Origin: Acidimicrobiia bacterium
GTDB lineage: Bacteria > Actinomycetota > Acidimicrobiia > Acidimicrobiales > Poriferisodalaceae
Direction of reading: 5' to 3'
Length of the DNA: 64,000 nt
NCBI GenBank assembly: GCA_022820925.1
Contig: JAJEEO010000007.1
Coordinates: 1-64,000 of the forward strand
Shown here: positions 1 to 64,000 of the stretch, in pieces
Numbering within the stretch: the first letter of the stretch is position 1
Layout: each line of letters begins with the position of its first letter
Notes under the pieces: generated by a model
Database searches by the model: none
What the model saw: the letters and a program-made list of their open reading frames with translations, nothing else
What the model was told of the DNA's origin: nothing
Program-made: the position numbers and the translations under genes

Positions 1-638
1 GCTGGGACTTCGGTCGCAACGGCTACAGCGACGTCACGCTGTGGGAGCACGTCTGGGACAGCTTCAGCCGCCTGGCCAAGGGGCTGTTCTGGGGGGTGGT
101 CCTCGGCGTGCCGATCGGTTTGGCCATGGGTCTGTCGAACCGCTGGCGCGGTGTCTTCGACCCTGTCGTGGAGCTGCTGCGGCCCATCCCCCCGCTGGCG
201 CTCATCCCCCTGTTCATCGTGTGGTTCGGCATCGGCGAGGAGGGCAAGGTCAACCTGCTGCTGTTCGCTGCGATCTGGATCATGGTGATTGCAGCCAGAT
301 CCGGCGTGCTCGCCGTCAACACCACCAAGGTGCACGCCGCATATTCGCTGGGCGCGTCCAAGGCCCAGGTGCTGCGGCACGTGATCCTGCCCAACGCGCT
401 GCCCGAGATCTTCACCGGGCTGCGGGTGGCCATCGGGGTGTGCTGGGGCACGCTCGTGGCTGCCGAGCTGCTCGGCGCCAGTTCGGGGCTCGGCTTCACC
501 ATCTTCAAGGCCCGGCAGTTCTTCCTGCTCGATCTCATGCTCTCGGCGGTCATCCTCATCAGCATCCTCGGGGTGACCATGGACGTGGCCATGCGCATGG
601 CCGAGAAGCGGCTGATCCCCTGGCGGGGCAAGGGTTGA
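1..638 (+). CDS. ABC importer permease, SsuC/TauC type (5' end outside window)
   Basis: Membrane permease subunit of a sulfonate/nitrate/taurine-class ABC importer. The frame is already open at base 3, so the start lies upstream of the window; it ends at TGA 636-638. Hydrophobic spans alternate with short loops, and the cytoplasmic EAA-type loop that docks on the ATPase is visible around 352-412 (ASKAQVLRHVILPNALPEIF). The stop codon overlaps the TTG start of the pta gene, so the two are probably co-transcribed. With pta and xsc following, a C2 sulfonate such as taurine is the most likely cargo; this is inferred from context, not from the permease itself. The binding protein and ATPase genes would be expected just upstream of the window. 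Confidence 0.9.
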   Translation, partial: WDFGRNGYSDVTLWEHVWDSFSRLAKGLFWGVVLGVPIGLAMGLSNRWRGVFDPVVELLRPIPPLALIPLFIVWFGIGEEGKVNLLLFAAIWIMVIAARSGVLAVNTTKVHAAYSLGASKAQVLRHVILPNALPEIFTGLRVAIGVCWGTLVAAELLGASSGLGFTIFKARQFFLLDLMLSAVILISILGVTMDVAMRMAEKRLIPWRGKG

Positions 639-1564
639 CAACCCCCGAGCCGGTCGCTGGCCGGGAACCTGTCGCCGAGTCGTGGCGACGCCAGGCACGA
701 GCGGCGCAGATGCGAGTGGTGCTCGCCGACGGGGCCGACGAGCGTGCCCGGGCCGCCGCCGCCCGCTTGGCTGCCGAGGAATTGGCCGACCCGGTGCTGC
801 TCGACGACGCTGCGAGTGCGTGCTCGCCGGCAGTGCGGGCCCGGGCTGAGGCATCGCCGTTTCGCGAGCGCATCGATCTCGACGACCCGCTCCACGTGGC
901 GGCGCTCATGGTGGCGGCCGGCGAGGCCGATGCCTGCGTCGGCGGTGCCAGCCGTGCGTCTGCCGACGTGGTGCGGGCGGCGCTGTTCTGCATCGGCCCG
1001 GCGCCGGGCATCAGCACCATCAGCTCCTGCTTCTTGATGGTGCTGGCCGACGGCACCCCGATCACCTACGGCGACTGCGGCGTGATCCCCGAGCCCGACG
1101 CCGAGCAGCTCGCCTCGATTGCCATGGCCACGGCGGCCACCCACACCCAGCTCACCGCCGAGACGCCGCGGGTGGCGATGCTGTCGTACTCCACCAAGGG
1201 CAGCGCCGAAGGTGCGGGGGTGGGTCGGGTGCGCGCTGCCACGCGGCTGGTGCGCGAGCGGATGGGCTCGCTGGCCATCGACGGCGAGCTGCAGTTCGAC
1301 GCCGCCTGGGATCGGGGGGTGGCCGCGGCCAAGGCCCCCGACTCGAATGTCGCGGGCCGGGCCAATGTGTTCATCTTCCCCGACCTCGATGCCGGCAACA
1401 TCGCCTACAAGATCACCGAGCGGCTGGCCGGCGCCCGGGCGTACGGACCGCTGCTGCAGGGGACGGCGCGGGTGATGCACGATCTGTCGCGCGGCTGCGA
1501 TGCGGACGACATCGTGTCGGTTGCGTTGATCGCAGCCTGCCAGGCCGCGCAGGACCGCCCGTAG
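635..1564 (+). CDS. pta: phosphate acetyltransferase
   Basis: Converts acetyl phosphate plus CoA to acetyl-CoA plus phosphate in the cytoplasm. In this neighbourhood it would consume the acetyl phosphate released by Xsc. The 309-residue product matches the length of single-domain Pta enzymes. It opens with the family-like segment MRVVLADGADERA (after a short basic helix), and has the conserved SxxSSCF-type stretch (ISTISSCFLMVLADG), SYSTKGSAEG, and a C-terminal NVFIFPDLDAGNIAYK segment, which is highly typical of Pta. The start is taken as TTG 635, overlapping the upstream stop (TTGA), because homology begins before the internal ATG at 710. The long open frame upstream of 635 only overlaps the permease out of frame and is not coding. 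Confidence 0.92.
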   Translation: MTTPEPVAGREPVAESWRRQARAAQMRVVLADGADERARAAAARLAAEELADPVLLDDAASACSPAVRARAEASPFRERIDLDDPLHVAALMVAAGEADACVGGASRASADVVRAALFCIGPAPGISTISSCFLMVLADGTPITYGDCGVIPEPDAEQLASIAMATAATHTQLTAETPRVAMLSYSTKGSAEGAGVGRVRAATRLVRERMGSLAIDGELQFDAAWDRGVAAAKAPDSNVAGRANVFIFPDLDAGNIAYKITERLAGARAYGPLLQGTARVMHDLSRGCDADDIVSVALIAACQAAQDRP

Positions 1565-1580
1565 CGTCCGGCTCCTCTAA

Positions 1581-1602
1581 CGGTTTAGATATAGCTGCTA
1601 AC
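1581..1602. promoter_or_regulatory. candidate operator upstream of the TetR gene
   Basis: An AT-rich patch in otherwise GC-rich DNA carries CGGTTTAGATATAGCTGCTAAC, spread over 1581-1602, with TTAG/CTAA arms. The element AGCTnnTAAC resembles the AGCTCTAAC at the xsc promoter (2357-2366). It could be the autoregulatory site of the adjacent TetR protein. The similarity is short, so this is weak evidence. Confidence 0.3.
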
Positions 1603-1665
1603 TTCCGCGTGAGAGCGCCGTGCAATCGGCCTCGGCAGCGGCACAGCGACAGGAAGCGGGGCGAC

Positions 1666-2289
1666 ATGGCCGGACGCAATGGGGACCGCTCCACAGCCCG
1701 CCGGCCGCTGGACCGCGGCAAGGTGGTCGCGGCCGCCGCAGAGATCGCCGATGCCGAGGGGCTCGACAAGATGACCCTGACACGGGTCGCCGCCGAGCTG
1801 GGCGTGCGCCAGCCGGCCCTCTATCGCCACATCGACGGGTACGACGATCTGCTGCGCAGCCTCAGCCTGCAGGGCCGCGAGATCCTCGCCCAGCGGCTGA
1901 CCGACGCCGCGGTCGGCCTGTCGGGCGACGACTCGGTCGCCGCGGTGGGCCACGCCTGGCGGGCCATGGTGCGAGACCATCCCGGCATCTACGCCGCCAC
2001 CGACCGCTACCCGTGCGCCGGCGATGCCGAGCTGGAGGCCGCGGTGGAGCGGGTGCTCGCCGTGCTCGGGCAGACCCTGCGGGGCTACGACCTCAGCCCC
2101 GAAGACCGGGTGCACGCAGCCCGCACGATGCGCAGCGCATTCCACGGATTCAGCCACCTTGAGTCGGGCGACGGCCACCCCCTGCCGCACGACCCCGAGG
2201 ACACCTTCGAGCACCTGGTCCAGCTGCTGTGCGCAGGCATCCACCGGCTCTCGCGCACCCCTGCGGGTGCCTCGAAGGGCGGGGGATAA
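1666..2289 (+). CDS. TetR family transcriptional regulator
   Basis: Ligand-responsive DNA-binding repressor of 207 residues. The N-terminal helix-turn-helix is clear (residues about 20-65: AAEIADAEGLDKMTLTRVAA followed by ELGVRQPALYRHI), and the C-terminal part is a helical ligand-binding domain of the WHG/TetR_C_33 kind. ATG 1666 is chosen because AGGAAGCGGGG lies just upstream; the frame is open further upstream but without a ribosome site. It stands between pta and xsc on the same strand, so a role as regulator of the sulfoacetaldehyde pathway is the simplest guess. Its ligand is unknown. Confidence 0.88.
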   Translation: MAGRNGDRSTARRPLDRGKVVAAAAEIADAEGLDKMTLTRVAAELGVRQPALYRHIDGYDDLLRSLSLQGREILAQRLTDAAVGLSGDDSVAAVGHAWRAMVRDHPGIYAATDRYPCAGDAELEAAVERVLAVLGQTLRGYDLSPEDRVHAARTMRSAFHGFSHLESGDGHPLPHDPEDTFEHLVQLLCAGIHRLSRTPAGASKGGG

Positions 2290-2331
2290 TTCAGCTGTCC
2301 ACTCGCTGTGCCGACCTGCGTGCGACTTCTG

Positions 2332-2366
2332 TTCGACGCCTTCCGCTATCGGTTATAAGCTCTAAC
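2332..2366 (+). promoter_or_regulatory. candidate promoter and operator of xsc
   Basis: TTCGAC at 2332-2337 and TATAAG at 2354-2359, 16 bases apart, look like a sigma-70 type promoter. The -10 lies inside the imperfect palindrome GTTATAAGCTCTAAC (2352-2366), whose outer arms GTTA/TAAC are symmetrical. A repressor bound here would block xsc. The neighbouring TetR protein is the obvious candidate. Confidence 0.4.
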
Positions 2367-2422
2367 ACGGCGGCGGGGTGGGCGTCGATCAGTCGGGATT
2401 TCGTTCAACGAAGGGTGAAGAC

Positions 2423-4189
2423 ATGACCCGCATGACCCCCAGCGAAGCGTTCGTCGAGACGATGGCGGCCCACGGGGTCGACACCATCTTCGGCATCATG
2501 GGCAGCGCGTTCATGGACGCCATGGACATCTTCGAGCCGGCCGGCATCGAGCTGGTGCCGGTGGTGCACGAGCAGGGCGCCGCCCACATGGCCGACGGCT
2601 TCAGCCGCGTCAGCGGCCGCCACGGCGTGGTGATCGGCCAGAACGGGCCGGGCATCTCCAACTGCGTGACTGCGGTCGCCGCTGCGTTCTGGGCGCACAG
2701 CCCGGTGGTCGTCATCACACCCGAGACCGGCACGATGGGCATCGGCCTGGGCGGCTTCCAGGAGGCCAACCAGCTCCCGATGTTCGAGGAGTTCACCAAG
2801 TACCAGGGTCACGTCAACAACGAGCACCGCATGGCCGAGCTGACCGGCCGGTGCTTCGACCGGGCGCTGTCGGAGATGGGGCCGACGCAGCTCAACATTC
2901 CGAGGGATCGCTTCTACGGCGACATCGACGTGGAGATTCCCCAGCCGCAGATTGTCGATCGGGGCCCCGGCGGCGAGCGCACCTTGAATGAGGCCGCCGA
3001 GCTGCTGGCCGGTGCCGAATTCCCGGTGATGATCTCCGGCGGCGGCGTGGTGATGGGCGACGCCATGGCCGAGGCGATTGCGCTGGCTGAGCGGCTGGGC
3101 TGCCCGGTGGTCAACAGCTACCTGCACAACGACTCGTTCCCGGCGTCGCACCCGCAGTGGTGCGGGCCGCTGGGGTACCAGGGATCGAAGGCGGCGATGC
3201 GGCTGATCTCACGGGCCGACGTGGTGCTGGCGCTGGGCACCCGGCTCGGGCCGTTCGGCACGCTGCCCCAGCACGGGCTGGAGTACTGGCCCGATGACGC
3301 CAAGATCATCCAGGTGGATGCCGACGCCACAATGCTCGGCTTGGTCAAGCGCATCGACGTGGGTATCTGCGGTGATGCGGGGGCGGCGGCCGTGGCGCTC
3401 ACCCAGCGATTGGCTGGCCGCGAGCTGGTGTGCGATGCCACCCGTGCGCAGCGGGCCGCGGAGATCGCAGCCGACAAGGCCGACTGGGAAGCAGAGCTGG
3501 ACGACTGGATTCACGAAACCGACGACTTCAGCGTCGACATGATCAAGCAGGCGGCGGAGGAGAGCTACAACTGGATGCATCCGCGCCAGGTGCTGCGCGA
3601 GCTCGAGAACGCCATGCCCGAGCGGGTGATGGTGTCGACCGACATCGGCAACATCAACTCAGTGGCCAACAGCTACCTGCGCTTCGAAGAGCCACGATCG
3701 TTCCTTGCCCCGATGAGCTGGGGCAACTGCGGTTATGCGCTGCCCACGATGATCGGGGCCAAGAAGGCGGCCCCGGATCGGCCGGCGGTGGCGTACGCGG
3801 GCGACGGGGCGTGGGCCATGAGCATGGTGGAGATCATGACGGCAGTGCGCCACAACATCCCGGTGACCGCGGTGGTGTTCCACAACCGCCAATGGGGCGC
3901 GGAGAAGAAGAACCAGGTCGACTTCTACGGTCGCCGGTTCGTGGCCGGCGAGCTGGACGGCGGCGAGAACTGGTCGGAGGTGGCCCAGGCCATGGGCGCC
4001 GAGGGCGTGCGCGTCAACCAGCTCGAAGACGTCGGCCCGGCGCTGGAGCGGGCCATCGACGCCCAGATGAACGGCGGCCGCACCACGGTGATCGAAGCCA
4101 TGTGCACGATGGAGCTGGGCGATCCGTTCCGCAAGGATGCGCTCAAGCGCCCGATCCGCTTCCTGGACAAGTACGGCGAATACACCTGA
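2423..4189 (+). CDS. xsc: sulfoacetaldehyde acetyltransferase (ThDP enzyme)
   Basis: Thiamine-diphosphate enzyme that cleaves sulfoacetaldehyde with phosphate to acetyl phosphate and sulfite, the desulfonating step of taurine and related C2-sulfonate catabolism. The 588-residue protein has the three-domain acetolactate-synthase architecture. The catalytic Glu lies in VVHEQGAAHMADGFSRVSGR near residue 50, and the ThDP motif GDGAWAMSMVEIMTAVRHN near 467. The N-terminus SEAFVETMAAHGVDTIFGIM and the stretch TGTMGIGLGGFQEANQLPMF are characteristic of Xsc rather than of acetohydroxyacid synthases. ATG 2423 is preceded by GAAGGGTGAAG, making it a better start than the in-frame ATG at 2378. The nearby pta supplies the next enzyme. 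Sulfite disposal genes are not in the window. Confidence 0.95.
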   Translation: MTRMTPSEAFVETMAAHGVDTIFGIMGSAFMDAMDIFEPAGIELVPVVHEQGAAHMADGFSRVSGRHGVVIGQNGPGISNCVTAVAAAFWAHSPVVVITPETGTMGIGLGGFQEANQLPMFEEFTKYQGHVNNEHRMAELTGRCFDRALSEMGPTQLNIPRDRFYGDIDVEIPQPQIVDRGPGGERTLNEAAELLAGAEFPVMISGGGVVMGDAMAEAIALAERLGCPVVNSYLHNDSFPASHPQWCGPLGYQGSKAAMRLISRADVVLALGTRLGPFGTLPQHGLEYWPDDAKIIQVDADATMLGLVKRIDVGICGDAGAAAVALTQRLAGRELVCDATRAQRAAEIAADKADWEAELDDWIHETDDFSVDMIKQAAEESYNWMHPRQVLRELENAMPERVMVSTDIGNINSVANSYLRFEEPRSFLAPMSWGNCGYALPTMIGAKKAAPDRPAVAYAGDGAWAMSMVEIMTAVRHNIPVTAVVFHNRQWGAEKKNQVDFYGRRFVAGELDGGENWSEVAQAMGAEGVRVNQLEDVGPALERAIDAQMNGGRTTVIEAMCTMELGDPFRKDALKRPIRFLDKYGEYT

Positions 4190-4193
4190 TCCC

Positions 4194-4946
4194 GTGCCCG
4201 TCCGCAGGTTTGCGGTGGCGTGCGGGCTGGTGCTGGCGGCGGTGCTGGCCGCCGGATGCGTCGAGGCCGCGTGGGATGTCGAGATAGGAGAGGACGGCTC
4301 GGGCTCGTTCGAGTGGCGCTACACCTTCGACGATGCCGCCGTGCCGTTCGAGGCCGAAGGCGACGGCGGCGGCGACGTGACGCCGCATGCGGCGTGCGAG
4401 CGGTTTCTCAGGCGGTTCGACGGCGCCGGTCCGGTGCGACCGCACGTCGCCGCTGTCACAACGCGTGTCGAGGCCCTTCACAGCGACGGCGTGTGCAGCT
4501 ACGCCGCGAGCATCACGTGGTCTGCGGACGAGTCCGAGGATGTCCTGTCGTCGCTCGCGCTGAATCAGGGTCCGGAGATCCGGCGCATCACCGGCGGCGG
4601 GTGGAGCTTCGACTTCGAGACTCGATTCGTCGATGAGTACCTGGCTGCCGGCGGACCGCTGTTCGAAGCGGTCGGGGAGCTGCATCCGACGTTCACGCTG
4701 TCGCTGACGCTGCCCGGCACGCTGGTCGAGAGCAACGCCGACACCACCGACGGATCGACCCATGTCTGGGTCATCGACTTGGCCGAATTCGAGGGCATCC
4801 CCAAGGTGCTCCACGCCGAGTCGGCAACAGCCGGCGGCGGGTTCCTGCCCCAGGTGATCGGGATTGCCCTGTTCGCGATCGTGCTCGCGCTCGCCGTGCG
4901 CTACCGCCTGTACAAGCGCCGCCGAGCCCGAGCCGCTCGCTGGTAG
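4194..4946 (+). CDS. LppM-like lipoprotein with C-terminal membrane anchor
   Basis: Secreted lipoprotein of about 250 residues and unknown biochemical role. A signal peptide of about 20 residues ends in the lipobox LAAGC. The body is a beta-rich domain beginning WDVEIGEDGSGSFEWRYTF, similar in layout to actinobacterial LppM/DUF3153 proteins. A single C-terminal transmembrane helix (about residues 220-240) is followed by a basic tail YKRRRARAARW. The start is placed at GTG 4194, five bases after the xsc stop, because the signal peptide begins there; the frame open upstream overlaps xsc. It may simply be co-transcribed with xsc. No catalytic motif was recognised. Confidence 0.72.
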   Translation: MPVRRFAVACGLVLAAVLAAGCVEAAWDVEIGEDGSGSFEWRYTFDDAAVPFEAEGDGGGDVTPHAACERFLRRFDGAGPVRPHVAAVTTRVEALHSDGVCSYAASITWSADESEDVLSSLALNQGPEIRRITGGGWSFDFETRFVDEYLAAGGPLFEAVGELHPTFTLSLTLPGTLVESNADTTDGSTHVWVIDLAEFEGIPKVLHAESATAGGGFLPQVIGIALFAIVLALAVRYRLYKRRRARAARW

Positions 4947-5015
4947 TTGCCGCAGCGGCCCGGACTGGCCGCCGGCGCGGTGGGCCGTCCGAGAGCCGGA
5001 TCGGTTGTCACCGGC

Positions 5016-6977
5016 CTAGCAGTCGCTGGGAGCAGCCAAGCGGTAGCCGATCCCGTGCTCGGTGAAGATGTACACCGGCTCTGCGGCGTTGTCGCCGAGC
5101 TTCGCCCGCAGCTTCCGCACGGCTGCCCGTATGCGGTCGGAGTGGCGCGAATCCGAGAGGCCCCAGACCTTCTGCAGGAGGACTTCGGTGGTCACCACCC
5201 CTCCAGCGTTGGCTGAAAGCACGCGCAGCACATCGAACTCGGTGGCGGTGAGGGTGACCGCCCGGCTGGCCAAGCTCACGTGGCGCCGTGCGAAGTCGAC
5301 GCTGAGGTCGCCTCGCCGGTAGGTCTGGGGCCCCGAGCGCCCGCGCAGCGCGGCTTGGACCCGCGCGACGAGCTCGATGGCCGAGAACGGCTTGACGATG
5401 TAGTCGGCCGCTCCGCTGTGGAGTGCCCGTGCGATCGTCTCGTCCCTGCCGTAACCGGAGACGAAGATGACCGGCACGTCAGCGAGCTCGGGGGTGTTGT
5501 TCATGAGCTCGATGCCGTCAGCGTCGGGGAGCATGAGGTCGAGCAGAACAAGGTCGGGCCTGTGGGCCCGGACGAGCTGGGCGAGCTGGTGCGGGTCCCC
5601 CGCAGTCCGCGGTGCGTAGCCGCCCGCCGACAGAGCATCTCGCATTATGTGCAGGGCGTGCGGGTCATCATCGATGATCAGGATCGATGTCTCCGCCTCC
5701 AGGGCTTCGGTCGTGCGTGGCTTGGCGGCCACGGGGACTGATTCGCTGGAGACGGCCGGAATCGTGAACGTGAAGCGCGCGCCATGACCCGCTCCGTCGC
5801 TGTGGGCTTCGATCCGGCCACCGTGGGCTTCCACCAGACCCTTGCAAATGGCGAGGCCCAATCCGGTGCCCTCCGCAAGGCGGGAGCGTCGCTCGAACAG
5901 GTGCGACAGCCGCTCTGGCGCGATTCCCTCGCCCTTGTCCGAAACCGAGATCGCGATGAAGCCGTTCTCGTGGACCGCTTCGATCCCGATCGGGGAAGAC
6001 GCCGAACTGTGCCGGGCGGAGTTCGCCAGCAGGTTGTTCAGCACCTGCGTGGTGCGCTCGGGGTCGGCCAAGGCTCGCGGCAGCGTCGGCGGGAGATCGA
6101 TGATGACGGGGTTGGGTCCGCCCCCGCTCAGGAAATTGTTACGAGCCGCATCGACCAACTCGACCACGCTTGAGGGCTGGGGAGCGACGGTGAGCGTGCC
6201 CGCATCGATGCTCCCTGCGTCCAGCAGGTTGGTGATGAGGCTGCGCATGTGGTCGGCCTGCCCGTCGATGATGCGGAAGAACTGGAGCAGTTCGGCTTGA
6301 GGCGGCGCCGGTGCCGCGCCGAGCGCAGTCGATGCGGAGCCCTTGATCGACGTCAGCGGTGCGCGCAGCTCATGGCTCACCATCTCGAGGAACTCCGCCC
6401 GCTGCCGTTCCAGTGCTTCGAGGTCCGCGCGGGCTCGCTCGACAGCGGTGTGCGTTCGCGCGTTCGCGATCGCGGTCGCCGCCTGGGACGCGAAGAGCAC
6501 GAGTATCTCCTCGTCATCGCTGGTGAATTCCCGTCCGTCCTGCTTGTCGCCCAGAAAGAAGAAGGCGGGGTACTCGCCCTGGTACAGCATCGGCGTGCCC
6601 TGCAGGGTGGTGGAACCGCCAGGAATCGGGGACAAGCCGAGCGATCGGATGTACTCGGGCAGGTCCGCAATCCGCAGCGGTGCGGAGACGCGCCGCACGT
6701 GGTCGAAGAACCGCGGGCCGTCCGGCCATTCCAGCAGCTGCCGGCGCCGCTTGGCCGAGAAACCTCCCGTGACCAGGTCCTGGACCGCTCCCTGCGCATC
6801 GACCGTCGTCATGACACTGAGGCGAGCGCCGGTCAGCTCGCGGGCGCTGGCCTCCGCATCCTTGAGCACCGTGGCGACGTCGAGGCTCTGATTGATGCGC
6901 AGGATCGCTGTGCTCAAGCGCGACATGCGGCTGCGGGACGCACACTCGCCAGATGGCGCTGCGTCATTGCCGGTCAA
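5016..6977 (-). CDS. one-polypeptide two-component system: GAF - histidine kinase - receiver - winged helix
   Basis: A 653-residue protein carrying a complete signalling pathway. Residues about 20-185 form a GAF-like sensor. The H-box with phospho-accepting His202 lies in EMVSHELRAPLTSIKG. The ATPase domain follows, with an N-box near 313 (VLNNLLANSARH) and a G-box at DKGEG 347-351. A receiver domain (about 431-545) has acidic DDD, phosphorylatable Asp480 and Lys529. The C-terminus (555-650) is an OmpR/PhoB winged helix. No transmembrane helix is seen, so a cytoplasmic signal is likely. TTG 6977 is preceded by AGGAG at 7-base spacing, which supports it over the in-frame ATG at 6926. It is divergent from the betaine-type ABC importer and is its probable regulator. 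Kinases that carry their own DNA-binding output are uncommon outside Bacteroidetes hybrid systems. Confidence 0.92.
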   Translation of the reverse strand: MTGNDAAPSGECASRSRMSRLSTAILRINQSLDVATVLKDAEASARELTGARLSVMTTVDAQGAVQDLVTGGFSAKRRRQLLEWPDGPRFFDHVRRVSAPLRIADLPEYIRSLGLSPIPGGSTTLQGTPMLYQGEYPAFFFLGDKQDGREFTSDDEEILVLFASQAATAIANARTHTAVERARADLEALERQRAEFLEMVSHELRAPLTSIKGSASTALGAAPAPPQAELLQFFRIIDGQADHMRSLITNLLDAGSIDAGTLTVAPQPSSVVELVDAARNNFLSGGGPNPVIIDLPPTLPRALADPERTTQVLNNLLANSARHSSASSPIGIEAVHENGFIAISVSDKGEGIAPERLSHLFERRSRLAEGTGLGLAICKGLVEAHGGRIEAHSDGAGHGARFTFTIPAVSSESVPVAAKPRTTEALEAETSILIIDDDPHALHIMRDALSAGGYAPRTAGDPHQLAQLVRAHRPDLVLLDLMLPDADGIELMNNTPELADVPVIFVSGYGRDETIARALHSGAADYIVKPFSAIELVARVQAALRGRSGPQTYRRGDLSVDFARRHVSLASRAVTLTATEFDVLRVLSANAGGVVTTEVLLQKVWGLSDSRHSDRIRAAVRKLRAKLGDNAAEPVYIFTEHGIGYRLAAPSDC

Positions 6978-7022
6978 TGTTGCACTCCTGAGGCAGCGTC
7001 GGTCCCATAGTGACCTCTGTAG

Positions 7023-7034
7023 TTGTAGCTACAA
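7023..7034. promoter_or_regulatory. perfect 12-base palindrome
   Basis: TTGTAGCTACAA is fully self-complementary and lies 46 bases upstream of the TTG start of the hybrid kinase. The position suits an operator or autoregulatory site. No known regulator is assigned. Confidence 0.45.
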
Positions 7035-7281
7035 GCTTCTCACAGATAGATGCTCATCGGTGTTCACACTATGAGCACAATGGTACGCATTTCTCTCACA
7101 AATTCTGCTCGAATCTGCCACGCCGAGTGTGAGACCAGTGCTCGCTGGCGCATGTCGCACACGCACGATGTCGGCAAGCACTGCGGCGCTGACCACGGCC
7201 GTCGACCCGGCTGACATCCCTTATATGCAGGGTTTTTCGCAAAGAAGCCTGCAGATTCGTTGCCGAGTTGAGCATAAGAAA

Positions 7282-7329
7282 GTCACGTTTTGGTCACATA
7301 GTTTGGCAATACAATCACGATCCAGTCAC
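7282..7329. promoter_or_regulatory. two composite direct-repeat boxes, 11-base phased
   Basis: GTCAC-like units start at 7282, 7293, 7314 (ATCAC) and 7325. Within each pair the spacing is 11 bases, and the two pairs are 32 bases apart (about three helical turns). The shared composite is RTCACG-N5-GTCACA. Tandem repeats with 11-base spacing are the usual target of OmpR/PhoB-type winged-helix regulators, and the adjacent hybrid kinase carries exactly that output domain. Confidence 0.55.
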
Positions 7330-7412
7330 AAACAATTGTCCCTGCCGCATATCGGCTTCAATCTGCCGAATGCCTGTGACATTTGGCTCTGATAATGAGG
7401 CTTGTGGCGTGA

Positions 7413-8636
<1,224 letters not shown>

Positions 8637-8776
8637 AGGCAGTCTCGAATAGATCGAACCTCCCTCCCGTGAGGCAGCCGGCGGGGAAGGGCACCGCGTT
8701 CTCGGATCCGTGCAATCCGTGAGCGTCGCTCTTCCCCGTCGGCCGGCCCATGCCCCCCGACGCGGAAGGTGCGGCA

Positions 8777-9823
8777 GTGAGCAGTGATGCGGTGATCTCG
8801 TGCCGCGGCGTGTGGAAGCTGTACGGCCCCGATCCGGAGAGATTCCTCGAGCGGCACGACGGGACGCCGGCGATCGAGGCGGTCAAGGAGGCGGGCTACA
8901 TCCCCGCAGTCGTGGACGCCAGTCTCGAGGTGATGCCCGGGGAAATCCTGGTGCTGATGGGCCTCAGCGGCTCGGGCAAGTCGACGCTGGTGCGCTGCCT
9001 GTCACGCCTGATCGAGCCGACCGCCGGGTCCATTCACTTCGCCGGCATCGACCTGCTCGCGGCCTCGCACCGCGAGCTGATCGACCTGCGCCGCCATCGG
9101 ATGGGCATGGTGTTCCAGCACTTCGCCCTGTTTCCCCATCGCACGGTGGCCGAGAACATCACCTTTCCCCTCGAGGTGCAGGGCGTGGACAGCGCAACCC
9201 GGCGGGCCCGAGGGGAGGAGATCCTCGCGCTCGTGGGCCTCGAAGGCCGCGGCGGCTACTACCCGCGTGAGCTCTCGGGCGGCCAGCAGCAGCGGGTCGG
9301 CATCGGCCGGTCGCTCGCCGTGGAGCCCGACGTGTGGTTCCTCGACGAGCCGTTCTCCGCGCTCGACCCGCTCATCCGGCGCGAGATGCAGGACGAGTTC
9401 CTGCGCCTGCAGGCGGTGCTCCACAAGACCATCGTCTTCATCACCCACGACTTCAGCGAGGCAATCCGTCTCGCTGATCGCATCGCCATTCTCTATGAAG
9501 GCCAGATCGTTCAGCTCGGCCGCGCCGAGGACTTGGTGACCCAGCCGGCCACCGACTACGTGCGTGCCTTCGCCCGCGACGTCCAACGAGACCGCATCCT
9601 CACCGCCCGCAGCGTGATGGGCGGGCCTGCTGAAGCTGCGCCCGACGCGGCGACGGTGCCGGCTGATGCGATCCTGCGCGACATCGCAGCGAGCGTGCTG
9701 AGCGCGCCGGAGAAACTCCGGGTCGTCGACGCCGACGGCACGACGGTGGGCAGCCTGAGCCGAGATGACGTGATCGACGCCATCTGGAGCACCGACGCGT
9801 CCGAGGTCGGCGACGCAGTCTGA
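8777..9823 (+). CDS. ABC importer ATPase, ProV/OpuAA type
   Basis: ATP-hydrolysing subunit of the betaine-type importer. Walker A is GLSGSGKST, the Q-loop falls in MVFQHFALFPHRTVAENI, the signature is LSGGQQQRV, Walker B is VWFLDEPFSALD, and the switch histidine is in IVFITHDFSEA. The long N-terminal segment before Walker A and the C-terminal extension (about 80 residues, ending in a CBS-like VDADGTTVGSLSRDDVIDAI stretch) are typical of ProV rather than of generic importers, and suggest osmotic or ligand gating. GTG 8777 with GGAAGG seven bases upstream is preferred to the ATG at 8750, which has no ribosome site. Its stop overlaps the permease start by one base (TGATG). Confidence 0.92.
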   Translation: MSSDAVISCRGVWKLYGPDPERFLERHDGTPAIEAVKEAGYIPAVVDASLEVMPGEILVLMGLSGSGKSTLVRCLSRLIEPTAGSIHFAGIDLLAASHRELIDLRRHRMGMVFQHFALFPHRTVAENITFPLEVQGVDSATRRARGEEILALVGLEGRGGYYPRELSGGQQQRVGIGRSLAVEPDVWFLDEPFSALDPLIRREMQDEFLRLQAVLHKTIVFITHDFSEAIRLADRIAILYEGQIVQLGRAEDLVTQPATDYVRAFARDVQRDRILTARSVMGGPAEAAPDAATVPADAILRDIAASVLSAPEKLRVVDADGTTVGSLSRDDVIDAIWSTDASEVGDAV

Positions 9824-11841
9824 TGGCGGCCGCGACCGAGCCCGCAGCAGGCTCCGCTGCGCCACGGAGCGTCACCGAACACATCCGCCGCCTGCGGGGC
9901 TGGCGAATGGCGCTGCTGCTGGTGTCGCCGTATGTCGCCATCCAGGTGTTTCACCAGGCTGCGCCGGGCCTGTTTCCCGACTTCCTGTCCAAGCTGGGCG
10001 AGTTCAGGTTCCTGCCCGACTGGGCGAACGAGGCGCTGCTGTACCTCAAGAACGAGCAGCTCGCCGGGCTCTTCAACGTCAAGGACGTCACCCGCGCCGT
10101 CTCGGGCTGGCTGGAGTACCCCCTCGACCTCAGCGAGCAGCTCCTGATCGCGGGAGAGGGCCCCTTCGGCCTGGGCGCGGTTCCCTGGGTGGTGCTCGTC
10201 GGCTTGTTCGCCGTGGCGGGCGCCGCGCTGGGCGGCTGGCGGCTGGCGACCCTCGCCGGCGGCTGCTCGCTCTACCTGGTGTTCTTCGACATCTGGGACG
10301 ACTCGATGATCACGCTGTCGATCGTCGTGGTGGTCGCCCCGCTCGCGGCGTTCTTCGGCTGGGCTGCCGGTTTGGCGGCAGCGAAGGCGAAGTGGTTCGA
10401 GGGACTGCTGGTGCCCGTCCTCAACGTGATGCAGTCGATGCCGCACTTCTCCTACCTGCTGCCGATCTCGGTGTTCATCGGGATCGGCGACGAGGCCGGC
10501 GCCATCGCGACGATCCTGTTTGCCGTTCCCCCGATGGCCCGGCTCACGCTGCTGGGCCTGCAGACGGTGCCCACCGAAGTGCTCGAAGCCGGCCTCACCT
10601 CGGGCTGCACACGGTGGCAGATGCTGTGGAAAGTCGAGATGCCCGCCGCCCGCCCCCAGCTGTTGGTCGGCGTGAACCAGGTGTTGATGCAGTGCTTCGG
10701 CATGACGGTGCTGGCCTCGTTCGTGGGCACACGCGGCCTGGGCCTGCCGCTGCTGAACTTTCTGCAGAGCCTGCGCATCGGCAAAGCCCTCGAGTACGGC
10801 GTGGCCATCGTGCTGATGGCGATCATGCTCGACAGGCTCAGCCAGGCGTTGGGAAGCCGGCGCCCGGAACACGTCGAGGCGTCGACATCGTGGCTGGCGC
10901 GCCACCCGTTCTGGGTTGCGGGTGCGGCGGTCGCCGTCGTCGGGACGGCCCTGGCCCGGGTCACTGATCACGCTCAGCTGCTGCCGAAGAACTGGACGGT
11001 CAGCACGGCCCCGGTGTGGGAATGGCTGGTCGACTGGGTGCAGCTCAATCTGAAGGGACCGCTCGGGCACTTCCGCGACTTCATGATCCTCGAGATCCTC
11101 TTCCCGATGCGTGACGGCTTCGGATCGCTGCCATGGATCGGGCTGCTGGCGCTGGTCGCGGCCGTCGGCTGGCGTTTCGGCGGATGGAAGCTCGCCGCGA
11201 TCGTGTCGTTGTTCGTGGCGTATCTCGCGTTCTCCGGCTTCTGGATCGAGTCGATGGAGACGCTCTACCTGGTCGTGGCGGCCTTGATCGTGAGCGTGGC
11301 CATCGGCGTGCCGATCGGCGTGTTCGCCTCGACGTCGGCTCGGCGGTATGCCGCGGTCCAGGTCGTGCTCGACACGTTCCAGGTGCTGCCGTCGTTCATC
11401 TACCTGATCCCGGTGGTCATGCTGTTCCGGGTCGGCCCGGTCGCGGCGCTGTCGGCCATCGTCATCTACGCGACCGTTCCCGCGGTCCGCTACACCATGC
11501 TCGGCCTGCGCAGCGTGCCGCCCGACATGATCGAAGCTGCCGAGATGTCGGGCTGTACCCGCTGGCAGCTCCTGCGCAAGGTGAAGTTCCCCATGGCGTT
11601 TCCCGAGATCATGCTGGGCATGAACCAGGTGCTCCTGTTCGGCCTGCTGCTGGTGATCATCTCCGCCTTCATCGGCGGTATCGACGGTCTGGGCGACGAG
11701 ATCCTGCTTGCCCGCACCGAGCAAGCCCTCGTCGGCGAAGGCCTGGTCGCCGGCTTCAACGTGGCAGTCATCGGGCTCACCGCGGATCAGCTCATCACCA
11801 GCTACGCCCGCGAGCGCAAGTCGCAGCTCGGCATCAACTAG
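9823..11841 (+). CDS. fused tandem permease of the betaine-type importer
   Basis: A 672-residue membrane protein with two BPD_transp_1 permease domains in one chain. The first EAA loop is near residue 260 (EVLEAGLTSGCTRWQMLWKV) and the second near 570 (MIEAAEMSGCTRWQLLRKVK); they are clearly homologous, so the gene is an internal duplication or fusion. ProW-type permeases are normally single-domain homodimers, so here one chain probably forms the whole membrane pore. Each half also has an N-terminal region of amphipathic and hydrophobic segments before the core. Start and previous stop overlap (TGATG), which implies translational coupling. Confidence 0.9.
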   Translation: MAAATEPAAGSAAPRSVTEHIRRLRGWRMALLLVSPYVAIQVFHQAAPGLFPDFLSKLGEFRFLPDWANEALLYLKNEQLAGLFNVKDVTRAVSGWLEYPLDLSEQLLIAGEGPFGLGAVPWVVLVGLFAVAGAALGGWRLATLAGGCSLYLVFFDIWDDSMITLSIVVVVAPLAAFFGWAAGLAAAKAKWFEGLLVPVLNVMQSMPHFSYLLPISVFIGIGDEAGAIATILFAVPPMARLTLLGLQTVPTEVLEAGLTSGCTRWQMLWKVEMPAARPQLLVGVNQVLMQCFGMTVLASFVGTRGLGLPLLNFLQSLRIGKALEYGVAIVLMAIMLDRLSQALGSRRPEHVEASTSWLARHPFWVAGAAVAVVGTALARVTDHAQLLPKNWTVSTAPVWEWLVDWVQLNLKGPLGHFRDFMILEILFPMRDGFGSLPWIGLLALVAAVGWRFGGWKLAAIVSLFVAYLAFSGFWIESMETLYLVVAALIVSVAIGVPIGVFASTSARRYAAVQVVLDTFQVLPSFIYLIPVVMLFRVGPVAALSAIVIYATVPAVRYTMLGLRSVPPDMIEAAEMSGCTRWQLLRKVKFPMAFPEIMLGMNQVLLFGLLLVIISAFIGGIDGLGDEILLARTEQALVGEGLVAGFNVAVIGLTADQLITSYARERKSQLGIN

Positions 11842-11880
11842 GGCCGCGAACCGCGGTGCCGGTCGCCTCGCCGAGGTCGG

Positions 11881-12552
11881 TCAGGCGTCGCTGTTGCCGG
11901 CGTTGGAGTCTTCCTTGTCGGCGGCGCCGTCGTTGTCGGTGGCGGCGGCGGCGATCATCCTCACGACGACGTCCGCCCAATCCTGCTGGGAGGGAATCAG
12001 GCGGTCTGATCGTCCGGCGGAGATCAGCAGATCGGTGCCCACCCCGATGGCTTGAATCATCAGCGCCAACGCGGTGGTGCTCAGTTCTGGGTCGCACAGA
12101 CCCTCTTCCTTGCCTTGGTCGACTAGGGCACCGAGCTGGTCGGCCTGCTTCTCGAGGAACTCCTGCAGGCGCTGCTGGATGCTCGGATACGCATGCGCGC
12201 TGCCGAACAGGTGCTTGAAGGCACTCTGGGCGAAGTCGGCGGTCAGCAAGTCGGTGCCCCAGGTCACCAGAATCTCCACTGGCGGCGCATCGACGGAGAT
12301 GCCCAAGTCCGCCAGCCGCTGGCGCGTCCCGATCTTGTCGAGGATGTGATCGACGGCGGCGACCATGATGTCATCCTTGGTGGGCCATCTCGAGAAGATC
12401 GCTCCGGTCGACAGACCCGCGCGGCGTGCGATGTTGCTGATGACCGACCCGTCATAGCCGCGCTCGAGGAATTCCGCCGCTGCGGCGTCGAGCAGCCGGC
12501 GTGTCGTCGCACTCGGACCGTACAGACTTTGGGGATCGCTGCTCTCTGGCAT
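11881..12552 (-). CDS. TetR family transcriptional regulator
   Basis: A 223-residue repressor. The N-terminal helix-turn-helix spans about residues 15-60 (GSVISNIARRAGLSTGAIFS RWPTK region), and the rest is a helical ligand domain. The C-terminal tail is low complexity (AAAATDNDGAADKEDSNAG). ATG 12552 is preceded by GGGGAGACAC; the frame upstream is open but lacks a start signal. It lies convergent to the importer operon and upstream of the dienelactone hydrolase on the same strand, so it may act on either. Ligand unknown. Confidence 0.88.
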   Translation of the reverse strand: MPESSDPQSLYGPSATTRRLLDAAAAEFLERGYDGSVISNIARRAGLSTGAIFSRWPTKDDIMVAAVDHILDKIGTRQRLADLGISVDAPPVEILVTWGTDLLTADFAQSAFKHLFGSAHAYPSIQQRLQEFLEKQADQLGALVDQGKEEGLCDPELSTTALALMIQAIGVGTDLLISAGRSDRLIPSQQDWADVVVRMIAAAATDNDGAADKEDSNAGNSDA

Positions 12553-12717
12553 GTGTCTCCCCTGCACGGCCGCACGCCAAACGTACACAGGTCACGCCGG
12601 AATTCGCGACGCAAGGCGTATGCGTGTGCGGGCGCCTGCGTCGCCCTGCGCAGCCCGCTCGTCGGCTGATGCTGCGGGCGATGAGCGGCGGACGGCCCGG
12701 TCGGCGAGCGTTCGGCG

Positions 12718-13476
12718 TCAGGCGTCGCTGCCGAGATGCTCGGCGAAGATGGTGTGCGCCATGGCGTACGAGCGGGCGGCGCCTTCGGGGTGATAGGCGG
12801 GCCCGCCGGGCACGGCGAACCCGTGGTCGGCGCCGTCGATGACATCGACGCTGCCCCGGTCGCCGAGTTCGGCGACGGCATCGAGCAGGGGCTGGTTCTG
12901 CTCGAGCGATGCGAGCTGATCGGCCGTGCCTTGGGCCATGTGCAGCCGGCCGGAGATCGTGGGCACCGTCAGGTGCGGCGAGTTCGGCTCGGGCGTCACG
13001 CAGAAGGAGGGGTGCAGCCCCACGCCTGCGACGAAGGTGTCGGGCTGCCCGGCGAGTGCTCTCACCACAGTGCGCGCCCCGATGCAGTAGCCGATGCATC
13101 CGACGTTGGCCGTGTCGACCGATGCGTCGGCCTCCAGCGAGGCGAGCACCGTTGCGATGTCCGCGCTGACCATGTCGTCGGTCGTGCCCAGCAGCAGGCC
13201 CAGGAATTCCTGCATCGCCGGCGAGTCGGGGCCTTCGGCGAACAGCGCGGCGACGTCGAACGTCAGCCACGGGCCGTTGCGCCAGTACCGATCGGGCACG
13301 GCAACGCAGTAGCCCTCGTCGGCGATGGCGTCGGCCGCCTCACGCGACCCGTCGTCGAACCCCGGCCCGTGATGGAAGAACATCACCAGCGGGAACGGGC
13401 CATCGCCATCCGGCCGAGCGACATACAGCCCGAGCTGTCCGTCACCGGTATCCAATTCACGTCGTTCGGTCTGCAT
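12718..13476 (-). CDS. dienelactone hydrolase family protein
   Basis: Alpha/beta-hydrolase of 252 residues. The nucleophile elbow contains cysteine, GYCIGAR, as in dienelactone hydrolases. The oxyanion region is VMFFHHGPGFDDG, and the catalytic histidine lies in DHGFAVPGGPAYHPEGAARS near the C-terminus, all in family order. Expected chemistry is hydrolysis of an enol-lactone or a similar ester; the natural substrate cannot be told from sequence. ATG 13476 has GGGGGAC upstream. It stands alone between sodC and a TetR gene. Confidence 0.88.
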   Translation of the reverse strand: MQTERRELDTGDGQLGLYVARPDGDGPFPLVMFFHHGPGFDDGSREAADAIADEGYCVAVPDRYWRNGPWLTFDVAALFAEGPDSPAMQEFLGLLLGTTDDMVSADIATVLASLEADASVDTANVGCIGYCIGARTVVRALAGQPDTFVAGVGLHPSFCVTPEPNSPHLTVPTISGRLHMAQGTADQLASLEQNQPLLDAVAELGDRGSVDVIDGADHGFAVPGGPAYHPEGAARSYAMAHTIFAEHLGSDA

Positions 13477-13514
13477 GCGTCCCCCCTGGCAGTCTGCGCG
13501 CCTGCACCGTAACC

Positions 13515-13530
13515 GCCCCGCATTCGGGGC
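13515..13530 (-). terminator. hairpin between sodC and the hydrolase gene
   Basis: GCCCCG-CATT-CGGGGC is a perfect 6-bp stem with a 4-base loop, 90 bases beyond the sodC stop. A second GC stem (CCGGC/GCCGG) lies at about 13541-13557. There is no T-run, so it is at best a weak or factor-aided terminator. Confidence 0.35.
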
Positions 13531-13620
13531 CGTGAAGGACCGGCTCGGCAGGGCCGGCAGCGATGACTGATGAGTGGCGCGCGTCGGCCGATGAAGGGTT
13601 TCGGGCTGGCGCCCGGAGGG

Positions 13621-14169
13621 TCAGCTGCGCTCGATGACGCCGCAGGCGGCGCGGTCGCCGGCGCCGGCTTCGGATGCGTAGGTGTCGGGCTTGGCGTGGA
13701 TGATGATCGCCGAGCCGTCTGAGTCGAACACGGTCGTGTCGGCGTCGTCGGCCAGGGTGACGAGGGCGGTGAAGTAGTCGGCCCGGGCGGTGCCGTCACT
13801 GGCTGCGAAGATGTTCGGCAGATCGCCGGCGTGCAGCCCGTCGGGGTCCATGAAGCCGTGGCCGTGCTCGCCGGGCGCATAGTGGCCGCCCGCTGCGCTG
13901 AAGTCGGGTGTGCAGGTGCCGACAGTGTGGATGTGGAAGCCGTGGCCGCCCGGCGTCAGCCCGCTGATGTCGGCCGAGACCAGCACGCCGTTCGGCCCCT
14001 GCTCCAGGGTGACGGTGCCCATCGGCGTTCCGTCGGGCCCCGCCATGGTCGCTGTTGCCCGCTGGCCGACACCTGCGATCTCGTCGCCATCGTCGCTGCT
14101 GCAGGCGGCAAGCCCCGACAAGGCAACAAGCCCCGCCATCAACATCATGATCACCTTGCGAACGCGCAC
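13621..14169 (-). CDS. sodC: Cu/Zn superoxide dismutase, lipoprotein
   Basis: Dismutates superoxide outside the cytoplasmic membrane. The 182-residue protein starts with a lipoprotein signal (lipobox LAAC). Metal-binding motifs appear in order: GGHGFHIHTVGTC (Cu ligands), GGHYAPGEHGHGFMDPDG (bridging and Zn ligands), HAGDLPNI (Zn Asp), AIIIHAKPDTY (last Cu His), and the GAGDRAACGVIE end with the disulfide cysteine and the active-site arginine. It resembles actinobacterial membrane-anchored SodC. It appears to be monocistronic. Confidence 0.95.
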   Translation of the reverse strand: MRVRKVIMMLMAGLVALSGLAACSSDDGDEIAGVGQRATATMAGPDGTPMGTVTLEQGPNGVLVSADISGLTPGGHGFHIHTVGTCTPDFSAAGGHYAPGEHGHGFMDPDGLHAGDLPNIFAASDGTARADYFTALVTLADDADTTVFDSDGSAIIIHAKPDTYASEAGAGDRAACGVIERS

Positions 14170-14252
14170 GCCCAGCCCCTCTCTGCCTACGCCATTTCAG
14201 CAGCCAATTGCGTGCCCATCGGCGATGCCGTGAGTCGTTCGCTGCGGTCGAA

Positions 14253-15677
14253 TCAGTTGAACGCTCCGAGGATCGACTTCGTCTCAAGGAACTCGGCGAA
14301 ACCGTGCGCGCCCCACTCCCGGCCATTGCCCGACTGCTTGTATCCCCCGAACGGGGCATCGAAGTCGGGGCCGGCGCCGTTCAGGTGGATCTCCCCGGTG
14401 CGGATTCGCTTGGCCAGCGCGAGCGCACGATCGTGACTGCCTGAGATGTAGCCCGACAGCCCGTAGGGCGAGTCATTGGCGATGCGAACGGCATCGTCGT
14501 CATCCTCGTAGCCGATGATCACGAGTACAGGCCCGAAGATCTCTTCCCGGGCAATACGCATGTCGTTGGTGACATCGGCGAAGACGGTGGGCTTCACGAA
14601 GTAGCCGCGACCGAGCCCGTCGGGTCGCCCGACTCCGCCGGTCACCAGCGTTGCGCCCTCGTCGATGCCCGACTGGATGAGCTCTTGGACGCGGTCCCAC
14701 TGCTGCTGGGAGACCACCGGTCCCACGGTGGTGCCGACATCGGCCGGATCGCCCACTGAGATCGACTCCACGGCGCTAGCAGCGATAGTGCTCGCCTCGG
14801 CCATGCGTGCTGCAGGCACCAGCATCCGCGTGCCCGCGTTGCATGACTGACCGGTGTTGAGGCACATGTCGAATGCATCCCGATTGATCACGTGCGCGAA
14901 GTTGGCGTCGTCGAGGATGATGTTGGCCGACTTGCCGCCGAGTTCCTGGGTGACGCGCTTCACCGTCGGCGCGGCGTTCTTCGCCACCTCGATCCCGGCA
15001 CGAGTGGATCCGGTGAAGGTCACCATGTCCACGTCGGGGTGCACCGACAACGCGGTCCCCACAGTTGCGCCATCACCCTGCACGAGGTTGAAGACCCCCG
15101 GCGGCACGCCCGCGTCGTGAATGATCTCTGTCAGCACCACCGCGCTGAGCGGGGCGATCTCCGACGGTTTGAGCACCATGGCGCAGCCGACGGCGAGCGC
15201 AGGCGCGATCTTGCAAGCGGCTTGGTTGATCGGCCAGTTCCACGGCGTGATCATGGCGACGACGCCGATGGGTTCAGATACCACCAAGCTCGTGTCGAGC
15301 GCCTCGGTGAAGGGATAGGAGGCAAGGAACTTCGCCGCGGTCGCGAAATGGAAGCGACCCGCCGGTGCTTGCAGCGCAAGGGCCAGCCCGCGGGGCGACC
15401 CCATCTCGGCAACGATGGCGTCGGCGAGCTCGCTCTCGCGCCGGCGGATGCCGGCCGCGATCGCCCGCAGCAGGTCGACACGCTCGTCGACCGGTGTCTG
15501 CGAGAACGATGCGAACGCGGCGCGAGCCGCAGTCACCGCCTTGTCGACATCGGCCTCCGTGCCCAGCGCGACGGCAGACACGGCAGCTTCCGTCGCCGGG
15601 TTGATCACGTCGAGGATTGCGCCGGAGGATGGCGTGACCCAGCTGCCGCCGATATAGAACTTCTTGACATTGGTCAT
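14253..15677 (-). CDS. NAD(P)-dependent aldehyde dehydrogenase
   Basis: Oxidises an aldehyde to the acid with NAD(P)+. The 474-residue product has the cofactor-binding segment ITPWNWPINQAACKIAPALA, the FTGSTRAG loop, general-base Glu in VTQELGGKSANIIL, the nucleophilic Cys in NTGQSCNAGTR, and the C-terminal GPVLVIIGYEDDDDAVRIAN stretch. ATG 15677 overlaps the stop of the upstream SnoaL-like gene (ATGA). It is the last gene of the cluster that begins with the luciferase-like oxidoreductase at 18324, so it probably oxidises an aldehyde released by that pathway. Confidence 0.93.
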   Translation of the reverse strand: MTNVKKFYIGGSWVTPSSGAILDVINPATEAAVSAVALGTEADVDKAVTAARAAFASFSQTPVDERVDLLRAIAAGIRRRESELADAIVAEMGSPRGLALALQAPAGRFHFATAAKFLASYPFTEALDTSLVVSEPIGVVAMITPWNWPINQAACKIAPALAVGCAMVLKPSEIAPLSAVVLTEIIHDAGVPPGVFNLVQGDGATVGTALSVHPDVDMVTFTGSTRAGIEVAKNAAPTVKRVTQELGGKSANIILDDANFAHVINRDAFDMCLNTGQSCNAGTRMLVPAARMAEASTIAASAVESISVGDPADVGTTVGPVVSQQQWDRVQELIQSGIDEGATLVTGGVGRPDGLGRGYFVKPTVFADVTNDMRIAREEIFGPVLVIIGYEDDDDAVRIANDSPYGLSGYISGSHDRALALAKRIRTGEIHLNGAGPDFDAPFGGYKQSGNGREWGAHGFAEFLETKSILGAFN

Positions 15678-16105
15678 TGCGCTGCGCCCTTCGCGACCGG
15701 TGCCGGTTGCTTCCAGTACGTGTCCTTCTTCACGATCAAGTCGCTGCCGTCGAGGGTGTAGAGGTCGACGGCGGCGGCGTGAAAGCGCGACCCCCGATCG
15801 AAGCCCGAGATGGTGAATGACTGGGTGATGAACTTCGGCGCGAAGTACTCGTTGAGGCCCTCGAACCGCACATTGGCCCAGTTCTGCTTGCGCCACTCGA
15901 GCTCGCAGACCATCTCGTCCACGCCGCGCACGACTCGGCCGGTCGGCGCCGGGTCGTCGGGGTCGAACGTGTGGATGTGCCACTCGAACCCCTCGCCCAG
16001 CACAGCGCCGAGCAACTCGGGGTCGGCGCTGGCGAACGCCCATCGGAAGCGGGTCATGAGGTCTCGATAGTTGGCCGACTCAGCCGTGTGCAGGGATGAG
16101 GTCAC
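15674..16105 (-). CDS. SnoaL/NTF2-like protein
   Basis: A 143-residue alpha+beta-barrel protein of the NTF2/ketosteroid-isomerase superfamily. Its start NYRDLMTRFRWAFASADPEL and the later FEWHIHTFDPDDP and WKQPAP segments fit SnoaL-like folds. Members act as isomerases, hydrolases or small-molecule binders, and the exact role is open. It begins 31 bases after the selenoprotein stop and overlaps the aldehyde dehydrogenase start by four bases, so it belongs to the same catabolic operon. Confidence 0.75.
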   Translation of the reverse strand: MTSSLHTAESANYRDLMTRFRWAFASADPELLGAVLGEGFEWHIHTFDPDDPAPTGRVVRGVDEMVCELEWRKQNWANVRFEGLNEYFAPKFITQSFTISGFDRGSRFHAAAVDLYTLDGSDLIVKKDTYWKQPAPVAKGAAQ

Positions 16106-16135
16106 CGGGGATTCCCCTTCAGATCGCAGGCCCGG

Positions 16136-17293
16136 TCAGCCAAGGCGGTGCTCGCCGGGCGCTTCGGCTCGCTCAACTGACGTGTCGCGGCTGCTGCGGT
16201 AGCTGTCGGCGCCGAACTGGGCCGCGATCGGCGGACCCAGTTGGGCCAGCATCGGGTCGAGCGGTGTTCCCGTGCCGTTGGTCACGCGGTTCATCAGATG
16301 GAACAGGGCGCTCACGCCGACCGCGTCCACCAAGACTTCGGCGCCCATCGCCGAGCGCACCTCATCTCGCACCTCGGCCAGCACTTGCTGGTCTCTGCCG
16401 ACCATCGCCTCGCAGAGACGCACCAGCAGCTCGCCGTGCTCGACACCGCCGTCGCCGTTGCCGGCGCCCTTCAGCACGTCCAGCGAGATCTCGCATCCTG
16501 TGGCGTTCCCGCTCAGACCGAGCAGGACTGCGTGGCTGGTCGCTCAGTAGAAGCACTCGTTGCCTGCGGAGGTGATGGCACCGATCAACTCCATCTGGGT
16601 GCGCTGCAGCGACCAGACGTCATTGCCGATGTCGTCGCTCAGCGCGCCGCCTGGCACGTAGTGCGACCCGATGAGCGCCATCTGGATGTTCCGCTCGGGC
16701 GGCACGAGACTGAGCGCCTTGAGCACGTTGGGAACCTCGGGCTGCGGTTCGAGGCCCGTATTCCCGGCTTGCTCAGCGGGCCGCCATCCCGCAGCGGCAT
16801 CGGGCGCCGTGGGCACCCAATGGGTCGTCACCGCAGCGCCGTCGGGGGTTGTCCGGGTCGGCTCCCCCGGTGCGGCCGGACCGACCTCGATCCGTCCCAG
16901 TCCCAGCCCGTCAGCGAAGCGGTCGACCATGTTCACCTGCGCCACGAGGCTGAGCAGCTCGACATAGTGCCCGGCGGAGAGCGCCGCAGGCACCAGTGCC
17001 CCATACCACTCGCGGGTGAGGGTCGTGACGTGGTTGGTCACTCTCCAGATGACGTCGACCGCGAAGGCGGGCAGCGGATGGTGGTCACCGACGAGGCCCG
17101 GCACGCTTGATGGTGCGGTCCACGGCGGGAGTTCGTCGGCTCCGCGGGCGCGCCTCACCTCTTCGACGATGGCCACGCGCTCGGCAGCAGTCCACCAAGT
17201 GCCCGGGGCTGACCAGTGGCGGACGGCGGCCGCTTGGGCCTCCCCGATCTCCGCTCGGATCGGCAGCGGCGTGTCGTAGAGGGGCGTCGTCAT
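16136..17293 (-). CDS. AhpD-like (carboxymuconolactone decarboxylase family) selenoprotein, in-frame TGA = Sec250
   Basis: Predicted 385-residue thiol/selenol oxidoreductase of the AhpD/CMD superfamily. The frame runs from ATG 17293 to the stop at 16136, broken only by TGA at plus-strand 16544-16546. At that codon the protein reads E-C-F-Y-(TGA)-A-T-S-H, i.e. the AhpD active-site pattern ExxCxxCxxxH shifted to E-C-x-x-[U]-x-x-x-H, with Sec in place of the second cysteine. The frame stays open for 136 further codons of family-like helical sequence. A SECIS-like hairpin follows directly (16508-16526). The start overlaps the stop of the luciferase-like gene (ATGA). If the TGA acted as a stop, the protein would lose its redox pair and C-terminal third. 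A nonsense mutation is the alternative, but the second case at 27036-27584 argues against it. Confidence 0.82.
16508..16526 (-). promoter_or_regulatory. candidate bacterial SECIS hairpin
   Basis: Reading the minus strand, bases 18-36 after the TGA form CCTGCTC-GGTCT-GAGCGGG: a 7-bp stem (one G-U pair) closing the five-base loop GGUCU. The loop is identical to the SelB-binding apical loop of the E. coli fdhF SECIS. Its GG is at positions 25-26 after the UGA, inside the usual 16-37 base window. Confidence 0.72.
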
Positions 17294-18324
17294 GGCGCCG
17301 CGATTGCGGGCATCACTTCGGTGGAGAACAGGTCCAGTGAGCGTTTCACCAGCGGCCAAGGCTGGCCGCCGTAGTCGCCCTGGTAGGTGAACCGGTCGAA
17401 GTCGCCACAGTCGATGATGCGGCCGACACGGTCGAGCACCTCTTCGGGGCTGCCGTTCACGATGGCGCCCTCGGGATTGGCGAGGTCGGTGATGTGCGGG
17501 GGGAGCTGCACGTCGTCGGGGTGGTCGCCGCTCCGCTTGGAGAACACCCATCGCTGGAATGGGAATTGGTAGATCCCCAGGTGATCGCGGGCTTCTTGGC
17601 TGGTAGGAGCGACGTGAGTGTGTGCGTGCACCGTGACCTGCGGATCGTGGGCGTGGCCGGCCTCTTGCCATGCCTTGTGATAGCCCTCGAGCACCCTCGG
17701 CAAGACCTCGCGGGGGAAATACAGCAACGAGATCGTTGCGCCGTGTCCCATGGCGGCAGCGTGGGCTGCCGACTCAGGGCTCGACACGGCGATCGAGATC
17801 GGCACGTGGGGCTGTTGCACCGTCCGCGGCTCCAGCGTGACACTGTCCAGCGGCGGCCGAAACCGGCCTTCCCAGGTGACGCTCCGCTCGGTCCACAGCT
17901 TCACCAGCAGCTCCAAGCCCTCCTGCTGCATCTCGAGAGCCTTGTCGGCGTCCTGGTCGAACTGCCCGTACACCGCTCGTTCGACGCCCCGGCCCACGGA
18001 CAGCTCGGCGCGGCCGCCCGATACGACGTCGAGGGTGGCGAAGTCTTCGGCGAGGCGAACCGCGTCGTGGTGGGGCAGCAGCGTGACGCCAGTCCCCAGG
18101 CGGATTCTTGACGTGCGCGCTGCCAGCCAGGCGAGGAAGACCTGCGGGACCGAGACGATGAAATCGCTGAAGTGATGCTCGCCGACCAGAATGGCATCGA
18201 ACCCCGCTGGCTCGGCCGACTCGATGTAGTCGAGGATCTCCTGGTGGCGTTGCGCCTGCGACGTCCGCTCACCCGTGGCCGGATCGGTTCGGTGATCTCC
18301 GAGGGTGAGCAGGCCGAATTCCAT
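17290..18324 (-). CDS. luciferase-like (LLM) flavin-dependent oxidoreductase
   Basis: A 344-residue TIM-barrel monooxygenase or F420/FMN-dependent oxidoreductase. The N-terminus MEFGLLTLGDHRTDP, the GFDAILVGEHHFSDF stretch, LGTGVTLLPHHDAVRLAEDF and VVSGGRAELSVGRG are standard LLM landmarks. It is the first gene of the cluster 18324-14253 (LLM, AhpD-like selenoprotein, SnoaL-like, aldehyde dehydrogenase), consistent with oxidative attack on an organic substrate imported by the divergent ABC system. No Shine-Dalgarno is visible before ATG 18324, and the predicted transcription start lies about two bases upstream, so translation is probably leaderless. Confidence 0.9.
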   Translation of the reverse strand: MEFGLLTLGDHRTDPATGERTSQAQRHQEILDYIESAEPAGFDAILVGEHHFSDFIVSVPQVFLAWLAARTSRIRLGTGVTLLPHHDAVRLAEDFATLDVVSGGRAELSVGRGVERAVYGQFDQDADKALEMQQEGLELLVKLWTERSVTWEGRFRPPLDSVTLEPRTVQQPHVPISIAVSSPESAAHAAAMGHGATISLLYFPREVLPRVLEGYHKAWQEAGHAHDPQVTVHAHTHVAPTSQEARDHLGIYQFPFQRWVFSKRSGDHPDDVQLPPHITDLANPEGAIVNGSPEEVLDRVGRIIDCGDFDRFTYQGDYGGQPWPLVKRSLDLFSTEVMPAIAAP

Positions 18325-18332
18325 GCCGGGGA

Positions 18333-18361
18333 GTTTTATCCAAACGGTAAGATTCTGTCAA
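18333..18361 (-). promoter_or_regulatory. promoter with operator upstream of the LLM operon
   Basis: On the minus strand TTGACA (plus 18356-18361) and TAAAAC (18333-18338) are separated by 17 bases. The operator-like sequence TTATCCAAACGGTAA (18336-18350) lies across the spacer and -10. Its complement TTACCGTTTGGATAA matches 12 of 15 positions of the site at 19737-19751, which overlaps the promoter of the divergent importer. Confidence 0.55.
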
Positions 18362-18396
18362 CCCCGGCCGGCCACTGCGATGCCCGAGCGCAGCGC

Positions 18397-19632
18397 TCAT
18401 GCCGGGTGAGCCGGCCGCTGTGTCGAGGCGGTGAGCGACTCGGCGGGACGCAGGAACCAGTTGTAGATCCGGTGCAGCTGGGCGTCGAGCGGCAGGTTGG
18501 CGATCTCCGCAGATGCCGTCGGCAGCGGTCGGAGCAGCGTCCAGCCGAGCAAGAGGGCGACGGCGGCCATGCAGTCGCTCTGCGTCTCGAGGCGCCCTGG
18601 GCCAGTGCCGTCTGCGGGGATGTCTCGCTCGGCGAGCGTCCCCTCTGCCAATCGTTCCATGCCCATCAGCGGGAAATCCGGGACGTCCTTTCCGGTCAGC
18701 AGCCGGCTTGCCCAGGCGCGCAAGAACGTCCGATGGCGGCGAAGCACGACGAGCAAGCCGAGTTCGGCGTCGAAGACTGCACCGTCGCTGTCGGGGTCGC
18801 CGCTGTTGAGCACATCGTCGAGAAATGCGGAGTGCAGCCGCGACAGGGCCTCGTCGAACACCTTGGACTTCGACTTGAAGTAGTGGCTGACCAGCCCGTA
18901 GTTGACGCCTGCGTGGTCGGCGAGTTCCCGGCCGGTGACGGCCTCCTCGAGCCGTGTCCCCAGCAGATCGACAGCGGCGACCACCAGCTTCTCCTTGCTT
19001 GCCGGCTGCAACGGCGCGACCGTCGGGTGCGGTTCGCTGGCAGCTCCGTCATGAGGCGCCGCGACCGCAGGCGACTCCAGGGCGGGGAGGTCACGTAGGC
19101 GCCGGCCGAGCCGTTTCCAGCATTGCGGCCACGACCGGGACCTGATCCGCAGGCCGCGCTGGAGGGGTTCGCGGAAGATGAGCGCGCCGAGGGGAGCGGC
19201 AAACCAGGCAGTGGCAACGCCCACATGGACTTCACGATCCATCGCTGGCCGGAGCTGCACGATCCGGTCAGCCAGCACCGAGATCGGCCCCCCTGTGGCT
19301 AGCGCCTGCATGTCGATCGGCCCGGGGTCGAGCAGCAGCTGCGTGATGGCCCGCCAGAAGATCGGGAAGTCCGCCACGACGAGGGGGTCGGGAAGCGCCG
19401 GCGCTGGCGGGAATGCCGATTGCATGAACTCGTCTCGGCCCGCGGTCACCGATGCCCGCACCAGCTCCTCGACCGTGCCGAACATCTGCTGGACCTGCGC
19501 GTGGTGAACATGTGCCGCGCGAGCGACGGCGCGCCCCGAGACGGCCGCCGGGCCGACTTTGGCCACCTCCGACAGCGTCGAAGTCAGCAGGCGGGACCTG
19601 CTCCCGTCGCGACGCGGCCTCTGCTCAGGCAC
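18397..19632 (-). CDS. double-headed TetR regulator (two fused TetR units)
   Basis: A 411-residue protein made of two TetR-like repressor halves. The first HTH is near residues 20-60 (VSGRAVARAAHVHHAQVQQM). After a Pro/Ala/Glu-rich linker around 190-210, a second begins: KEKLVVAAVDLLGTRLEEAV followed by TGRELADHAGVNYGLVSHYF, and a second helical ligand domain completes the chain. The second HTH matches the family better than the first. Such tandem proteins act like a covalent dimer. It lies between the catabolic operon and the importer genes, and the shared operator motif next to both points to it as their local repressor. The frame upstream of ATG 19632 was not examined for alternatives. Confidence 0.85.
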   Translation of the reverse strand: MPEQRPRRDGSRSRLLTSTLSEVAKVGPAAVSGRAVARAAHVHHAQVQQMFGTVEELVRASVTAGRDEFMQSAFPPAPALPDPLVVADFPIFWRAITQLLLDPGPIDMQALATGGPISVLADRIVQLRPAMDREVHVGVATAWFAAPLGALIFREPLQRGLRIRSRSWPQCWKRLGRRLRDLPALESPAVAAPHDGAASEPHPTVAPLQPASKEKLVVAAVDLLGTRLEEAVTGRELADHAGVNYGLVSHYFKSKSKVFDEALSRLHSAFLDDVLNSGDPDSDGAVFDAELGLLVVLRRHRTFLRAWASRLLTGKDVPDFPLMGMERLAEGTLAERDIPADGTGPGRLETQSDCMAAVALLLGWTLLRPLPTASAEIANLPLDAQLHRIYNWFLRPAESLTASTQRPAHPA

Positions 19633-19709
19633 TTTCGGGACGGTACCAGCGACATCTTCCGACGATGCCGGCGGTGAGCGTCGGGAAGCTCACGTGGCGG
19701 GCTGGCCGC

Positions 19710-19751
19710 TTGCACGGTCGATGATCACGAACTATCTTACCATCTGGCTAA
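19710..19751 (+). promoter_or_regulatory. promoter with operator for the importer operon
   Basis: TTGCAC (19710-19715) and TATCTT (19733-19738) are 17 bases apart. TTACCATCTGGCTAA (19737-19751) overlaps the -10 and the expected transcription start. Consensus with the LLM-operon site is TTACCRTYTGGMTAA with TTA/TAA ends. Confidence 0.55.
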
Positions 19752-19823
19752 GCGCCGTGCGCCGGCGTCACCAGCGACCGGTGTGTCTGCGCCGCCTGCA
19801 TCGCCGTTCTTGGGGGATCCGAA

Positions 19824-21002
19824 ATGAAGATTCGAAGGCAATCGAAGCTGCGCCTGCTCGCAGCGCTCATCGCAGTTCTCGCACTGGTCGCTGCAGCGTG
19901 CAGTGACAGCGACGACTCCGCCGATGCCGGTGTCGAACCGACCGTGGAGCCTGCCGCACCGGCAACAACTGCGGCAGAAGCGCCGGCGCCCACCGAGGCC
20001 GAAGCGCCGGCAACCACCGCCGCCGCGGACGAATCCGCAGCACCGGCAACCACGGCGGCCGCCGAGGAGCCCGCCGAACCCGAGATGACGGCCGACGCCG
20101 AGTGCCCGCTCGGCAGGGCAACCGAGGTCGCCGCTGATCCGATTGCGCTGCGCATCGTGATCGTGCCGATCGTGGATGTGGCGCCGATCGTCTACGCCCA
20201 GAACTGCGGCTTCTATGCCAAGCACGGGCTGGAGGTAGCCACCGAAGTGGCAGCGTCGGGCCCAGCCGCCGCGCAGCTCGTGGCGGCCGGCGAGGCAGAG
20301 ATGGGCATCTCCGCCTGGCATCCGCTGGCGGGCATCTGGCTCAACGGCGGCCCGTTCGTCGTCGCCGTCGACGGCGCCCTGCTCGCACCCGCGCAGGGAG
20401 CGGTGATGGTGCTCGGCGACTCCGACATGGAGACGCTCGCCGACCTGACCGGCAGGACGATCGGCGTGCCGGCACTCGGGTCGGTCATGGATGCTGCGTT
20501 GCGAACTGCGCTCCAGGACGCCGGAATCGACGCGGCGGGGATCGACATCGTGCCCGTTCCCATCACAGAGCTCATCGCGGCGGTCGCCTCCGGGTCGATC
20601 GACGCCATGCTCGCGCTCGAGCCGTTCACCACCATCGGTCGGGCTCAGGGCCTCAAGTCGATCGCCGACAACCTCTACGGAGGCCGGGTAGCCGAGGGCA
20701 CCAGCGGGGGACTGGTGGCCATGAAGCCGTGGGCTGACGCCAATGAGGAAGCCATCCGCAGGACACGCGCTGCGTGGGCGGAGGTCGTCCACCTGATCCG
20801 CGCCGACGACGAGGCGTTTCGGTCGTACCTCCCGACCTACACGGCGCTCACTCCCGAGTTGGCGTCAGTGATCGCGCTCACCGAGTACCGGACGACCACC
20901 GAGGTCGTCAACATCCAGCCGTCGGTGGATCTCACCGCCGAGGTCGGGCTCATCCCAGAGACGTTCGATGTGACGCCGTTCGTGGCCTATCCCGAGGGCT
21001 AG
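19824..21002 (+). CDS. ABC importer substrate-binding lipoprotein, SsuA/NMT1 type
   Basis: Extracytoplasmic binding protein of 392 residues. A lipoprotein signal ends in VAAAC. A long Ala/Pro/Thr/Glu linker (about residues 35-95) precedes the binding domain, which starts LRIVIVPIVDVAPIVYAQNC and has the hallmark GFYAKHGLEVATEVA and TGRTIGVPALGSVMDAALR segments of the SsuA/TauA/ThiY class. It leads an operon with two permeases and one ATPase. The cargo may be the substrate of the divergent LLM-selenoprotein-ALDH cluster; whether it is a sulfonate, an aromatic or a pyrimidine-like compound cannot be told. Confidence 0.9.
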   Translation: MKIRRQSKLRLLAALIAVLALVAAACSDSDDSADAGVEPTVEPAAPATTAAEAPAPTEAEAPATTAAADESAAPATTAAAEEPAEPEMTADAECPLGRATEVAADPIALRIVIVPIVDVAPIVYAQNCGFYAKHGLEVATEVAASGPAAAQLVAAGEAEMGISAWHPLAGIWLNGGPFVVAVDGALLAPAQGAVMVLGDSDMETLADLTGRTIGVPALGSVMDAALRTALQDAGIDAAGIDIVPVPITELIAAVASGSIDAMLALEPFTTIGRAQGLKSIADNLYGGRVAEGTSGGLVAMKPWADANEEAIRRTRAAWAEVVHLIRADDEAFRSYLPTYTALTPELASVIALTEYRTTTEVVNIQPSVDLTAEVGLIPETFDVTPFVAYPEG

Positions 21003-21038
21003 GGCCAGAACGACCGGGCACCCGGGCGGGTCGACATC

Positions 21039-21821
21039 TTGAATCACGGCTCAGGCCCGAGCGCGTCGATCGTTCGAGGCGCCGCGGGTTTCCTGATCTT
21101 CCTGGCGCTGGCCGAGATGGCCGTCTCGACGGGCATCGTGGACGTCGGCTCGATCCCCCCGCCGACGGAGATCGCCGCGGGGATGTTCGAGCTGATCACG
21201 AGTGCGTCGTTCCTCGCTCAGGTCTGGGTGACGGTGAAGGGTGCCGCGGTCGGCCTGGGTGCGGCCATCGTGGCCGGGGTGACGCTCGGCGTGCTGCTCA
21301 GCACGTCGGCTTTGTTCCGCAGGCTGCTGCTGCCGGTCATCGAGGTGGTGAGGCCTTTGCCGGGCGTGGCGTATGCGCCGCTGCTGATCGCCGTGTTCCA
21401 GCGGGGGCTCATGAGCAGATCCCTCACGGTGGCGATCGCCTGCACCTGGCCGATCCTGTTCAACACGCGCAGCGGTTTCGACGCGGTCGACCCGATTGCC
21501 ATCCAGACGGCGCGGAGCTTCAGCGAGACCAAGTTCGGTCTGATCCGACGGGTGAGCCTGCTGTCGGCCTCGCCGTTCATCTTCACCGGCGTCAGGATCT
21601 CCGCGTCGATCGCCATCATCGTGGAGATCGCGGTGGAGATCCTGATTCCCGACGGGACCGGGATCGGCGGTTTTCTGGCTGATGCCGGCAGCGGCGGTGT
21701 GGACTTGGCGACGATCTACGGGGCGACGTTCGTCGCCGGACTGCTGTCGCTGCTGCTCAATTTTGGCCTCAACACCATCGACAACCGCCTGTTCGCCTGG
21801 CGTCAGGGTCTCGGCGCGTGA
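21039..21821 (+). CDS. ABC importer permease (SsuC type), first
   Basis: A 260-residue integral membrane permease. About six hydrophobic spans are visible, and the EAA-type loop is IQTARSFSETKFGLIRRVSL near residue 155. Segments such as VVRPLPGVAYAPLLIAVFQRG follow the family pattern. The start is TTG 21039, 37 bases after the binding-protein stop. Its end overlaps the GTG of the next permease (GTGA). Two different permease chains indicate a heterodimeric pore. Confidence 0.88.
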   Translation: MNHGSGPSASIVRGAAGFLIFLALAEMAVSTGIVDVGSIPPPTEIAAGMFELITSASFLAQVWVTVKGAAVGLGAAIVAGVTLGVLLSTSALFRRLLLPVIEVVRPLPGVAYAPLLIAVFQRGLMSRSLTVAIACTWPILFNTRSGFDAVDPIAIQTARSFSETKFGLIRRVSLLSASPFIFTGVRISASIAIIVEIAVEILIPDGTGIGGFLADAGSGGVDLATIYGATFVAGLLSLLLNFGLNTIDNRLFAWRQGLGA

Positions 21822-22648
21822 GCATGTCCGGCCGGCTTTGGCGTGCGGTGACCGCGCTCGGGTCCCTCACCGTGGTGGTGATCGGGTGGCAGCTGCTGAC
21901 AGTCTGGTCGGAGTCGTACTTCTTCCCGCCGCCTTCGAAAGTGTTCCCGCACCTGTGGAGCGGCAACGGGGGGATCGCCGAGCCCCCGTATCTCTCGTCG
22001 AGCCCGTCAGACCTGTTCCTCGGCGCCGGCTTCTACGAAGACCTCGTGCCGAGCATGTGGCGGATGCTGCGTGGCTACGCCATGGCCGCAGCCGTCGGCA
22101 TCGGCGTCGGGACAGCACTGGGGCTGAGCCGGGCTGCGCGGCAGTACACGGACTGGATCATCAACTTCGTGCGGGCCATCCCACCGCCGGCACTGCTGGG
22201 CATCTGGATTGTCGTGTTCGGCCTCGGCGACGGGCCGAAGATCTACCTGATCGCGTTCGCGGTGGTCTGGCCGATCCTGCTCAACACGATCGACGGCGTG
22301 GCCTCAGTGGACGAGCAGCGAATGCAGGTGGCCGCAGTGTTCAAGATTCCGTTCCGGCGCCAGCTCACCGGCCTCTACCTGCCGTCGGCGTCTCCCAAAA
22401 TCATCAGCGGGATGCGCATCAGCCTGGGGTTCGCACTGATCATGATGATCATCTCGGAGTTCGCCGGGGCAACCAACGGACTCGGATTCCGGCTCAAGGA
22501 AGACCTCAGCTTCTTCAACTTCCCTGATCTTTGGGCCACCATGATCCTGCTGTCGGCGATCGGCCTGCTGCTCAACGGCTTGATGTTCTGGGCGGAGGCG
22601 CGCATCCTGGGTTGGCATCGCAAAGCGTCAGAGGTCTCGAACCTGTGA
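21818..22648 (+). CDS. ABC importer permease (SsuC type), second
   Basis: A 276-residue permease paired with the previous one. The N-terminal helix is followed by FFPPPSKVFPHLWSGNG, typical of this class. The EAA loop is MQVAAVFKIPFRRQLTGLYL near residue 170, and the last helices are rich in Leu, Ile and Met. It overlaps its neighbours at both ends by four bases (GTGA), consistent with stoichiometric translation of the transporter subunits. Confidence 0.88.
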   Translation: MSMSGRLWRAVTALGSLTVVVIGWQLLTVWSESYFFPPPSKVFPHLWSGNGGIAEPPYLSSSPSDLFLGAGFYEDLVPSMWRMLRGYAMAAAVGIGVGTALGLSRAARQYTDWIINFVRAIPPPALLGIWIVVFGLGDGPKIYLIAFAVVWPILLNTIDGVASVDEQRMQVAAVFKIPFRRQLTGLYLPSASPKIISGMRISLGFALIMMIISEFAGATNGLGFRLKEDLSFFNFPDLWATMILLSAIGLLLNGLMFWAEARILGWHRKASEVSNL

Positions 22649-23409
22649 ACTCCACCGCTCTCAGCGTCGACTCGGTCGGCCATGTCTATGGTCAGGGCAC
22701 CGTCGAGCAATTCCATGCCATCGGCGAGGTGAGCTTCGAGGTCGACCGGGGCGAGGTGGTGTGCATCGTGGGACCTTCGGGCTGCGGCAAGAGCACACTC
22801 ATGCGGATCATGGCCGGGCTCATGCGGCCTTCGAACGGCATGGTGAGCCTCGACGGGCACCCGATCGAGGGAGTGCCGGCCGACCTCGCCATGGTGTTCC
22901 AGGACTACAGCCGCTCGCTCTTCCCGTGGCTGCGAGTGCGACCGAATGTGGAGTACCCGCTCAGGCACCTGGCCAAGGCCGAACGGGCGCAGCGAGCCAC
23001 CGACGCTCTCGCCGATGTCGGGCTAAGCGCGCACGACCGTAAGTATCCGTGGGAGCTGTCGGGCGGCATGCAGCAGCGGGTGGCGCTGGCGAGGGCGCTG
23101 GCCGTCCAGCCCCGGATCCTGCTGATGGACGAGCCGTTTGCGTCGGTGGATGCGCAGACGAGGTCTGACCTCGAAGATTTGGTGTTGGAGATTCACGCTG
23201 AGACGGGGATCACGATTGTGCTGGTGACCCACGACATTGACGAGAGCGTCTACTTGGCCGACAAGGTGATCGCGCTGTCGGCGCAGCCCAGCACGGTGCT
23301 CGAGACGATCGAGGTCGACCTGCCTCGCCCCCGAAATCAGCTCGACACCAAGGAAAGCAGCAACTTCCTGCACTACCGCCACCACGCCTACGAGCTCCTT
23401 CACCGCTGA
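22645..23409 (+). CDS. ABC importer ATPase, SsuB/TauB type
   Basis: A 254-residue ATPase energising the two-permease importer. Walker A is GPSGCGKST, the Q-loop falls in MVFQDYSRSLFPWLRVRPNV, the signature is LSGGMQQRVALARAL, Walker B is ILLMDEPFASVD, and the switch His is in VLVTHDIDESVYLAD. The C-terminal segment with DLPRPRNQLDTKES is characteristic of the SsuB/NrtD group. GTG 22645 overlaps the preceding stop. It is the last gene of the operon. Confidence 0.92.
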   Translation: MNSTALSVDSVGHVYGQGTVEQFHAIGEVSFEVDRGEVVCIVGPSGCGKSTLMRIMAGLMRPSNGMVSLDGHPIEGVPADLAMVFQDYSRSLFPWLRVRPNVEYPLRHLAKAERAQRATDALADVGLSAHDRKYPWELSGGMQQRVALARALAVQPRILLMDEPFASVDAQTRSDLEDLVLEIHAETGITIVLVTHDIDESVYLADKVIALSAQPSTVLETIEVDLPRPRNQLDTKESSNFLHYRHHAYELLHR

Positions 23410-23521
23410 CGCCTGAGGAGCCCACGGCACCCTGGTGCGCGAGTCACGTCCGACGCGGGTGACCGAAATGTTGGTGTCGTTGCTGCTGGAGACAGCCGTA
23501 GCGGGCAGCGCTCCGGGGCGG

Positions 23522-23944
23522 CTAGCTGTCGGACAGCCGGTCTCGCAGGCGGGTTTCCTGCTCGGCGAGCTCGTCGGTCATGGCGTCGCCGAAGTCCTCG
23601 ATCTCGTAGATGGGGCGCAGCTCGACGATGCCGGTGGCGCCTGTCGGGTTGGGGCACCGCTGCAGCCAGGCGATGGCTTCGTCCATGTCGACCACTTCCC
23701 AGATCCAGAAGCCCGCGACGAGTTCGCTGGTGTGGCCGAACGGCCCGTCGATCACGGTGCGAGCGTCGCCCTCGAAAACGATGCGCTTGCCGCTGGCGGA
23801 GGGGAACAGGCCCTCGCCGGTCACCATCACGCCGGCATCGACGAGCTCTTCGTTGAAGCTGCCCATGGCCTCGAGCAGCTCCGTGTCGGGCATCACACCG
23901 GCTTCGCTGTCGGCACTCGCCTTGATCAGAACCATGACCCGCAT
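23522..23944 (-). CDS. YciI-related (YCII) family protein
   Basis: A 140-residue ferredoxin-like protein of the YCII/DGPF family, MRVMVLIKASADSEAGVMP..., with the usual GPFGHTSELVAGFWIWEVVD core and the C-terminal IVELRPIYEIEDFGD. Members are small dimeric enzymes or binding proteins of poorly known function, often beside ECF sigma factors; none is seen here. ATG 23944 is chosen since the family begins there; a GTG at 23956 is possible. Both lie in the arms of an inverted repeat (23942-23962). Confidence 0.85.
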   Translation of the reverse strand: MRVMVLIKASADSEAGVMPDTELLEAMGSFNEELVDAGVMVTGEGLFPSASGKRIVFEGDARTVIDGPFGHTSELVAGFWIWEVVDMDEAIAWLQRCPNPTGATGIVELRPIYEIEDFGDAMTDELAEQETRLRDRLSDS

Positions 23945-23962
23945 AGTGCGACTCACACTATG
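23942..23962 (-). promoter_or_regulatory. inverted repeat covering the YciI-family start codon
   Basis: CATAGTG (23942-23948) and CACTATG (23956-23962) are perfectly complementary, separated by seven bases. One arm contains the ATG start. In RNA this hairpin would hide the start codon; in DNA it would be a dyad operator. Confidence 0.45.
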
Positions 23963-24126
23963 AGGCTCCGCTCACCCGTCACCACACGCCGACGATCTGC
24001 GTGATAACCAAACTCAGTCCACGGTGGCGCAGCCGAAGCTCGCCCGCACCGACCGGAAGCGCAATCGCAGCCTTCTGAACGGCTCGAAGCGGTGTCCTGC
24101 CGCGCCGCGACTATGCCGTGGTGCAG

Positions 24127-24573
24127 CTATTGGGCAATCTGTTTCAGTTGCGTCAATATCGCCTGGCGTTGTGTCGCTGGCAGATCACCTGGGAATTGCG
24201 GGGCATCGCCGCCGATGGTCTCCCAGCTTGCTTTGCCATCGACATATATGTGCACGGTCACTTCGACCTCGGGATCGTCGTCGAGCAATCCGGCCGGAAC
24301 CCAGTAGAGCTCTCCGTCTGCGCTGAGATGCGGCATCGGGCTGCCGCACGTTCCGCAGAAGTCCGACTTCCAGTGGCCGTCGGGCATGACGTACTTGACG
24401 ATCTGGTCCTGGCCCTCGATCCACGTCAGGTTCGTCGCAGCGGTGAACAGCGCAGCTTCTGCAGCTGCTCCCGTCACTTTGCGGCACTTGTAGCAATGGC
24501 ACTGGCCGATGGGGCTGTACTGGCCGTCGATCTGGAATCGCACGGCGCCGCAGAGACACGAACCTGAGATCAT
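24127..24573 (-). CDS. GFA-family (glutathione-dependent formaldehyde-activating-like) zinc protein
   Basis: A 148-residue member of the GFA/CENP-V fold. The zinc ligands appear as CLCGAV, CHCYKCRK and CGTCGSP, the standard pattern. The C-terminus (PEVEVTVHIYVDGKASWETI) is also typical. Actinobacteria usually lack glutathione, so the literal enzyme name should not be taken as function. ATG 24573 begins exactly at MISGSCLCGAV; the frame upstream is open but unrelated. It is followed 65 bases away by a luciferase-like gene on the same strand. Confidence 0.88.
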   Translation of the reverse strand: MISGSCLCGAVRFQIDGQYSPIGQCHCYKCRKVTGAAAEAALFTAATNLTWIEGQDQIVKYVMPDGHWKSDFCGTCGSPMPHLSADGELYWVPAGLLDDDPEVEVTVHIYVDGKASWETIGGDAPQFPGDLPATQRQAILTQLKQIAQ

Positions 24574-24638
24574 GCTTGCGCTCCAGTTCGTCATTCGCCG
24601 GGTTGACGAAGTCGTAGGTGACCCAGGCGGGGCGGCCG

Positions 24639-25640
24639 CTAGGCGGCGTTGACCTGGGGCAGGATCTCGTCGTTGAGCTGGCGGAGATCGTCCAGCGTCT
24701 TCGAGACCGGCACATCGGCGAACGGCGGCCAGATGAGCGGCATGGTCATGCCGGCGGTCTTCAGCTCGATGAGGTTCTGCGTGATCTGCTCGGCGGTGCC
24801 CGCCAGCAGGTTCGTGAGCTTGCCGTTGCGGGCCTGATCGGTGGGCTCGTCGGTGATCACGAACCAGCACATGCTGGAGATCTCCATGTCGTCCACGCTG
24901 TGCGACCCGCCGAGCTTGTCGAGCTCCTCGCTGAATGCGGTGAGCCACTGAGTCAGTTCCTCGGGCGTGTCCTGGATGCCGATCCAGCCGGCGAGGTTGT
25001 ACTGGGCCACTCGCTTCGCTGAGATGGCGGGGTTGCGCAGGCCGCTCATGAAGATCGGCGGATGCGGATCCTGCAGCGGCTTGTGGCCGAAGCCGCTGGG
25101 GCCGAAGTCGGCGAATTCGCCGTGGTACTCGAACAGCTCGTTCGTCCAGATGCCCAGGCAGATCTCGATGGTCTCGCGCACGTGCTTGTGCCGTTTCGGG
25201 AACAGGTGCGATGCGCTTGCGGCTGCGAACTCCTCGGGCATCCAGCCCGAGCCGACGCCCACGTTTACACGCCCGCCCGACAGGTGATCCACCGTGGCGA
25301 TCTCGGCGGCGAACACGCCGGGCGAGCGGTATGGCGTGTCGGTGATGCTCATGCCGATGCGGCACTTCGAGGTCTTCGCTGCGAGCCAGGGGATGAGCGG
25401 CCAGCCCTGGAACCACTGACCGCGGGCCGAGACGGGGAGCTGCGTGGGGAACTGCTCCATCATCCCGAACGGGTATTGGAGCTCCCCGCGATCGGATGAC
25501 TCCGGCACGACGATGCGGTCGAGCGTCCAGATCGAGTCGAAGTCGAGTTCCTCGGCGAGGTCGGTGAGGTCCTCGAGTTCCTGGACGGTCACGTGGTCAC
25601 GGAAGTTCGGCAAGTACAGCGCCAGCTTCATGTCGGCCAT
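24639..25640 (-). CDS. LLM class F420-dependent oxidoreductase
   Basis: A 333-residue luciferase-like TIM-barrel oxidoreductase. Landmarks are MKLALYLPNFRDHVTVQELE, LDFDSIWTLDRIVVPES, KCRIGMSITDTPYRSP, LSGGRVNVGVGSGWMPEEFA and HPPIFMSGLRNP. These fit the actinobacterial F420-dependent branch; the substrate is unknown. ATG 25640 has AGGGGGAA at good distance. It is the upstream neighbour of the GFA-like gene and may share its transcript. Confidence 0.9.
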   Translation of the reverse strand: MADMKLALYLPNFRDHVTVQELEDLTDLAEELDFDSIWTLDRIVVPESSDRGELQYPFGMMEQFPTQLPVSARGQWFQGWPLIPWLAAKTSKCRIGMSITDTPYRSPGVFAAEIATVDHLSGGRVNVGVGSGWMPEEFAAASASHLFPKRHKHVRETIEICLGIWTNELFEYHGEFADFGPSGFGHKPLQDPHPPIFMSGLRNPAISAKRVAQYNLAGWIGIQDTPEELTQWLTAFSEELDKLGGSHSVDDMEISSMCWFVITDEPTDQARNGKLTNLLAGTAEQITQNLIELKTAGMTMPLIWPPFADVPVSKTLDDLRQLNDEILPQVNAA

Positions 25641-25827
25641 GTCAGATTCCCCCTGTGTGTGCTCAGCACCGAGCATCGGCGCTGACGCGACGAACGTTAG
25701 GAACCGCCTCCGGTCACGGTCAAGACGGATGAGATGCGCTACTCCGCCAGCCGTCGTCCGCCGGTAACCCGAAACGTCAACTCGTCGCCGTGGACGACTT
25801 CACGGTGTACTCACTGCGCGCGAAGCC

Positions 25828-26415
25828 TTAACTGCGGGCGAATTCGACGAGGTCGTCGATCTCGCCGGCGTCGGCGGAACGTAACGCCGCGAGGTACCGC
25901 TGACGCAGCTGTTCGGTGGAATCCTCCAGGTTGCTGCCCCAGCTGAACCTCCTGCAGCCGAGGTTCTCGATGAGCAGATCGGCGCTGATGCGGCTGTGCC
26001 TGCCATTGCCGTTGACAAATGGGTGGATGGCAACGAGGCGATGGTGGAACCGGACGGCGATCTCGTCCGGTTCATACGTCTCGTGCTCAACCCAGGTGGC
26101 GGCATCGTTCACCGCGTCCCTGACGTGAACGGAGATGTAGATCGGTTCAATGCCGATGTTGGTCTCCTGTTGTCGGTAGTGACCAGCCCAGGCCCAGACG
26201 TCGCCGAACATCGCCTTGTGGAGATGACGCAGGTACGTGTCGTCTAGGAGAATCGGCAGTCGTGGCTTCGGACGCAGCAGGGCATTGGCGATGTTGCGTT
26301 GCTCGGCCTCGAAGAGCTCTCGCAGTGTCGCTATGTCCGGCTGGAGCAAGTCCGCTCGCTCGTCGTCAGGCACCAGCGTGTGCCCGTCGCCGAGCGGGGC
26401 GGCGAGGTTGCTCAT
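25828..26415 (-). CDS. Fic-domain protein (mobile mystery protein B)
   Basis: A 195-residue Fic AMP-transferase-like protein, probably the toxin of a pair. The Fic active-site loop is HPFVNGNGRHSR, matching HPFxxGNGR, and upstream lies the helical FGDVWAWAGHYRQQETNIGI region typical of this class. Fic proteins transfer AMP or related groups to target hydroxyls. Its ATG overlaps the stop of the HTH gene by four bases, the standard arrangement of mobile mystery proteins A and B, an element-borne pair of uncertain function. Confidence 0.9.
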   Translation of the reverse strand: MSNLAAPLGDGHTLVPDDERADLLQPDIATLRELFEAEQRNIANALLRPKPRLPILLDDTYLRHLHKAMFGDVWAWAGHYRQQETNIGIEPIYISVHVRDAVNDAATWVEHETYEPDEIAVRFHHRLVAIHPFVNGNGRHSRISADLLIENLGCRRFSWGSNLEDSTEQLRQRYLAALRSADAGEIDDLVEFARS

Positions 26416-26885
26416 CGCAGGTGGTCTGGCTCAGTGCGCCAGAGGTCACGCCGCTGTTGGAATTCAGCGGCGAGGTCCGCGATCTGCGCTTCGAGGTCGT
26501 CGGGGGTGACTTCTTGGTCCTCGAGCCGTGAGTGGGCCATGACGTTCCTCAAGTGCCTGATGGCGCTGAGCCGAGCTTGAATCTCGACCATTCCGTCGAG
26601 GCTTGTGCGGGGCACGAGTGCATAGACGAGGTCGCATTGCATGGCATCGGCGACCCTGGTGAGGGTGTCGAGCTTGAGCGTGCGTTCTCGCTCGCCTCGT
26701 TCGATGGCGGGGATGCGCGACGGGTGAACGCCCATGCGGCGGGCCAAGTCTCCGCTGGTCATCCCCAGTGAGTCACGCAGCGTGCGGATCCAGCCTTGGG
26801 GAGGGGGGGCAAGATCAGCGAGGTCGCCGTGCCGACCGAAGCGTTGGTCGAGCCGGCGCCGTGATTGGGCTCGTTTGTCTCGCAT
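26412..26885 (-). CDS. HTH protein (mobile mystery protein A), probable antitoxin/regulator
   Basis: A 157-residue protein with an Xre-like helix-turn-helix near residues 40-85 (SLGMTSGDLARRMGVHPSRI PAIERGERE region), a VADAMQCDLVYALVPRTS segment and a helical C-terminus. It is the usual partner of the Fic gene it overlaps. The start is ATG 26885. It probably represses its own AT-rich promoter just upstream. Confidence 0.88.
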   Translation of the reverse strand: MRDKRAQSRRRLDQRFGRHGDLADLAPPPQGWIRTLRDSLGMTSGDLARRMGVHPSRIPAIERGERERTLKLDTLTRVADAMQCDLVYALVPRTSLDGMVEIQARLSAIRHLRNVMAHSRLEDQEVTPDDLEAQIADLAAEFQQRRDLWRTEPDHLR

Positions 26886-26894
26886 CGTTGTGAC

Positions 26895-26990
26895 CTGCCA
26901 TTGATCCAGATATTTATAAGTATTCAGACTGTTTAACTGTTGATATGTATATATAGTATAGCAACATTCAGAAGAATACAAATAGCGCAT
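26895..26990 (-). promoter_or_regulatory. AT-rich promoter region of the Fic/HTH pair
   Basis: About 95 bases of strikingly AT-rich DNA (TATTTATAAGTATTC, TGTATATATAGTATA) in a GC-rich background. GTTG (26939-26942) and CAAC (26962-26965) bound a loose dyad around the TATA run. This is the likely promoter and operator. The composition also signals recent acquisition. Confidence 0.5.
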
Positions 26991-27035
26991 CATCTCTGGA
27001 CATCGAGACGACTGCGACGAAGATCGCTAGGCCGC

Positions 27036-27584
27036 TTAGTCGGGGATCCAGTCCTCGGTTTTGATGCCGAGGCCGTCGGCGATGCGGTTGGCGTAGGCGT
27101 AGTAGCCGACCACTTCGGTGATGTCGAGGATGTCGCGGTCAGAGAAGCCGGCGTGGCGCAGGGCGTCGACGTCGGCGTCGTCCATGTCGCCCGGTGCGGC
27201 GGTGAGCTTGACGGCGTAGGCCAGCATGGCGGTGCGCTTGGGTGACAGCGGGGCGGTGGTCCAGTCGTGCTCGACGGCTGCGAGGAGTTCGTCGTCGGCG
27301 ATGAGGCGGCGCAGACCGCGCCGGTGGTGGACCACTCAGTAGTGGCAGTGGTTGGTGAGGCTGACGACCAGGGCGATGAGCTCGCGTTCGACCTTGCGCA
27401 GCGTGGCGGTGCCGGCCATGGCCGATTCGTAGAGGCCTTGGTGTGCGGCCATGGAGCGGGGGTTGAGCGAGTGGACGGCCAGGATGTTGTCGACCCGGCG
27501 GTGGGTGGGGTCCACGACCCGGGGGTGCAGCTCGCCGAGCTCGCCGTCCCAGGAGTCGGCGGGGATCATCTCGATACGCGCCAT
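27036..27584 (-). CDS. AhpD-like peroxidase-related selenoprotein, in-frame TGA = Sec83
   Basis: Predicted 182-residue alkylhydroperoxidase-like protein of the CMD/AhpD superfamily (peroxidase-related subgroup). It begins MARIEMIPADSWDGELGEL, continues DNILAVHSLNPRSMAAH and ERELIALVVSLTN, then reads H-C-H-Y-(TGA)-V-V-H-H: the CxxC active site with Sec at the second cysteine (TGA at plus 27336-27338). Beyond it the frame continues for 99 residues of typical family sequence (RRGLRRLIADDELLAA ... GYYAYANRIADGLGIKTEDW). The hairpin 27307-27323 is a textbook SECIS. ATG 27584 matches the family start; a GTG at 27599 is also in frame. Annotation pipelines would split it into two hypothetical fragments. 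Confidence 0.87.
27307..27323 (-). promoter_or_regulatory. candidate bacterial SECIS hairpin
   Basis: On the minus strand, bases 13-29 after the TGA read CGGCGC-GGTCT-GCGCCG: a perfect 6-bp stem with loop GGUCU. The loop GG is at positions 19-20 after the UGA, the same placement and loop as I recall for the E. coli fdhF SECIS. Confidence 0.8.
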
Positions 27585-27716
27585 GAGCCAGAGTTTCACA
27601 CCGGTGCGGATGTGAATGGGCCGTGGGTCAATCTTGATCTCCGACGCGGGAACTCACCTCTCCAGCGGCAGCAGGGTTCCGCTGGCCGTTGCTGGTGGCG
27701 CGCGAAACTCTCCCGC

Positions 27717-27914
27717 ATGGCAAACGAGCGCAGCTATCAGGGGCTTCGCCTGCACGAGGCTGTGAGACGCCTTGCGCGCCACCATGTTCACCGAGACGTG
27801 CGACACATCAACGACGAGGAACTGCACATCCTGCTGGACGCAGCCGACTGGCTGGAATCGAACGGCTGTGAGGAGTTTGTTGGAGAGCCGCAGTTGTTCA
27901 GTCGCAACGACTAG
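27717..27914 (+). CDS. small hypothetical protein
   Basis: A possible 65-residue protein, MANERSYQGLRLHEAVRRLA..., ending EEFVGEPQLFSRND. It is acidic and helical, with no motif recognised and no clear Shine-Dalgarno before ATG 27717. Its charged, amphipathic make-up and lack of rare stretches favour coding over chance. It ends 22 bases before the proposed start of the HNH lipoprotein on the same strand. Low certainty. Confidence 0.35.
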   Translation: MANERSYQGLRLHEAVRRLARHHVHRDVRHINDEELHILLDAADWLESNGCEEFVGEPQLFSRND

Positions 27915-27936
27915 TTCGGGTTCGTTCGGCGGCTTC

Positions 27937-29202
27937 GTGACGACTGGTGGGCGCCGACGCTGGCGTCTGCGTGACGTGCGCGGCGCTCGGCACAAGGCGC
28001 TGCTGGTCGTGTGCGTGTGCGTCATATGGGCGGCGGCGTGCGGGCTTGGGAGCGAGACCTCGTCGATAGCCGACGACGCACACCCGACACCCTCTTCGGC
28101 ACTGGCGCCGGCTGCAGCCTCGACGCCCGACTCCGGCGATGCGGCCGGTGCAGAGCAGGCGTCTAGTCCAGACGCCACCGTTTCATCGGAACCGAGTGCC
28201 GCAGCGAATGCCAGCGATTCGTCCCCATTGCCGGTTTCGAGCACCTCGGAGGTCGCTCCAACCGCCGGGGCGGAGAGCGAGCCGACCGCCGACTCGGACC
28301 GTTCGGCAGCCGGAAGTCAGGTGCTGCCGCCGGTCACCTTTCCTGAGGCGTCGATTCGTGATCCCGAGACCGAGGCAGCAGACCTCGAACGCCGCCGCAG
28401 CGTGATCGGACTGTTCGAGCGGCTGCGGGTGGAAGCTGAGCACCGATCGGGCTACGACCGTGACGCCGTGTTCGGCGGGTGGCTGTACAGCGGCGGGATG
28501 TCCACGAGGGAACGGGTGCTCGCCGCTGAGCGCTTGGCGGACGGGTCGTGGCATTCGGCGTACGACAACGTGGTGGTTGCGGACGCGTCGAAGCTCGACA
28601 TCGACCATCTGGTGCCGCTGGCCGAGGCGTGGGAATCGGGCGGCTTTGCGTGGACGGCGGCAACGTGGCGGCGCTTCGGCAACGACCTCGACGACTCCCG
28701 CTCGCTGATCGCCGTGACTGCGAGCACCAACCGCAGCAAGGGTGCGGGTGATCCCGCCGACTGGCTGCCGCCCAGAACGCAGTACCGATGCCGCTACGCC
28801 GCCGACTGGGTCGCAGTCAAGACGCGCTGGGAGCTCAGCGTGGACCGCCGTGAGCAAGCTGCAATCGAGACGCTGATCGACGGCTGCACCGGCGCCGACT
28901 TCGCGGGCGACCCCGCCGCCGCTGGCCCTTCAGACGGCCTGGCCGGCACACCGCCGACCGGCGCCGCACCGGTCGATTCCCCGTCAGCATCGCGGGCCCA
29001 GTCTGATGCCGGCACCGAGTCCGAGAGCGAAGACCCCGCCACCAACGACCCGAACAGCGCCGAGCCAGGCAGCACCGCGTCATGCACCCACTGGCACGCC
29101 GGCCACCCCAAGCACACCCATACCCGCCGCGCCGACGGCACCGTTACTGGCCACAGCCACCCACCGTCATCCCAAACCAAATGCGGCTACCTCTGGCAAT
29201 AG
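27937..29202 (+). CDS. secreted HNH-family nuclease lipoprotein
   Basis: An extracellular nuclease-like protein of about 421 residues. An Arg-rich start is followed by a hydrophobic signal and lipobox (IWAAAC). A long Ser/Ala/Pro/Glu low-complexity linker runs to about residue 150. The catalytic module contains LDIDHLVPLAEAWESGG, the DHxxP core of the HNH/DUF1524-like family, then SLIAVTASTNRSKGAGDPAD and WLPP. This is the layout of secreted actinobacterial HNH nucleases. A second low-complexity stretch leads to a His-rich end (THWHAGHPKHTHTRR). GTG 27937 is chosen to give a sensible signal peptide; GTG 27976 is an alternative. The long upstream frame to 27772 has no signal. Confidence 0.82.
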   Translation: MTTGGRRRWRLRDVRGARHKALLVVCVCVIWAAACGLGSETSSIADDAHPTPSSALAPAAASTPDSGDAAGAEQASSPDATVSSEPSAAANASDSSPLPVSSTSEVAPTAGAESEPTADSDRSAAGSQVLPPVTFPEASIRDPETEAADLERRRSVIGLFERLRVEAEHRSGYDRDAVFGGWLYSGGMSTRERVLAAERLADGSWHSAYDNVVVADASKLDIDHLVPLAEAWESGGFAWTAATWRRFGNDLDDSRSLIAVTASTNRSKGAGDPADWLPPRTQYRCRYAADWVAVKTRWELSVDRREQAAIETLIDGCTGADFAGDPAAAGPSDGLAGTPPTGAAPVDSPSASRAQSDAGTESESEDPATNDPNSAEPGSTASCTHWHAGHPKHTHTRRADGTVTGHSHPPSSQTKCGYLWQ

Positions 29203-29782
29203 GCCCTCACCCCGATGCCTGGATGCAGCCGCCGACATGCCAGGGTGCGTCCTGCTCTCGTTTCGGCGTGGCGATCCCCGCGGGCCGCACTCTGCCGGGT
29301 CACGCGTCACGACCCTGTCTGCAGCGTCTCCGCTGGACCGAGGCGGCCAACAAGCCGGCCATGACAACGCAAAGCCCCGCCAGTGCACCTCCGCTGGGCG
29401 GTGGTGGACGGCGGGGAAGATTGGGCAAAGTCTGCCACGTCCGGCTGCCCGGCACAACCCGGGAGTCGCCGAGACGATTCTGCGGCGAAGCGTGGTGTGC
29501 TCTGTACCGATGACCTGTACGGTGCGCCTTTTCCTCCCCGCCGTCCCGGCCTCGCCGGGCCTGGCGGGGTTATTTCTTGCGCCGATATCTGAGCGGGCGG
29601 AATCCACGCCCAACGTCGTCGGCCGGGTCAGGTCAAGACAGCGGCGATCATTTCTAGGTCAATCGGCTCAGGCCGGATTTCTTGGGTGGTGTAGTTCCCA
29701 ACTCCGCAGCGTGCGTTGCCAGCGGTGCGTGAGAATGAAATTCAGCCGCTCCATCCGACCAAGCTGAACCTATGATCGGCAT
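29203..29782 (+). other. 580-base gene-poor region
   Basis: No convincing protein is seen in any frame; the open frames here lack start signals and family resemblance. A strong terminator lies at 29536-29578, some 330 bases after the HNH stop, so the interval is probably transcribed as a long 3' untranslated region or a separate RNA. The last 90 bases hold the putative promoter of the small gene pair that follows (-10 TATGAT 29771-29776). Confidence 0.5.
29536..29578 (+). terminator. intrinsic terminator (nested hairpin plus T-rich tail)
   Basis: CCCCGCC (29536-29542) pairs with GGCGGGG (29563-29569). Inside it CCCGGC (29545-29550) pairs with GCCGGG (29554-29559) around the loop CTC. The stem is followed at once by TTATTTCTT (29570-29578). 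This is the best rho-independent terminator in the window. Confidence 0.82.
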
Positions 29783-29959
29783 GTGTCCGACGACATCGTG
29801 ACAGCAGCGGAACTCGAGAAGCTCAGCCCGGCCGAGCGCCACGAACTGTTCGAAGCAAGCATCGTCACGGACCTCGACGCGGCGCCCTCACATCTTGTCG
29901 AGCAAGCACGGGCACGGGTACAGCAGAGAATCGCTGAGTCACAACCGCAGCGAGGGTGA
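29783..29959 (+). CDS. small antitoxin-like protein
   Basis: A 58-residue protein starting at GTG 29783: VSDDIVTAAELEKLSPAERH, ending RVQQRIAESQPQRG. It is helical and charged, like many short type II antitoxins, though no DNA-binding motif is clear. TATGAT at 29771-29776 places the transcription start at or next to the GTG, implying a leaderless message. Its stop overlaps the GTG start of the next gene (GTGA). Size, coupling and position before a RelE-like gene make it the likely antitoxin. Confidence 0.6.
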   Translation: MSDDIVTAAELEKLSPAERHELFEASIVTDLDAAPSHLVEQARARVQQRIAESQPQRG

Positions 29960-30273
29960 CCGCCGGACGCCGCGAGGTTCGAGCGGCCGTCGAGTTCTTC
30001 CAGGATCTCGATCGCCAGCTCCCCAGTGATCGTGGTCCGAACGGCGAACCGTCGACGAGCGATTTTCAGACCTTTGAGCTCCTCGAAATCGTCGAGAAGT
30101 TCGCCGTGGGCTTCGATGATCTGCCAGCGTTGATCCCCGGCCGAGATGACTACCGGATGTTGATCTCGACCGGAGTTCTCGTTCGTGCGTTCACGGTCGT
30201 CGGTCAGCTGGCGGCCGACGGGGCGATCGAGCTCATCTCACTGGATATCGACCTCGGTCAAGACTGGTCGTAG
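29956..30273 (+). CDS. RelE/ParE-like putative toxin
   Basis: A 105-residue protein from GTG 29956, translationally coupled to the previous gene. The pattern FELLEIVEKFAVGFDDLPAL, DDYRMLISTGVLVRAFTVVG and IELISLDIDLGQDW recalls the beta-sheet core of RelE/ParE-type toxins (a helix, then strands with an Arg and hydrophobic repeats). No catalytic residues can be named with certainty. The pairing with a tiny helical protein supports a toxin-antitoxin module. Confidence 0.55.
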   Translation: MTAGRREVRAAVEFFQDLDRQLPSDRGPNGEPSTSDFQTFELLEIVEKFAVGFDDLPALIPGRDDYRMLISTGVLVRAFTVVGQLAADGAIELISLDIDLGQDWS

Positions 30274-30376
30274 CCGACCGAGGGCGTCGGGGCGCGGCTC
30301 CGAGCCAGGACTAGTCGTGTTGGGGCAGAATTCGTGGCGGCCAGTTGGTTTGTGATGTGACCGCGGGAGGTCGGCA

Positions 30377-31615
30377 TTGGAGACGACTACCGCGTATGCG
30401 CCTGCGTCCTCGTTGGGGTGGCTGGATCTTGACCGTGCGGCGAGCGAGCGGGTCGGTGAGCTGCTGCGGGCGCTTGAGGAGCCGGGAACGCTTGATGTGC
30501 TGGGTTTGGGCACCGTGCGGGATGCGTTCTCGGGGATACTCAATCCCGGAACCTCGACCATTCAGACCAGGCTCCGCTACTTCCTTTTCGTCCCTTGGAT
30601 TTGCGCCAGGCTCGAAGCGGAGCGCGTGCCTCCAGCGGACTTCTCGCGCAGGCTGCGCGACGACGAGGCACGGCTGATCGACTGCCTCCGTCATCTCGGG
30701 CACAACCAAGGCGTCATTGGCTACGCCGCCGGCCGGAACCTCAAACGCATGCCGAGTGATGCCTACTGGGGAGGCCTCTGGACCTGGGGCCTGCGTCAGC
30801 TCGATCTCAGCATCTTTGAGTACGGCCAGCGTGTAGCGGCGCTCGGGAGGACACGGCCCGAGCGAGACGACGACGGCAACGCGATGACGCGAAACGTTTC
30901 GATGTGGAGGTCGTTGCCAGAGCCTCCGGATGACTTCTTGGAAGCAGAGATCACGTTCGACCTCACCCAGGAGGAGGCGCAGGTGCTGGTGGACTACATC
31001 CGGCGGCACCACGAAGGCACGCTGCTGGCCGTTCTGTGCGCGACACCGCAGGTAGCAGCCCCTGTCGATTATCCCTGGGATTTGGACACGCACGGCATGC
31101 CGGCCCAGCTTGTCGAAACCCTCGGCCACGCCCAGAACTTCTCCGAGCTGACCGCCGGGCCGCAGCACGTCTACAACATGCTCCTGGCGCGCCGTGCCCG
31201 AGAAAAGTTCGGCTGGGAGACCGGTGAGCTTGAAGATCGCGAACTCGGCCACCTGGAAGCGTGGTCAGAGCGGATCGGCAAGCGCCTCGACGACGTCCGC
31301 GCTTGGGCAGCAGACCTGCCGAGATTCTGGGCGCTGTTGGCCGAACATCACATCAGCTACAGCGCCCAAGAATTCGTGAACGCCATCGTCACCCGGGCGG
31401 CGGACGATCCCGAGGGATTCGCCGAAAACCCGGAGGTTCACAAACTCATCGGTAAGCGCGAGCTTCGCTTGAAATCGAAGCGGGCGCGACTGGCACACCG
31501 GTCCGCGCTAGAGAACTGGAACGGCCTTGGCGTCGGCGGCCAGTTCGACTACCGCTGGGGCATCACGAAGTCATTCCTGGCCGACATAACCGACGGCAAG
31601 CGGGCAGGCAGCTGA
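30377..31615 (+). CDS. DUF6361-family protein (defence-associated)
   Basis: A 412-residue protein of no known activity, which I match to DUF6361 from memory of its features: the start SSLGWLDLDRAASERVGELL, GTVRDAFSGILNPGTSTIQT and RLRYFLFVPWICARLE. The C-terminal part is basic (KRELRLKSKRARLAHRSALE). It is the first gene of a tightly coupled operon: its stop overlaps the PLD-like gene (TGATG), which overlaps the helicase (ATGA). Operons combining a helicase, a PLD-type nuclease and an accessory protein are typical of phage-defence loci, so a role as sensor or adaptor is plausible. ATG 30377 is taken as start; TTG codons upstream are possible. Confidence 0.75.
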   Translation: METTTAYAPASSLGWLDLDRAASERVGELLRALEEPGTLDVLGLGTVRDAFSGILNPGTSTIQTRLRYFLFVPWICARLEAERVPPADFSRRLRDDEARLIDCLRHLGHNQGVIGYAAGRNLKRMPSDAYWGGLWTWGLRQLDLSIFEYGQRVAALGRTRPERDDDGNAMTRNVSMWRSLPEPPDDFLEAEITFDLTQEEAQVLVDYIRRHHEGTLLAVLCATPQVAAPVDYPWDLDTHGMPAQLVETLGHAQNFSELTAGPQHVYNMLLARRAREKFGWETGELEDRELGHLEAWSERIGKRLDDVRAWAADLPRFWALLAEHHISYSAQEFVNAIVTRAADDPEGFAENPEVHKLIGKRELRLKSKRARLAHRSALENWNGLGVGGQFDYRWGITKSFLADITDGKRAGS

Positions 31616-33450
31616 TGCTGCAGCCCACCAACCGCCTGACGCTTATCGACGCAATGCGTCCGCCGGCGGGCTTCCGCATTGAGTCGGCAATGGCCGTCAC
31701 CTTCACGCTCGATCTCCGAGCGCTGCTGGCCGCACCGGCGGCGTTCGCGCTCACCGGTCCCGATGGCACCGTCGCCGGTAGCGACCAGCTCGAGCCCATC
31801 GAACTGCTGCACGCCCTGCGCTCCCACGCCGACAAGATCACCGTGTTCAGCCAGGTCGGCCACATCGCCCTGCCTCCTTCTCGACGGGTATTCGCATTCC
31901 TCGAAGGTGCGGTCATTCCGGTGCATGGGCCGCTCGGCGGCATCGTGCATCCCAAGGTGTGGGTGCTGCGCTACGAGTCGCGTGAAGCACCGCTGGACGG
32001 CCAGAGCCAACAACAGCGCCTGCGGGTGCTCGTCGCCAGCAGGAACCTCACGTTCGACACCAGTTGGGACACCGTGCTTCGACTCGACGAGCATCCGGGT
32101 ACGAGCGGCGTACGGCTTGAACCGGTCGGGGAGCTATTCGAAGGCCTGATCGACGCCGCTGTCGGTCCCGTCGGCGAGGTACACCGGCAGCGCGTCGACT
32201 CGCTCGCAGCAGCGCTGCGGACAGCAACATTCGCGTTGCCCGATGGCGTGGACAACCTGCGAGTGCATGTGCTGGGCCTCGGCCGACCGGGTTTGTCGCC
32301 GATGGGCTCACCCTTGCCGCACGATGCTGAACGCTCGCTGGTCATCTCGCCGTTTGTGAGCGACGGGTTCTTCGAGTCAGTGCACCCGCACTCGATCGAC
32401 GAGTTGGTCGCCAGAGAGGAATCGCTCGATTCGCTGCAGAAAGGCGCCCTCGCCGATGTCGGCACCACGTACGCGTTTGACGACGGCAGCGCGGTCGATT
32501 TCGACGCCGCGGAGGATGAGTTGTCGCCCCACGATCCAGGCCGACCGCTAGTCGGCTTGCACGCCAAGGTCTTTGCTTTCGAGCACGAGGGCCGGGCGCG
32601 TCTGTTTGTCGGCTCTGCCAATGCGACCTGGTCGGCATTCCACAGGAGCGTGGAGATCCTCGTCGAGTTGACCGGTTCGACAGCAGCGCTCGGCATCGAC
32701 CGGCTGTGCGACGGCAACGACGACGAGCCCGGGCTGCGGAATTGGTTCATTTCGTATCAACCACCCGACCCGCCGATCGCGCAGCCTGACACATCGGCAC
32801 TCGACGCGGCGCGCCTCGCCATCGCACGGCTGCCGCTAGAGGGAATCGTCGAGCCGAGCGGCGACGAATGGGCCGTCACTTACCGGTCAGAGCAATCGCT
32901 GCCGACTCTTGATGAGGTGACCGTCCACTGTTGGCCGCTCGCCTCTCCAGGGAATCGGCGGTCGGTTGCTGGCGGCAGCGCTTTCGAGGAGCGATTCGAG
33001 ACCAGCCTTGAAGTGCTCAGCGGCTTTCTGGCCTTCGAGCTCACTCACATTGACGGCGTCAAGACCGAGTTCGTAGTTCCCGTAACGCTGACCGGCGTTC
33101 CAGAGCACCGTGACCGGTTCCTGCTGCGCACGCTGGTCGGGAACGCCGAGCGTTTCTTGCGGTACCTGCTGGCGCTGCTCGATGAGGACTCGGGTCACAT
33201 GGAACTGCTGGACGCCGTCGCGCGAGCCAGCGCCGACGCTGCGGGTGACGGGCAAGGCCTGGTCAGCCTCCCAGTGCTGGAGAAGCTGCTGCGAACCATG
33301 CGCCGAGACCCGGCGAAGCTGGCAAGCCTCCACCCCCTCGTGTCAGACCTCGCGGCCGACGATGCGTTGCCGCCGGGCTTTGCCGAACTCTGGAATGCGA
33401 TCTTCGATGCAGCGATCGCTGGAGCCGCCGAAGGAGCAGCAGTCCGATGA
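31615..33450 (+). CDS. PLD-superfamily (phospholipase D-like) nuclease-type protein
   Basis: A 611-residue protein with two PLD-like half sites. The first is VHPKVWVLRYES followed by RVLVASRNLTFDTSWD; the second is GLHAKVFAFEHEG followed by LFVGSANATWSAF. Each has the HxK and the downstream S-x-N element of the superfamily, but the Asp of HKD is replaced (R in the first, E in the second), so activity may be altered. PLD-like proteins in defence operons usually cut DNA. The C-terminal 200 residues have no recognised domain. It sits between the DUF6361 and helicase genes with overlaps at both ends, implying an obligate complex or pathway. Confidence 0.82.
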   Translation: MLQPTNRLTLIDAMRPPAGFRIESAMAVTFTLDLRALLAAPAAFALTGPDGTVAGSDQLEPIELLHALRSHADKITVFSQVGHIALPPSRRVFAFLEGAVIPVHGPLGGIVHPKVWVLRYESREAPLDGQSQQQRLRVLVASRNLTFDTSWDTVLRLDEHPGTSGVRLEPVGELFEGLIDAAVGPVGEVHRQRVDSLAAALRTATFALPDGVDNLRVHVLGLGRPGLSPMGSPLPHDAERSLVISPFVSDGFFESVHPHSIDELVAREESLDSLQKGALADVGTTYAFDDGSAVDFDAAEDELSPHDPGRPLVGLHAKVFAFEHEGRARLFVGSANATWSAFHRSVEILVELTGSTAALGIDRLCDGNDDEPGLRNWFISYQPPDPPIAQPDTSALDAARLAIARLPLEGIVEPSGDEWAVTYRSEQSLPTLDEVTVHCWPLASPGNRRSVAGGSAFEERFETSLEVLSGFLAFELTHIDGVKTEFVVPVTLTGVPEHRDRFLLRTLVGNAERFLRYLLALLDEDSGHMELLDAVARASADAAGDGQGLVSLPVLEKLLRTMRRDPAKLASLHPLVSDLAADDALPPGFAELWNAIFDAAIAGAAEGAAVR

Positions 33451-36400
33451 CCGGCAATCACGTCGATGTCGAAGCAGTCCTCGGCGACTTGAAGGACTTC
33501 CAGCAGCGGACCGCTCGTTGGACCTTCCAGCGGATGTTCGACAAGCACGATCCGGCCTACCGGTTCCTGGTTGCCGACGAAGTCGGTCTGGGCAAGACCC
33601 ACATCGCCAAGGGCGTGATCGCACAGGTCATCGAGCATCTCGGCAGCATCGGCGACACACGCCACGACATCGTCTACGTCTGCTCGAACGCGGCCATCGC
33701 CCGCCAGAACCTGCGCAAGCTCGTCCCCAAGGGCATCGAGCCGCTCGAAGACGTCGGCCGGCTCGCCATGCTCCCGCTCACTGCCCTGAACGAGGGCAAC
33801 AGCAGGCAACCAGGCATCAACCTCATAGCGATAACGCCCGGCACGTCACTGAAATTCGGTCGCAGCACCGGCCAGTTCAGAGAACGCTGCTTGGCGTACA
33901 CATTTCTGCGGGAGCACTGGGGAGCCGAGGTCATGACCGCGCCGGCTCGAAGGATCTTCTGGGAGGGCATCACAGCCGGAGACCCCGATGGGCGGCTGCG
34001 CTCGTGGGAGCGTTGGTACCGGCCGAAGATCACTGGTTCGCTCGAGGCCTTCGCCGCCGAGCTTGCAGAGGTCGACAAGTCACGTCGTCGCCACGGCAAG
34101 CCGGCGCTGCGCACTCTCTTCGACCGGCTGGTCGACGGGTTGAAGTGGAAGCGGACATTCCCCGACGAGCTGTGGGACGACCGCAGGGTGCTGATCGGCG
34201 AGGTTCGCCGCATCTTGGCGATCGTCGGCATCGCAGCGCTTGAGCCCGACCTCGTAGTGCTGGACGAGTTCCAGCGGTTCAAGGACCTGCTGCGACCCGA
34301 TCCCGACAACTTCGCCGCCGAACTGGCGCACCGGTTGTTCGACTACAAGGACAGCGTCACCGGTCGCCTCACACGGACGCTGCTGCTGTCGGCCACCCCG
34401 TATCGCATGTACACGACGGCCGACGAGATCGACAGCGACCACTACGCAGACTTTCTCGACACGTGCCGGTTCCTGATCCAAAGCGAGGAACGAGTCGACC
34501 GGCTGAGGCAACGCTTCGCCGGCCTTCGGTCTGCACTCACATCGGCGGAATCGCTCCCGAGCGCCGAGGCGATCTGCACCGACATCAGCTCAGACCTCCG
34601 CAAGGTGATGTCGCGGACGGAACGGCTCGCAGCCACACCGAGCCGCGACGGGATGCTCGCCGAGCACGAGGCTCAGGTAACGGTGGCGCCCGACGACCTG
34701 CGTGCGTATCTGCGCATCGGCAATCTTGCGGAGACGGTCGAGCATCACGAGCCCACCGAGTACTGGAAGTCGGGCCCGTATCTCGTCAACTTCATGGAGC
34801 AGTACAAGCTGAAAGAAGCCGTCCGGCAAGCCGCAGCCGACGGCCGACTCGCCGACGAGGACCGGCTCGACCCTGGCCCCGGCTTGTTGAGCTGGGAGGA
34901 CGTCGAGGCGTATAGGCGCATCGATCCCCAGAACGGCCGGCTTCGCTGGCTGCTCGAAGACCTTGAGCGGCACCGAGCGTTCGAGATGCTGTGGGTGCCG
35001 CCGTCCCTGCGCTACTACGACACCGATTCCGTGTACGAGTCGCCCGAGGCGGACGGCTTCACGAAGCGGCTGATCTTCTCGGGCTGGGCGGTGGTGCCGA
35101 AGGTCGTCTCGTCGCTCGTCAGCCTGGAAGCCGAGCGGCACGCATTCGCTGGCCGCGACCACAACTACACCGCCGAGTACCACCGTCGAGGAGGCTCGCG
35201 TCTCGATTACCGCACCAGCGAACGAGCAGCACGCATGGCCCGAGTAGGGGAGGCACGGGGCGCCCGACGGGCCGCGACGATGACTGCGTTCTTGCTCGTG
35301 TGGCCCAGTCCGAGCTTGGCGGAGTTGGGTGACCCCAAGCGATTGGCGACGAATGGTCGCCGCCACGTCTCGGAGTTGCTTGCCGAGGTGGAGGCACGGG
35401 TCACAGATGCCGTCGCGCCACTAGTTCGATCCGCGCCCACAGACGGCGTCGTCGATCGGCGCTGGTACTGGGCTGCGCCGTTGTTCCTCGACAGCGAGCG
35501 GCACCCGTCGGCGACGAACCTGCTGTTGGCGTCCAACGGAGCCCAGCATTGGGAGGGCGAAGAGCCGGGCCGGGTCTTCACGGCGCATCTCGACGAGGCA
35601 CGGGAGATGGTCCGCTACGGACGTTCCGCTCTCGGCCGTCCACCCGATGATCTCGCGGAGGTGCTCGCTGAGCTAGCGGTCGGCGGGCCAGCGCAGTGTG
35701 CATTGCGAGCAGTCGGCTCGACCGTCGGCCTCCCGATGTCCCACGAGTCGACGGTGTCGAACGCTGCATGGATTGCCGAAGCGTTCCGACGTTTCTTCAA
35801 CGCACCCGAGATCACCGGCGTCATTGTCGGCGGGCGGTCCGGAGATGCCGATGGTGAGGCCGGTGTCGAGCGGTACTGGCGCGATGTCGTGCGGCATTCG
35901 ATTGACGGCAATCTCCAAGCAGTGCTCGATGAGCACTGCCACGTGCTGCGCGATTGGCTCGGCCACCTGAGCCTTGGCGATGATGATCAGCGCACGGCAG
36001 CAGCCGACGACATCGGCTACAAGGTCGAAGAGGCGCTCGACCTACGGACCTCGCTGTTCCGCGTCGACATTCCCCGCCGAGCGTCAAACGGCCAAGAGTT
36101 CGTCTTGGACGAACACCGCCTGCGAACGAGATTCGCTGTCGCCTTCGGCAACCAGACACTCGATGAAGGTGGAGAAGCTCGCATCGAGGCCGTTTCGAGG
36201 GCGTTCAATTCCCCGTTCTGGCCCTTCGTGCTCACGTCCACGTCGGTCGGCCAAGAGGGCCTCGATTTCCATCTGTGGTGCCACGCAGTCGTCCACTGGA
36301 ACCTGCCGACCAACCCAGTCGACCTGGAGCAGCGCGAGGGGCGCGTGCATAGGTACAAGGGTCACGCCGTGCGCCGAAACCTCGCCGCGACCCTCGGGCC

Positions 36401-36797
36401 GGGTCTGCTCACGAATGGTGCGGTGCCCAACAGCGACCTGTGGGACGAACTCTTCGACGCTGCGGTGGATCAGAGCTCGGGCGCCGACGGGGCGATCGTG
36501 CCTTACTGGGTCTTCAACGACGGCCCGGCGAAGATCCAGCGCCACGTGCCTGTGCTGCCGTTCAGCCGAGACGCAGCAGCCGTCTCGCAGCTGCGCAAAG
36601 CCCTTGCGGCGTACCGCCTCGCATTCGGCCAACCTCGCCAAGAAGAGCTGGTCGAGTTCCTCGGCGCCGGCCGATCCGACGAACAACTGCTCGAGCTCGC
36701 TGCTCGCCTGCGAATCGACCTCTCCCCACCCGCTACGGCGGCTGCCACAGTCAACCGGTCCTGGAGTTCGACGTCGAGCGCCGATGACTCAAATTAA
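33447..36797 (+). CDS. SF2 DEAD/SNF2-like helicase/translocase
   Basis: A 1,116-residue ATP-dependent DNA or RNA translocase. Near the N-terminus FQQRTARWTFQRMF leads into the Q-motif-like entry and Walker A (ADEVGLGKTH). Motif II is LVVLDEFQRFKDLL (DEFQ), motif III LLLSATPYRMY (SAT). The C-terminal RecA domain has TSTSVGQEGLDFHLWCHAVV and the arginine-finger motif QREGRVHRYKGH. Between the lobes lie about 500 residues of unassigned sequence. The size and motif pattern resemble large helicases of DISARM-like and related systems, but the gene set is not canonical DISARM (no DUF1998 or methylase seen). ATG 33447 overlaps the PLD stop (ATGA). Confidence 0.9.
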   Translation: MTGNHVDVEAVLGDLKDFQQRTARWTFQRMFDKHDPAYRFLVADEVGLGKTHIAKGVIAQVIEHLGSIGDTRHDIVYVCSNAAIARQNLRKLVPKGIEPLEDVGRLAMLPLTALNEGNSRQPGINLIAITPGTSLKFGRSTGQFRERCLAYTFLREHWGAEVMTAPARRIFWEGITAGDPDGRLRSWERWYRPKITGSLEAFAAELAEVDKSRRRHGKPALRTLFDRLVDGLKWKRTFPDELWDDRRVLIGEVRRILAIVGIAALEPDLVVLDEFQRFKDLLRPDPDNFAAELAHRLFDYKDSVTGRLTRTLLLSATPYRMYTTADEIDSDHYADFLDTCRFLIQSEERVDRLRQRFAGLRSALTSAESLPSAEAICTDISSDLRKVMSRTERLAATPSRDGMLAEHEAQVTVAPDDLRAYLRIGNLAETVEHHEPTEYWKSGPYLVNFMEQYKLKEAVRQAAADGRLADEDRLDPGPGLLSWEDVEAYRRIDPQNGRLRWLLEDLERHRAFEMLWVPPSLRYYDTDSVYESPEADGFTKRLIFSGWAVVPKVVSSLVSLEAERHAFAGRDHNYTAEYHRRGGSRLDYRTSERAARMARVGEARGARRAATMTAFLLVWPSPSLAELGDPKRLATNGRRHVSELLAEVEARVTDAVAPLVRSAPTDGVVDRRWYWAAPLFLDSERHPSATNLLLASNGAQHWEGEEPGRVFTAHLDEAREMVRYGRSALGRPPDDLAEVLAELAVGGPAQCALRAVGSTVGLPMSHESTVSNAAWIAEAFRRFFNAPEITGVIVGGRSGDADGEAGVERYWRDVVRHSIDGNLQAVLDEHCHVLRDWLGHLSLGDDDQRTAAADDIGYKVEEALDLRTSLFRVDIPRRASNGQEFVLDEHRLRTRFAVAFGNQTLDEGGEARIEAVSRAFNSPFWPFVLTSTSVGQEGLDFHLWCHAVVHWNLPTNPVDLEQREGRVHRYKGHAVRRNLAATLGPGLLTNGAVPNSDLWDELFDAAVDQSSGADGAIVPYWVFNDGPAKIQRHVPVLPFSRDAAAVSQLRKALAAYRLAFGQPRQEELVEFLGAGRSDEQLLELAARLRIDLSPPATAAATVNRSWSSTSSADDSN

Positions 36798-36871
36798 TTG
36801 GCGATGGAGCTCATTGTCCGTTGTGTTAGGACATGGCGTGGTCGGTGCCGGTCTGGACGCTGGGAGGCAGG

Positions 36872-37129
36872 ATGCGATTCGAGGGCGCTGTCATCAAGGA
36901 GCAGGGCGTCACGTTCGGCATTTTGGTCGTGAAACGACATGTCTTGAACAACGCGGCAGAGCGCGATTCAGTCCAAGCACAAGCGTCGAGGCTGTTTGGC
37001 GGCATACCAACGGTGCTGATGGCTCAGGACCATCAAGGTGTGCCGGAGTACTACGGGCGGCGCGACATCGTGAACTTCATGGCGAACGTCCCGCTGGAGG
37101 CCGTCCCGTGGAAGGAATACACGATCTGA
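36872..37129 (+). CDS. small conserved hypothetical protein
   Basis: An 85-residue protein starting MRFEGAVIKEQGVTFGILVV, with RLFGGIPTVLMAQDHQGVPE and ending VPLEAVPWKEYTI. I recognise this as a widespread short family of unknown function whose C-terminal PWKEYTI is highly conserved. GGGAGGCAGG precedes ATG 36872. It follows the helicase by 75 bases on the same strand; whether it is part of that system or a chance neighbour is open. Confidence 0.7.
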   Translation: MRFEGAVIKEQGVTFGILVVKRHVLNNAAERDSVQAQASRLFGGIPTVLMAQDHQGVPEYYGRRDIVNFMANVPLEAVPWKEYTI

Positions 37130-37346
37130 GGGACTGACCTACCTGCTTACCCGGGTGGTTCTGATCGCCATAATCTCATGCCGCATCCTGCACTTGGCAC
37201 ACCAGCAGTGAGGACGGTGTGCCGATTCGACGGGGTAGTGACAGGAGTGCCTGATTCGGGTCGATGTGACTTGTCCCGGGCGTGGACGGGTCAGCCCACC
37301 TCGTCCATGCGGGCGGCGCGGATGCGTAACACACTTGGTTACACTT

Positions 37347-38198
37347 TTGGTTATCGCAGACCGTCGCGCCGGTAGCACGCCGCCGTTCCGGAACCCGCCG
37401 CTCGTCCTGACCGTGCTGGAGATTCGGTACCCCGAAATTGCGGGGGGTCTCACCGATGCTGCCGTGTCGGCGATGAAGGAGGCCGTGCGCGAAAGCTTGC
37501 CGGTCATGGCGCCGCAGGTTGAGCACCAGATCGGTATGCCCATCGATGTGGCAATGCCGCCGCAGGTGGAGCAGCGCTCGTCGCCCAGGTTCTGTGCCCG
37601 TGACCAGGCGACCGCATTGGTCGTGAGGCGCGATGCACTGGTCTTGGAGACCACCGTCTACGGGGGGTGGGTTGAGCACTTTCGGCCGCTGGCGAAGCAG
37701 GCCATCGAGGCATTGGAGCGCATCTGCGCGCCTGACGGCGTACAGCGGATCGGCCTGCGGTACATCGACGAGATTCGGGTGCCGGGCACAGGCGGGGGGC
37801 CCGACGGCTGGGATGGCTACATCAACCCGCACCTACTAGCAGCGGCCGCCGAGGACTTGAGGCCAGACGGGATGAACCCGACGACATGGCAGGGCCTCAT
37901 CCAGTACCAGACAGACGCTTCGTACGCGCTGAACGTGCGCTACGGACCGCAAGACGGCTACGCCGTGGACCCGCAGGGGTCGACCCGCCGCAAGTCGGTG
38001 GCGCCCGCTGGGCCGTATTTCCTGCTCGACTCCGACGCGTTCTGGAGCGACGACGACGAGATACCCGAGTTCGCGGCGGCTGGCATCCTCGAACGCTGCG
38101 ATCGGGTGCATCAAGCGGCGAGCGACTTCTTCAAGATCGCCGTCACCGACAAACTACGCACAGAAGTGTTCGATCAGCACACAGGGGACCTGACATGA
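37347..38198 (+). CDS. TIGR04255-family protein
   Basis: A protein of about 283 residues matching the TIGR04255 family (sporadic, function unknown) by its start FRNPPLVLTVLEIRYPEIAG, the middle ERICAPDGVQRIGLRYIDEI and the LDSDAFWS segment. The start is uncertain: no Shine-Dalgarno is visible. TTG 37347 lies just before homology begins, and a GTG at 37266 is also in frame. The direct repeat TTGGTTACACT / TTGGTTATCGC (37335-37357) may be part of a promoter. Its end overlaps the HTH gene (ATGA). Confidence 0.7.
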   Translation: MVIADRRAGSTPPFRNPPLVLTVLEIRYPEIAGGLTDAAVSAMKEAVRESLPVMAPQVEHQIGMPIDVAMPPQVEQRSSPRFCARDQATALVVRRDALVLETTVYGGWVEHFRPLAKQAIEALERICAPDGVQRIGLRYIDEIRVPGTGGGPDGWDGYINPHLLAAAAEDLRPDGMNPTTWQGLIQYQTDASYALNVRYGPQDGYAVDPQGSTRRKSVAPAGPYFLLDSDAFWSDDDEIPEFAAAGILERCDRVHQAASDFFKIAVTDKLRTEVFDQHTGDLT

Positions 38199-38863
38199 GC
38201 ACCGCCCACCGCATTGATGATGTGCCCACCGGGGCGTCAGTCGGCCACACGCCGCCCCGCCTGGATCGGACCAGAACGATTCAGGACTTCGTGGACGACG
38301 TCGGCTTCTTGCGCAACCGCAGCGAGCTGTTAGTCCACGACTCTCGAGACCTTCACGAGTCCATCGGGCAACTGCATTCGGACAGCCTCGATGAAGAACT
38401 GCGCTCGCTGACCGTGCGTCACGCCCGGGAACAACTGCCGACGCTGCTCGAACAGCTGAGCACGCTCGGGTTCTCATGGAGGGACATCGCCAAGCTCGCC
38501 GGAGTGTCGGTTCCTGCGGTGCGCAAGTGGCGGCAAGGCGAGTCAGCCACCGGTGACAACCGGCAGCGCGTCGCCCGGGTCGTCGCACTCTGCGAGATAG
38601 CGGCACAGCGCTACCACATCGCCGATGTCGCCGGATGGCTCGAAACGCCGCTCCATCCCGATGCGCCGCTCAACGGACTCGACTTGATGGCGTCTGAGCG
38701 GTTCGATCTCGTTCTCGCATTGGCGCACGAGCAATCCGGCGACCCCGAGCGGGTCCTGGACGAGTTCGAACCCGACTGGCGCGCCCGGTATCGCTCCGAT
38801 GTGGAGGTGTTCACCGCTCCAGACGGTCTGCCGGCCTTGCGACTCACCAGTCCCGACAGCTAG
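38195..38863 (+). CDS. HTH protein, Xre/MbcA/ParS-like
   Basis: A 222-residue DNA-binding protein. The helix-turn-helix is at about residues 92-112 (FSWRDIAKLAGVSVPAVRKW). The C-terminal part (VAGWLETPLHPDAPLNGLDL, then LVLALAHEQSGDPERVLDEF) resembles the DUF2384-type domain of Xre/MbcA/ParS antitoxins. It overlaps the TIGR04255 gene and is followed after ten bases by an unknown gene, so the three form one operon. Usual RES-type toxin partners are absent, so the pairing here may be non-standard. Confidence 0.75.
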   Translation: MSTAHRIDDVPTGASVGHTPPRLDRTRTIQDFVDDVGFLRNRSELLVHDSRDLHESIGQLHSDSLDEELRSLTVRHAREQLPTLLEQLSTLGFSWRDIAKLAGVSVPAVRKWRQGESATGDNRQRVARVVALCEIAAQRYHIADVAGWLETPLHPDAPLNGLDLMASERFDLVLALAHEQSGDPERVLDEFEPDWRARYRSDVEVFTAPDGLPALRLTSPDS

Positions 38864-38873
38864 GCCGCCTCGC

Positions 38874-39563
38874 TTGTCAGCTGAAGCGCTCGAAGCCCCT
38901 GGCTCACCGTCGGACCTGTACATCGCGTCCTCGCCAGCGGAAGTGGAGCATGCACGCCCATTCATGACCGGTGACGTGTTTGCCGGGATCGCCATTCCCG
39001 GGCTGCCGCCCGAATCCGAGGGCCTCGGCATTGTGCTGACCCACCCCTGCTCGATGCGAGCGGACGGTGTCCAACTGATTCCGAGGCTGCATGTTGCGCG
39101 TGTCGCCGCCAGCCAGCAGATCCCGCCGAGGAAATGGCAAGACGGGCACTTCAAGGTGATGCCGCTGCCCGAGCTCGACGGCGGCCACTACGCGGCCCGT
39201 TTTGAGCAGATGGGCCTTGTGGCATCGGCGTCGTTGTTGCCCGAGAAGCGCATCGCCTGTCTGTCGCCCTACGGCATCCACCTGCTGCAGCAGCGCTTCA
39301 TCTGGTACCTCACGCGATTTCTCGTGCCTACTCATCGGCTCGCCGAAGCCACCGCGTCAGTCTTCGAGGAAGCCGAGCTGGAAGAAGAGTGGGTGACCCG
39401 GGCGATCCAGGGCGGAGCCGTGCGAGATGCATCGACAGCGGCGTTCCACGAATGGGTCCGATCCCCGGATGAATCCGGCACCTCGCCGCAGGAGCAACTC
39501 GCCGATCCGCAGCGACGTGCCGGGGTTCGCCGAGCAATGAGGCACCACCTCGCGCACGGTTGA
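38874..39563 (+). CDS. hypothetical protein, third gene of the TIGR04255 operon
   Basis: About 229 residues from TTG 38874; no family recognised. It includes GDVFAGIAIPGLPPESEGLG, IVLTHPCSMRADGVQLIPR, and a helical C-terminal half with acidic EEAELEEEW. The conserved-looking THPCS and RFIWYLTRFLVPTH segments suggest a real folded protein. It lies ten bases after the HTH gene. The position of the start is uncertain because no clear ribosome site is seen. Function cannot be stated. Confidence 0.6.
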   Translation: MSAEALEAPGSPSDLYIASSPAEVEHARPFMTGDVFAGIAIPGLPPESEGLGIVLTHPCSMRADGVQLIPRLHVARVAASQQIPPRKWQDGHFKVMPLPELDGGHYAARFEQMGLVASASLLPEKRIACLSPYGIHLLQQRFIWYLTRFLVPTHRLAEATASVFEEAELEEEWVTRAIQGGAVRDASTAAFHEWVRSPDESGTSPQEQLADPQRRAGVRRAMRHHLAHG

Positions 39564-39826
39564 CACCCAAGCAAGCCGAGAGTGAGGCCTCAGCTTCGGG
39601 GCAGTCGTGCTCGCCCGCAGTGACTCCGCGATGGGACTCATCCGTTCGTCCGTACCGCTGCAGACCCTCGTCCCCAGGGCCAAGGTCAGCCGGCGCGTAC
39701 GGGTTGCAGTGTTTGCCTGTCGTCGTCGGTGCCTGCGAAAAGTGTGCGGGTACTACTGGGTCTCGTTGGTATCCGCGTCCAGCGGCTCTCTCTATGCACA
39801 CAATCGGCAGGGCGAAGGAGATGACG

Positions 39827-40096
39827 ATGTCCAACTCAGCGCCGATGATCTGCAAGACCCGTGGATGCGTCAACGTGGCCGGCATCGATCACCACGGTCA
39901 CCAGTACGACTACTGCGGTGTCTGTTCGCGGCTGTACTGGATGGAGCAGAAACTCAACGACGTAGTCGGAATGCTCGTCACCAGTACCAACAGCGGACCC
40001 CGCAACCTCGACACGGTCGATGCTGAACTCAATGAAGTTCAGCTTGCGGCGCTCGCTCGGCTCGATGCCCGCCGACATGAAGCGACTCGTGCCTGA
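39827..40096 (+). CDS. small four-cysteine (zinc-ribbon-like) protein
   Basis: An 89-residue protein beginning MSNSAPMICKTRGCVNVAGI. Two cysteine pairs, CKTRGC and YCGVC, are separated by a His-containing loop (DHHGHQYDY), suggesting one zinc site. The rest is helical and charged. GAAGGAG lies before ATG 39827; the ATG at 39821 is too close to that site. It is convergent with the membrane-protein gene at 40160. Function unknown. Confidence 0.6.
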   Translation: MSNSAPMICKTRGCVNVAGIDHHGHQYDYCGVCSRLYWMEQKLNDVVGMLVTSTNSGPRNLDTVDAELNEVQLAALARLDARRHEATRA

Positions 40097-40159
40097 ATGC
40101 CCTCCGATTGCGGCTAGTCCGACATCAGCCGGTTCCGTGCACGCTCGGTGATTGAGGAC

Positions 40160-40654
40160 TCACCGGTAGCGCCGTCGGCGGTTTCGGTGCGACGATCGTC
40201 TGCGACTTCGGCTTCGCTTTGACCGGCGCCGCTGTCGTGACCCGCTGCGAAGTCGGATGCGATTGTCGGATTCGTCGTCAGAAGCGCTCAGGAAGGCAAC
40301 AACGGCGGCAACCAGCAAGCTCACGATAAATGCGAGGCAGAGCGCAGCTGACACGACGAGCACAGCGGCGTTCAATGCGGTCCAGTCTCCGCTCCGCCAT
40401 CTCAGTTCGCGGCCCGAAAGCCACGCTGATGCGAGCACTGCCAGCATGGCGACGAAGTTGACCAGGGTGTAAGTGGGCCATGCGAGCCAGGCCTTCGTGG
40501 TCGCCAGCCATCCATCCGTCGCGGTCAAGATTGCTGCGTAGGCGCACGATGCGGCGCAGAGCGCGGCAGCGATCATCGCCGCGGGATTTGGCCACCGGCG
40601 ACGATGGGCGGGTCCGCCACCGTCAAACGGGAACGGGTGCAGGTCGGTAGTCAT
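40160..40654 (-). CDS. small multi-pass membrane protein of the Ubl operon
   Basis: A 164-residue protein with about four hydrophobic segments (for example AAMIAAALCAASCAYAAILT and NAAVLVVSAALCLAFIVSLL) and an extremely Arg/Ser-rich C-terminus (RSRRRSSHRNRRRRYR). The ATG at 40654 overlaps the JAB-E1 stop by four bases, so it is the last gene of the ubiquitin-like operon. It may be the membrane effector or a target of modification; no family is recognised. Confidence 0.7.
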   Translation of the reverse strand: MTTDLHPFPFDGGGPAHRRRWPNPAAMIAAALCAASCAYAAILTATDGWLATTKAWLAWPTYTLVNFVAMLAVLASAWLSGRELRWRSGDWTALNAAVLVVSAALCLAFIVSLLVAAVVAFLSASDDESDNRIRLRSGSRQRRRSKRSRSRRRSSHRNRRRRYR

Positions 40655-42069
40655 CGGCTGACCGGTTCTCGGGTGGGCAGCGGTTCGAGCGGGCCGGCGG
40701 CCAGGTATTCGGCGCACTGGCGGCAGCCAAGGTCGGTATCGGTCTTCTGGCGAGCGAAGTACCCGTCGAGCGGGTGGTGCCTGATCCATTCCGCTTGCGC
40801 GTCATGTTCAGTAAGCCCCACAGTGGTGAGCAGGTAATCGTTCACTGCGTGTGCTGCGGCGACGGCGTTCAGCGTGATGACGCTCGGGGCGGCGACTTCC
40901 TCGATGTAGGTCTGTGCTGCTCGTTGCTCGGGCGTAGCGTTTTCCTCAGCGAGTCGGCTGTGGTCGATGAGATCGTTGCACCACAGACATGACTGTCCGG
41001 GAACGAGGTGGCGGACTACGGAGAACACGTCAAGCACCGTGCCCGTGGAGCCATCGGATTCGACCTTGGTGCCTGCCTGCCACACGGGAATCAGGTAGCG
41101 GTGGCAGATGGAGTTGACGACATGGCGTGCGCGCATCGTGTCAGCGGCGAGGAAGATCGCGTCGCAGTCCGTGAGGCACTCGGCGGCCACGGGGTCATCG
41201 ACATCAGCGTCAATTGCGTCGAACCGGATTCCGGGCCGGGCCTCTCGGGCGACTCGCTCAGCGATGCGCACTTTGAGCGTCGGCTTCCAGCCGAGGCGGC
41301 GTGCGAACTGGGCGGGGAGCCATCGAGGTTGCCAGTCGGTGGTTCGGGCGCCGACGAGTCGCGACGAGTTCGACTCCTCGATGCGATCGTCATCGATGAC
41401 TACGAGATGGCCGACCCCGAGACGGGCCAGGTATTCGTTGATGAGCGATCCGACGCCGCCAGCACCGACGATGCCGACCTTCTGGCTGGCGAGGACCTCC
41501 TGTCCGCGATCGCCGAAGAGGCGCACTTGGCGGTCGTAGCGGGCGTCCGCCGATGCGTGGCGGTGAGGTGCCGGGTACAGCACCTGCGGGGTGCGGCTGG
41601 TGACCACCGCATGGTCGAGTTCGATCTGGCATTCATCGGAGAGCCAGATGTCGCCGGCTACCGCGCTGCCGGCGAATACCAGGGCTCCGGCGGGTGGTCC
41701 GTCGAGAATGTCAAGGAGCGCCGGGTACCCACGGCGGTGCGAGGCCATGTCATCGCTCGAGAACGCAACGCGGTCAGTACCGGGGTGGTTGTGGACGGCG
41801 AGGTAGGCGAGACCTTCTTCGGCGCAGATCCGCACGCAGCGCAGGACGAACTCTGGGGTGAGCATTCGGTACCCGCGTTCACCAGGCACATAGTCGGTCC
41901 CGTCCTGCGCCAGGAACAACCGGCGCCCGAGCAGCCGCAGTTCGCCTCCGACCTCGAACGCTGATGCGCCAATGACCGCGCCGTGCTCATCTGCATCGGC
42001 ACGGAAGAGATGCGCACGGAGTTCGTCCATCAGCGCAGCAGGCAAGCGCAAGCGGGCAGTACTGCTCAT
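40651..42069 (-). CDS. JAB (JAMM) isopeptidase - E1/ThiF fusion
   Basis: A 472-residue bifunctional protein of a ubiquitin-like (Ubl) system. The N-terminal JAB domain has the metal-binding motif HNHPGTDRVAFSSDD (HxHP-x7-SxxD) with an upstream Glu in DEHGAVIG. The C-terminal E1/ThiF domain begins RYDRQVRLFG, has the nucleotide loop GIVGAGGVGS, an acidic IDDDRIEESNSSR segment and two zinc-type pairs, CLWC and CRQC. It should adenylate the Ubl C-terminus and process or remove Ubl. ATG 42069 overlaps the E2-like stop (ATGA); an in-frame ATG at 42084 is possible. Fusion of activating and deconjugating enzymes is known in predicted bacterial Ubl loci. Confidence 0.9.
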   Translation of the reverse strand: MSSTARLRLPAALMDELRAHLFRADADEHGAVIGASAFEVGGELRLLGRRLFLAQDGTDYVPGERGYRMLTPEFVLRCVRICAEEGLAYLAVHNHPGTDRVAFSSDDMASHRRGYPALLDILDGPPAGALVFAGSAVAGDIWLSDECQIELDHAVVTSRTPQVLYPAPHRHASADARYDRQVRLFGDRGQEVLASQKVGIVGAGGVGSLINEYLARLGVGHLVVIDDDRIEESNSSRLVGARTTDWQPRWLPAQFARRLGWKPTLKVRIAERVAREARPGIRFDAIDADVDDPVAAECLTDCDAIFLAADTMRARHVVNSICHRYLIPVWQAGTKVESDGSTGTVLDVFSVVRHLVPGQSCLWCNDLIDHSRLAEENATPEQRAAQTYIEEVAAPSVITLNAVAAAHAVNDYLLTTVGLTEHDAQAEWIRHHPLDGYFARQKTDTDLGCRQCAEYLAAGPLEPLPTREPVSR

Positions 42070-42446
42070 TGCGTGTGTAGCCATGCGATGACCTTGAGGA
42101 CCTTTCGTGCGGCCGTGTCAAACTCTGCCGTTCGGTGATTGCTGCGCCGTGAGAGTTGGAGTGCCGGATCCTCCCGGAACGTCGTCGCCGCGAAGCCCTC
42201 GCCGTGTCCGCCGCCGTCGGCTCTGATGAGATCGGCCTTCACAAACAGCGGATACACGTCGGCGTCCGGGTAGTTGTGACCGATCTGGAACTTCAGCCAC
42301 GTCTCGTCTTGGGTATACGCAGGGCCAGGATCAATCGAGTCCACGGTGACGAATGCGCCGCCGCTGCCGTCGTCCTCGTCGACGACGGTGGCCTCGGGAA
42401 ACGTCGCACGCAGTTCGGCGACAGCCTCCTGGACCTTGGGCTTCAT
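42066..42446 (-). CDS. E2-like protein of a bacterial Ubl system, cysteine-free
   Basis: A 126-residue protein between Ubl and E1, starting MKPKVQEAVAELRATFPEAT. The middle (DETWLKFQIGHNYPDADVYP, then LFVKADLI) follows the beta-sheet of the UBC/E2 fold as in the prokaryotic E2 family E, ending in a helix (ARKVLKVIAWLHTQ). The whole protein contains no cysteine, so it cannot form a classical E2-Ubl thioester; a His (GGGHGEGF) or a Ser/Thr lies where an active residue might be. It could use an oxyester, or act only structurally. It lies ten bases after the Ubl gene. Confidence 0.7.
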   Translation of the reverse strand: MKPKVQEAVAELRATFPEATVVDEDDGSGGAFVTVDSIDPGPAYTQDETWLKFQIGHNYPDADVYPLFVKADLIRADGGGHGEGFAATTFREDPALQLSRRSNHRTAEFDTAARKVLKVIAWLHTQ

Positions 42447-42456
42447 CAGCCGGCTT

Positions 42457-42735
42457 CTAGGAGTTGTCGTCGCCGGCGACAGCGAAGAACTTCAGGTCAG
42501 GGCGCAATGTCACGGACTCGTCGTCTTTGACCCGCACCTCCTTGCCGTCCTCGCCGATGACCGACAGATGGAAGTCGAGCTTGATCGACGCACCTTGATC
42601 GATCGCGGCCTGTTTGATCTGCAGGCCGGTCGCAGTCGGCCCGTCGACCTTGACGGGTTTGTTGTTGACCTCCACCGTGACGGGTCGCGGCTTGCCGCCG
42701 CCGTCGAGCTGCTGGCCTTCGTGCGATTGACTCAT
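42457..42735 (-). CDS. ubiquitin-like protein (multiubiquitin-type beta-grasp)
   Basis: A 92-residue beta-grasp protein, the presumed modifier. After a Gly/Gln/His-rich start, PVTVEVNNKPVKVDGPTATG, IKQAAIDQGASI and ESVTLRPDLKFFAVAGDDNS follow the multiubiquitin/DUF2604 pattern. The only C-terminal glycine is in AVAG, followed by DDNS, so removal of four residues would be needed to expose Gly; the JAB domain of the fused enzyme could do that. AAGGAGAG precedes ATG 42735. It is the first gene of the operon and divergent from the Xre/ImmA pair. Confidence 0.78.
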   Translation of the reverse strand: MSQSHEGQQLDGGGKPRPVTVEVNNKPVKVDGPTATGLQIKQAAIDQGASIKLDFHLSVIGEDGKEVRVKDDESVTLRPDLKFFAVAGDDNS

Positions 42736-42785
42736 CGTCTACTCTCCTTGGGCAGGTTGCGATATCGATGCTGAATTGCAGTCGA

Positions 42786-42822
42786 GCAATTGCATAATAG
42801 CGGTGCGATTGCTATTTAGCAA
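42786..42822. promoter_or_regulatory. operator array between the Ubl operon and the Xre gene
   Basis: GCAATTGC (42786-42793) is a perfect 8-base palindrome. TTGCTA-TT-TAGCAA (42809-42822) is a perfect 6+6 inverted repeat with a 2-base spacer, 16 bases before the Xre start. A further ATTGCA half-site lies at about 42775-42780. Repeated TTGCWA half-sites in a divergent promoter region are expected for a self-regulating Xre repressor that also controls the opposite operon. Confidence 0.6.
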
Positions 42823-42837
42823 CTAAGGGGACGGACC

Positions 42838-43197
42838 ATGGACGACAAGAGCGGCTGGTTCGACGGCGAGGGCTTCTATGAGGCCCTCGACGCGGCGAGG
42901 CAGGCGCAGAAGATGACCTGGAAGGAGGTGGCCGCTGCATCCGGCGTGAGCGCGTCCACCCTGACGCGGATGGCGCAAGGGCGCCGTCCTGATGTCGATG
43001 GCCTCGCCGCGCTCGCCGCGTGGTCCGGGCTTCGGGCCGATGACTACGTCCGGTCCGTCGACGACCGTCCCGACACCGAGCCCTTGGCCCTGATCGCTAC
43101 GCACCTGCGCGCAGACAAGAACCTCACGCCTGAGGCCGCCACCGCGCTCAACGAACTGATCAAGGCCACCTACGAACGACTGAGAACGGACGACTGA
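42838..43197 (+). CDS. Xre-family repressor (divergent from the Ubl operon)
   Basis: A 119-residue protein with a helix-turn-helix at about residues 20-60 (MTWKEVAAASGVSASTLTRM and GRRPDVDGLAALAAW) and a helical tail. AAGGGG precedes ATG 42838. Three bases after its stop begins an ImmA/IrrE-type protease gene. This repressor-protease pair resembles the CapH/CapP regulators that keep CBASS defence operons silent until the protease cleaves the repressor. It probably controls the Ubl operon in the same way. Confidence 0.85.
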   Translation: MDDKSGWFDGEGFYEALDAARQAQKMTWKEVAAASGVSASTLTRMAQGRRPDVDGLAALAAWSGLRADDYVRSVDDRPDTEPLALIATHLRADKNLTPEAATALNELIKATYERLRTDD

Positions 43198-43200
43198 AGC

Positions 43201-43767
43201 ATGGCGCTGCGAAGGGGCTTCAAGTCTGAGGCGTCAGATCTCGCCGAGGAAGTCAGAGGCGAGCTTGGCCTGAGCCGGTTTGACCGCATGGACCCCTTTG
43301 CATTGGCGCGCCACCTGGCGGTGCCGGTGATACCGCTGAGCGATCTCACGGCCACCTGCAGCGGGGCGCAGTATTTCTTGGCGGTTGAACCCGGCACTCT
43401 CTCAGCGGTGACGGTCTTCGAGGGGGTTCGTCGCATCGTGGTCCACAACGACACGCATTCACCTGCTCGCCAGAACAGCAACGTGACCCATGAGCTCGCT
43501 CATGGCCTCCTCCTGCACGCTCCGGCACCTGCGCTTGACAGCGCCACCGGCTGTCGCGATTGGAATGCCGATCACGAAGAAGAAGCGGACTGGCTGACGG
43601 GCGAGCTGCTGGTGACTCGCCCGATGGCCCTCGCTGTCGCCCGCGGCAAGTTCTCGCGAGAGTCTGCAATGGAGCGCCTAGGCGTCAGTCGCAAGATGCT
43701 TCAGTGGCGCATCAACGCCACCGGCGCAGCCAAGCAAGCTGCGCGGGAAGCCGACCGCTTTAGCTGA
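43201..43767 (+). CDS. ImmA/IrrE-family metallopeptidase
   Basis: A 188-residue zinc protease. The metal site is VTHELAHGLLLH (HExxH) with a further acidic ligand in DHEEEADWLTGELL. The C-terminal segment with SRESAMERLGVSRKMLQWRI is typical of COG2856. Members cleave a partner Xre repressor after a stress signal; the partner is the gene directly upstream. The N-terminal DPFALARHLAVPVIPLSDL matches the family. Start ATG 43201. Confidence 0.9.
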   Translation: MALRRGFKSEASDLAEEVRGELGLSRFDRMDPFALARHLAVPVIPLSDLTATCSGAQYFLAVEPGTLSAVTVFEGVRRIVVHNDTHSPARQNSNVTHELAHGLLLHAPAPALDSATGCRDWNADHEEEADWLTGELLVTRPMALAVARGKFSRESAMERLGVSRKMLQWRINATGAAKQAAREADRFS

Positions 43768-43808
43768 CCAACCTCGGTGACTGGCATGGTCTCGCGACGC
43801 CGATAACC

Positions 43809-44180
43809 GTGACAGCGTCGGCCACATCGCCCGAGTTGAAGTCGCTGCGCTCCGCAGGTTTCGCCCGATTCGCGCGGGTCCTAGATCTGAAACTGACGGA
43901 GGTTGTTGACAGTCAGGGTTTCTCGAGAGAGGAAGTCCTGATGGACGATCGAGCGCAGGAACGCAAGTTCCGGCATCGCCGGGCGGTGCTTCGGCACGCC
44001 GAGGAGGTCTTAGGGAACGTCGCGGCGACGTGCCGCTACTGCGGGATCAGCCGCACCGGCATCGCCGCACGAGTCCTCGCCCTCACCGCAATCATCTGGC
44101 ACCACCAGACTCGCCGCCACAGTTGACCCGCCCGCTCATTCACCGACTATGGCCACCAAACCCTTTGGAACCAAGAACTA
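43809..44180 (+). pseudogene. transposase remnant (mixed fragments)
   Basis: An open frame from 43809 to 44126 contains a piece (from MDDRAQERKFRHRRAVLRHA to VAATCRYCGISRTG) resembling the N-terminal end of an IS481/IS3-like transposase, joined to RVLALTAIIWHHQT, which resembles the C-terminus of a different, IS5/IS1380-like transposase. After the stop the DNA still encodes, in another frame, a decayed RPLIHRLW-like end. No intact catalytic domain or terminal inverted repeat is seen. It marks past insertion and deletion next to the Ubl/Xre locus. Confidence 0.55.
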
Positions 44181-44200
44181 GCGATCGAGGCGGCACTTGC

Positions 44201-45136
44201 TCAGTGCCCGCTGATCTGCAGTGCCAGGGCGCGTTGGATGTTCTCCAGCCGCGCGAAATTGTTGTCGATTCGACCGTGGTCAACGACGAGTCCTTCGGTC
44301 TCGGTGTTGATGCGGCCGTCTCCGATGAGATCGATCATCGCTTTGACGTAATCCCGGGCTTGGGTCCCGCTGATGTCTCCAAAGTGGGCCCACTGGTTGC
44401 GGGCAGCAACCAGATCTTGGAGTTGCCCGTCGGCAGCAGGGCCGAGCAGCGCCATCGCGGCGGCGGGCTCCTCTTGGAGAATTCTCATCTGAAGCGCCGG
44501 GTCCTGCCGAGAAGCCTTATGCCGGTGATTCCTGAAGATCCCGTGGTGCCGGCGCAGACTTTCGTGCCAGTCCTCGCCCCAGTGTCCCCGGAACCTGGGC
44601 TCATTGAGAATGCAGAGCGAACCGCCGAGCAGTTCAAGCGCTTTGCCGAGCAGGTCGCGGGCGCTGTCGTCGGGCGAGTCCGGCCAGTACGACTTGATGG
44701 TGTCTCGCAGCCTCGCGGGTACCAGCTTGCCGCCATCGCCAATCCACTTCTCGTGCGCGATGTTGCCCATCTGGTCCTCGGCGACGTCGAAGGCCCAGCG
44801 GGCGCCGTCCGGAGGGTTGGCCCAGTTGAACTCGTTCCTCGGCCGTCCCAGCTCGTCGACTGGCAACGTGTGATGCTCGTCGAACTCGGTGCTGAGCCAC
44901 TTCCATTCGCCGATACGTACGACCGCCAGTATGACCCCGGCGTGGAACGCAACGGCATGCTTGATGCAGAGGCTGTCAAGGTCGCGTGGGTCGATTTCCC
45001 ACCAGCCGCGCATTGATTCGACGACCTGCTCAGGGCTGTCGCCGGGTCGATGCCCACTGCGGTAGTGGTCCTGCGTCCGGTAGCTGAGCCGGAACATCAC
45101 GGCCGGCGGCGCATCGTCGGGAACGGTCTCAGTCAT
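44201..45136 (-). CDS. hypothetical protein with C-terminal HEPN-like motif
   Basis: A 311-residue protein. The C-terminal helical domain contains RNQWAHFGD, an R-x4-H motif as in Swt1-type HEPN RNases. The N-terminal half (MFRLSYRTQDHYRSGHRPGD and VILAVVRIGEWKWLS) has no recognised family but looks like a beta-rich sensor domain; DVAEDQMGNIAHEKWIGDG follows. ATG 45136 has GGGGGG at fair distance. HEPN proteins in islands like this are often toxins or abortive-infection effectors. It is divergent from the AIPR gene. The assignment rests on the motif alone. Confidence 0.55.
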   Translation of the reverse strand: MTETVPDDAPPAVMFRLSYRTQDHYRSGHRPGDSPEQVVESMRGWWEIDPRDLDSLCIKHAVAFHAGVILAVVRIGEWKWLSTEFDEHHTLPVDELGRPRNEFNWANPPDGARWAFDVAEDQMGNIAHEKWIGDGGKLVPARLRDTIKSYWPDSPDDSARDLLGKALELLGGSLCILNEPRFRGHWGEDWHESLRRHHGIFRNHRHKASRQDPALQMRILQEEPAAAMALLGPAADGQLQDLVAARNQWAHFGDISGTQARDYVKAMIDLIGDGRINTETEGLVVDHGRIDNNFARLENIQRALALQISGH

Positions 45137-45417
45137 TGGTGCCCCCCATGCGTTGAACGAGGGAAACGTACCGACGAACACGACGAGATGCCGTATGCCG
45201 CATCCGTCAGCGTGGCGAACTCGCACTTGACCTGATGCAGCGCGGCGATGCCGGCCCGGCTGATGTGCAAGGGGCTTGGCCTGCGGTCATCGTGCCCGGG
45301 GCTGGGGTGGCGGTCGGATGGGGTTGGTAGGTTGGGCCTACTGCCTTGGCGGACGCCGGGAGCAGGTACGACAACCGAGGTCCGAGGTGTCGGGCACTCG
45401 AGTTAGGAGAAGATGCG

Positions 45418-46653
45418 ATGACTAGTCGCGTTGTCCAGATCGCCGCAAAGTGGTCGCGGCGAATGCAAGACCCCAATTTCCCAGGGGCTGAGACCCACTA
45501 CATGTTGGTTCCGGCGAGTGAGCTGCCAGATGGCTTGCCGCTCGATGCGAACCCGAGGGAACCCAACGTCAATCGGCCGGTGTACCGGGCGGTGTCGCGC
45601 TCGTTGCGTCAGGAAGACGACAGCATTCCCGGCAGCTTTCATCTGAAGCACCGCGGGCTGACGCTCGTCGCGTCAGCCGTGGTCAAGAACCGCGAAACGA
45701 GCGCGGACGGACTCGACCTCTTTGAGCTGCACTTTGCCGACGATGGCGTGTACGGCATCGTCGACGGCGGGCACTCGTACGAGATCGTCAGGGAAGCGCG
45801 CAAGGCAGGAGCGATTCCGGGCGATGAGTTCATCAAGCTGGAGATCGTGACAGGCCTCGACACCGAGAGCCTCGTGACCGACATCGCGGGCGGTCGAAAC
45901 ACGAGCATGCAGGTGCAAGCCAAGTCACTCCTCGACTTGAATGATGAGTTCCAGTTTCTGAAGGACGCGCTCGCTGCAGACGACTGGGCGAGCCGAGTGG
46001 CGTGGCACGAAGGTGAAGACGGCGATGTCGACGTTGTCGATGTCATCGCAGCGATTTCATGCTTCGACATCGCAAGCTACCCGGATCGCAGCAGCCACCC
46101 GGTAGACGCCTATCGGCGGAAGAAGTCGATGCTGGACCGCTTCCAGAGTGACCCAGATCGCTACCGCCGACTCTCGCCGGTCATTCGGGACCTTCTGAAG
46201 CTGCATGACTGGATCGCCTACGACTCCGAGAACCGCTGGCAGCAGGCTGGCGGGGTTTCCGGGAGCGGGGGCAAGTACGGGCGCCTGGAGATGGTCGAGT
46301 CTGCAAAGCAGGGACGGTCCCCCTTCGAGTTCCCGTTCCTGCCAGACCTGCGTTCCTCTAAGCGTCTCCGACGTCCGGCCGTCTTTCCGATACTGGCCAG
46401 TTTTCGGCTACTCCTCATCGAAGATCAAACACCTGCTCCTATCGGTGAATATAGGCCGGTCCGATGGCGTAATGGTTTCGGCGAGGCCATGGAACTCTGG
46501 GAGGCCGCTGGAGGGCAACTGCTTCGGGCCTTCTACGAGCATTGGGATTCCACAGGCAGGGATCTCCATGCCTCCGGCCGGTCTCCAGCCCTATGGGGAT
46601 CCGTTTATAAGGAATTGGCCGTGATTGACGCTGAATTGCGCGGCGCTATCTAA
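45418..46653 (+). CDS. AIPR-family protein (abortive phage infection)
   Basis: A 411-residue protein of the AIPR/abortive-infection phage-resistance family, recognised by SFHLKHRGLTLVASAVVKN, YGIVDGGHSYEIV and TDIAGGRNTSMQVQAKSLLD (glycine-rich GGH and RNT motifs). The last 100 residues are helical. AGGAGAAG precedes ATG 45418, and TAGGTT at 45328-45333 within GTAGG-TTGGG-CCTAC could be promoter and operator. It is linked to phage exclusion in other bacteria, though the mechanism is poorly known. It is followed by a pentapeptide-repeat gene 41 bases later. Confidence 0.85.
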   Translation: MTSRVVQIAAKWSRRMQDPNFPGAETHYMLVPASELPDGLPLDANPREPNVNRPVYRAVSRSLRQEDDSIPGSFHLKHRGLTLVASAVVKNRETSADGLDLFELHFADDGVYGIVDGGHSYEIVREARKAGAIPGDEFIKLEIVTGLDTESLVTDIAGGRNTSMQVQAKSLLDLNDEFQFLKDALAADDWASRVAWHEGEDGDVDVVDVIAAISCFDIASYPDRSSHPVDAYRRKKSMLDRFQSDPDRYRRLSPVIRDLLKLHDWIAYDSENRWQQAGGVSGSGGKYGRLEMVESAKQGRSPFEFPFLPDLRSSKRLRRPAVFPILASFRLLLIEDQTPAPIGEYRPVRWRNGFGEAMELWEAAGGQLLRAFYEHWDSTGRDLHASGRSPALWGSVYKELAVIDAELRGAI

Positions 46654-46694
46654 GCGTATCTCAACGCCCTACTTCCAAGCATTACCGCGTCTAA

Positions 46695-48692
46695 GTGACA
46701 GCCGATCGTATGTGTCAAGTGACATTAGCCAGCAATCCAAATAGACAATGTGGCGCACCTGTCGTTGCCGGTACTCAACGGTGCCTAATTCATAGTGTCG
46801 ACAGACAGGACGCGTTACAACGCGCGATCGCAGCCGGTTCGAGCGTGTTGCATCTTAATTACTCCGAAGTCGACGCCGACCTGGTCGCCGATCTGGTCGC
46901 TGTAGGCGCATTGGGCCGAAAAGGCGAACCAGGTCGACTGATTGAGCTCGACTTTACATCGTCGGTTATGTCGGCCGACTTCCGGGATACGGTCTTCGAA
47001 CATCACGTCAGCTTCTCCAAGTGTGTATTTCACACCGACGTCTCATTCGAGGAATGCGAATTCCGAGCTATCGCAGACTTCAGAGATTCACTCTTTCTCG
47101 GTGGTGCATCCTTCGCCGCTGCAAGATTCAACGCCTATGTCACCTTCGAGTTCACGCGGTTTCTGTCTGTTTCCAGCTTTGTTAATGCACAATTTCGAGG
47201 GCTTGCCGATTTCCACGCGGTCTATTTCGAATACGAAATCGACTTCTCGAATTGTGAGTTCGAACGCATAACACACTTTACGTCCGTGAACGCGGAAGCT
47301 GGCATGTTCTTTTCGGCTGCAGCATTCCTTGGGCCAGTCAGCTTCTCGGACTCTGTGGTTCATGAAACGGCTATGTTTCGGGACGCACATTTCCATGATG
47401 TTGCGCGATTCGTGAATACTAGCTTTGAGCGCGTCGACTACAGCGGAATGACGTTTGAGCAGTTGTGTAATCTTGATCAGTTGAGCATTCAGAGCAGCGC
47501 CGATTTCTCGGAAGCCCGGTTCGCCGAAGGCGTTTTTCTAGATGGTGTAAACTTCAAGGGGGAAACCTTCTTTAGCGAAACTGTGGTAGAAGGCCCAGTT
47601 TGGATATCAAATTGTTTGTTCGCCGAGGCAGTGGTGATGGCATCGGTGTCCTTTCAGGGACCGTTCTTAGTTTCGAATTCTGAGTTCCTGGCTACTCTCG
47701 AGTTCGAATACGTCGACTTTGGCGATCGGTTGTACATGGGGGATGAGGTTTATGCCGAGCGGATTGCTTTCGCACGCTCTACGTTTGCGTCTCTAGTTGA
47801 CCTATCAGGTGTGTTCTCTGGCGATATCATCCGCGTTGAGTCATGCGAATGGTCGGGACCGAGTCGGTTAGTTGTAGGTGTGCTGCCAGTTGAACTTGAT
47901 TCAATAGACGCGCGCGAGACGCTAGTCGTAGATGCTAAGGTTCCAACGGATGTAGCCGAGTTAGATGCTGGCGCTGTTTCAATAGTTCGCTCAACGTTGT
48001 TGAATAGCGTTACGTTTTCTTCGAGCTGTCAAGTGTTGGAATCATCGTTTCGCTTCACCACCGGTCTGGAACAGTTGCGCTTTCAGGGCGATCCGCGTTG
48101 GCCGATAGATCGATGGGGCCGCACGGTCATCTATGACCAGGTCGCCATGGAGTTCTTGGGCGTGGAGCCTCGGCAACTAGAAGTGCTATACAGACAGCTG
48201 CGCGCCAGCCTCGAAGCATCCCGTGCCGGACCCGCAGCAGCGGATTTCTTTTACGGAGAAATGGAGGCGCGCCGATCCTATACCGGACCCTTTGGCAGAT
48301 CGTCATCATCAGGTCGACGTGGGATCAAACGCTTGATTTCGCTCAGGTGGTGGCTGTTGAGCTTATACAAATGGTTTGCAGGCTATGGTGTCCGCGCATG
48401 GCGATCGTTTATGGCCTATTCAGTCAGTGTTGTGGCCGTGGCAGTAGCGCTTCTGGCTTTCGACAATGCACTCATGGACCCCAACAACAGCTCCAGCGAT
48501 GGTCAGCCGGAGAGAATTTCATCACTTGTAGATTCACTGGCGTTTGCTCTCAAGAATTCCGTCAGTTTGTTCGATTTCCCAAACATCGGCTTTCAAGCAG
48601 CTGGCACCTTGATCTTGGTCGCGGGTAGGGTTCTTGGCGTTGTATTTCTTGCACTTGGCATCGTTGGCCTGAGAAGTCGAACAGAACGGTAA
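46695..48692 (+). CDS. pentapeptide-repeat protein with C-terminal membrane domain
   Basis: A 665-residue protein in three parts. The first 40 residues have a Cys/His cluster (CQVTLASNPNRQCGAPVVAG then RCLIHS), a likely zinc site. From about 85 to 450, pentapeptide-like repeats A/S-x-F-x-x predominate (for example FSKCVFHTDVSFEECEFRAI), forming a right-handed beta helix. The last 150 residues have a cytoplasmic helix (QLEVLYRQLRASLEASRAGP, ADFFYGEMEARR) and three membrane segments, a layout seen in pentapeptide membrane proteins resembling ion channels. Start GTG 46695 or ATG 46710. Base composition is visibly more AT-rich than neighbours, suggesting transfer. Confidence 0.82.
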   Translation: MTADRMCQVTLASNPNRQCGAPVVAGTQRCLIHSVDRQDALQRAIAAGSSVLHLNYSEVDADLVADLVAVGALGRKGEPGRLIELDFTSSVMSADFRDTVFEHHVSFSKCVFHTDVSFEECEFRAIADFRDSLFLGGASFAAARFNAYVTFEFTRFLSVSSFVNAQFRGLADFHAVYFEYEIDFSNCEFERITHFTSVNAEAGMFFSAAAFLGPVSFSDSVVHETAMFRDAHFHDVARFVNTSFERVDYSGMTFEQLCNLDQLSIQSSADFSEARFAEGVFLDGVNFKGETFFSETVVEGPVWISNCLFAEAVVMASVSFQGPFLVSNSEFLATLEFEYVDFGDRLYMGDEVYAERIAFARSTFASLVDLSGVFSGDIIRVESCEWSGPSRLVVGVLPVELDSIDARETLVVDAKVPTDVAELDAGAVSIVRSTLLNSVTFSSSCQVLESSFRFTTGLEQLRFQGDPRWPIDRWGRTVIYDQVAMEFLGVEPRQLEVLYRQLRASLEASRAGPAAADFFYGEMEARRSYTGPFGRSSSSGRRGIKRLISLRWWLLSLYKWFAGYGVRAWRSFMAYSVSVVAVAVALLAFDNALMDPNNSSSDGQPERISSLVDSLAFALKNSVSLFDFPNIGFQAAGTLILVAGRVLGVVFLALGIVGLRSRTER

Positions 48693-49471
48693 ACGGGGAT
48701 AGGGGCCGTCGGACACCCCCCGATCGGATATGGACCCTCGCTTAGGCTGTGGACGGCGTGAACATGATTGCGTTCGCGCCTGAGATCATCGTGCTCCGCG
48801 CGAGTCACGAAAATTGAGTGCTCTGCCGATTCGCTCGAGTCGGAAACGATCAAGCTCCGGTTGTGCTACCGTGCCACGGCCGGTGAACTGTACGCGCTCA
48901 ATTGCATGTTTGGCCACTCGCGCTGTTGGCGAGCTGCAACATGTAGGTGCGGGCGTTCCACTGATGCTTGAGGTCCTCAAGTTCGAGCGGGCCCAATACG
49001 TCGACGTACAGTTCCACGAAAGTCACATCGTCAAGGTTGAGCAGGCTCCGAGTCTGAAGACGAGATCGCATCGAAGATGGACAGCGGTCGCCAACTGAAC
49101 CTCGCTTAGAAGCACATGTAACTTCCGCGGAACCGGCTTGGGGTAGATCTAGTTCCATGCTCTGCTTGTCGCAGCCAGCCATACGCGGCAGCCTGAGCTT
49201 CGGGGCGCGAACATCGGCCGGTGGTGCGCCTGCCCTAGCAGGGCGGTATGTTCGAACTCCATCCTTGGCTCGCGATATGACCGAGATGCTGTGGCGATAG
49301 CGAACTTCGAGAAGGCGAGCGCCGTGGTCGCCGAGTTCCACAGTCTTCTTTCCCAGCACAGGGGCCAGCTCGCGCATCTATCCAAGATCAGGCCGACCGG
49401 ATTCGTCGGTGGCGGAAGTCGTCGTCTCTCTCATCCCGACGAGGAACCGACGCGCGTGGCGCTTGCCGAAC
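48693..49471. other. 780-base region without a confident gene
   Basis: Several open frames exist on both strands (for example minus 48898-49377 and plus 49291-49521), but none has both a start signal and recognisable sequence. Composition is mixed. It may hold decayed genes following the pentapeptide-repeat gene. No RNA gene or repeat was recognised. Confidence 0.4.
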
Positions 49472-49609
49472 TCAACGCCGAGATCCCGCGAAGACGTTGG
49501 CGACCATTGCCAATGCCATGAGCGCAACACCCGCGTTGGGCAGCGGTTCGGCAGTCGGGGCACATTCGATGACTGTCTCGGAGTCGAACAGCGTCAGTTG
49601 CTCCGCCAT
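49472..49609 (-). CDS. small hypothetical protein
   Basis: A 45-residue protein, MAEQLTLFDSETVIECAPTA... ending LMALAMVANVFAGSRR. The acidic start and hydrophobic C-terminal half (about 18 residues) could form a small membrane-associated peptide. AGGGAA lies upstream of ATG 49609. Below usual annotation size; supported only by composition and a plausible ribosome site. Confidence 0.4.
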   Translation of the reverse strand: MAEQLTLFDSETVIECAPTAEPLPNAGVALMALAMVANVFAGSRR

Positions 49610-49692
49610 TTGTGGTTCCCTGTTGTTGGCTGATGGGGAGTAGCGTTTATGTCGCTCGCGATGGTGGGACCGCCGGCGCCCAGAACCGGCGA

Positions 49693-49721
49693 TCCCCTCC
49701 CGCATCAACACCGGGAGGGGA
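49693..49721. repeat. 10-bp perfect inverted repeat
   Basis: TCCCCTCCCG (49693-49702) and CGGGAGGGGA (49712-49721) pair perfectly around a 9-base loop. No T-run follows on either strand. It lies between two divergent small genes (starts at 49609 and 49793) and could be an operator or an attenuating hairpin. Confidence 0.5.
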
Positions 49722-49792
49722 CCGAATCGACCATTACGTGCGGTCGCTCCGTCAGTCACACTAGCGCGCGTGCAAATGCGCACGTAGTTGCG

Positions 49793-50311
49793 ATGAGTGC
49801 GGCTACGGTGCGGGTCTCGTTACTCGGGAGGAAGCTGATGCTAATTGCTCTTTTGAGCGTGTTAGGACCGCTTGGCGGCGGTGTGGTTGCATGGTGGGCA
49901 CAGTCCCGTATCGAGCAGAACCGACGTGAAGCAGAGCGGCTGCACTCCGAACGGGCCAAGCTGTACTTGCTCATTCTGCAGCCGATAGCCGACATCTTTG
50001 GGAACCCCACTGATGATCAGGCAGCTCAAATCATGGAGACGATGACGAGCGACGCATTCCGAAACGCGATGTTTCAAGTCAACCTGATTGGCTCAGATCG
50101 GGCGATCACAGCTATCAACAAGATGTACACCTACTTCTATCAGCGAGACGACAACGCCCCGTATGATCCGAAGGAGCTAGTTGCAGGCTTGAATACGGTT
50201 GGCGATACGATGCTCGCCATTCGCAAAGACTTGGGAAACCGCAAGACCAAGCTCGAGCCGCTCGACATGTTGCGCTCTCGGATCAAAGATCTTGAAACCT
50301 TGGGCGCTTGA
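49793..50311 (+). CDS. hypothetical protein with N-terminal membrane anchor and coiled coil
   Basis: A 172-residue protein. One transmembrane helix (LMLIALLSVLGPLGGGVVAW) is followed by a charged coiled-coil-like stretch (IEQNRREAERLHSERAKLY) and a soluble domain with no recognised family. Start is taken as ATG 49793, just before the membrane segment; the open frame upstream has unlikely composition. The layout resembles small signalling or effector membrane proteins in defence islands, but nothing more specific can be said. Confidence 0.55.
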   Translation: MSAATVRVSLLGRKLMLIALLSVLGPLGGGVVAWWAQSRIEQNRREAERLHSERAKLYLLILQPIADIFGNPTDDQAAQIMETMTSDAFRNAMFQVNLIGSDRAITAINKMYTYFYQRDDNAPYDPKELVAGLNTVGDTMLAIRKDLGNRKTKLEPLDMLRSRIKDLETLGA

Positions 50312-50364
50312 CTGCTGTCATTCACGCTATTCGTGATGTCACAGCCCCTCCCTACGGTTGGGGC

Positions 50365-51111
50365 GTGGCTGACAGGTCGGGGATCGAGTGGACCGAGGCG
50401 ACGTGGAACCCGACCACGGGCTGCGATCGGGTGTCGCCGGGCTGCGACCGCTGCTATGCGCAGACGCTGGCCAAGCGGCTCAAGGCGATGGGGTCGCCGA
50501 AGTACCAGAACGACGGCGACCCGTCGACGAGCGGGCCGGGCTTTGGGCTCACCTTGCATCGGTCGTCGCTCGATGTGCCTCGACGCTGGAGCGCACCCCG
50601 CCTCGTGTTCGTGGACTCGATGAGCGATCTCTTTCACGACGATGTGCCGCCGGGGTTCATCGCGCAGGTCTTCGAGGTGATCCGCGAGACGCCCCAGCAC
50701 ACCTACCAGGTGCTCACCAAGCGAGCGCAGCGGCTGAGCCGGATCGCACCTGAGCTCGACTGGCCGCCGAACCTGTGGATGGGCGTGAGCGTCGAGACTC
50801 GCCGGTACGGGTTCCGCATCGACCACCTGCGCCAGGTTCCCGCAGCGGTGAGGTTCGTCAGCGCCGAGCCGCTGCTCGGCCCGCTCGGCGAGCTCGATCT
50901 TGCGGGCATCGACTGGGTGATCGCCGGCGGCGAGTCCGGTGCCGGCGCCCGGCCCATGGAGCTGGACTGGGTCACCGAGCTGCGCGACGCCTGCATCTCG
51001 GCCGGCGTGGCGTTCTTCTTCAAGCAGTGGGGAGGCCGCACGCCCAAGGCCGGCGGCCGCGAACTCGAGGGCAAGCTGTGGGACCAACTGCCGCTGAGCG
51101 TGGCGAGCTAG
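50365..51111 (+). CDS. phage Gp37/Gp68-like protein (DUF5131)
   Basis: A 248-residue member of the Gp37/Gp68 family found in phages and bacteria. The typical start MADRSGIEWTEATWNPTTGC is present, with cysteines in GCDRVSPGCDRCYA, a possible metal or Fe-S cluster site similar to radical-SAM-like proteins. Other landmarks are RLVFVDSMSDLFHDDVP, FEVIRETPQHTYQVLTKRA, LWMGVSVET and VIAGGESGAGARPM. Enzymatic role is not established. GTG 50365 fits the family start. It probably entered with a mobile element. Confidence 0.88.
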   Translation: MADRSGIEWTEATWNPTTGCDRVSPGCDRCYAQTLAKRLKAMGSPKYQNDGDPSTSGPGFGLTLHRSSLDVPRRWSAPRLVFVDSMSDLFHDDVPPGFIAQVFEVIRETPQHTYQVLTKRAQRLSRIAPELDWPPNLWMGVSVETRRYGFRIDHLRQVPAAVRFVSAEPLLGPLGELDLAGIDWVIAGGESGAGARPMELDWVTELRDACISAGVAFFFKQWGGRTPKAGGRELEGKLWDQLPLSVAS

Positions 51112-51168
51112 GGCGACGGCGATGCTTCAGGGCGGAACGAAGATCCGATTCGGCGCCAATTAATTCGC

Positions 51169-51198
51169 TTCGCAAATTTGAGAATTTATCGATACGAT
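51169..51198 (+). promoter_or_regulatory. candidate promoter of the AbiEi-like gene
   Basis: TTCGCA (51169-51174) and TACGAT (51193-51198), 18 bases apart, lie in an AT-rich patch. The expected transcription start, near 51205, is where protein homology begins, so the message may be leaderless. Confidence 0.4.
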
Positions 51199-51251
51199 TT
51201 CTTCTCATAAGCGTTGCTAAGACGGTCCGTGAGCATGTCGAGCGCCTGCCG

Positions 51252-51803
51252 GTGCGGTCGTTTCTGTCGCGAAGCGACCTGCCGACACCAGGTCACGCAG
51301 TCGATTGCGAGCTGGCGCGGCTGGCAGGCCGGAATGAGCTGATGCGCGCCCACAAGGGCCTGTACTGGAAGGGGCCCCAGACACGGGCTGGGATGGTGCC
51401 TCCGGCGCCACTCGCGGTCGGGATGGCAGTAGCGGGCGCCGGGGCCGGCCCAGCTGGCTTCTCGGCTGCAACAGCACTGGGCTTGACGACGCAGGTTCCC
51501 TCTGTGGAGGCGGTGGCGGTCGCCGGCCGTGCTCATCGGCCTCCCCGAGGAGTGGTGTTTGCGGCGAGGTCTGTCGAGCGTCGGTTCCGGGAGCTGGAGC
51601 CGCTTGAAGTCGCCGTGATCGAGCTGATGCGCGACGGCACTCGATACGTCGAGGTCAGCTGGGACGATGTCGAGGCTGCTGTCGTAGGCCTGGTTGAGTC
51701 CGAAGCCGTCCGGCCGCGTGCGATCTGCGAGCAGATCGACGACGAGCATCACGTGGCAGCCCGCACACGCTGGCAGGCCATCGAACGTCGGCTCGGCTTG
51801 TGA
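51252..51803 (+). CDS. AbiEi/DUF6088-like antitoxin
   Basis: A winged-helix antitoxin-type protein. From GTG 51252 it is 183 residues (MRSFLSRSDLPTPGHAVDCE then LARLAGRNELMRAHKGLYW). Family resemblance begins about 15 residues earlier (VAKTVREHVERLPVR, from about 51207), where no ATG, GTG or TTG is in frame; the true start may be a rare codon or have mutated. The middle GPAGFSAATALGLTTQVPSV and HRPPRGVVFAARSVERRF match the AbiEi type. It is coupled (GTGA) to a broken AbiEii toxin gene, so it is probably an orphaned antitoxin. Confidence 0.7.
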   Translation: MRSFLSRSDLPTPGHAVDCELARLAGRNELMRAHKGLYWKGPQTRAGMVPPAPLAVGMAVAGAGAGPAGFSAATALGLTTQVPSVEAVAVAGRAHRPPRGVVFAARSVERRFRELEPLEVAVIELMRDGTRYVEVSWDDVEAAVVGLVESEAVRPRAICEQIDDEHHVAARTRWQAIERRLGL

Positions 51804-52550
51804 GCTTCCGACTGCGCGACGACCTGGACGAACTAGCGGCGTACGCGAGCGCGGTGTCAGATGTGTCGAGGATCCCTGCGTCACATGTCGAGAAGGATTA
51901 CTGGGTGACCGAGACGCTGCGGGGTGTCGCGGAGGTCTCGCGTCGCAACGGCCACAGCAGGTGTCAAGCGTTCGGTGAGGCTGCACTATCCGACGGCAGC
52001 GCCGAGCGAGGGCGTGACCAGCGGAGTCTTGCTCGAACTCGGAACTCGCGGCGGTGCCCTGCCGTGCGATCGGCGACCGATTCAATCTCTCATCGCCGAG
52101 TATTCCCAGCGAGCCGGCCTCGCCTCTGACTTCGAAGAGGTCGAGCCGATTTCATTGCTCGTGTTGGATCCTGTTCGCACGCTCGTCGAGAAGATGATGA
52201 TCCTGCACCACGCGGCGACCGTCGGGGACTCCGAACGGCGCCGCCAGACTGCGCGCCATTACTACGACGTTGATGCGCTGCTGCGGAGCCCGGCCGTCAT
52301 GAGCAGCCTCGAACAGCACGAGACCGATGTGCTTGCTCGTGAAGTTGCACGGCACTCGATGGCTGCGGGCCTTCCCAGCATCGACCGGCCACCGGCTGGG
52401 TTCTCTGCCAGCCCAGCCTGGCGGGAGGATCAGCCGGACATCGAGCGAGCTTACGAAGATGTGCTCGAACGGCTTGTGTGGCCGAGTGCGCTCACGTCAG
52501 CGTTCGCGCAATGCTGCCAACGCGTACACGATCACGCGCACCTGCTCTGA
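51800..52550 (+). pseudogene. AbiEii nucleotidyltransferase toxin, deleted and frameshifted
   Basis: GTG 51800 starts an AbiEii-like N-terminus (SRIPASHVEKDYWVTETLRG), but at about 51945-51965 the family sequence jumps to a different frame: from about 51966 onward KRSVRLHYPTAAPSEGVTSG, LLVLDPVRTLVEKMMILHHA and RHYYDVDALLRS are the C-terminal half. The segment in between, which should carry the nucleotidyltransferase core (GGTxxxK...D-x-D), is missing. A deletion plus frameshift has therefore inactivated the toxin, leaving the two ends recognisable. Confidence 0.78.
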
Positions 52551-52598
52551 GCGTGGCGGCTTGGGCTCTTGAATCGCCAAAATTGCTTTGGTGGCATT

Positions 52599-52614
52599 AT
52601 CGCAATAGTGCGAT
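52599..52614. promoter_or_regulatory. operator upstream of the orphan Xre antitoxin
   Basis: ATCGCA-ATAG-TGCGAT is a perfect 6+6 inverted repeat, 37 bases before the GTG start at 52651. It suits a dimeric Xre protein acting on its own promoter. Confidence 0.5.
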
Positions 52615-52650
52615 GATGCGCTGTACTGCCAATCGTGATGGAGTCGAGCA

Positions 52651-52971
52651 GTGGCTAATCGATCCCGCTGGGAAGATGTCAAGGCCGGCCGAGGCGGGCC
52701 TTCCACGTCGACGCGTGCTGTCGTCGAGCAGGATCTTGCGTTGGGTCAGCTCATCCATGATCTGCGCGTTCAGGCGGGACTGAGCCAGCGCGAGCTGGCA
52801 GAGCGCATGGGTACGACCCAATCGGTGATCTCACGCCTTGAGGAAGGCGGGGGAGCACGTAACCGGATCGACACCCTTGCTCGCGTTGCGTCCGGGCTCA
52901 ATCGGCACCTCGTGCTGTCGTTTCCGGCGGAACTGCCGAGCCGGCTCTACGATGCCGTCCAGGTCGCCTGA
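52651..52971 (+). CDS. Xre-family antitoxin-like protein (HigA type), no toxin partner
   Basis: A 106-residue helix-turn-helix protein. The HTH is LSQRELAERMGTTQSVISRL at about residues 50-69, followed by EEGGGARNRIDTLARVASGL, a standard HigA-like layout, and an Arg/Ser-rich start. No RelE/HigB-type toxin is found on either side, so it may be solitary or regulate the adjacent genes. GTG 52651; the perfect inverted repeat upstream is its likely target. Confidence 0.82.
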   Translation: MANRSRWEDVKAGRGGPSTSTRAVVEQDLALGQLIHDLRVQAGLSQRELAERMGTTQSVISRLEEGGGARNRIDTLARVASGLNRHLVLSFPAELPSRLYDAVQVA

Positions 52972-53056
52972 GTCGCCCGGTTTTCCATGGCTTCAGCCAC
53001 CGATGCCTCCGGTACGATGAGCGCACCCCACCGGGGCGCGTAACCCCGGTCCGACG

Positions 53057-53076
53057 GCCCCGACTTCGGTCGGGGC
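53057..53076 (+). terminator. hairpin terminator with UUCG loop
   Basis: GCCCCGAC-TTCG-GTCGGGGC is a perfect 8-bp stem with a stable tetraloop, followed by TGTTTAGCGTTTAG. It lies 86 bases after the Xre gene. The T-run is short, but stem stability is high. Confidence 0.65.
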
Positions 53077-53169
53077 TGTTTAGCGTTTAGGCCGCGAACG
53101 TCGTCAGGTCGTGGCTGAAGCGGGCCCGGGCTGGGTTGAGCGAGCGCAGCGAACAGGAGAGTTCTGCTG

Positions 53170-53316
53170 ATGCCGAGCACCAGGAAGTTCAGCGAATTGC
53201 GAGACGAGGCCCGACGCGATCCCGAACGAGCCCGCCGAATCGACGAAGCCAAGCGGCGGGCGCTCTCGGAGTTGCGTCGATACGAATCGTCGACGTCCCC
53301 ACGGCACAGGGAGTAG
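53170..53316 (+). CDS. short antitoxin-like fragment
   Basis: A 48-residue protein, MPSTRKFSELRDEARRDPER, continuing to LRRYESSTSPRHRE. It resembles the N-terminal helices of HTH-type antitoxins (KFSELRDEARRDPERARRID and a following LSEL) but stops before the DNA-binding domain. AGGAGAG lies at good distance before ATG 53170. It is either a truncated antitoxin or a separate small protein. Confidence 0.45.
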   Translation: MPSTRKFSELRDEARRDPERARRIDEAKRRALSELRRYESSTSPRHRE

Positions 53317-53359
53317 CGCGAGCTGCGGATCGATGAGACCAATCGTCACGTCGCAGTAT

Positions 53360-53374
53360 TTCCTTTAAATGGAA
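53360..53374. promoter_or_regulatory. dyad upstream of the HTH-nucleotidyltransferase gene
   Basis: TTCCTTTAAATGGAA is symmetrical at 6 of its 7 base pairs and lies 16 bases before ATG 53390, in a short AT-rich patch. This is a likely autoregulatory operator. Confidence 0.45.
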
Positions 53375-53389
53375 TAAGCTTCTCTGGAT

Positions 53390-53980
53390 ATGGGAAAAAC
53401 GGAAGCGCCGAAACTGCTGCCGTTGCTGCGGTCGCGTCAGCAGGGCGAGATTCTTGCTCTGCTGCTCGGCGATCCCGAGCTCGAAGCCAGCGTCACGGAC
53501 ATCGCAGCCATGGCGGGTGTTCCGATCAGCTCCGTGCACCGTGAGATCGAGCGAGCCGAAGCCGCCGGCATCGTCACGAGTCGCAGGATCGGCAATGTCC
53601 GGCTGGTGCGAGCCGACACCGACAGTCCCTACTACCGGGGGCTCGCCGACGTGCTGGTCAAGGCGTTCGGCCCGCCGCAAGTGCTCGCTGAGGTTCTTGA
53701 GGACATCGACGGCATTGAGGCCGCGTACATCTTTGGCTCGTGGGCAGCTCGCTGGTCGGGGGAGGGAGCGAAACGTCCTGTCGCCGATATCGACGTCCTC
53801 GTGCTCGGCGCGCCTGATCGCGACCGGCTGTACGCAGCGCTCTCCGTCGCCGAGGAACGACTGGGCCGTCCGGTCGAGGACGCCATTCGTCCGGCCGTCT
53901 GGATCGCCGATGGCACCGACAGCTTCCACGCGACCGTCGTCAGCCGGCCCCTAGTGCCGATCAACCTCGGTCAGGACTGA
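53390..53980 (+). CDS. winged-helix - nucleotidyltransferase (MNT-like) protein
   Basis: A 196-residue two-domain protein. Residues 1-75 form an ArsR-like winged helix (VTDIAAMAGVPISSVHREIE, then GIVTSRRIGNVRLV). Residues about 100-190 form a nucleotidyltransferase of the MNT type: FGSWAARWSGEGAKR followed by DIDVLVLG, the GS-x-D-x-D pattern. Single-gene proteins of this kind are common near toxin-antitoxin systems; related MNT enzymes neutralise HEPN toxins by AMP addition. No HEPN gene is adjacent, the nearest HEPN-like one being at 44201-45136. ATG 53390. Confidence 0.82.
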   Translation: MGKTEAPKLLPLLRSRQQGEILALLLGDPELEASVTDIAAMAGVPISSVHREIERAEAAGIVTSRRIGNVRLVRADTDSPYYRGLADVLVKAFGPPQVLAEVLEDIDGIEAAYIFGSWAARWSGEGAKRPVADIDVLVLGAPDRDRLYAALSVAEERLGRPVEDAIRPAVWIADGTDSFHATVVSRPLVPINLGQD

Positions 53981-54056
53981 ACGGCTCCAGCGCGTCTGCT
54001 GCGCCTATCCGCTTCGACCCGTCGACAGCTGCCGTCGCCCGGCGAGATGAGCGGTG

Positions 54057-54074
54057 GTATGACTTGGTTATACT
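54057..54074 (+). promoter_or_regulatory. promoter and operator of the MazEF-like pair
   Basis: GTAT (54057-54060) and ATAC (54070-54073) flank a nine-base centre. TATACT (54069-54074) is a -10 element placed so that transcription would start at the ATG (54081), giving a leaderless message. Confidence 0.5.
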
Positions 54075-54080
54075 ACGGGC

Positions 54081-54314
54081 ATGAAGATCGCCGTTTCGAT
54101 TCCGGACGATGTGTTTCGGGCAGGGGAGGAATTGGCGGCGCGTGAGCGCTGCTCGCGCTCAAGCCTGTATGCGGAGGCGCTGCGGCGTCTGCTGGCCGAG
54201 GCGGAGCGGCAGGAGGTCACGGCCAAGCTCAATGCCGTGTACGAGGCCGAGCGCTCCGATCTCGGGGCCGGCCTTCGTGAGGCGCAGGCTCGGGCGCTGT
54301 CAGGCCGCCGGTGA
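54081..54314 (+). CDS. ribbon-helix-helix antitoxin (MazE-like)
   Basis: A 77-residue CopG/RHH-type antitoxin: MKIAVSIPDDVFRAGEELAA forms the DNA-binding strand and first helix, and ERCSRSSLYAEALRRLLAEA the second. The acidic/basic tail would bind the toxin. Its stop overlaps the GTG start of the PemK/MazF gene (GTGA). The product presumably represses its own promoter at 54057-54074. Confidence 0.88.
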   Translation: MKIAVSIPDDVFRAGEELAARERCSRSSLYAEALRRLLAEAERQEVTAKLNAVYEAERSDLGAGLREAQARALSGRR

Positions 54315-54670
54315 TTCAGCGGGGCGATGTCTGCTGGGTGGACTTCGGCGAGCCGGCCGGTTCGGAACCGGGCTATCGGCACCCGCTGGTGGTGGTCTCC
54401 GATGACAGCTTCAACCGCAGCCGCATAGCGACGGTTGTCGGGGTAGTGGTGACAAGCAATCTGCAGCTGCTCGACGCGCCCGGCAACGTGAGCCTGCCCG
54501 CCGCCGAAGCGGGCCTGCCCCACGACTCGGTGGCCAACGTGTCCCAAGTGGTCACTATCGACAAGGCGGAACTGTCCGAAGCGGTCGGCGCCGCCGGCCC
54601 GGCCACGATGGAACGCATCGACGACGGTCTCCGACTGGCGCTCGGCCTGTCCAGCTCACTGCGCCGCTGA
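54311..54670 (+). CDS. PemK/MazF-family toxin
   Basis: A 119-residue endoribonuclease-type toxin. The family start IQRGDVCWVDFGEPAGSEPG is followed by RHPLVVVSDDSFNRSRIATV, VVVTSNLQLLDAPGNVSLPA and LPHDSVANVSQVVTIDKAEL, covering the conserved Arg/His and Ser/Thr positions of MazF. It cuts RNA unless bound by the antitoxin encoded just upstream. GTG 54311 overlaps the antitoxin stop. This is the last gene of the defence-rich island. Confidence 0.9.
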   Translation: MIQRGDVCWVDFGEPAGSEPGYRHPLVVVSDDSFNRSRIATVVGVVVTSNLQLLDAPGNVSLPAAEAGLPHDSVANVSQVVTIDKAELSEAVGAAGPATMERIDDGLRLALGLSSSLRR

Positions 54671-54699
54671 GGCTGCTGAGGCGGCTGAGGCGGAATCGG

Positions 54700-55428
54700 T
54701 CACCCGGCGAGGCCCTCTTTCGGTTTGTGGGCTCGGAACTGCCACAGGGTGATGGCGGTGAACAGCGCTGCGAACCCGAACAGCATGGCGATGGCGCGGC
54801 CGAAGCCTTGCTCGCCGTTGAGCACGCTGCGGTAGGCGTCGATCACCCAGTACACGGGGCTGGCCGGGGCGATGGCCTGCACCCAGCCCGGCAGCGCTGC
54901 GATCTTGGCGATGGCCCCGCCGGCGCCTGCGATCGCCATGGTGCCGAGCATCGATGCGGCGTTGAGCTGAGACATGGTCCGGCACAGCGATGTCAATGCG
55001 ATCGCCAGGGCGACGTACATTGCCGCGCAGACCAGCGCCGTGATGATGAGCTGGGCCGCACCGCCGGGCACATCGAGGCTGAACACGGCGATGCCGATGG
55101 CCACCATGATGAGCTGCTGAGCGGCGGTCACGGCCAGCATCGGGATGGCCTTGCCGGCGACGATCTCGATCGTGCGCACCGGGGCGACGCGCAGCCGGTC
55201 CCAGGTGCCCCAGCCGTGCTCTCGGAAGAACGAGAACCCCATCGAACCGGTTCCCATGAGGGCGAACAGCGAAGCCAGGGCGGGCACCGAGTGGGCCGGT
55301 CCGCCGATGAGCGCGTCGGTCACGAAGAACAGCAGCACGCCCGGCATGCCGATCAGCACGAACAACGGGAAGGGGTCGCGCTGCAGCAGGCGCAGCTCGT
55401 TGCGGGCGACGAGGAGGGTGCTAGCCAT
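54700..55428 (-). CDS. ABC-2 type exporter permease
   Basis: A 242-residue membrane protein of the ABC-2/DrrB type with six hydrophobic segments (for example FVLIGMPGVLLFFVTDALIG and LIITALVCAAMYVALAIALT). It starts MASTLLVARNELRLLQRDPF, typical of actinobacterial drug or lipid exporters. It overlaps the ATPase stop by eight bases. Cargo unknown. Confidence 0.85.
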   Translation of the reverse strand: MASTLLVARNELRLLQRDPFPLFVLIGMPGVLLFFVTDALIGGPAHSVPALASLFALMGTGSMGFSFFREHGWGTWDRLRVAPVRTIEIVAGKAIPMLAVTAAQQLIMVAIGIAVFSLDVPGGAAQLIITALVCAAMYVALAIALTSLCRTMSQLNAASMLGTMAIAGAGGAIAKIAALPGWVQAIAPASPVYWVIDAYRSVLNGEQGFGRAIAMLFGFAALFTAITLWQFRAHKPKEGLAG

Positions 55429-56368
55429 CGGCGCTGCTGCTTCCGTCGCCCGTATCGGTGCTGGCGTTGCCCGTGCCGGCGCTGCCCGTGCTGGCGCTGC
55501 CTTTGCCCGCGCTGGCGCCGTTTGCGCTGCTGTCGATGACCCGCTCGTACAGCCTTCGGACCGACGGCCGCTCCACCACCACTTCGGCGATCTGGTCTTT
55601 ATCGACGGAGTTGATCGCCGCCATGAGGTCACGGTCGTCGAATGACAGCGTGTCGCCGTTGCCGAGCCGGATGATCGTCGCCGGGTCGGGGTCGGCAGCG
55701 AGCAGGTCGTCGAGCGGACCGGACGCGACCCGCCGGCCGTGGTCGATGATCACCAGCGAGTCGCACGCCTCGTCGGCTTCCTCGAGGTAGTGGGTGCTGA
55801 AGATGACCGCGGTGCCGCCGGCCGCGAGCCGGCGGATGCCGTCGATCACCCGGCGCCGCGCCGACACGTCGAGGCCTGCCGTCGGCTCGTCGACCAGCAG
55901 CAGCGTGGGCTCATGGATTACGGCTGATGCCAGGTGCACCAGCTTCGCCTGCCCCACGCTGAGGTCGTTCACCCGGCGGCCGGTCAGCGAGTCGAGGTCG
56001 AACAGATCGACGATCTTCGCCACCGCCTCCGCGAGCGGCCGGCCCCGCAGCCCGTACAGGCCGCCGAAGTAGGCCAAGTTCTCTGACACGCGCAGCGACA
56101 GGTACAGCGCTGTGCGCTGGGCCGCGTAGCCGACCATGGCGCTTACCGTTTTGGACTTCGGTGCCAACCCGTCGACGGCGATGTGGCCGCCGTCGGGTTC
56201 CAGCAGGCCGACGATACAGCCCATCGTGGTCGTCTTGCCGGCGCCGTTGGGGCCCATCAGCCCGAGCGTTTCGCCGGGGGCCACAGAGAACGACAGATCG
56301 TCGACGGCGGTGATCGAGCCGTATCGCTTGGTCAGCGATTCGACCTCCAGCAGCGTCACGGCCGACAT
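55421..56368 (-). CDS. ABC-2 exporter ATPase
   Basis: A 315-residue ATPase. Walker A is GPNGAGKTT, Walker B LLLVDEPTAGLD, switch His AVIFSTHYLEEADEA. The signature is LSVGQ rather than LSGGQ, so the second residue of the ATP-sandwich motif is altered. The last 35 residues form a Gly/Ser/Ala/Thr tail (GSASTGSAGTGNASTDTGDG) encoded by short tandem repeats. It begins at ATG 56368 and is paired with the permease that follows, as in DrrAB-type exporters. Confidence 0.88.
   Translation of the reverse strand: MSAVTLLEVESLTKRYGSITAVDDLSFSVAPGETLGLMGPNGAGKTTTMGCIVGLLEPDGGHIAVDGLAPKSKTVSAMVGYAAQRTALYLSLRVSENLAYFGGLYGLRGRPLAEAVAKIVDLFDLDSLTGRRVNDLSVGQAKLVHLASAVIHEPTLLLVDEPTAGLDVSARRRVIDGIRRLAAGGTAVIFSTHYLEEADEACDSLVIIDHGRRVASGPLDDLLAADPDPATIIRLGNGDTLSFDDRDLMAAINSVDKDQIAEVVVERPSVRRLYERVIDSSANGASAGKGSASTGSAGTGNASTDTGDGSSSADG
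55458..55502 (-). repeat. three 15-base tandem repeats coding the ATPase tail
   Basis: Units at 55458, 55473 and 55488 (GTGCTGGCGTTGCCC and close variants) encode G-S/N-A-S/G-T on the minus strand. Slippage here would change the length of the flexible C-terminal tail. Confidence 0.75.
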
Positions 56369-56502
56369 TCTGGCCGCCCGAGGCGGTCTGGCAACGTTGC
56401 GGGGCGGGGCTGCTGCACAGTGCTGCGAGGCTGAACCCGGCGCCGTGGCCGGTGACGCGCCTCGGCAGCATCGGACGGGCCGAGCCAGGTCGAGCTGGCG
56501 GG

Positions 56503-57063
56503 CTAGAGCTTGGCTGCGATGCGTTCGAGCGTGTTCCAGTTGCGGGCCGTGGCGGTCACGCCGAAGTGGCGCTCGAGATGTGCGTACGTCAGGCGGAGCG
56601 CCTTGATGCCGTCGGGCGCCCAAACGTATGCTTCCGAGCCTTCGACGTGGAGGACTTCGGGGGTGTGGTCGGCCTCGGTGAGCTCACGCACGGCCACGGG
56701 GCTCGGTTCGTCCGACAGGAAGTTGACGAGGTAGCGCGACCCGTCATCGGCGAGGTGGCGGAGAGGATTGCGCTCGAGGATGGCCTCGATCTCGGCGGCG
56801 GTGCGGGCCACGCAGGGCACGTGGACGTCGAATTCGTCGGCCAGCAACTGCTGGACAGATGCGGCCACGGCCGCGGCTACTGAGGTGGGGCCCGGGGCAT
56901 CGTCGGGCTGATCGGCGGTGACGATGATGTTGCCGCTCTGGAGGATCGTGACGGGGTCGGTGTAGCCAGCCTCGGCCAGCTTGGGGCGCAGCTCGGCCAT
57001 GGGGACCCGATTGTGCCCGCCCACGTTGATGCCTTTGGGCAGCACGACGCAGCGGGCGGTCAT
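56503..57063 (-). CDS. DUF1697 family protein
   Basis: A 186-residue protein with the family start VVLPKGINVGGHNRVPMAEL, GYTDPVTILQSGNIIVTADQ, a helical middle, RNPLRHLADDGSRYLVNFLS, and the C-terminal TARNWNTLERIAAKL motif. DUF1697 proteins are common small cytoplasmic proteins of unknown function. Start ATG 57063. A 47-codon gene ends ten bases upstream on the same strand. Confidence 0.9.
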   Translation of the reverse strand: MTARCVVLPKGINVGGHNRVPMAELRPKLAEAGYTDPVTILQSGNIIVTADQPDDAPGPTSVAAAVAASVQQLLADEFDVHVPCVARTAAEIEAILERNPLRHLADDGSRYLVNFLSDEPSPVAVRELTEADHTPEVLHVEGSEAYVWAPDGIKALRLTYAHLERHFGVTATARNWNTLERIAAKL

Positions 57064-57073
57064 GGCAGGCGGG

Positions 57074-57217
57074 TCACTCGGCCTCGCCGGCGAGGCGATC
57101 GAGGATGCGGCGGTGGCGCTGCATGGAGGCAGCGAGGCGTTCTGGGAACTGGTCGTCGGCGGTCGGGCGGCGAGCCTCGGCGCGTCGCTCGCGGTTGTTG
57201 TCAGTTGCTCCGGCCAT
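57074..57217 (-). CDS. small helical protein upstream of DUF1697
   Basis: A 47-residue protein, MAGATDNNRERRAEARRPTA, ending RRILDRLAGEAE. It is strongly charged and would form one or two amphipathic helices. Its stop is ten bases before the DUF1697 ATG, suggesting one transcript. No Shine-Dalgarno is obvious. Supported by composition and position only. Confidence 0.45.
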   Translation of the reverse strand: MAGATDNNRERRAEARRPTADDQFPERLAASMQRHRRILDRLAGEAE

Positions 57218-57578
57218 GAGGGAACGGTAGGGCGACGGCGGCGTCAGGGCTGCCCGATTTTGAGCCGTGCTGCCCTTCGGCCATCGGCTGGCAGTGCATG
57301 AGCGCTCTGCGGTGATCTCGCCAATCGTTGCCTTTGCGTCGCCGCCGCGGCTGGTGCAACGAACACTTGTAACACCCCCTGTTTACGTTGACCGTCATGA
57401 TCTCCGCCGTCAGAAGCCGATCAGCTGCCGCCCGGCACAGTCCCGCCCGTCGCCGCCGTGGGTCATGCTCAGCGTCCGCGGTGGCGGTAATCACCCCCGC
57501 CGCACGAATCCGGCCACTCAGCTGTCGACGTCGACTGGCTGCAGGTGTCTGTCACACCCCGTTCTTACGGTGGCGGCC
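57218..57578. other. intergenic region with a duplicated gene start
   Basis: No convincing gene is seen here apart from the relic described below. The 39-base segment 57368-57406 matches 57550-57588 at 29 of 39 positions, including the ATG and the bases around it. The open frame beginning at the first ATG runs only to 57582, into basic, low-quality sequence. Confidence 0.5.
57368..57406 (+). repeat. first copy of a duplicated start region
   Basis: Similar to 57550-57588, which contains the start of the 13E12/HNH gene. Both copies have TGT-ACACCCC, TTACG, TG and CATGA-CTC at the same offsets. It looks like a tandem duplication of promoter and start, with the first copy decayed. Confidence 0.5.
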
Positions 57579-57588
57579 ATGACCTCGG
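57550..57588 (+). repeat. second copy of the duplicated start region
   Basis: Covers the ATG (57579) and proposed promoter-proximal part of the 13E12/HNH gene; see the first copy at 57368-57406. Confidence 0.5.
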
Positions 57589-59168
57589 TTGCACCACATC
57601 GGCCGGTTGGTGCCCCGCACGGCATGGGCGGTCGCCCTGCGGGGAAGGCCTGCCTGGCGGAGATGCGTGCGCGTTTGGCGCTGCGGTGCGGTGGTGACGG
57701 TAGCGACGGTGGCGACGGTGGCGGTGATATGGATGGCGGCGGTGGTGCTGTAGTTCGGTGCGCGGTCGATGCCGCGGTGGGGCCGCTGGTTGGTGGGGAT
57801 CCGTTGGTGGATGCGGCGGCGGTTCGGTCTGTGGGCGATGAGGATTTGGTGTGGTGCGCGCAGGCGGTGCAGCGCGCCATCAACGTGCTGGAGGGGTCGC
57901 GCAGCGCGCTGGCTGCCGAAGCGGTACGGCGTCGGCTGCATGCGCGCCGCGGGGAGGCATCGGGGGCAGAAACGCTGGTGAATGCCACCGCGGTCAGCGG
58001 TGCGCTGGCGCGTCGGATCGAACGCGAGGCTCAGGCTGTGAACGCCCAGCCGCCGGTTGCGGAAGCGCTGGGGCGCGGTGACATCAACTCCGATCAAGCC
58101 GCGATGGTGGCCGCAGCGGAAGTGCCCGACGACGTGCGGCGCGAGCTGTGTAAGCAGGCTGAGAACCAGACAGCTGACCAGACCCGGCAGACCGTGCGTG
58201 CTGCCGAGGCGGCGTGGCGGCGCGAGAGCGACGCGCAGCGGCGGGCTCGCCAACGTGCCGCAAGGTCGGCATCGATGTGGGTCGACTCGCACGACGGCAT
58301 GTGGCACTTGCGTGCGAAGCTCGATGCGCTGACCGGCGACGCCGTCAACCGCCTGTTGGTGGCCGCGATCGAGCGGAACTGGCGCAGCGACAAGGACCTG
58401 CCCGACTCCAAGCGGCGCAGCGTCCCCCAGCGCGCCGCCGATGCGCTCGTGTGGCTGCTCACCGCCGCCGGCGCGCAGAGAGCGGACTCCGCGGCTCGAG
58501 ATGCCGCGTCGGCGGGTGGCGGGGCCGAAGCGGCACCCGCAGCCCCCGACGCCGAGACCGCCGCTGACGGGGGCTTTGGTGACGACGGCTGGGTAGTGCC
58601 GAGTCCGACGCAGATGATCGTGCTCACCACGCTGGACAATCTGCGCGGTGGTTCTCCGGACAGCGGAACTGATGCCGGGTGCACGTGCGCTGGGTCGAGA
58701 TCAGCGAATGATCTACTGGCAGTGCCGGGTGCTGCGGCAACTACAGAGACCGGCACGGTGCTCGGCGCGGCCGACCTGCGCCGGATCGCCTGCGACACCC
58801 AAGTGATACCGGTGGTGATGGGCGGTGCGGGCGAAGTGCTCGACGTGGGCCGCGCCAAGCGCACCATCCCCCCGGCTATCCGTCGGGCGCTGATCGCCCG
58901 CGACCAAGGCTGCGTGTGGCCCGGCTGCGACCGGGCGCCGATCCACTGCGACGGCCACCACATCCAGCACTGGCTCGACGACGGCCCCACCAGCCTGGTG
59001 AATCTGGCGCTGCTGTGCCACAGCCACCACCAGCGCCTGCACGAGTACAACCTGGTGCTGCACCCGCCGACGGCGCCGGCACCGCCCGGCGAGGGCTGGA
59101 CGGTCACACCAGCCCCGCCCCGCAAGCCCCGCACCCCAACGGGAGACCACGTCCGGCAGAATTGCTGA
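57579..59168 (+). CDS. 13E12-repeat/DUF222 protein with HNH nuclease domain
   Basis: A 529-residue protein of the actinobacterial 13E12 family. The N-terminal DUF222 part contains LGRGDINSDQAAMVAAAEVP and a helical region around RQTVRAAEAAWRRESD, then WHLRAKLDALTGDAVNRLL. A low-complexity Ala/Glu/Asp linker follows (about 285-335). The C-terminal HNH module reads CVWPGCDRAPIHCDGHHIQH, WLDDGPTSLVNLALLCHSHH and QRLHEYN. It probably cuts DNA; the family is repeated in many actinobacterial genomes and behaves like a selfish gene. ATG 57579 starts at the duplicated element described above. Confidence 0.9.
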   Translation: MTSVAPHRPVGAPHGMGGRPAGKACLAEMRARLALRCGGDGSDGGDGGGDMDGGGGAVVRCAVDAAVGPLVGGDPLVDAAAVRSVGDEDLVWCAQAVQRAINVLEGSRSALAAEAVRRRLHARRGEASGAETLVNATAVSGALARRIEREAQAVNAQPPVAEALGRGDINSDQAAMVAAAEVPDDVRRELCKQAENQTADQTRQTVRAAEAAWRRESDAQRRARQRAARSASMWVDSHDGMWHLRAKLDALTGDAVNRLLVAAIERNWRSDKDLPDSKRRSVPQRAADALVWLLTAAGAQRADSAARDAASAGGGAEAAPAAPDAETAADGGFGDDGWVVPSPTQMIVLTTLDNLRGGSPDSGTDAGCTCAGSRSANDLLAVPGAAATTETGTVLGAADLRRIACDTQVIPVVMGGAGEVLDVGRAKRTIPPAIRRALIARDQGCVWPGCDRAPIHCDGHHIQHWLDDGPTSLVNLALLCHSHHQRLHEYNLVLHPPTAPAPPGEGWTVTPAPPRKPRTPTGDHVRQNC

Positions 59169-59357
59169 GCTGCGGAACGCCTGCCCGGTCACCTGCCGAA
59201 CATGCGCAGCTCTCGGGCGCTGCTGCGGCCCGTCAGACGGCGGCAGCCTGTTCGAAGTGTCGCTTGCGAGGTGTGTGACGGGTCAGCCGCACAGCGGATC
59301 GAAGGCCTCCAAGGTGGCCGCGTAACGGCAAGACTGCGACCGGCGAAGGGACGGGCG

Positions 59358-59984
59358 ATGAACGGACAGGTCAGCGACACCACGGCACTGCGGGAGATCT
59401 ACCGGCAGCCGTCCAAGCTGGTGGCCAACAAGAACGTGCCGGCGATCGATGCTGAGTCGGCTCGATTCCTGGTGATGTCGCCGCTGTGCGTGCTGGCGAC
59501 CCATGGTCCCGGCGGGACCGATGCGTCGCCTCGTGGCGGGCCTCCGGGATTCGCCCGGGTGCTCGATGACGGCACACGCTTGGCCTTCGGCGACCTCGCC
59601 GGCAACAACCGCCTCGACTCGTACACCAACTTCCTGGACAACCCCCAGGTCGGGCTGATCTTCTTCGTGCCCGGGAGCGATCACACCGTGCGGGTGAACG
59701 GCACCGCATCGCTCACAACCGATCCCGACGTCTGTGCGGCGACAGCGGTTGGGGAACGGGTGCCCAAGACGGCCGTGGTCGTCGATGTCGACGAGTGCTT
59801 TCTTCACTGCGGGAAAGCGCTGATACGCGCCAACCTCTGGGACACGTCGACGTGGCCAGATAACGAAGTGCCCACGGCGGGGGAGATCCTCGCCTCCCAG
59901 CACGAGCTGCAGGCCGAGCCAAGCGCCATCGATCAAGACCTGGAAGCGGGCTACGAAGCCACGCTGTGGTCCGACGCGGGTTGA
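59358..59984 (+). CDS. pyridoxamine 5'-phosphate oxidase-like (PPOX) flavin protein
   Basis: A 208-residue split-barrel flavin-binding protein of the PPOX family (MSMEG_1061-like). Typical segments are LVMSPLCVLATHGPGGTDAS, PRGGPPGFARVLDDGTRLAF, GNNRLDSYTNFLDNPQVGLI and HTVRVNGTASLTTD. Such proteins bind FMN, F420 or haem. GAAGGGACGGG precedes ATG 59358; the frame is open upstream from 59202 without a start signal. A palindrome lies after its stop. Confidence 0.88.
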   Translation: MNGQVSDTTALREIYRQPSKLVANKNVPAIDAESARFLVMSPLCVLATHGPGGTDASPRGGPPGFARVLDDGTRLAFGDLAGNNRLDSYTNFLDNPQVGLIFFVPGSDHTVRVNGTASLTTDPDVCAATAVGERVPKTAVVVDVDECFLHCGKALIRANLWDTSTWPDNEVPTAGEILASQHELQAEPSAIDQDLEAGYEATLWSDAG

Positions 59985-60005
59985 CGGCTCGGGGTCGCGT
60001 CGAAG

Positions 60006-60019
60006 CCGCTGCGCAGCGG
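60006..60019. terminator. palindrome between convergent genes
   Basis: CCGCTGCGCAGCGG is a 14-base perfect palindrome between two genes that converge (stops at 59984 and 60023). It could fold as a 5-bp stem with a 4-base loop on either strand. No T-run; a weak bidirectional terminator at best. Confidence 0.35.
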
Positions 60020-60022
60020 TAG

Positions 60023-60466
60023 CTACGGGGCTGTGATGTAGCCGACAGCCGGGTCGTAGGGATGAGTCGGGGGGCCCTTGAGTTCGACGGTGTTGCCATC
60101 AGGGTCCTTCACATACAGCGACGGCCCGCGCCCGTCGGCACCCCAGTTGTTGAACAGGCGGCCGGGCTCGACACCGTGGCCGGCGAGATACCGGCGCAAA
60201 TCGTCTTCGTCGAACGGCTCGATCCGCACACAGAAGTGATCCACGTTGTGCGCTGTCGGGCCCGGAGGCGGGCCGCCCGCTCGCCCGAGCACGCCTGCCA
60301 CGTCGACGAGGTCGATGATGAAGTCGCCGGACCGCAGCTGGTACAGGCCAATCTCGTCATTGATGTGCTCAACGCTGCAGCCGAGCACCGTCGTATAGAA
60401 CGCCATGCTGCGTTCGACGTCGGTGACTCTCAGCACGATGTGATCGAGCGACTTCATACGGAACAT
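60023..60466 (-). CDS. VOC (glyoxalase/extradiol dioxygenase-like) family protein
   Basis: A 147-residue beta-alpha-beta-beta-beta metalloprotein. It starts MFRMKSLDHIVLRVTDVERS and contains TAHNVDHFCVRIEPFDEDDL and SLYVKDPDGNTVELKGPP, giving the His...His...Glu metal pattern of the superfamily. Substrate unknown. GGGAGG at seven-base spacing supports ATG 60466 over the in-frame ATG at 60457. It is convergent with the PPOX gene. Confidence 0.9.
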   Translation of the reverse strand: MFRMKSLDHIVLRVTDVERSMAFYTTVLGCSVEHINDEIGLYQLRSGDFIIDLVDVAGVLGRAGGPPPGPTAHNVDHFCVRIEPFDEDDLRRYLAGHGVEPGRLFNNWGADGRGPSLYVKDPDGNTVELKGPPTHPYDPAVGYITAP

Positions 60467-60622
60467 CTGGCGACCTCCCGGGGGTCTGCAGCGAGCAGGA
60501 CACCGCCCACGAGAGTATTGGGGCTCACCAACGGACGGTGCTGCGGGCGAGCGCCGTAGCATCGAAGCGAGGACTTCCTCCCGGTCGTCCAGGATCGGGT
60601 ACTTGCCGAGAGGGCACGCCGC

Positions 60623-60991
60623 ATGAAGAGCATCTGGCGAGCCATTCGCGACGCCCTCGTCAGCTTCGCCAACTTCTTCTACCTGCTCGTTCGCATGCCA
60701 CTCCGGGGGCCGCGAGTGCCGCAGAGCCACACAGGAATGGCCCGCGAAGCCATGCACGTGTCTCGCCGCGGTTCGGGGACTACCGCCACCGACAAGTTTC
60801 TCGCAACTGAGATCTCCAAGGGACACCAGATCGAGCTGCATGGCGATCCTGGCTCAGCGCGCCCCGTCGCCAGCTTCGGCGGACGGCCGCCGATGTACAA
60901 GCGGCGGTCAAGCCTGATCACGGTCGTTCTGTTCGTGATCACCCTCGCCGCGATCATCGGTTGGGTCCTGGAGGCCAGCGGCCGCTGGTGA
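60623..60991 (+). CDS. hypothetical protein with two membrane segments
   Basis: A 122-residue protein with a hydrophobic N-terminal stretch (LVSFANFFYLLVRMPL), a polar middle (VPQSHTGMAREAMHVSRRGS) and a C-terminal membrane helix (LITVVLFVITLAAIIGWVLE). It may be a hairpin membrane protein. ATG 60623 follows GAGAGGGC. No family recognised. It is convergent with the FAD monooxygenase, whose stop lies ten bases beyond. Confidence 0.6.
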   Translation: MKSIWRAIRDALVSFANFFYLLVRMPLRGPRVPQSHTGMAREAMHVSRRGSGTTATDKFLATEISKGHQIELHGDPGSARPVASFGGRPPMYKRRSSLITVVLFVITLAAIIGWVLEASGRW

Positions 60992-61001
60992 GCTGAGCCA
61001 G

Positions 61002-62654
61002 CTATCCCATCAGCAGTGCATCGAGCGCAGCCAACGCGTTTGCCACGCTCGACACCCCGTCAGAACCCGGGTCGCGCCAGGCGACGTGGCCGTCGGGCCG
61101 CACGAGCACCGCGCCGTGCGCGCTGATGCCGTGAGCTTCGGCGATATGGCCCGCGGGATCCGCAAGATCAGCCCCGAGCCGGAGCACTCGCAGCATCGGA
61201 TGCGCGGCGGGGGCGTCATCGGCTGCGCCTCCGGCCTCAGCGCCGCACAGCAGCACGAACTGCGTGTCGTACAAGTCCAGGGTTGAGGTCGCACCGTCGA
61301 ATCGGATCGGCACATGGGGCGCCCGATGCCCCGGGCGGGCGGTCGGCGCGTAGTCCGACACAGGGTCGTCCACCTGCGGGGGGTCGCTGCCGTCGGGAAT
61401 CAGGCATCCCTGCTCGTAGTGCAATCCGAGGTCCATGCCGAGCCAGTTGCCGTACCGCGCCGAAGCCCTGATGGCCTCTCGCTTCTGCTCGACGGTCGCC
61501 GTGCCCGACTCGATCAGCCGCCGGATCCGCCCAACGCTGCGTGAATTGTCGCGGGAGCGGTCAGCGTTGTACTGCGCGATCGGCGCCCGCTCGGCCCCGT
61601 AGGTGTCCAGCAGCTCCTCGCTGGCATGGCCACTTGCCACCGCAGCGAACTTCCATGCCAGGTTGTGCGCGTCCTGGACCGCCGTGTTCATGCCGAAGCC
61701 GCCCGTCGGCGGCAGCTGATGTGCCGCATCGCCGATCAGGAACACCCGCCCGTCCCGGAATCGCTCAGCCACCGTCGAGGACATGACCCATGGGATCACA
61801 TCGGTGACTCGCAGGTCGAAGTCCGCGGGCAAGTCTGGACCGATCGAACGCCGGATCCACTCAGCCGCTACCTCGGTGCTGAAGTCTTCCGGCCGGTGAA
61901 TCGACGGGTCGTAGTTGAGCTGGCACAGCCACCGGTCGTCGGTGTCGATCTTCTGGAAGACGTTGCGCGCCGGGCTCGTCGTCCAGTACAGGGCGGCGGG
62001 CCGATGATCGGTCCAGGGCCCCAGGTCGGCGTAGAACTGGCAGTTGATCATCGTGCCGAAGCTGGCGATGCCGTCCATCTCGATGTCGAGACTGCGCCGC
62101 ACCTTCGATCCGGCTCCGTCGGCGCCTACCAGCCAACGCGCCGCCAGATGCCGGGTGCCCGATGGGCCGCGCACCTCGGCTGTGACCCGCTCACGGTCTT
62201 GGGCCACCTCGACCAGCTCGGTGTTCCAGCGGATCTGCACGCGCGGCATGTCTCCCAAGCGGCGCAGCAGTATCTCCTCGATGCGGTCCTGCGAGGTCAG
62301 CATCCACGGCGCCGGCGACAGCTCCACGCCGTCCACAACCGGCTGCACCCCAGTCGTCACACGGCCGATCTCGGCGCCGGCCAGCGTCTCGCAGTACACG
62401 AACTGCTCCGTCCACGGCAGCGGCAGGCTCGCGGCTTCGATCTCGTCCAGCACACCCCACGGCCGCATCAGCTCCGCAGTCCGCACGTTGACCGACCGGG
62501 CTCGGGGATGTGGGTTCACACCACCGCGACGTTCCACGACGACGGTCTCGAGCCCGAAGCGAGCCAGCAGGATCGCCATCGACAGCCCAGCCGGTCCCGC
62601 ACCCGCGATGAGCACTGTCGTGTCGGGCGCACCAGCGTCGGCAGCGGGGGTCAA
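61002..62654 (-). CDS. FAD-dependent aromatic-ring-type monooxygenase
   Basis: A 550-residue flavoprotein hydroxylase of the PheA/TfdB/UbiH group. The dinucleotide fold is VLIAGAGPAGLSMAILLARF, the DG motif RWLVGADGAGSKVRR, and the second FAD motif FLIGDAAHQLPPTGGFGMN. A thioredoxin-like C-terminal domain follows (about 440-550) with a single Cys in VLLCGAEAGG. It uses NAD(P)H and oxygen to hydroxylate an aromatic or polyketide-like compound. TTG 62654 with GGAGG eight bases upstream is a good start. It is downstream of an FMN reductase and a hydrolase on the same strand, together a likely degradation operon. Confidence 0.92.
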   Translation of the reverse strand: MTPAADAGAPDTTVLIAGAGPAGLSMAILLARFGLETVVVERRGGVNPHPRARSVNVRTAELMRPWGVLDEIEAASLPLPWTEQFVYCETLAGAEIGRVTTGVQPVVDGVELSPAPWMLTSQDRIEEILLRRLGDMPRVQIRWNTELVEVAQDRERVTAEVRGPSGTRHLAARWLVGADGAGSKVRRSLDIEMDGIASFGTMINCQFYADLGPWTDHRPAALYWTTSPARNVFQKIDTDDRWLCQLNYDPSIHRPEDFSTEVAAEWIRRSIGPDLPADFDLRVTDVIPWVMSSTVAERFRDGRVFLIGDAAHQLPPTGGFGMNTAVQDAHNLAWKFAAVASGHASEELLDTYGAERAPIAQYNADRSRDNSRSVGRIRRLIESGTATVEQKREAIRASARYGNWLGMDLGLHYEQGCLIPDGSDPPQVDDPVSDYAPTARPGHRAPHVPIRFDGATSTLDLYDTQFVLLCGAEAGGAADDAPAAHPMLRVLRLGADLADPAGHIAEAHGISAHGAVLVRPDGHVAWRDPGSDGVSSVANALAALDALLMG

Positions 62655-62672
62655 GGCAGTGACCTCCGAGGC

Positions 62673-63242
62673 CTAGCTCTGCGAGACCGTGGACAGCGTG
62701 GCCAAGGCCTCTCGCAGCTCGGCGTCGAGCTCGGCGTCAGACACGGCGCCTGCCTCGGTGTCAAAGTTCTCGCCGAATCGTGGGATGGCCAGGCTGGCCA
62801 GCACCTCGTTGCCGAAATACCCGGCCAGGTGACCGGCTGTCCGCAGCACGAACCCGCCCCCGCCACCGCCAGGCGACGTCGACAGCATCACGATCGGCTT
62901 GTCGTGATACACCCGCATGTCGATCCGTGACGCCCAGTCGAAGACGTTCTTGAAAGCGACCGTGTACGAGCCGTTGTGCTCTGCGAATGAAATCAGCAGC
63001 GCATCCGCCGCCCCGAGCGTGCTGTAGAAGTCGTGCGCTGCCTGCGGGATGCCATCGGCCTCCTGCCGATCGATGCTGTAGATCGGCATCTCGAAGTCGT
63101 TCAGGTCGAGCGTGCTGACCTCGAGCGCATCGGGGTCCACGCCGTCGATCTCGCCGCCCTGCAGCAATCCAAGGGCGTAGTCGACAAGCTGCCGGTTGAT
63201 CGACTGGCTGCTGTTGGAGGCAGCAAAGGCCAGGAGCTTCAT
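62673..63242 (-). CDS. NAD(P)H-dependent FMN reductase-like protein
   Basis: A 189-residue flavodoxin-fold enzyme. It starts MKLLAFAASNSSQSINRQLV, the FMN phosphate-binding loop of the NADPH-dependent FMN reductase family, and contains ISFAEHNGSYTVAFKNVFDW and the Gly-rich STSPGGGGGG. It could supply reduced flavin or act as a quinone reductase. ATG 63242 overlaps the hydrolase stop (ATGA), and its end is 18 bases before the monooxygenase start. Confidence 0.9.
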   Translation of the reverse strand: MKLLAFAASNSSQSINRQLVDYALGLLQGGEIDGVDPDALEVSTLDLNDFEMPIYSIDRQEADGIPQAAHDFYSTLGAADALLISFAEHNGSYTVAFKNVFDWASRIDMRVYHDKPIVMLSTSPGGGGGGFVLRTAGHLAGYFGNEVLASLAIPRFGENFDTEAGAVSDAELDAELREALATLSTVSQS

Positions 63243-64000
63243 GACGTCTCCGCGTGGGCAGTGTGGCTGATGATCGCATCGAACAGGATCGGCCACAGCG
63301 GCTCGGGCAGGTCGTGACCCATGTCGCCGAGCAGCAGCAGATGGGCGCCGGGCACCAGTTCAGCAGTGCGCTCGCCGCCGTTGGGCAGAATGAGCGTGTC
63401 GTCGCGCCCGTGAATCACCAGCGTCGGCACACCCAAGCGGCCGAGCGCCTCGGCCCGGGGCGCCGAGCCTCGAACGGCGGCCATCTGGCGGGGGAGTCCC
63501 TCGGGATAGAACATGCGGTCGAACGCCGCAGCCAGGAACCCGGCCATCGCATCGGGGTCGTAGTGACGTCGGCTCGACCAGATCTTCGATGACGCCACGC
63601 CGCTGGCGATGAACTCGTCCCGGTCGACCGGCGGCGGAGCGGTCAGCGCTTCGAGCGCCTCGGGCGCGGCTTCGAAGTACCCGCGCTCGCCGGTGGTCGA
63701 CATGATCGAGGTCATCGACAGCACCCGGCCGGGATGATCGATCGCCATCTGCTGCACGATCATCCCGCCCATCGACACCCCGGCGATGTGTGCGGCCCCG
63801 ACTCCGAGATGGTCGAGCAGCCCCATGCCGTCGTCGCCGAAGTCCGACAGCGTGTAAGGCACCGGCGGCACCGGCTCGCCCGCCAGGGCGGCTTTGGTTA
63901 CTGCCGCCGCGTCCACTTCGACCCCGTCCAGGTGCGTCGACAGGCCGACGTCGCGGTTGTCGAAGCTGATGACGAACCGACCCCGTTCCGCGAGCTGCTC
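63239..64000 (-). CDS. alpha/beta hydrolase (5' end outside window)
   Basis: Alpha/beta-hydrolase whose start lies beyond the window; the frame is open to base 64000 (EQLAERGRFVISFDNRDVGL). The nucleophile elbow is GVSMGG, the acid Asp lies in LVIHGRDDTLI, and the catalytic His in LLLLGDMGHDLPE, all in correct order. The N-terminal FDNRDVGLS and a cap domain of about 100 residues match the haloperoxidase/esterase group. It is the first visible gene of the hydrolase, FMN reductase, FAD monooxygenase operon. Confidence 0.92.
   Translation of the reverse strand, partial: EQLAERGRFVISFDNRDVGLSTHLDGVEVDAAAVTKAALAGEPVPPVPYTLSDFGDDGMGLLDHLGVGAAHIAGVSMGGMIVQQMAIDHPGRVLSMTSIMSTTGERGYFEAAPEALEALTAPPPVDRDEFIASGVASSKIWSSRRHYDPDAMAGFLAAAFDRMFYPEGLPRQMAAVRGSAPRAEALGRLGVPTLVIHGRDDTLILPNGGERTAELVPGAHLLLLGDMGHDLPEPLWPILFDAIISHTAHAETS

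Follow-up and report, generated by a model that had tools for sequence, protein, structure and literature searches.

AhpD-like selenoproteins carrying a CxxU motif were described from the Sargasso Sea by Zhang et al. in 2005 (27 sequences, COG2128; PMC1088965), and the Global Ocean Sampling data contain hundreds more (PMC2398784). The CxxU family is also catalogued in PMC9312934, and it appears in a 2026 review and catalogue as "AhpD-like protein, TIGR01926, CxxU", with the GenBank representative MCB9421940.1 (PMC13188914). For AhpD proteins that use cysteine, proton relays have been described in P. aeruginosa PA0269 (Glu36, Cys48, Tyr50, Cys51, His55) and in M. tuberculosis AhpD (Glu118, Cys130, His132, Cys133, His137) (PMC3141380).

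The gene considered here lies on the minus strand of a 64,000-nucleotide stretch of Acidimicrobiia DNA (the window, meaning the whole of the stretch analysed), and its features are collected in Table 1. Its translation, MARIEMIP...LTNHCHY-U-VVHHRRGLRRL...EDWIPD*, contains a single in-frame TGA. A reading made from the sequence alone had placed the motif H-C-H-Y-TGA-V-V-H-H in a peroxidase-related AhpD protein with 99 family-like residues after the TGA, and this is borne out: the TGA is codon 83, 99 residues follow it, and conservation continues past it. Translated through the TGA, the protein reaches 139.2 bits against the NCBIfam model TIGR01926 "peroxidase-related enzyme" (cut-off 81.8) and 51.2 bits against Pfam CMD; its score against NF041238, 40.5 bits, is below the cut-off of 175, and it is not filed in that family. 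On the sequence evidence set out below, the locus is almost certainly a genuine AhpD-like selenoprotein gene (carboxymuconolactone decarboxylase superfamily, peroxidase-related) with selenocysteine (Sec, U) at residue 83.

Table 1. Features of the selenoprotein locus and related genes in the window
Feature	Position	Strand	Remarks
AhpD-like selenoprotein CDS (predicted)	27036..27584	minus	182 residues + TAA stop (27038-27036); frame open through TGA
Predicted Sec codon TGA	27336..27338	minus	residue 83; TGA in 66/66 distinct homologous CDS; paralogue TGC
Glu68, predicted proton-relay glutamate	27381..27383	minus	invariant in alignment A2; -15 from Sec, cf. PA0269 Glu36-Cys51
Cys80, first residue of CxxU pair	27345..27347	minus	invariant in A2; aligns by spacing with PA0269 Cys48 and M. 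tuberculosis AhpD Cys130
His87, predicted proton-relay histidine	27324..27326	minus	invariant in A2; +4 from Sec, cf. PA0269 Cys51-His55
Bacterial SECIS hairpin	27307..27323	minus	6-bp stem, 5-nt loop; stem pairing and covariation
Apical loop GGTCT	27313..27317	minus	GG at +19/+20 after TGA; GGTCT in 65/66 sequences, GGGCT in one
Alkylhydroperoxidase-related (seleno)protein, NF041238	16136..17293	minus	319.6 bits vs cut-off 175; motif CFYU; Sec codon 16546-16544
Mobile mystery protein A (TIGR02612, HTH)	26412-26993	minus	downstream of selenoprotein gene
Mobile mystery protein B (TIGR02613, Fic)	25828-26415	minus	adjoins mobile mystery protein A

The predicted active site is built around the motif C80-H-Y-U83, and all five of E68, C80, Y82, U83 and H87 are invariant in alignment A2. 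PA0269 has the relay Glu-Cys-Tyr-Cys-His at identical spacing, with Sec in our protein standing for Cys51; Sec therefore takes the place of the second Cys in a CxxC pair. PA0269 differs in having Cys rather than Sec and a chain of about 145 residues, is about 29% identical in structural alignment, and is a weak reducer of H2O2. An AlphaFold model, in which Cys stood for Sec, is of moderate quality (pLDDT 81) and weak at both ends; it matches 3C1L, 2PFX, 2PRR, 6K40 and 2OYO at TM scores of about 0.8, and the fold search also returned the AhpD-like debrominase Bmp8 (TM 0.75). The chain topology of M. tuberculosis AhpD differs from that of the model and the structural match is weak, and the enzyme mechanism proposed below is therefore one drawn by analogy.

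SelA would make Sec-tRNA-Sec, using selenophosphate supplied by SelD, and SelB, bound to the downstream GGUCU hairpin, would bring it to a ribosome at UGA codon 83; translation would then run on for 99 residues. The selenol of U83, at the catalytic Cys position of AhpD proteins and inside the relay Glu68-Cys80-Tyr82-Sec83-His87, would most likely react with a peroxide, or else with some other oxidised compound, and be converted to a selenenic acid; Cys80 would resolve this as a selenenylsulfide, and a thiol system would then reduce the Sec83-Cys80 bond.

Judging by its relatives, the protein most likely works as a peroxide or thiol reductase that uses a selenol, and we consider it probable that it reduces peroxide. 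It is possible, if somewhat unlikely, that the selenoprotein instead carries out another reaction, such as reductive dehalogenation, or acts as a disulfide reductase or an AhpC/AhpD-type adaptor; the match to Bmp8 points in this direction, M. tuberculosis AhpD is an adaptor for AhpC (PMC3141380), and the neighbouring genes give no functional hint, the next ones encoding mobile mystery proteins A and B. However, the nearest structures both by sequence and by fold are peroxidase-related proteins, most of them uncharacterised, and peroxide reduction is the reading that we prefer.

The adjacent genes for mobile mystery proteins A and B (25828-26993) look like a mobile module, and next after them is a gene for a luciferase-like monooxygenase. 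An operon with the downstream genes was considered as a functional clue and rejected, since these encode the mobile mystery proteins and are near the selenoprotein gene in only a few relatives; the two are also separated by an AT-rich stretch. Upstream neighbours varied in the few relatives checked (HTH/M78, unknowns), and across 20 named loci mobile mystery A/B genes turn up occasionally nearby, while no partner is widely conserved. ARAGORN called a tRNA-Val at 26085-26167 on the plus strand; as it sits inside the gene for mobile mystery protein B in antisense orientation and has no Rfam tRNA match, this is probably a false call.

The hairpin CGGCGC-GGTCT-GCGCCG had been proposed as a SECIS with its loop GG at positions 19-20 after the UGA, and both hairpin and position are seen in the sequence; the first stem base is the 13th after the TGA, a position that would match the spacing of the E. 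coli fdhF SECIS. The window has two sites, 27338 and 16546, where a TGA is followed 14-30 nt on by a GGTCT loop with at least 6 pairs; Markov shuffles give an expectation of 0.05, so chance does not account for them, and both fall within AhpD-family genes. With a spacing of 18 nt from TGA to loop, a 5-nt loop, 6 bp and -15.5 kcal/mol for the hairpin stretch, the hairpin agrees with a published bacterial SECIS model (loop of 3-9 nt, stem of 4-16 bp, G in the first two loop positions, spacing of 16-37 nt and MFE <= -7.5 kcal/mol; PMC13188914). The fold energy, at z = -0.99 versus shuffles, is not remarkable in GC-rich DNA and was dropped as proof of a SECIS; the case for one rests on the conserved loop and on covariation. 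Across 59 distinct 39-mers, 96% of stem cells are paired, and pair three, counting up from the bottom of the stem, occurs as GC, GU, AU, CG and UA, which includes all four Watson-Crick types. The covariation score exceeds those of all 500 shuffles and of all slid registers, with double changes seen at one of the six stem pairs. Furthermore, codon choice is constrained where the hairpin overlaps the frame: Gly90 is GGT in 65/66 sequences, while the share of GGT among Gly codons outside the SECIS is about 16% and other near-invariant Gly positions of the same genes, unlike Gly90, have mixed codons; Leu91 is CTG in 66/66 versus about 31% elsewhere. An Rfam search around the gene gave no meaningful RNA match.

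The source genome (G000; 3.28 Mb, 95.6% complete) was checked for the Sec genes, as the sequence-only reading had proposed, and tRNA-Sec, SelA, SelB and SelD are all present. The tRNA-Sec scores 67 bits, above its cut-off, and ARAGORN agrees (tRNA-SeC, anticodon tca); the profile scores are 395 bits for SelA, 272 for SelB and 356 for SelD, and a stretch of some 15 kb on contig C10 carries tRNA-Sec, SelA and SelB together. The SelD frame (G000:C13:426129-427082, L049) has one in-frame TGA of its own, and SelD is therefore probably a selenoprotein itself. An in-frame UGA does not by itself specify a residue, and UGA 83 could in principle be read as something other than Sec, through near-cognate readthrough or a general reassignment to Trp or Cys. 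This is very improbable in view of the conserved SECIS and the complete Sec machinery; moreover, paralogues have Cys at the site and the TGA form co-occurs with SelA. A general reassignment is also contradicted by the use of UGA to end genes, the 16136-17293 gene passing one UGA and terminating at another. Sequence evidence shows that the gene is real, that its TGA is conserved and that a SECIS, the Sec genes and the residues of the active site are in place; from this we infer that Sec is inserted at codon 83 in the cell.

Conservation was followed in a first survey of 61 genomes (the source genome and 60 relatives) and in a class survey of 247. In the first, the TGA-containing gene was found in 33/61 genomes: in 33/49 with SelA over its cut-off versus 0/12 without (hypergeometric 1.7e-5, uncorrected for relatedness). 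The class survey gave 41 matches at >=58% identity, every one with one TGA, a further 39 at 33-45% with one TGA, many of these from genomes of about 1 Mb belonging to one genus, and 6 without TGA. The codon aligned with residue 83 is TGA in 66/66 distinct homologous coding sequences; as the orthologs have common ancestry, such counts overstate the number of independent observations. The TGA orthologs span genus, family, order and class levels, and most of the relatives that have names are MAGs of Acidimicrobiia; there are also Candidatus Aldehydirespirator and a single contig whose label is Armatimonadetes. The close relative G009 has two copies of the selenoprotein gene (L020, L053), 95% and 85% identical to ours and both with the TGA. 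Median pairwise dN/dS among the first 42 of the 66 sequences is 0.19 before the TGA, about 0.26 after it and 0.25 past the hairpin, and no other in-frame stops are present in the 42 checked; among the closest pairs the values are noisy, some upstream ones being near 1 because there are few synonymous changes. Random decay after the TGA is thus not what the relatives show; purifying selection continues past it. That a nonsense mutation, or a sequencing or assembly error, broke a Cys-type AhpD-like gene and left a decaying remnant downstream, which the lone TGA one base from the TGC or TGT (Cys) of homologues might suggest and which the sequence-only reading had thought unlikely, is ruled out by the TGA in all 66 homologues, from many assemblies across the class, with selection and freedom from stops beyond it and a hairpin conserved at the nucleotide level.

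Alignment with Cys-containing homologues, also proposed at the outset, places the TGA on the conserved redox Cys position: eight Cys-type TIGR01926 relatives have Cys there. A paralogue in the same genome (C6:141750, 34-35% identity) reads C-L-Y-C, with TGC at the Sec position and without the GGTCT loop, and no Cys ortholog of the selenoprotein was found among the Acidimicrobiia genomes searched. A tree of 41 rows sets the eight Cys-type relatives apart as one group, with weak support for the split (70/24), and the Sec rows form three sub-clades. One sub-clade, in which C-x-Y-U precedes an AHL motif, differs in its downstream hairpin. A second Sec sub-clade (C-E-Y-U; L098-L100, other f41/g75 genomes) occurs in many sampled genomes, of about 1 Mb, of one genus, and its hairpin is different (GATCTCCGGTCGGAG). 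Two family-level relatives within the Sec side of the tree, L113 and L114, bear Ser at the Sec position (TCG and AGC), which perhaps follows loss of Sec. A single origin of Sec in the TIGR01926 Sec rows is possible from these sequences.

The window holds a second gene of this general type, the one at 16136-17293, which the sequence-only reading had taken as its first AhpD-like case; it proved to be a member of the curated NCBIfam (seleno)protein family NF041238 and has a GGTCT-loop hairpin 24 nt after its TGA. A luciferase-like monooxygenase gene (17290-18324) directly precedes it.

In the open literature, of which coverage is incomplete, no paper was found joining Actinomarina with selenocysteine, and titles and abstracts there revealed no relevant paper on Acidimicrobiia and selenoproteins; the spread of the TIGR01926 CxxU selenoprotein through the class may therefore be unreported so far. 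We hold it an even chance that the Sec form of TIGR01926 is ancient in the Acidimicrobiia and spread over the whole class, which would make the class a main source of the "AhpD-like" selenoproteins that abound in ocean metagenomes; in this direction point the lack of a Cys ortholog in the genomes searched, the differing SECIS hairpins of the Sec sub-clades, and one sub-clade that is close to fixation in very small genomes of about 1 Mb. Because gene-calling programs treat a TGA of this sort as a stop, annotation can easily miss the enzyme together with its reactive residue, and the selenoprotein reading would correct this for 27036-27584. It would also mean that an AhpD-type redox enzyme in a largely uncultured actinobacterial class depends on selenium, and the Sec/Cys pair within one genome allows the two chemistries to be compared; general knowledge of selenoproteins is unchanged by this gene.

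Compared with known systems, the protein is closest to the TIGR01926/COG2128 CxxU selenoproteins, which it resembles, by model and motif, in its family assignment, its CxxU with Sec second and its SECIS just downstream. There is no family-defining difference; it is a further member, from the Acidimicrobiia, of a family already known, of a kind known since 2005. The Cys-type TIGR01926 proteins (PDB 3C1L, 2PFX, 6K40, 2OYO and 2PRR, and the paralogue G000:C6:141750) have the same fold and relay residues, but the relatives read here have Cys (TGC/TGT) in place of Sec and are without the GGTCT-loop hairpin. NF041238 (AhpD_rel_CFYUT), which is "hypothetical protein 1" of the Sargasso Sea set and has a true member 10 kb away in the window, shares the CMD/AhpD domain, CxxU and GGTCT-loop hairpin, and is a related but different family.
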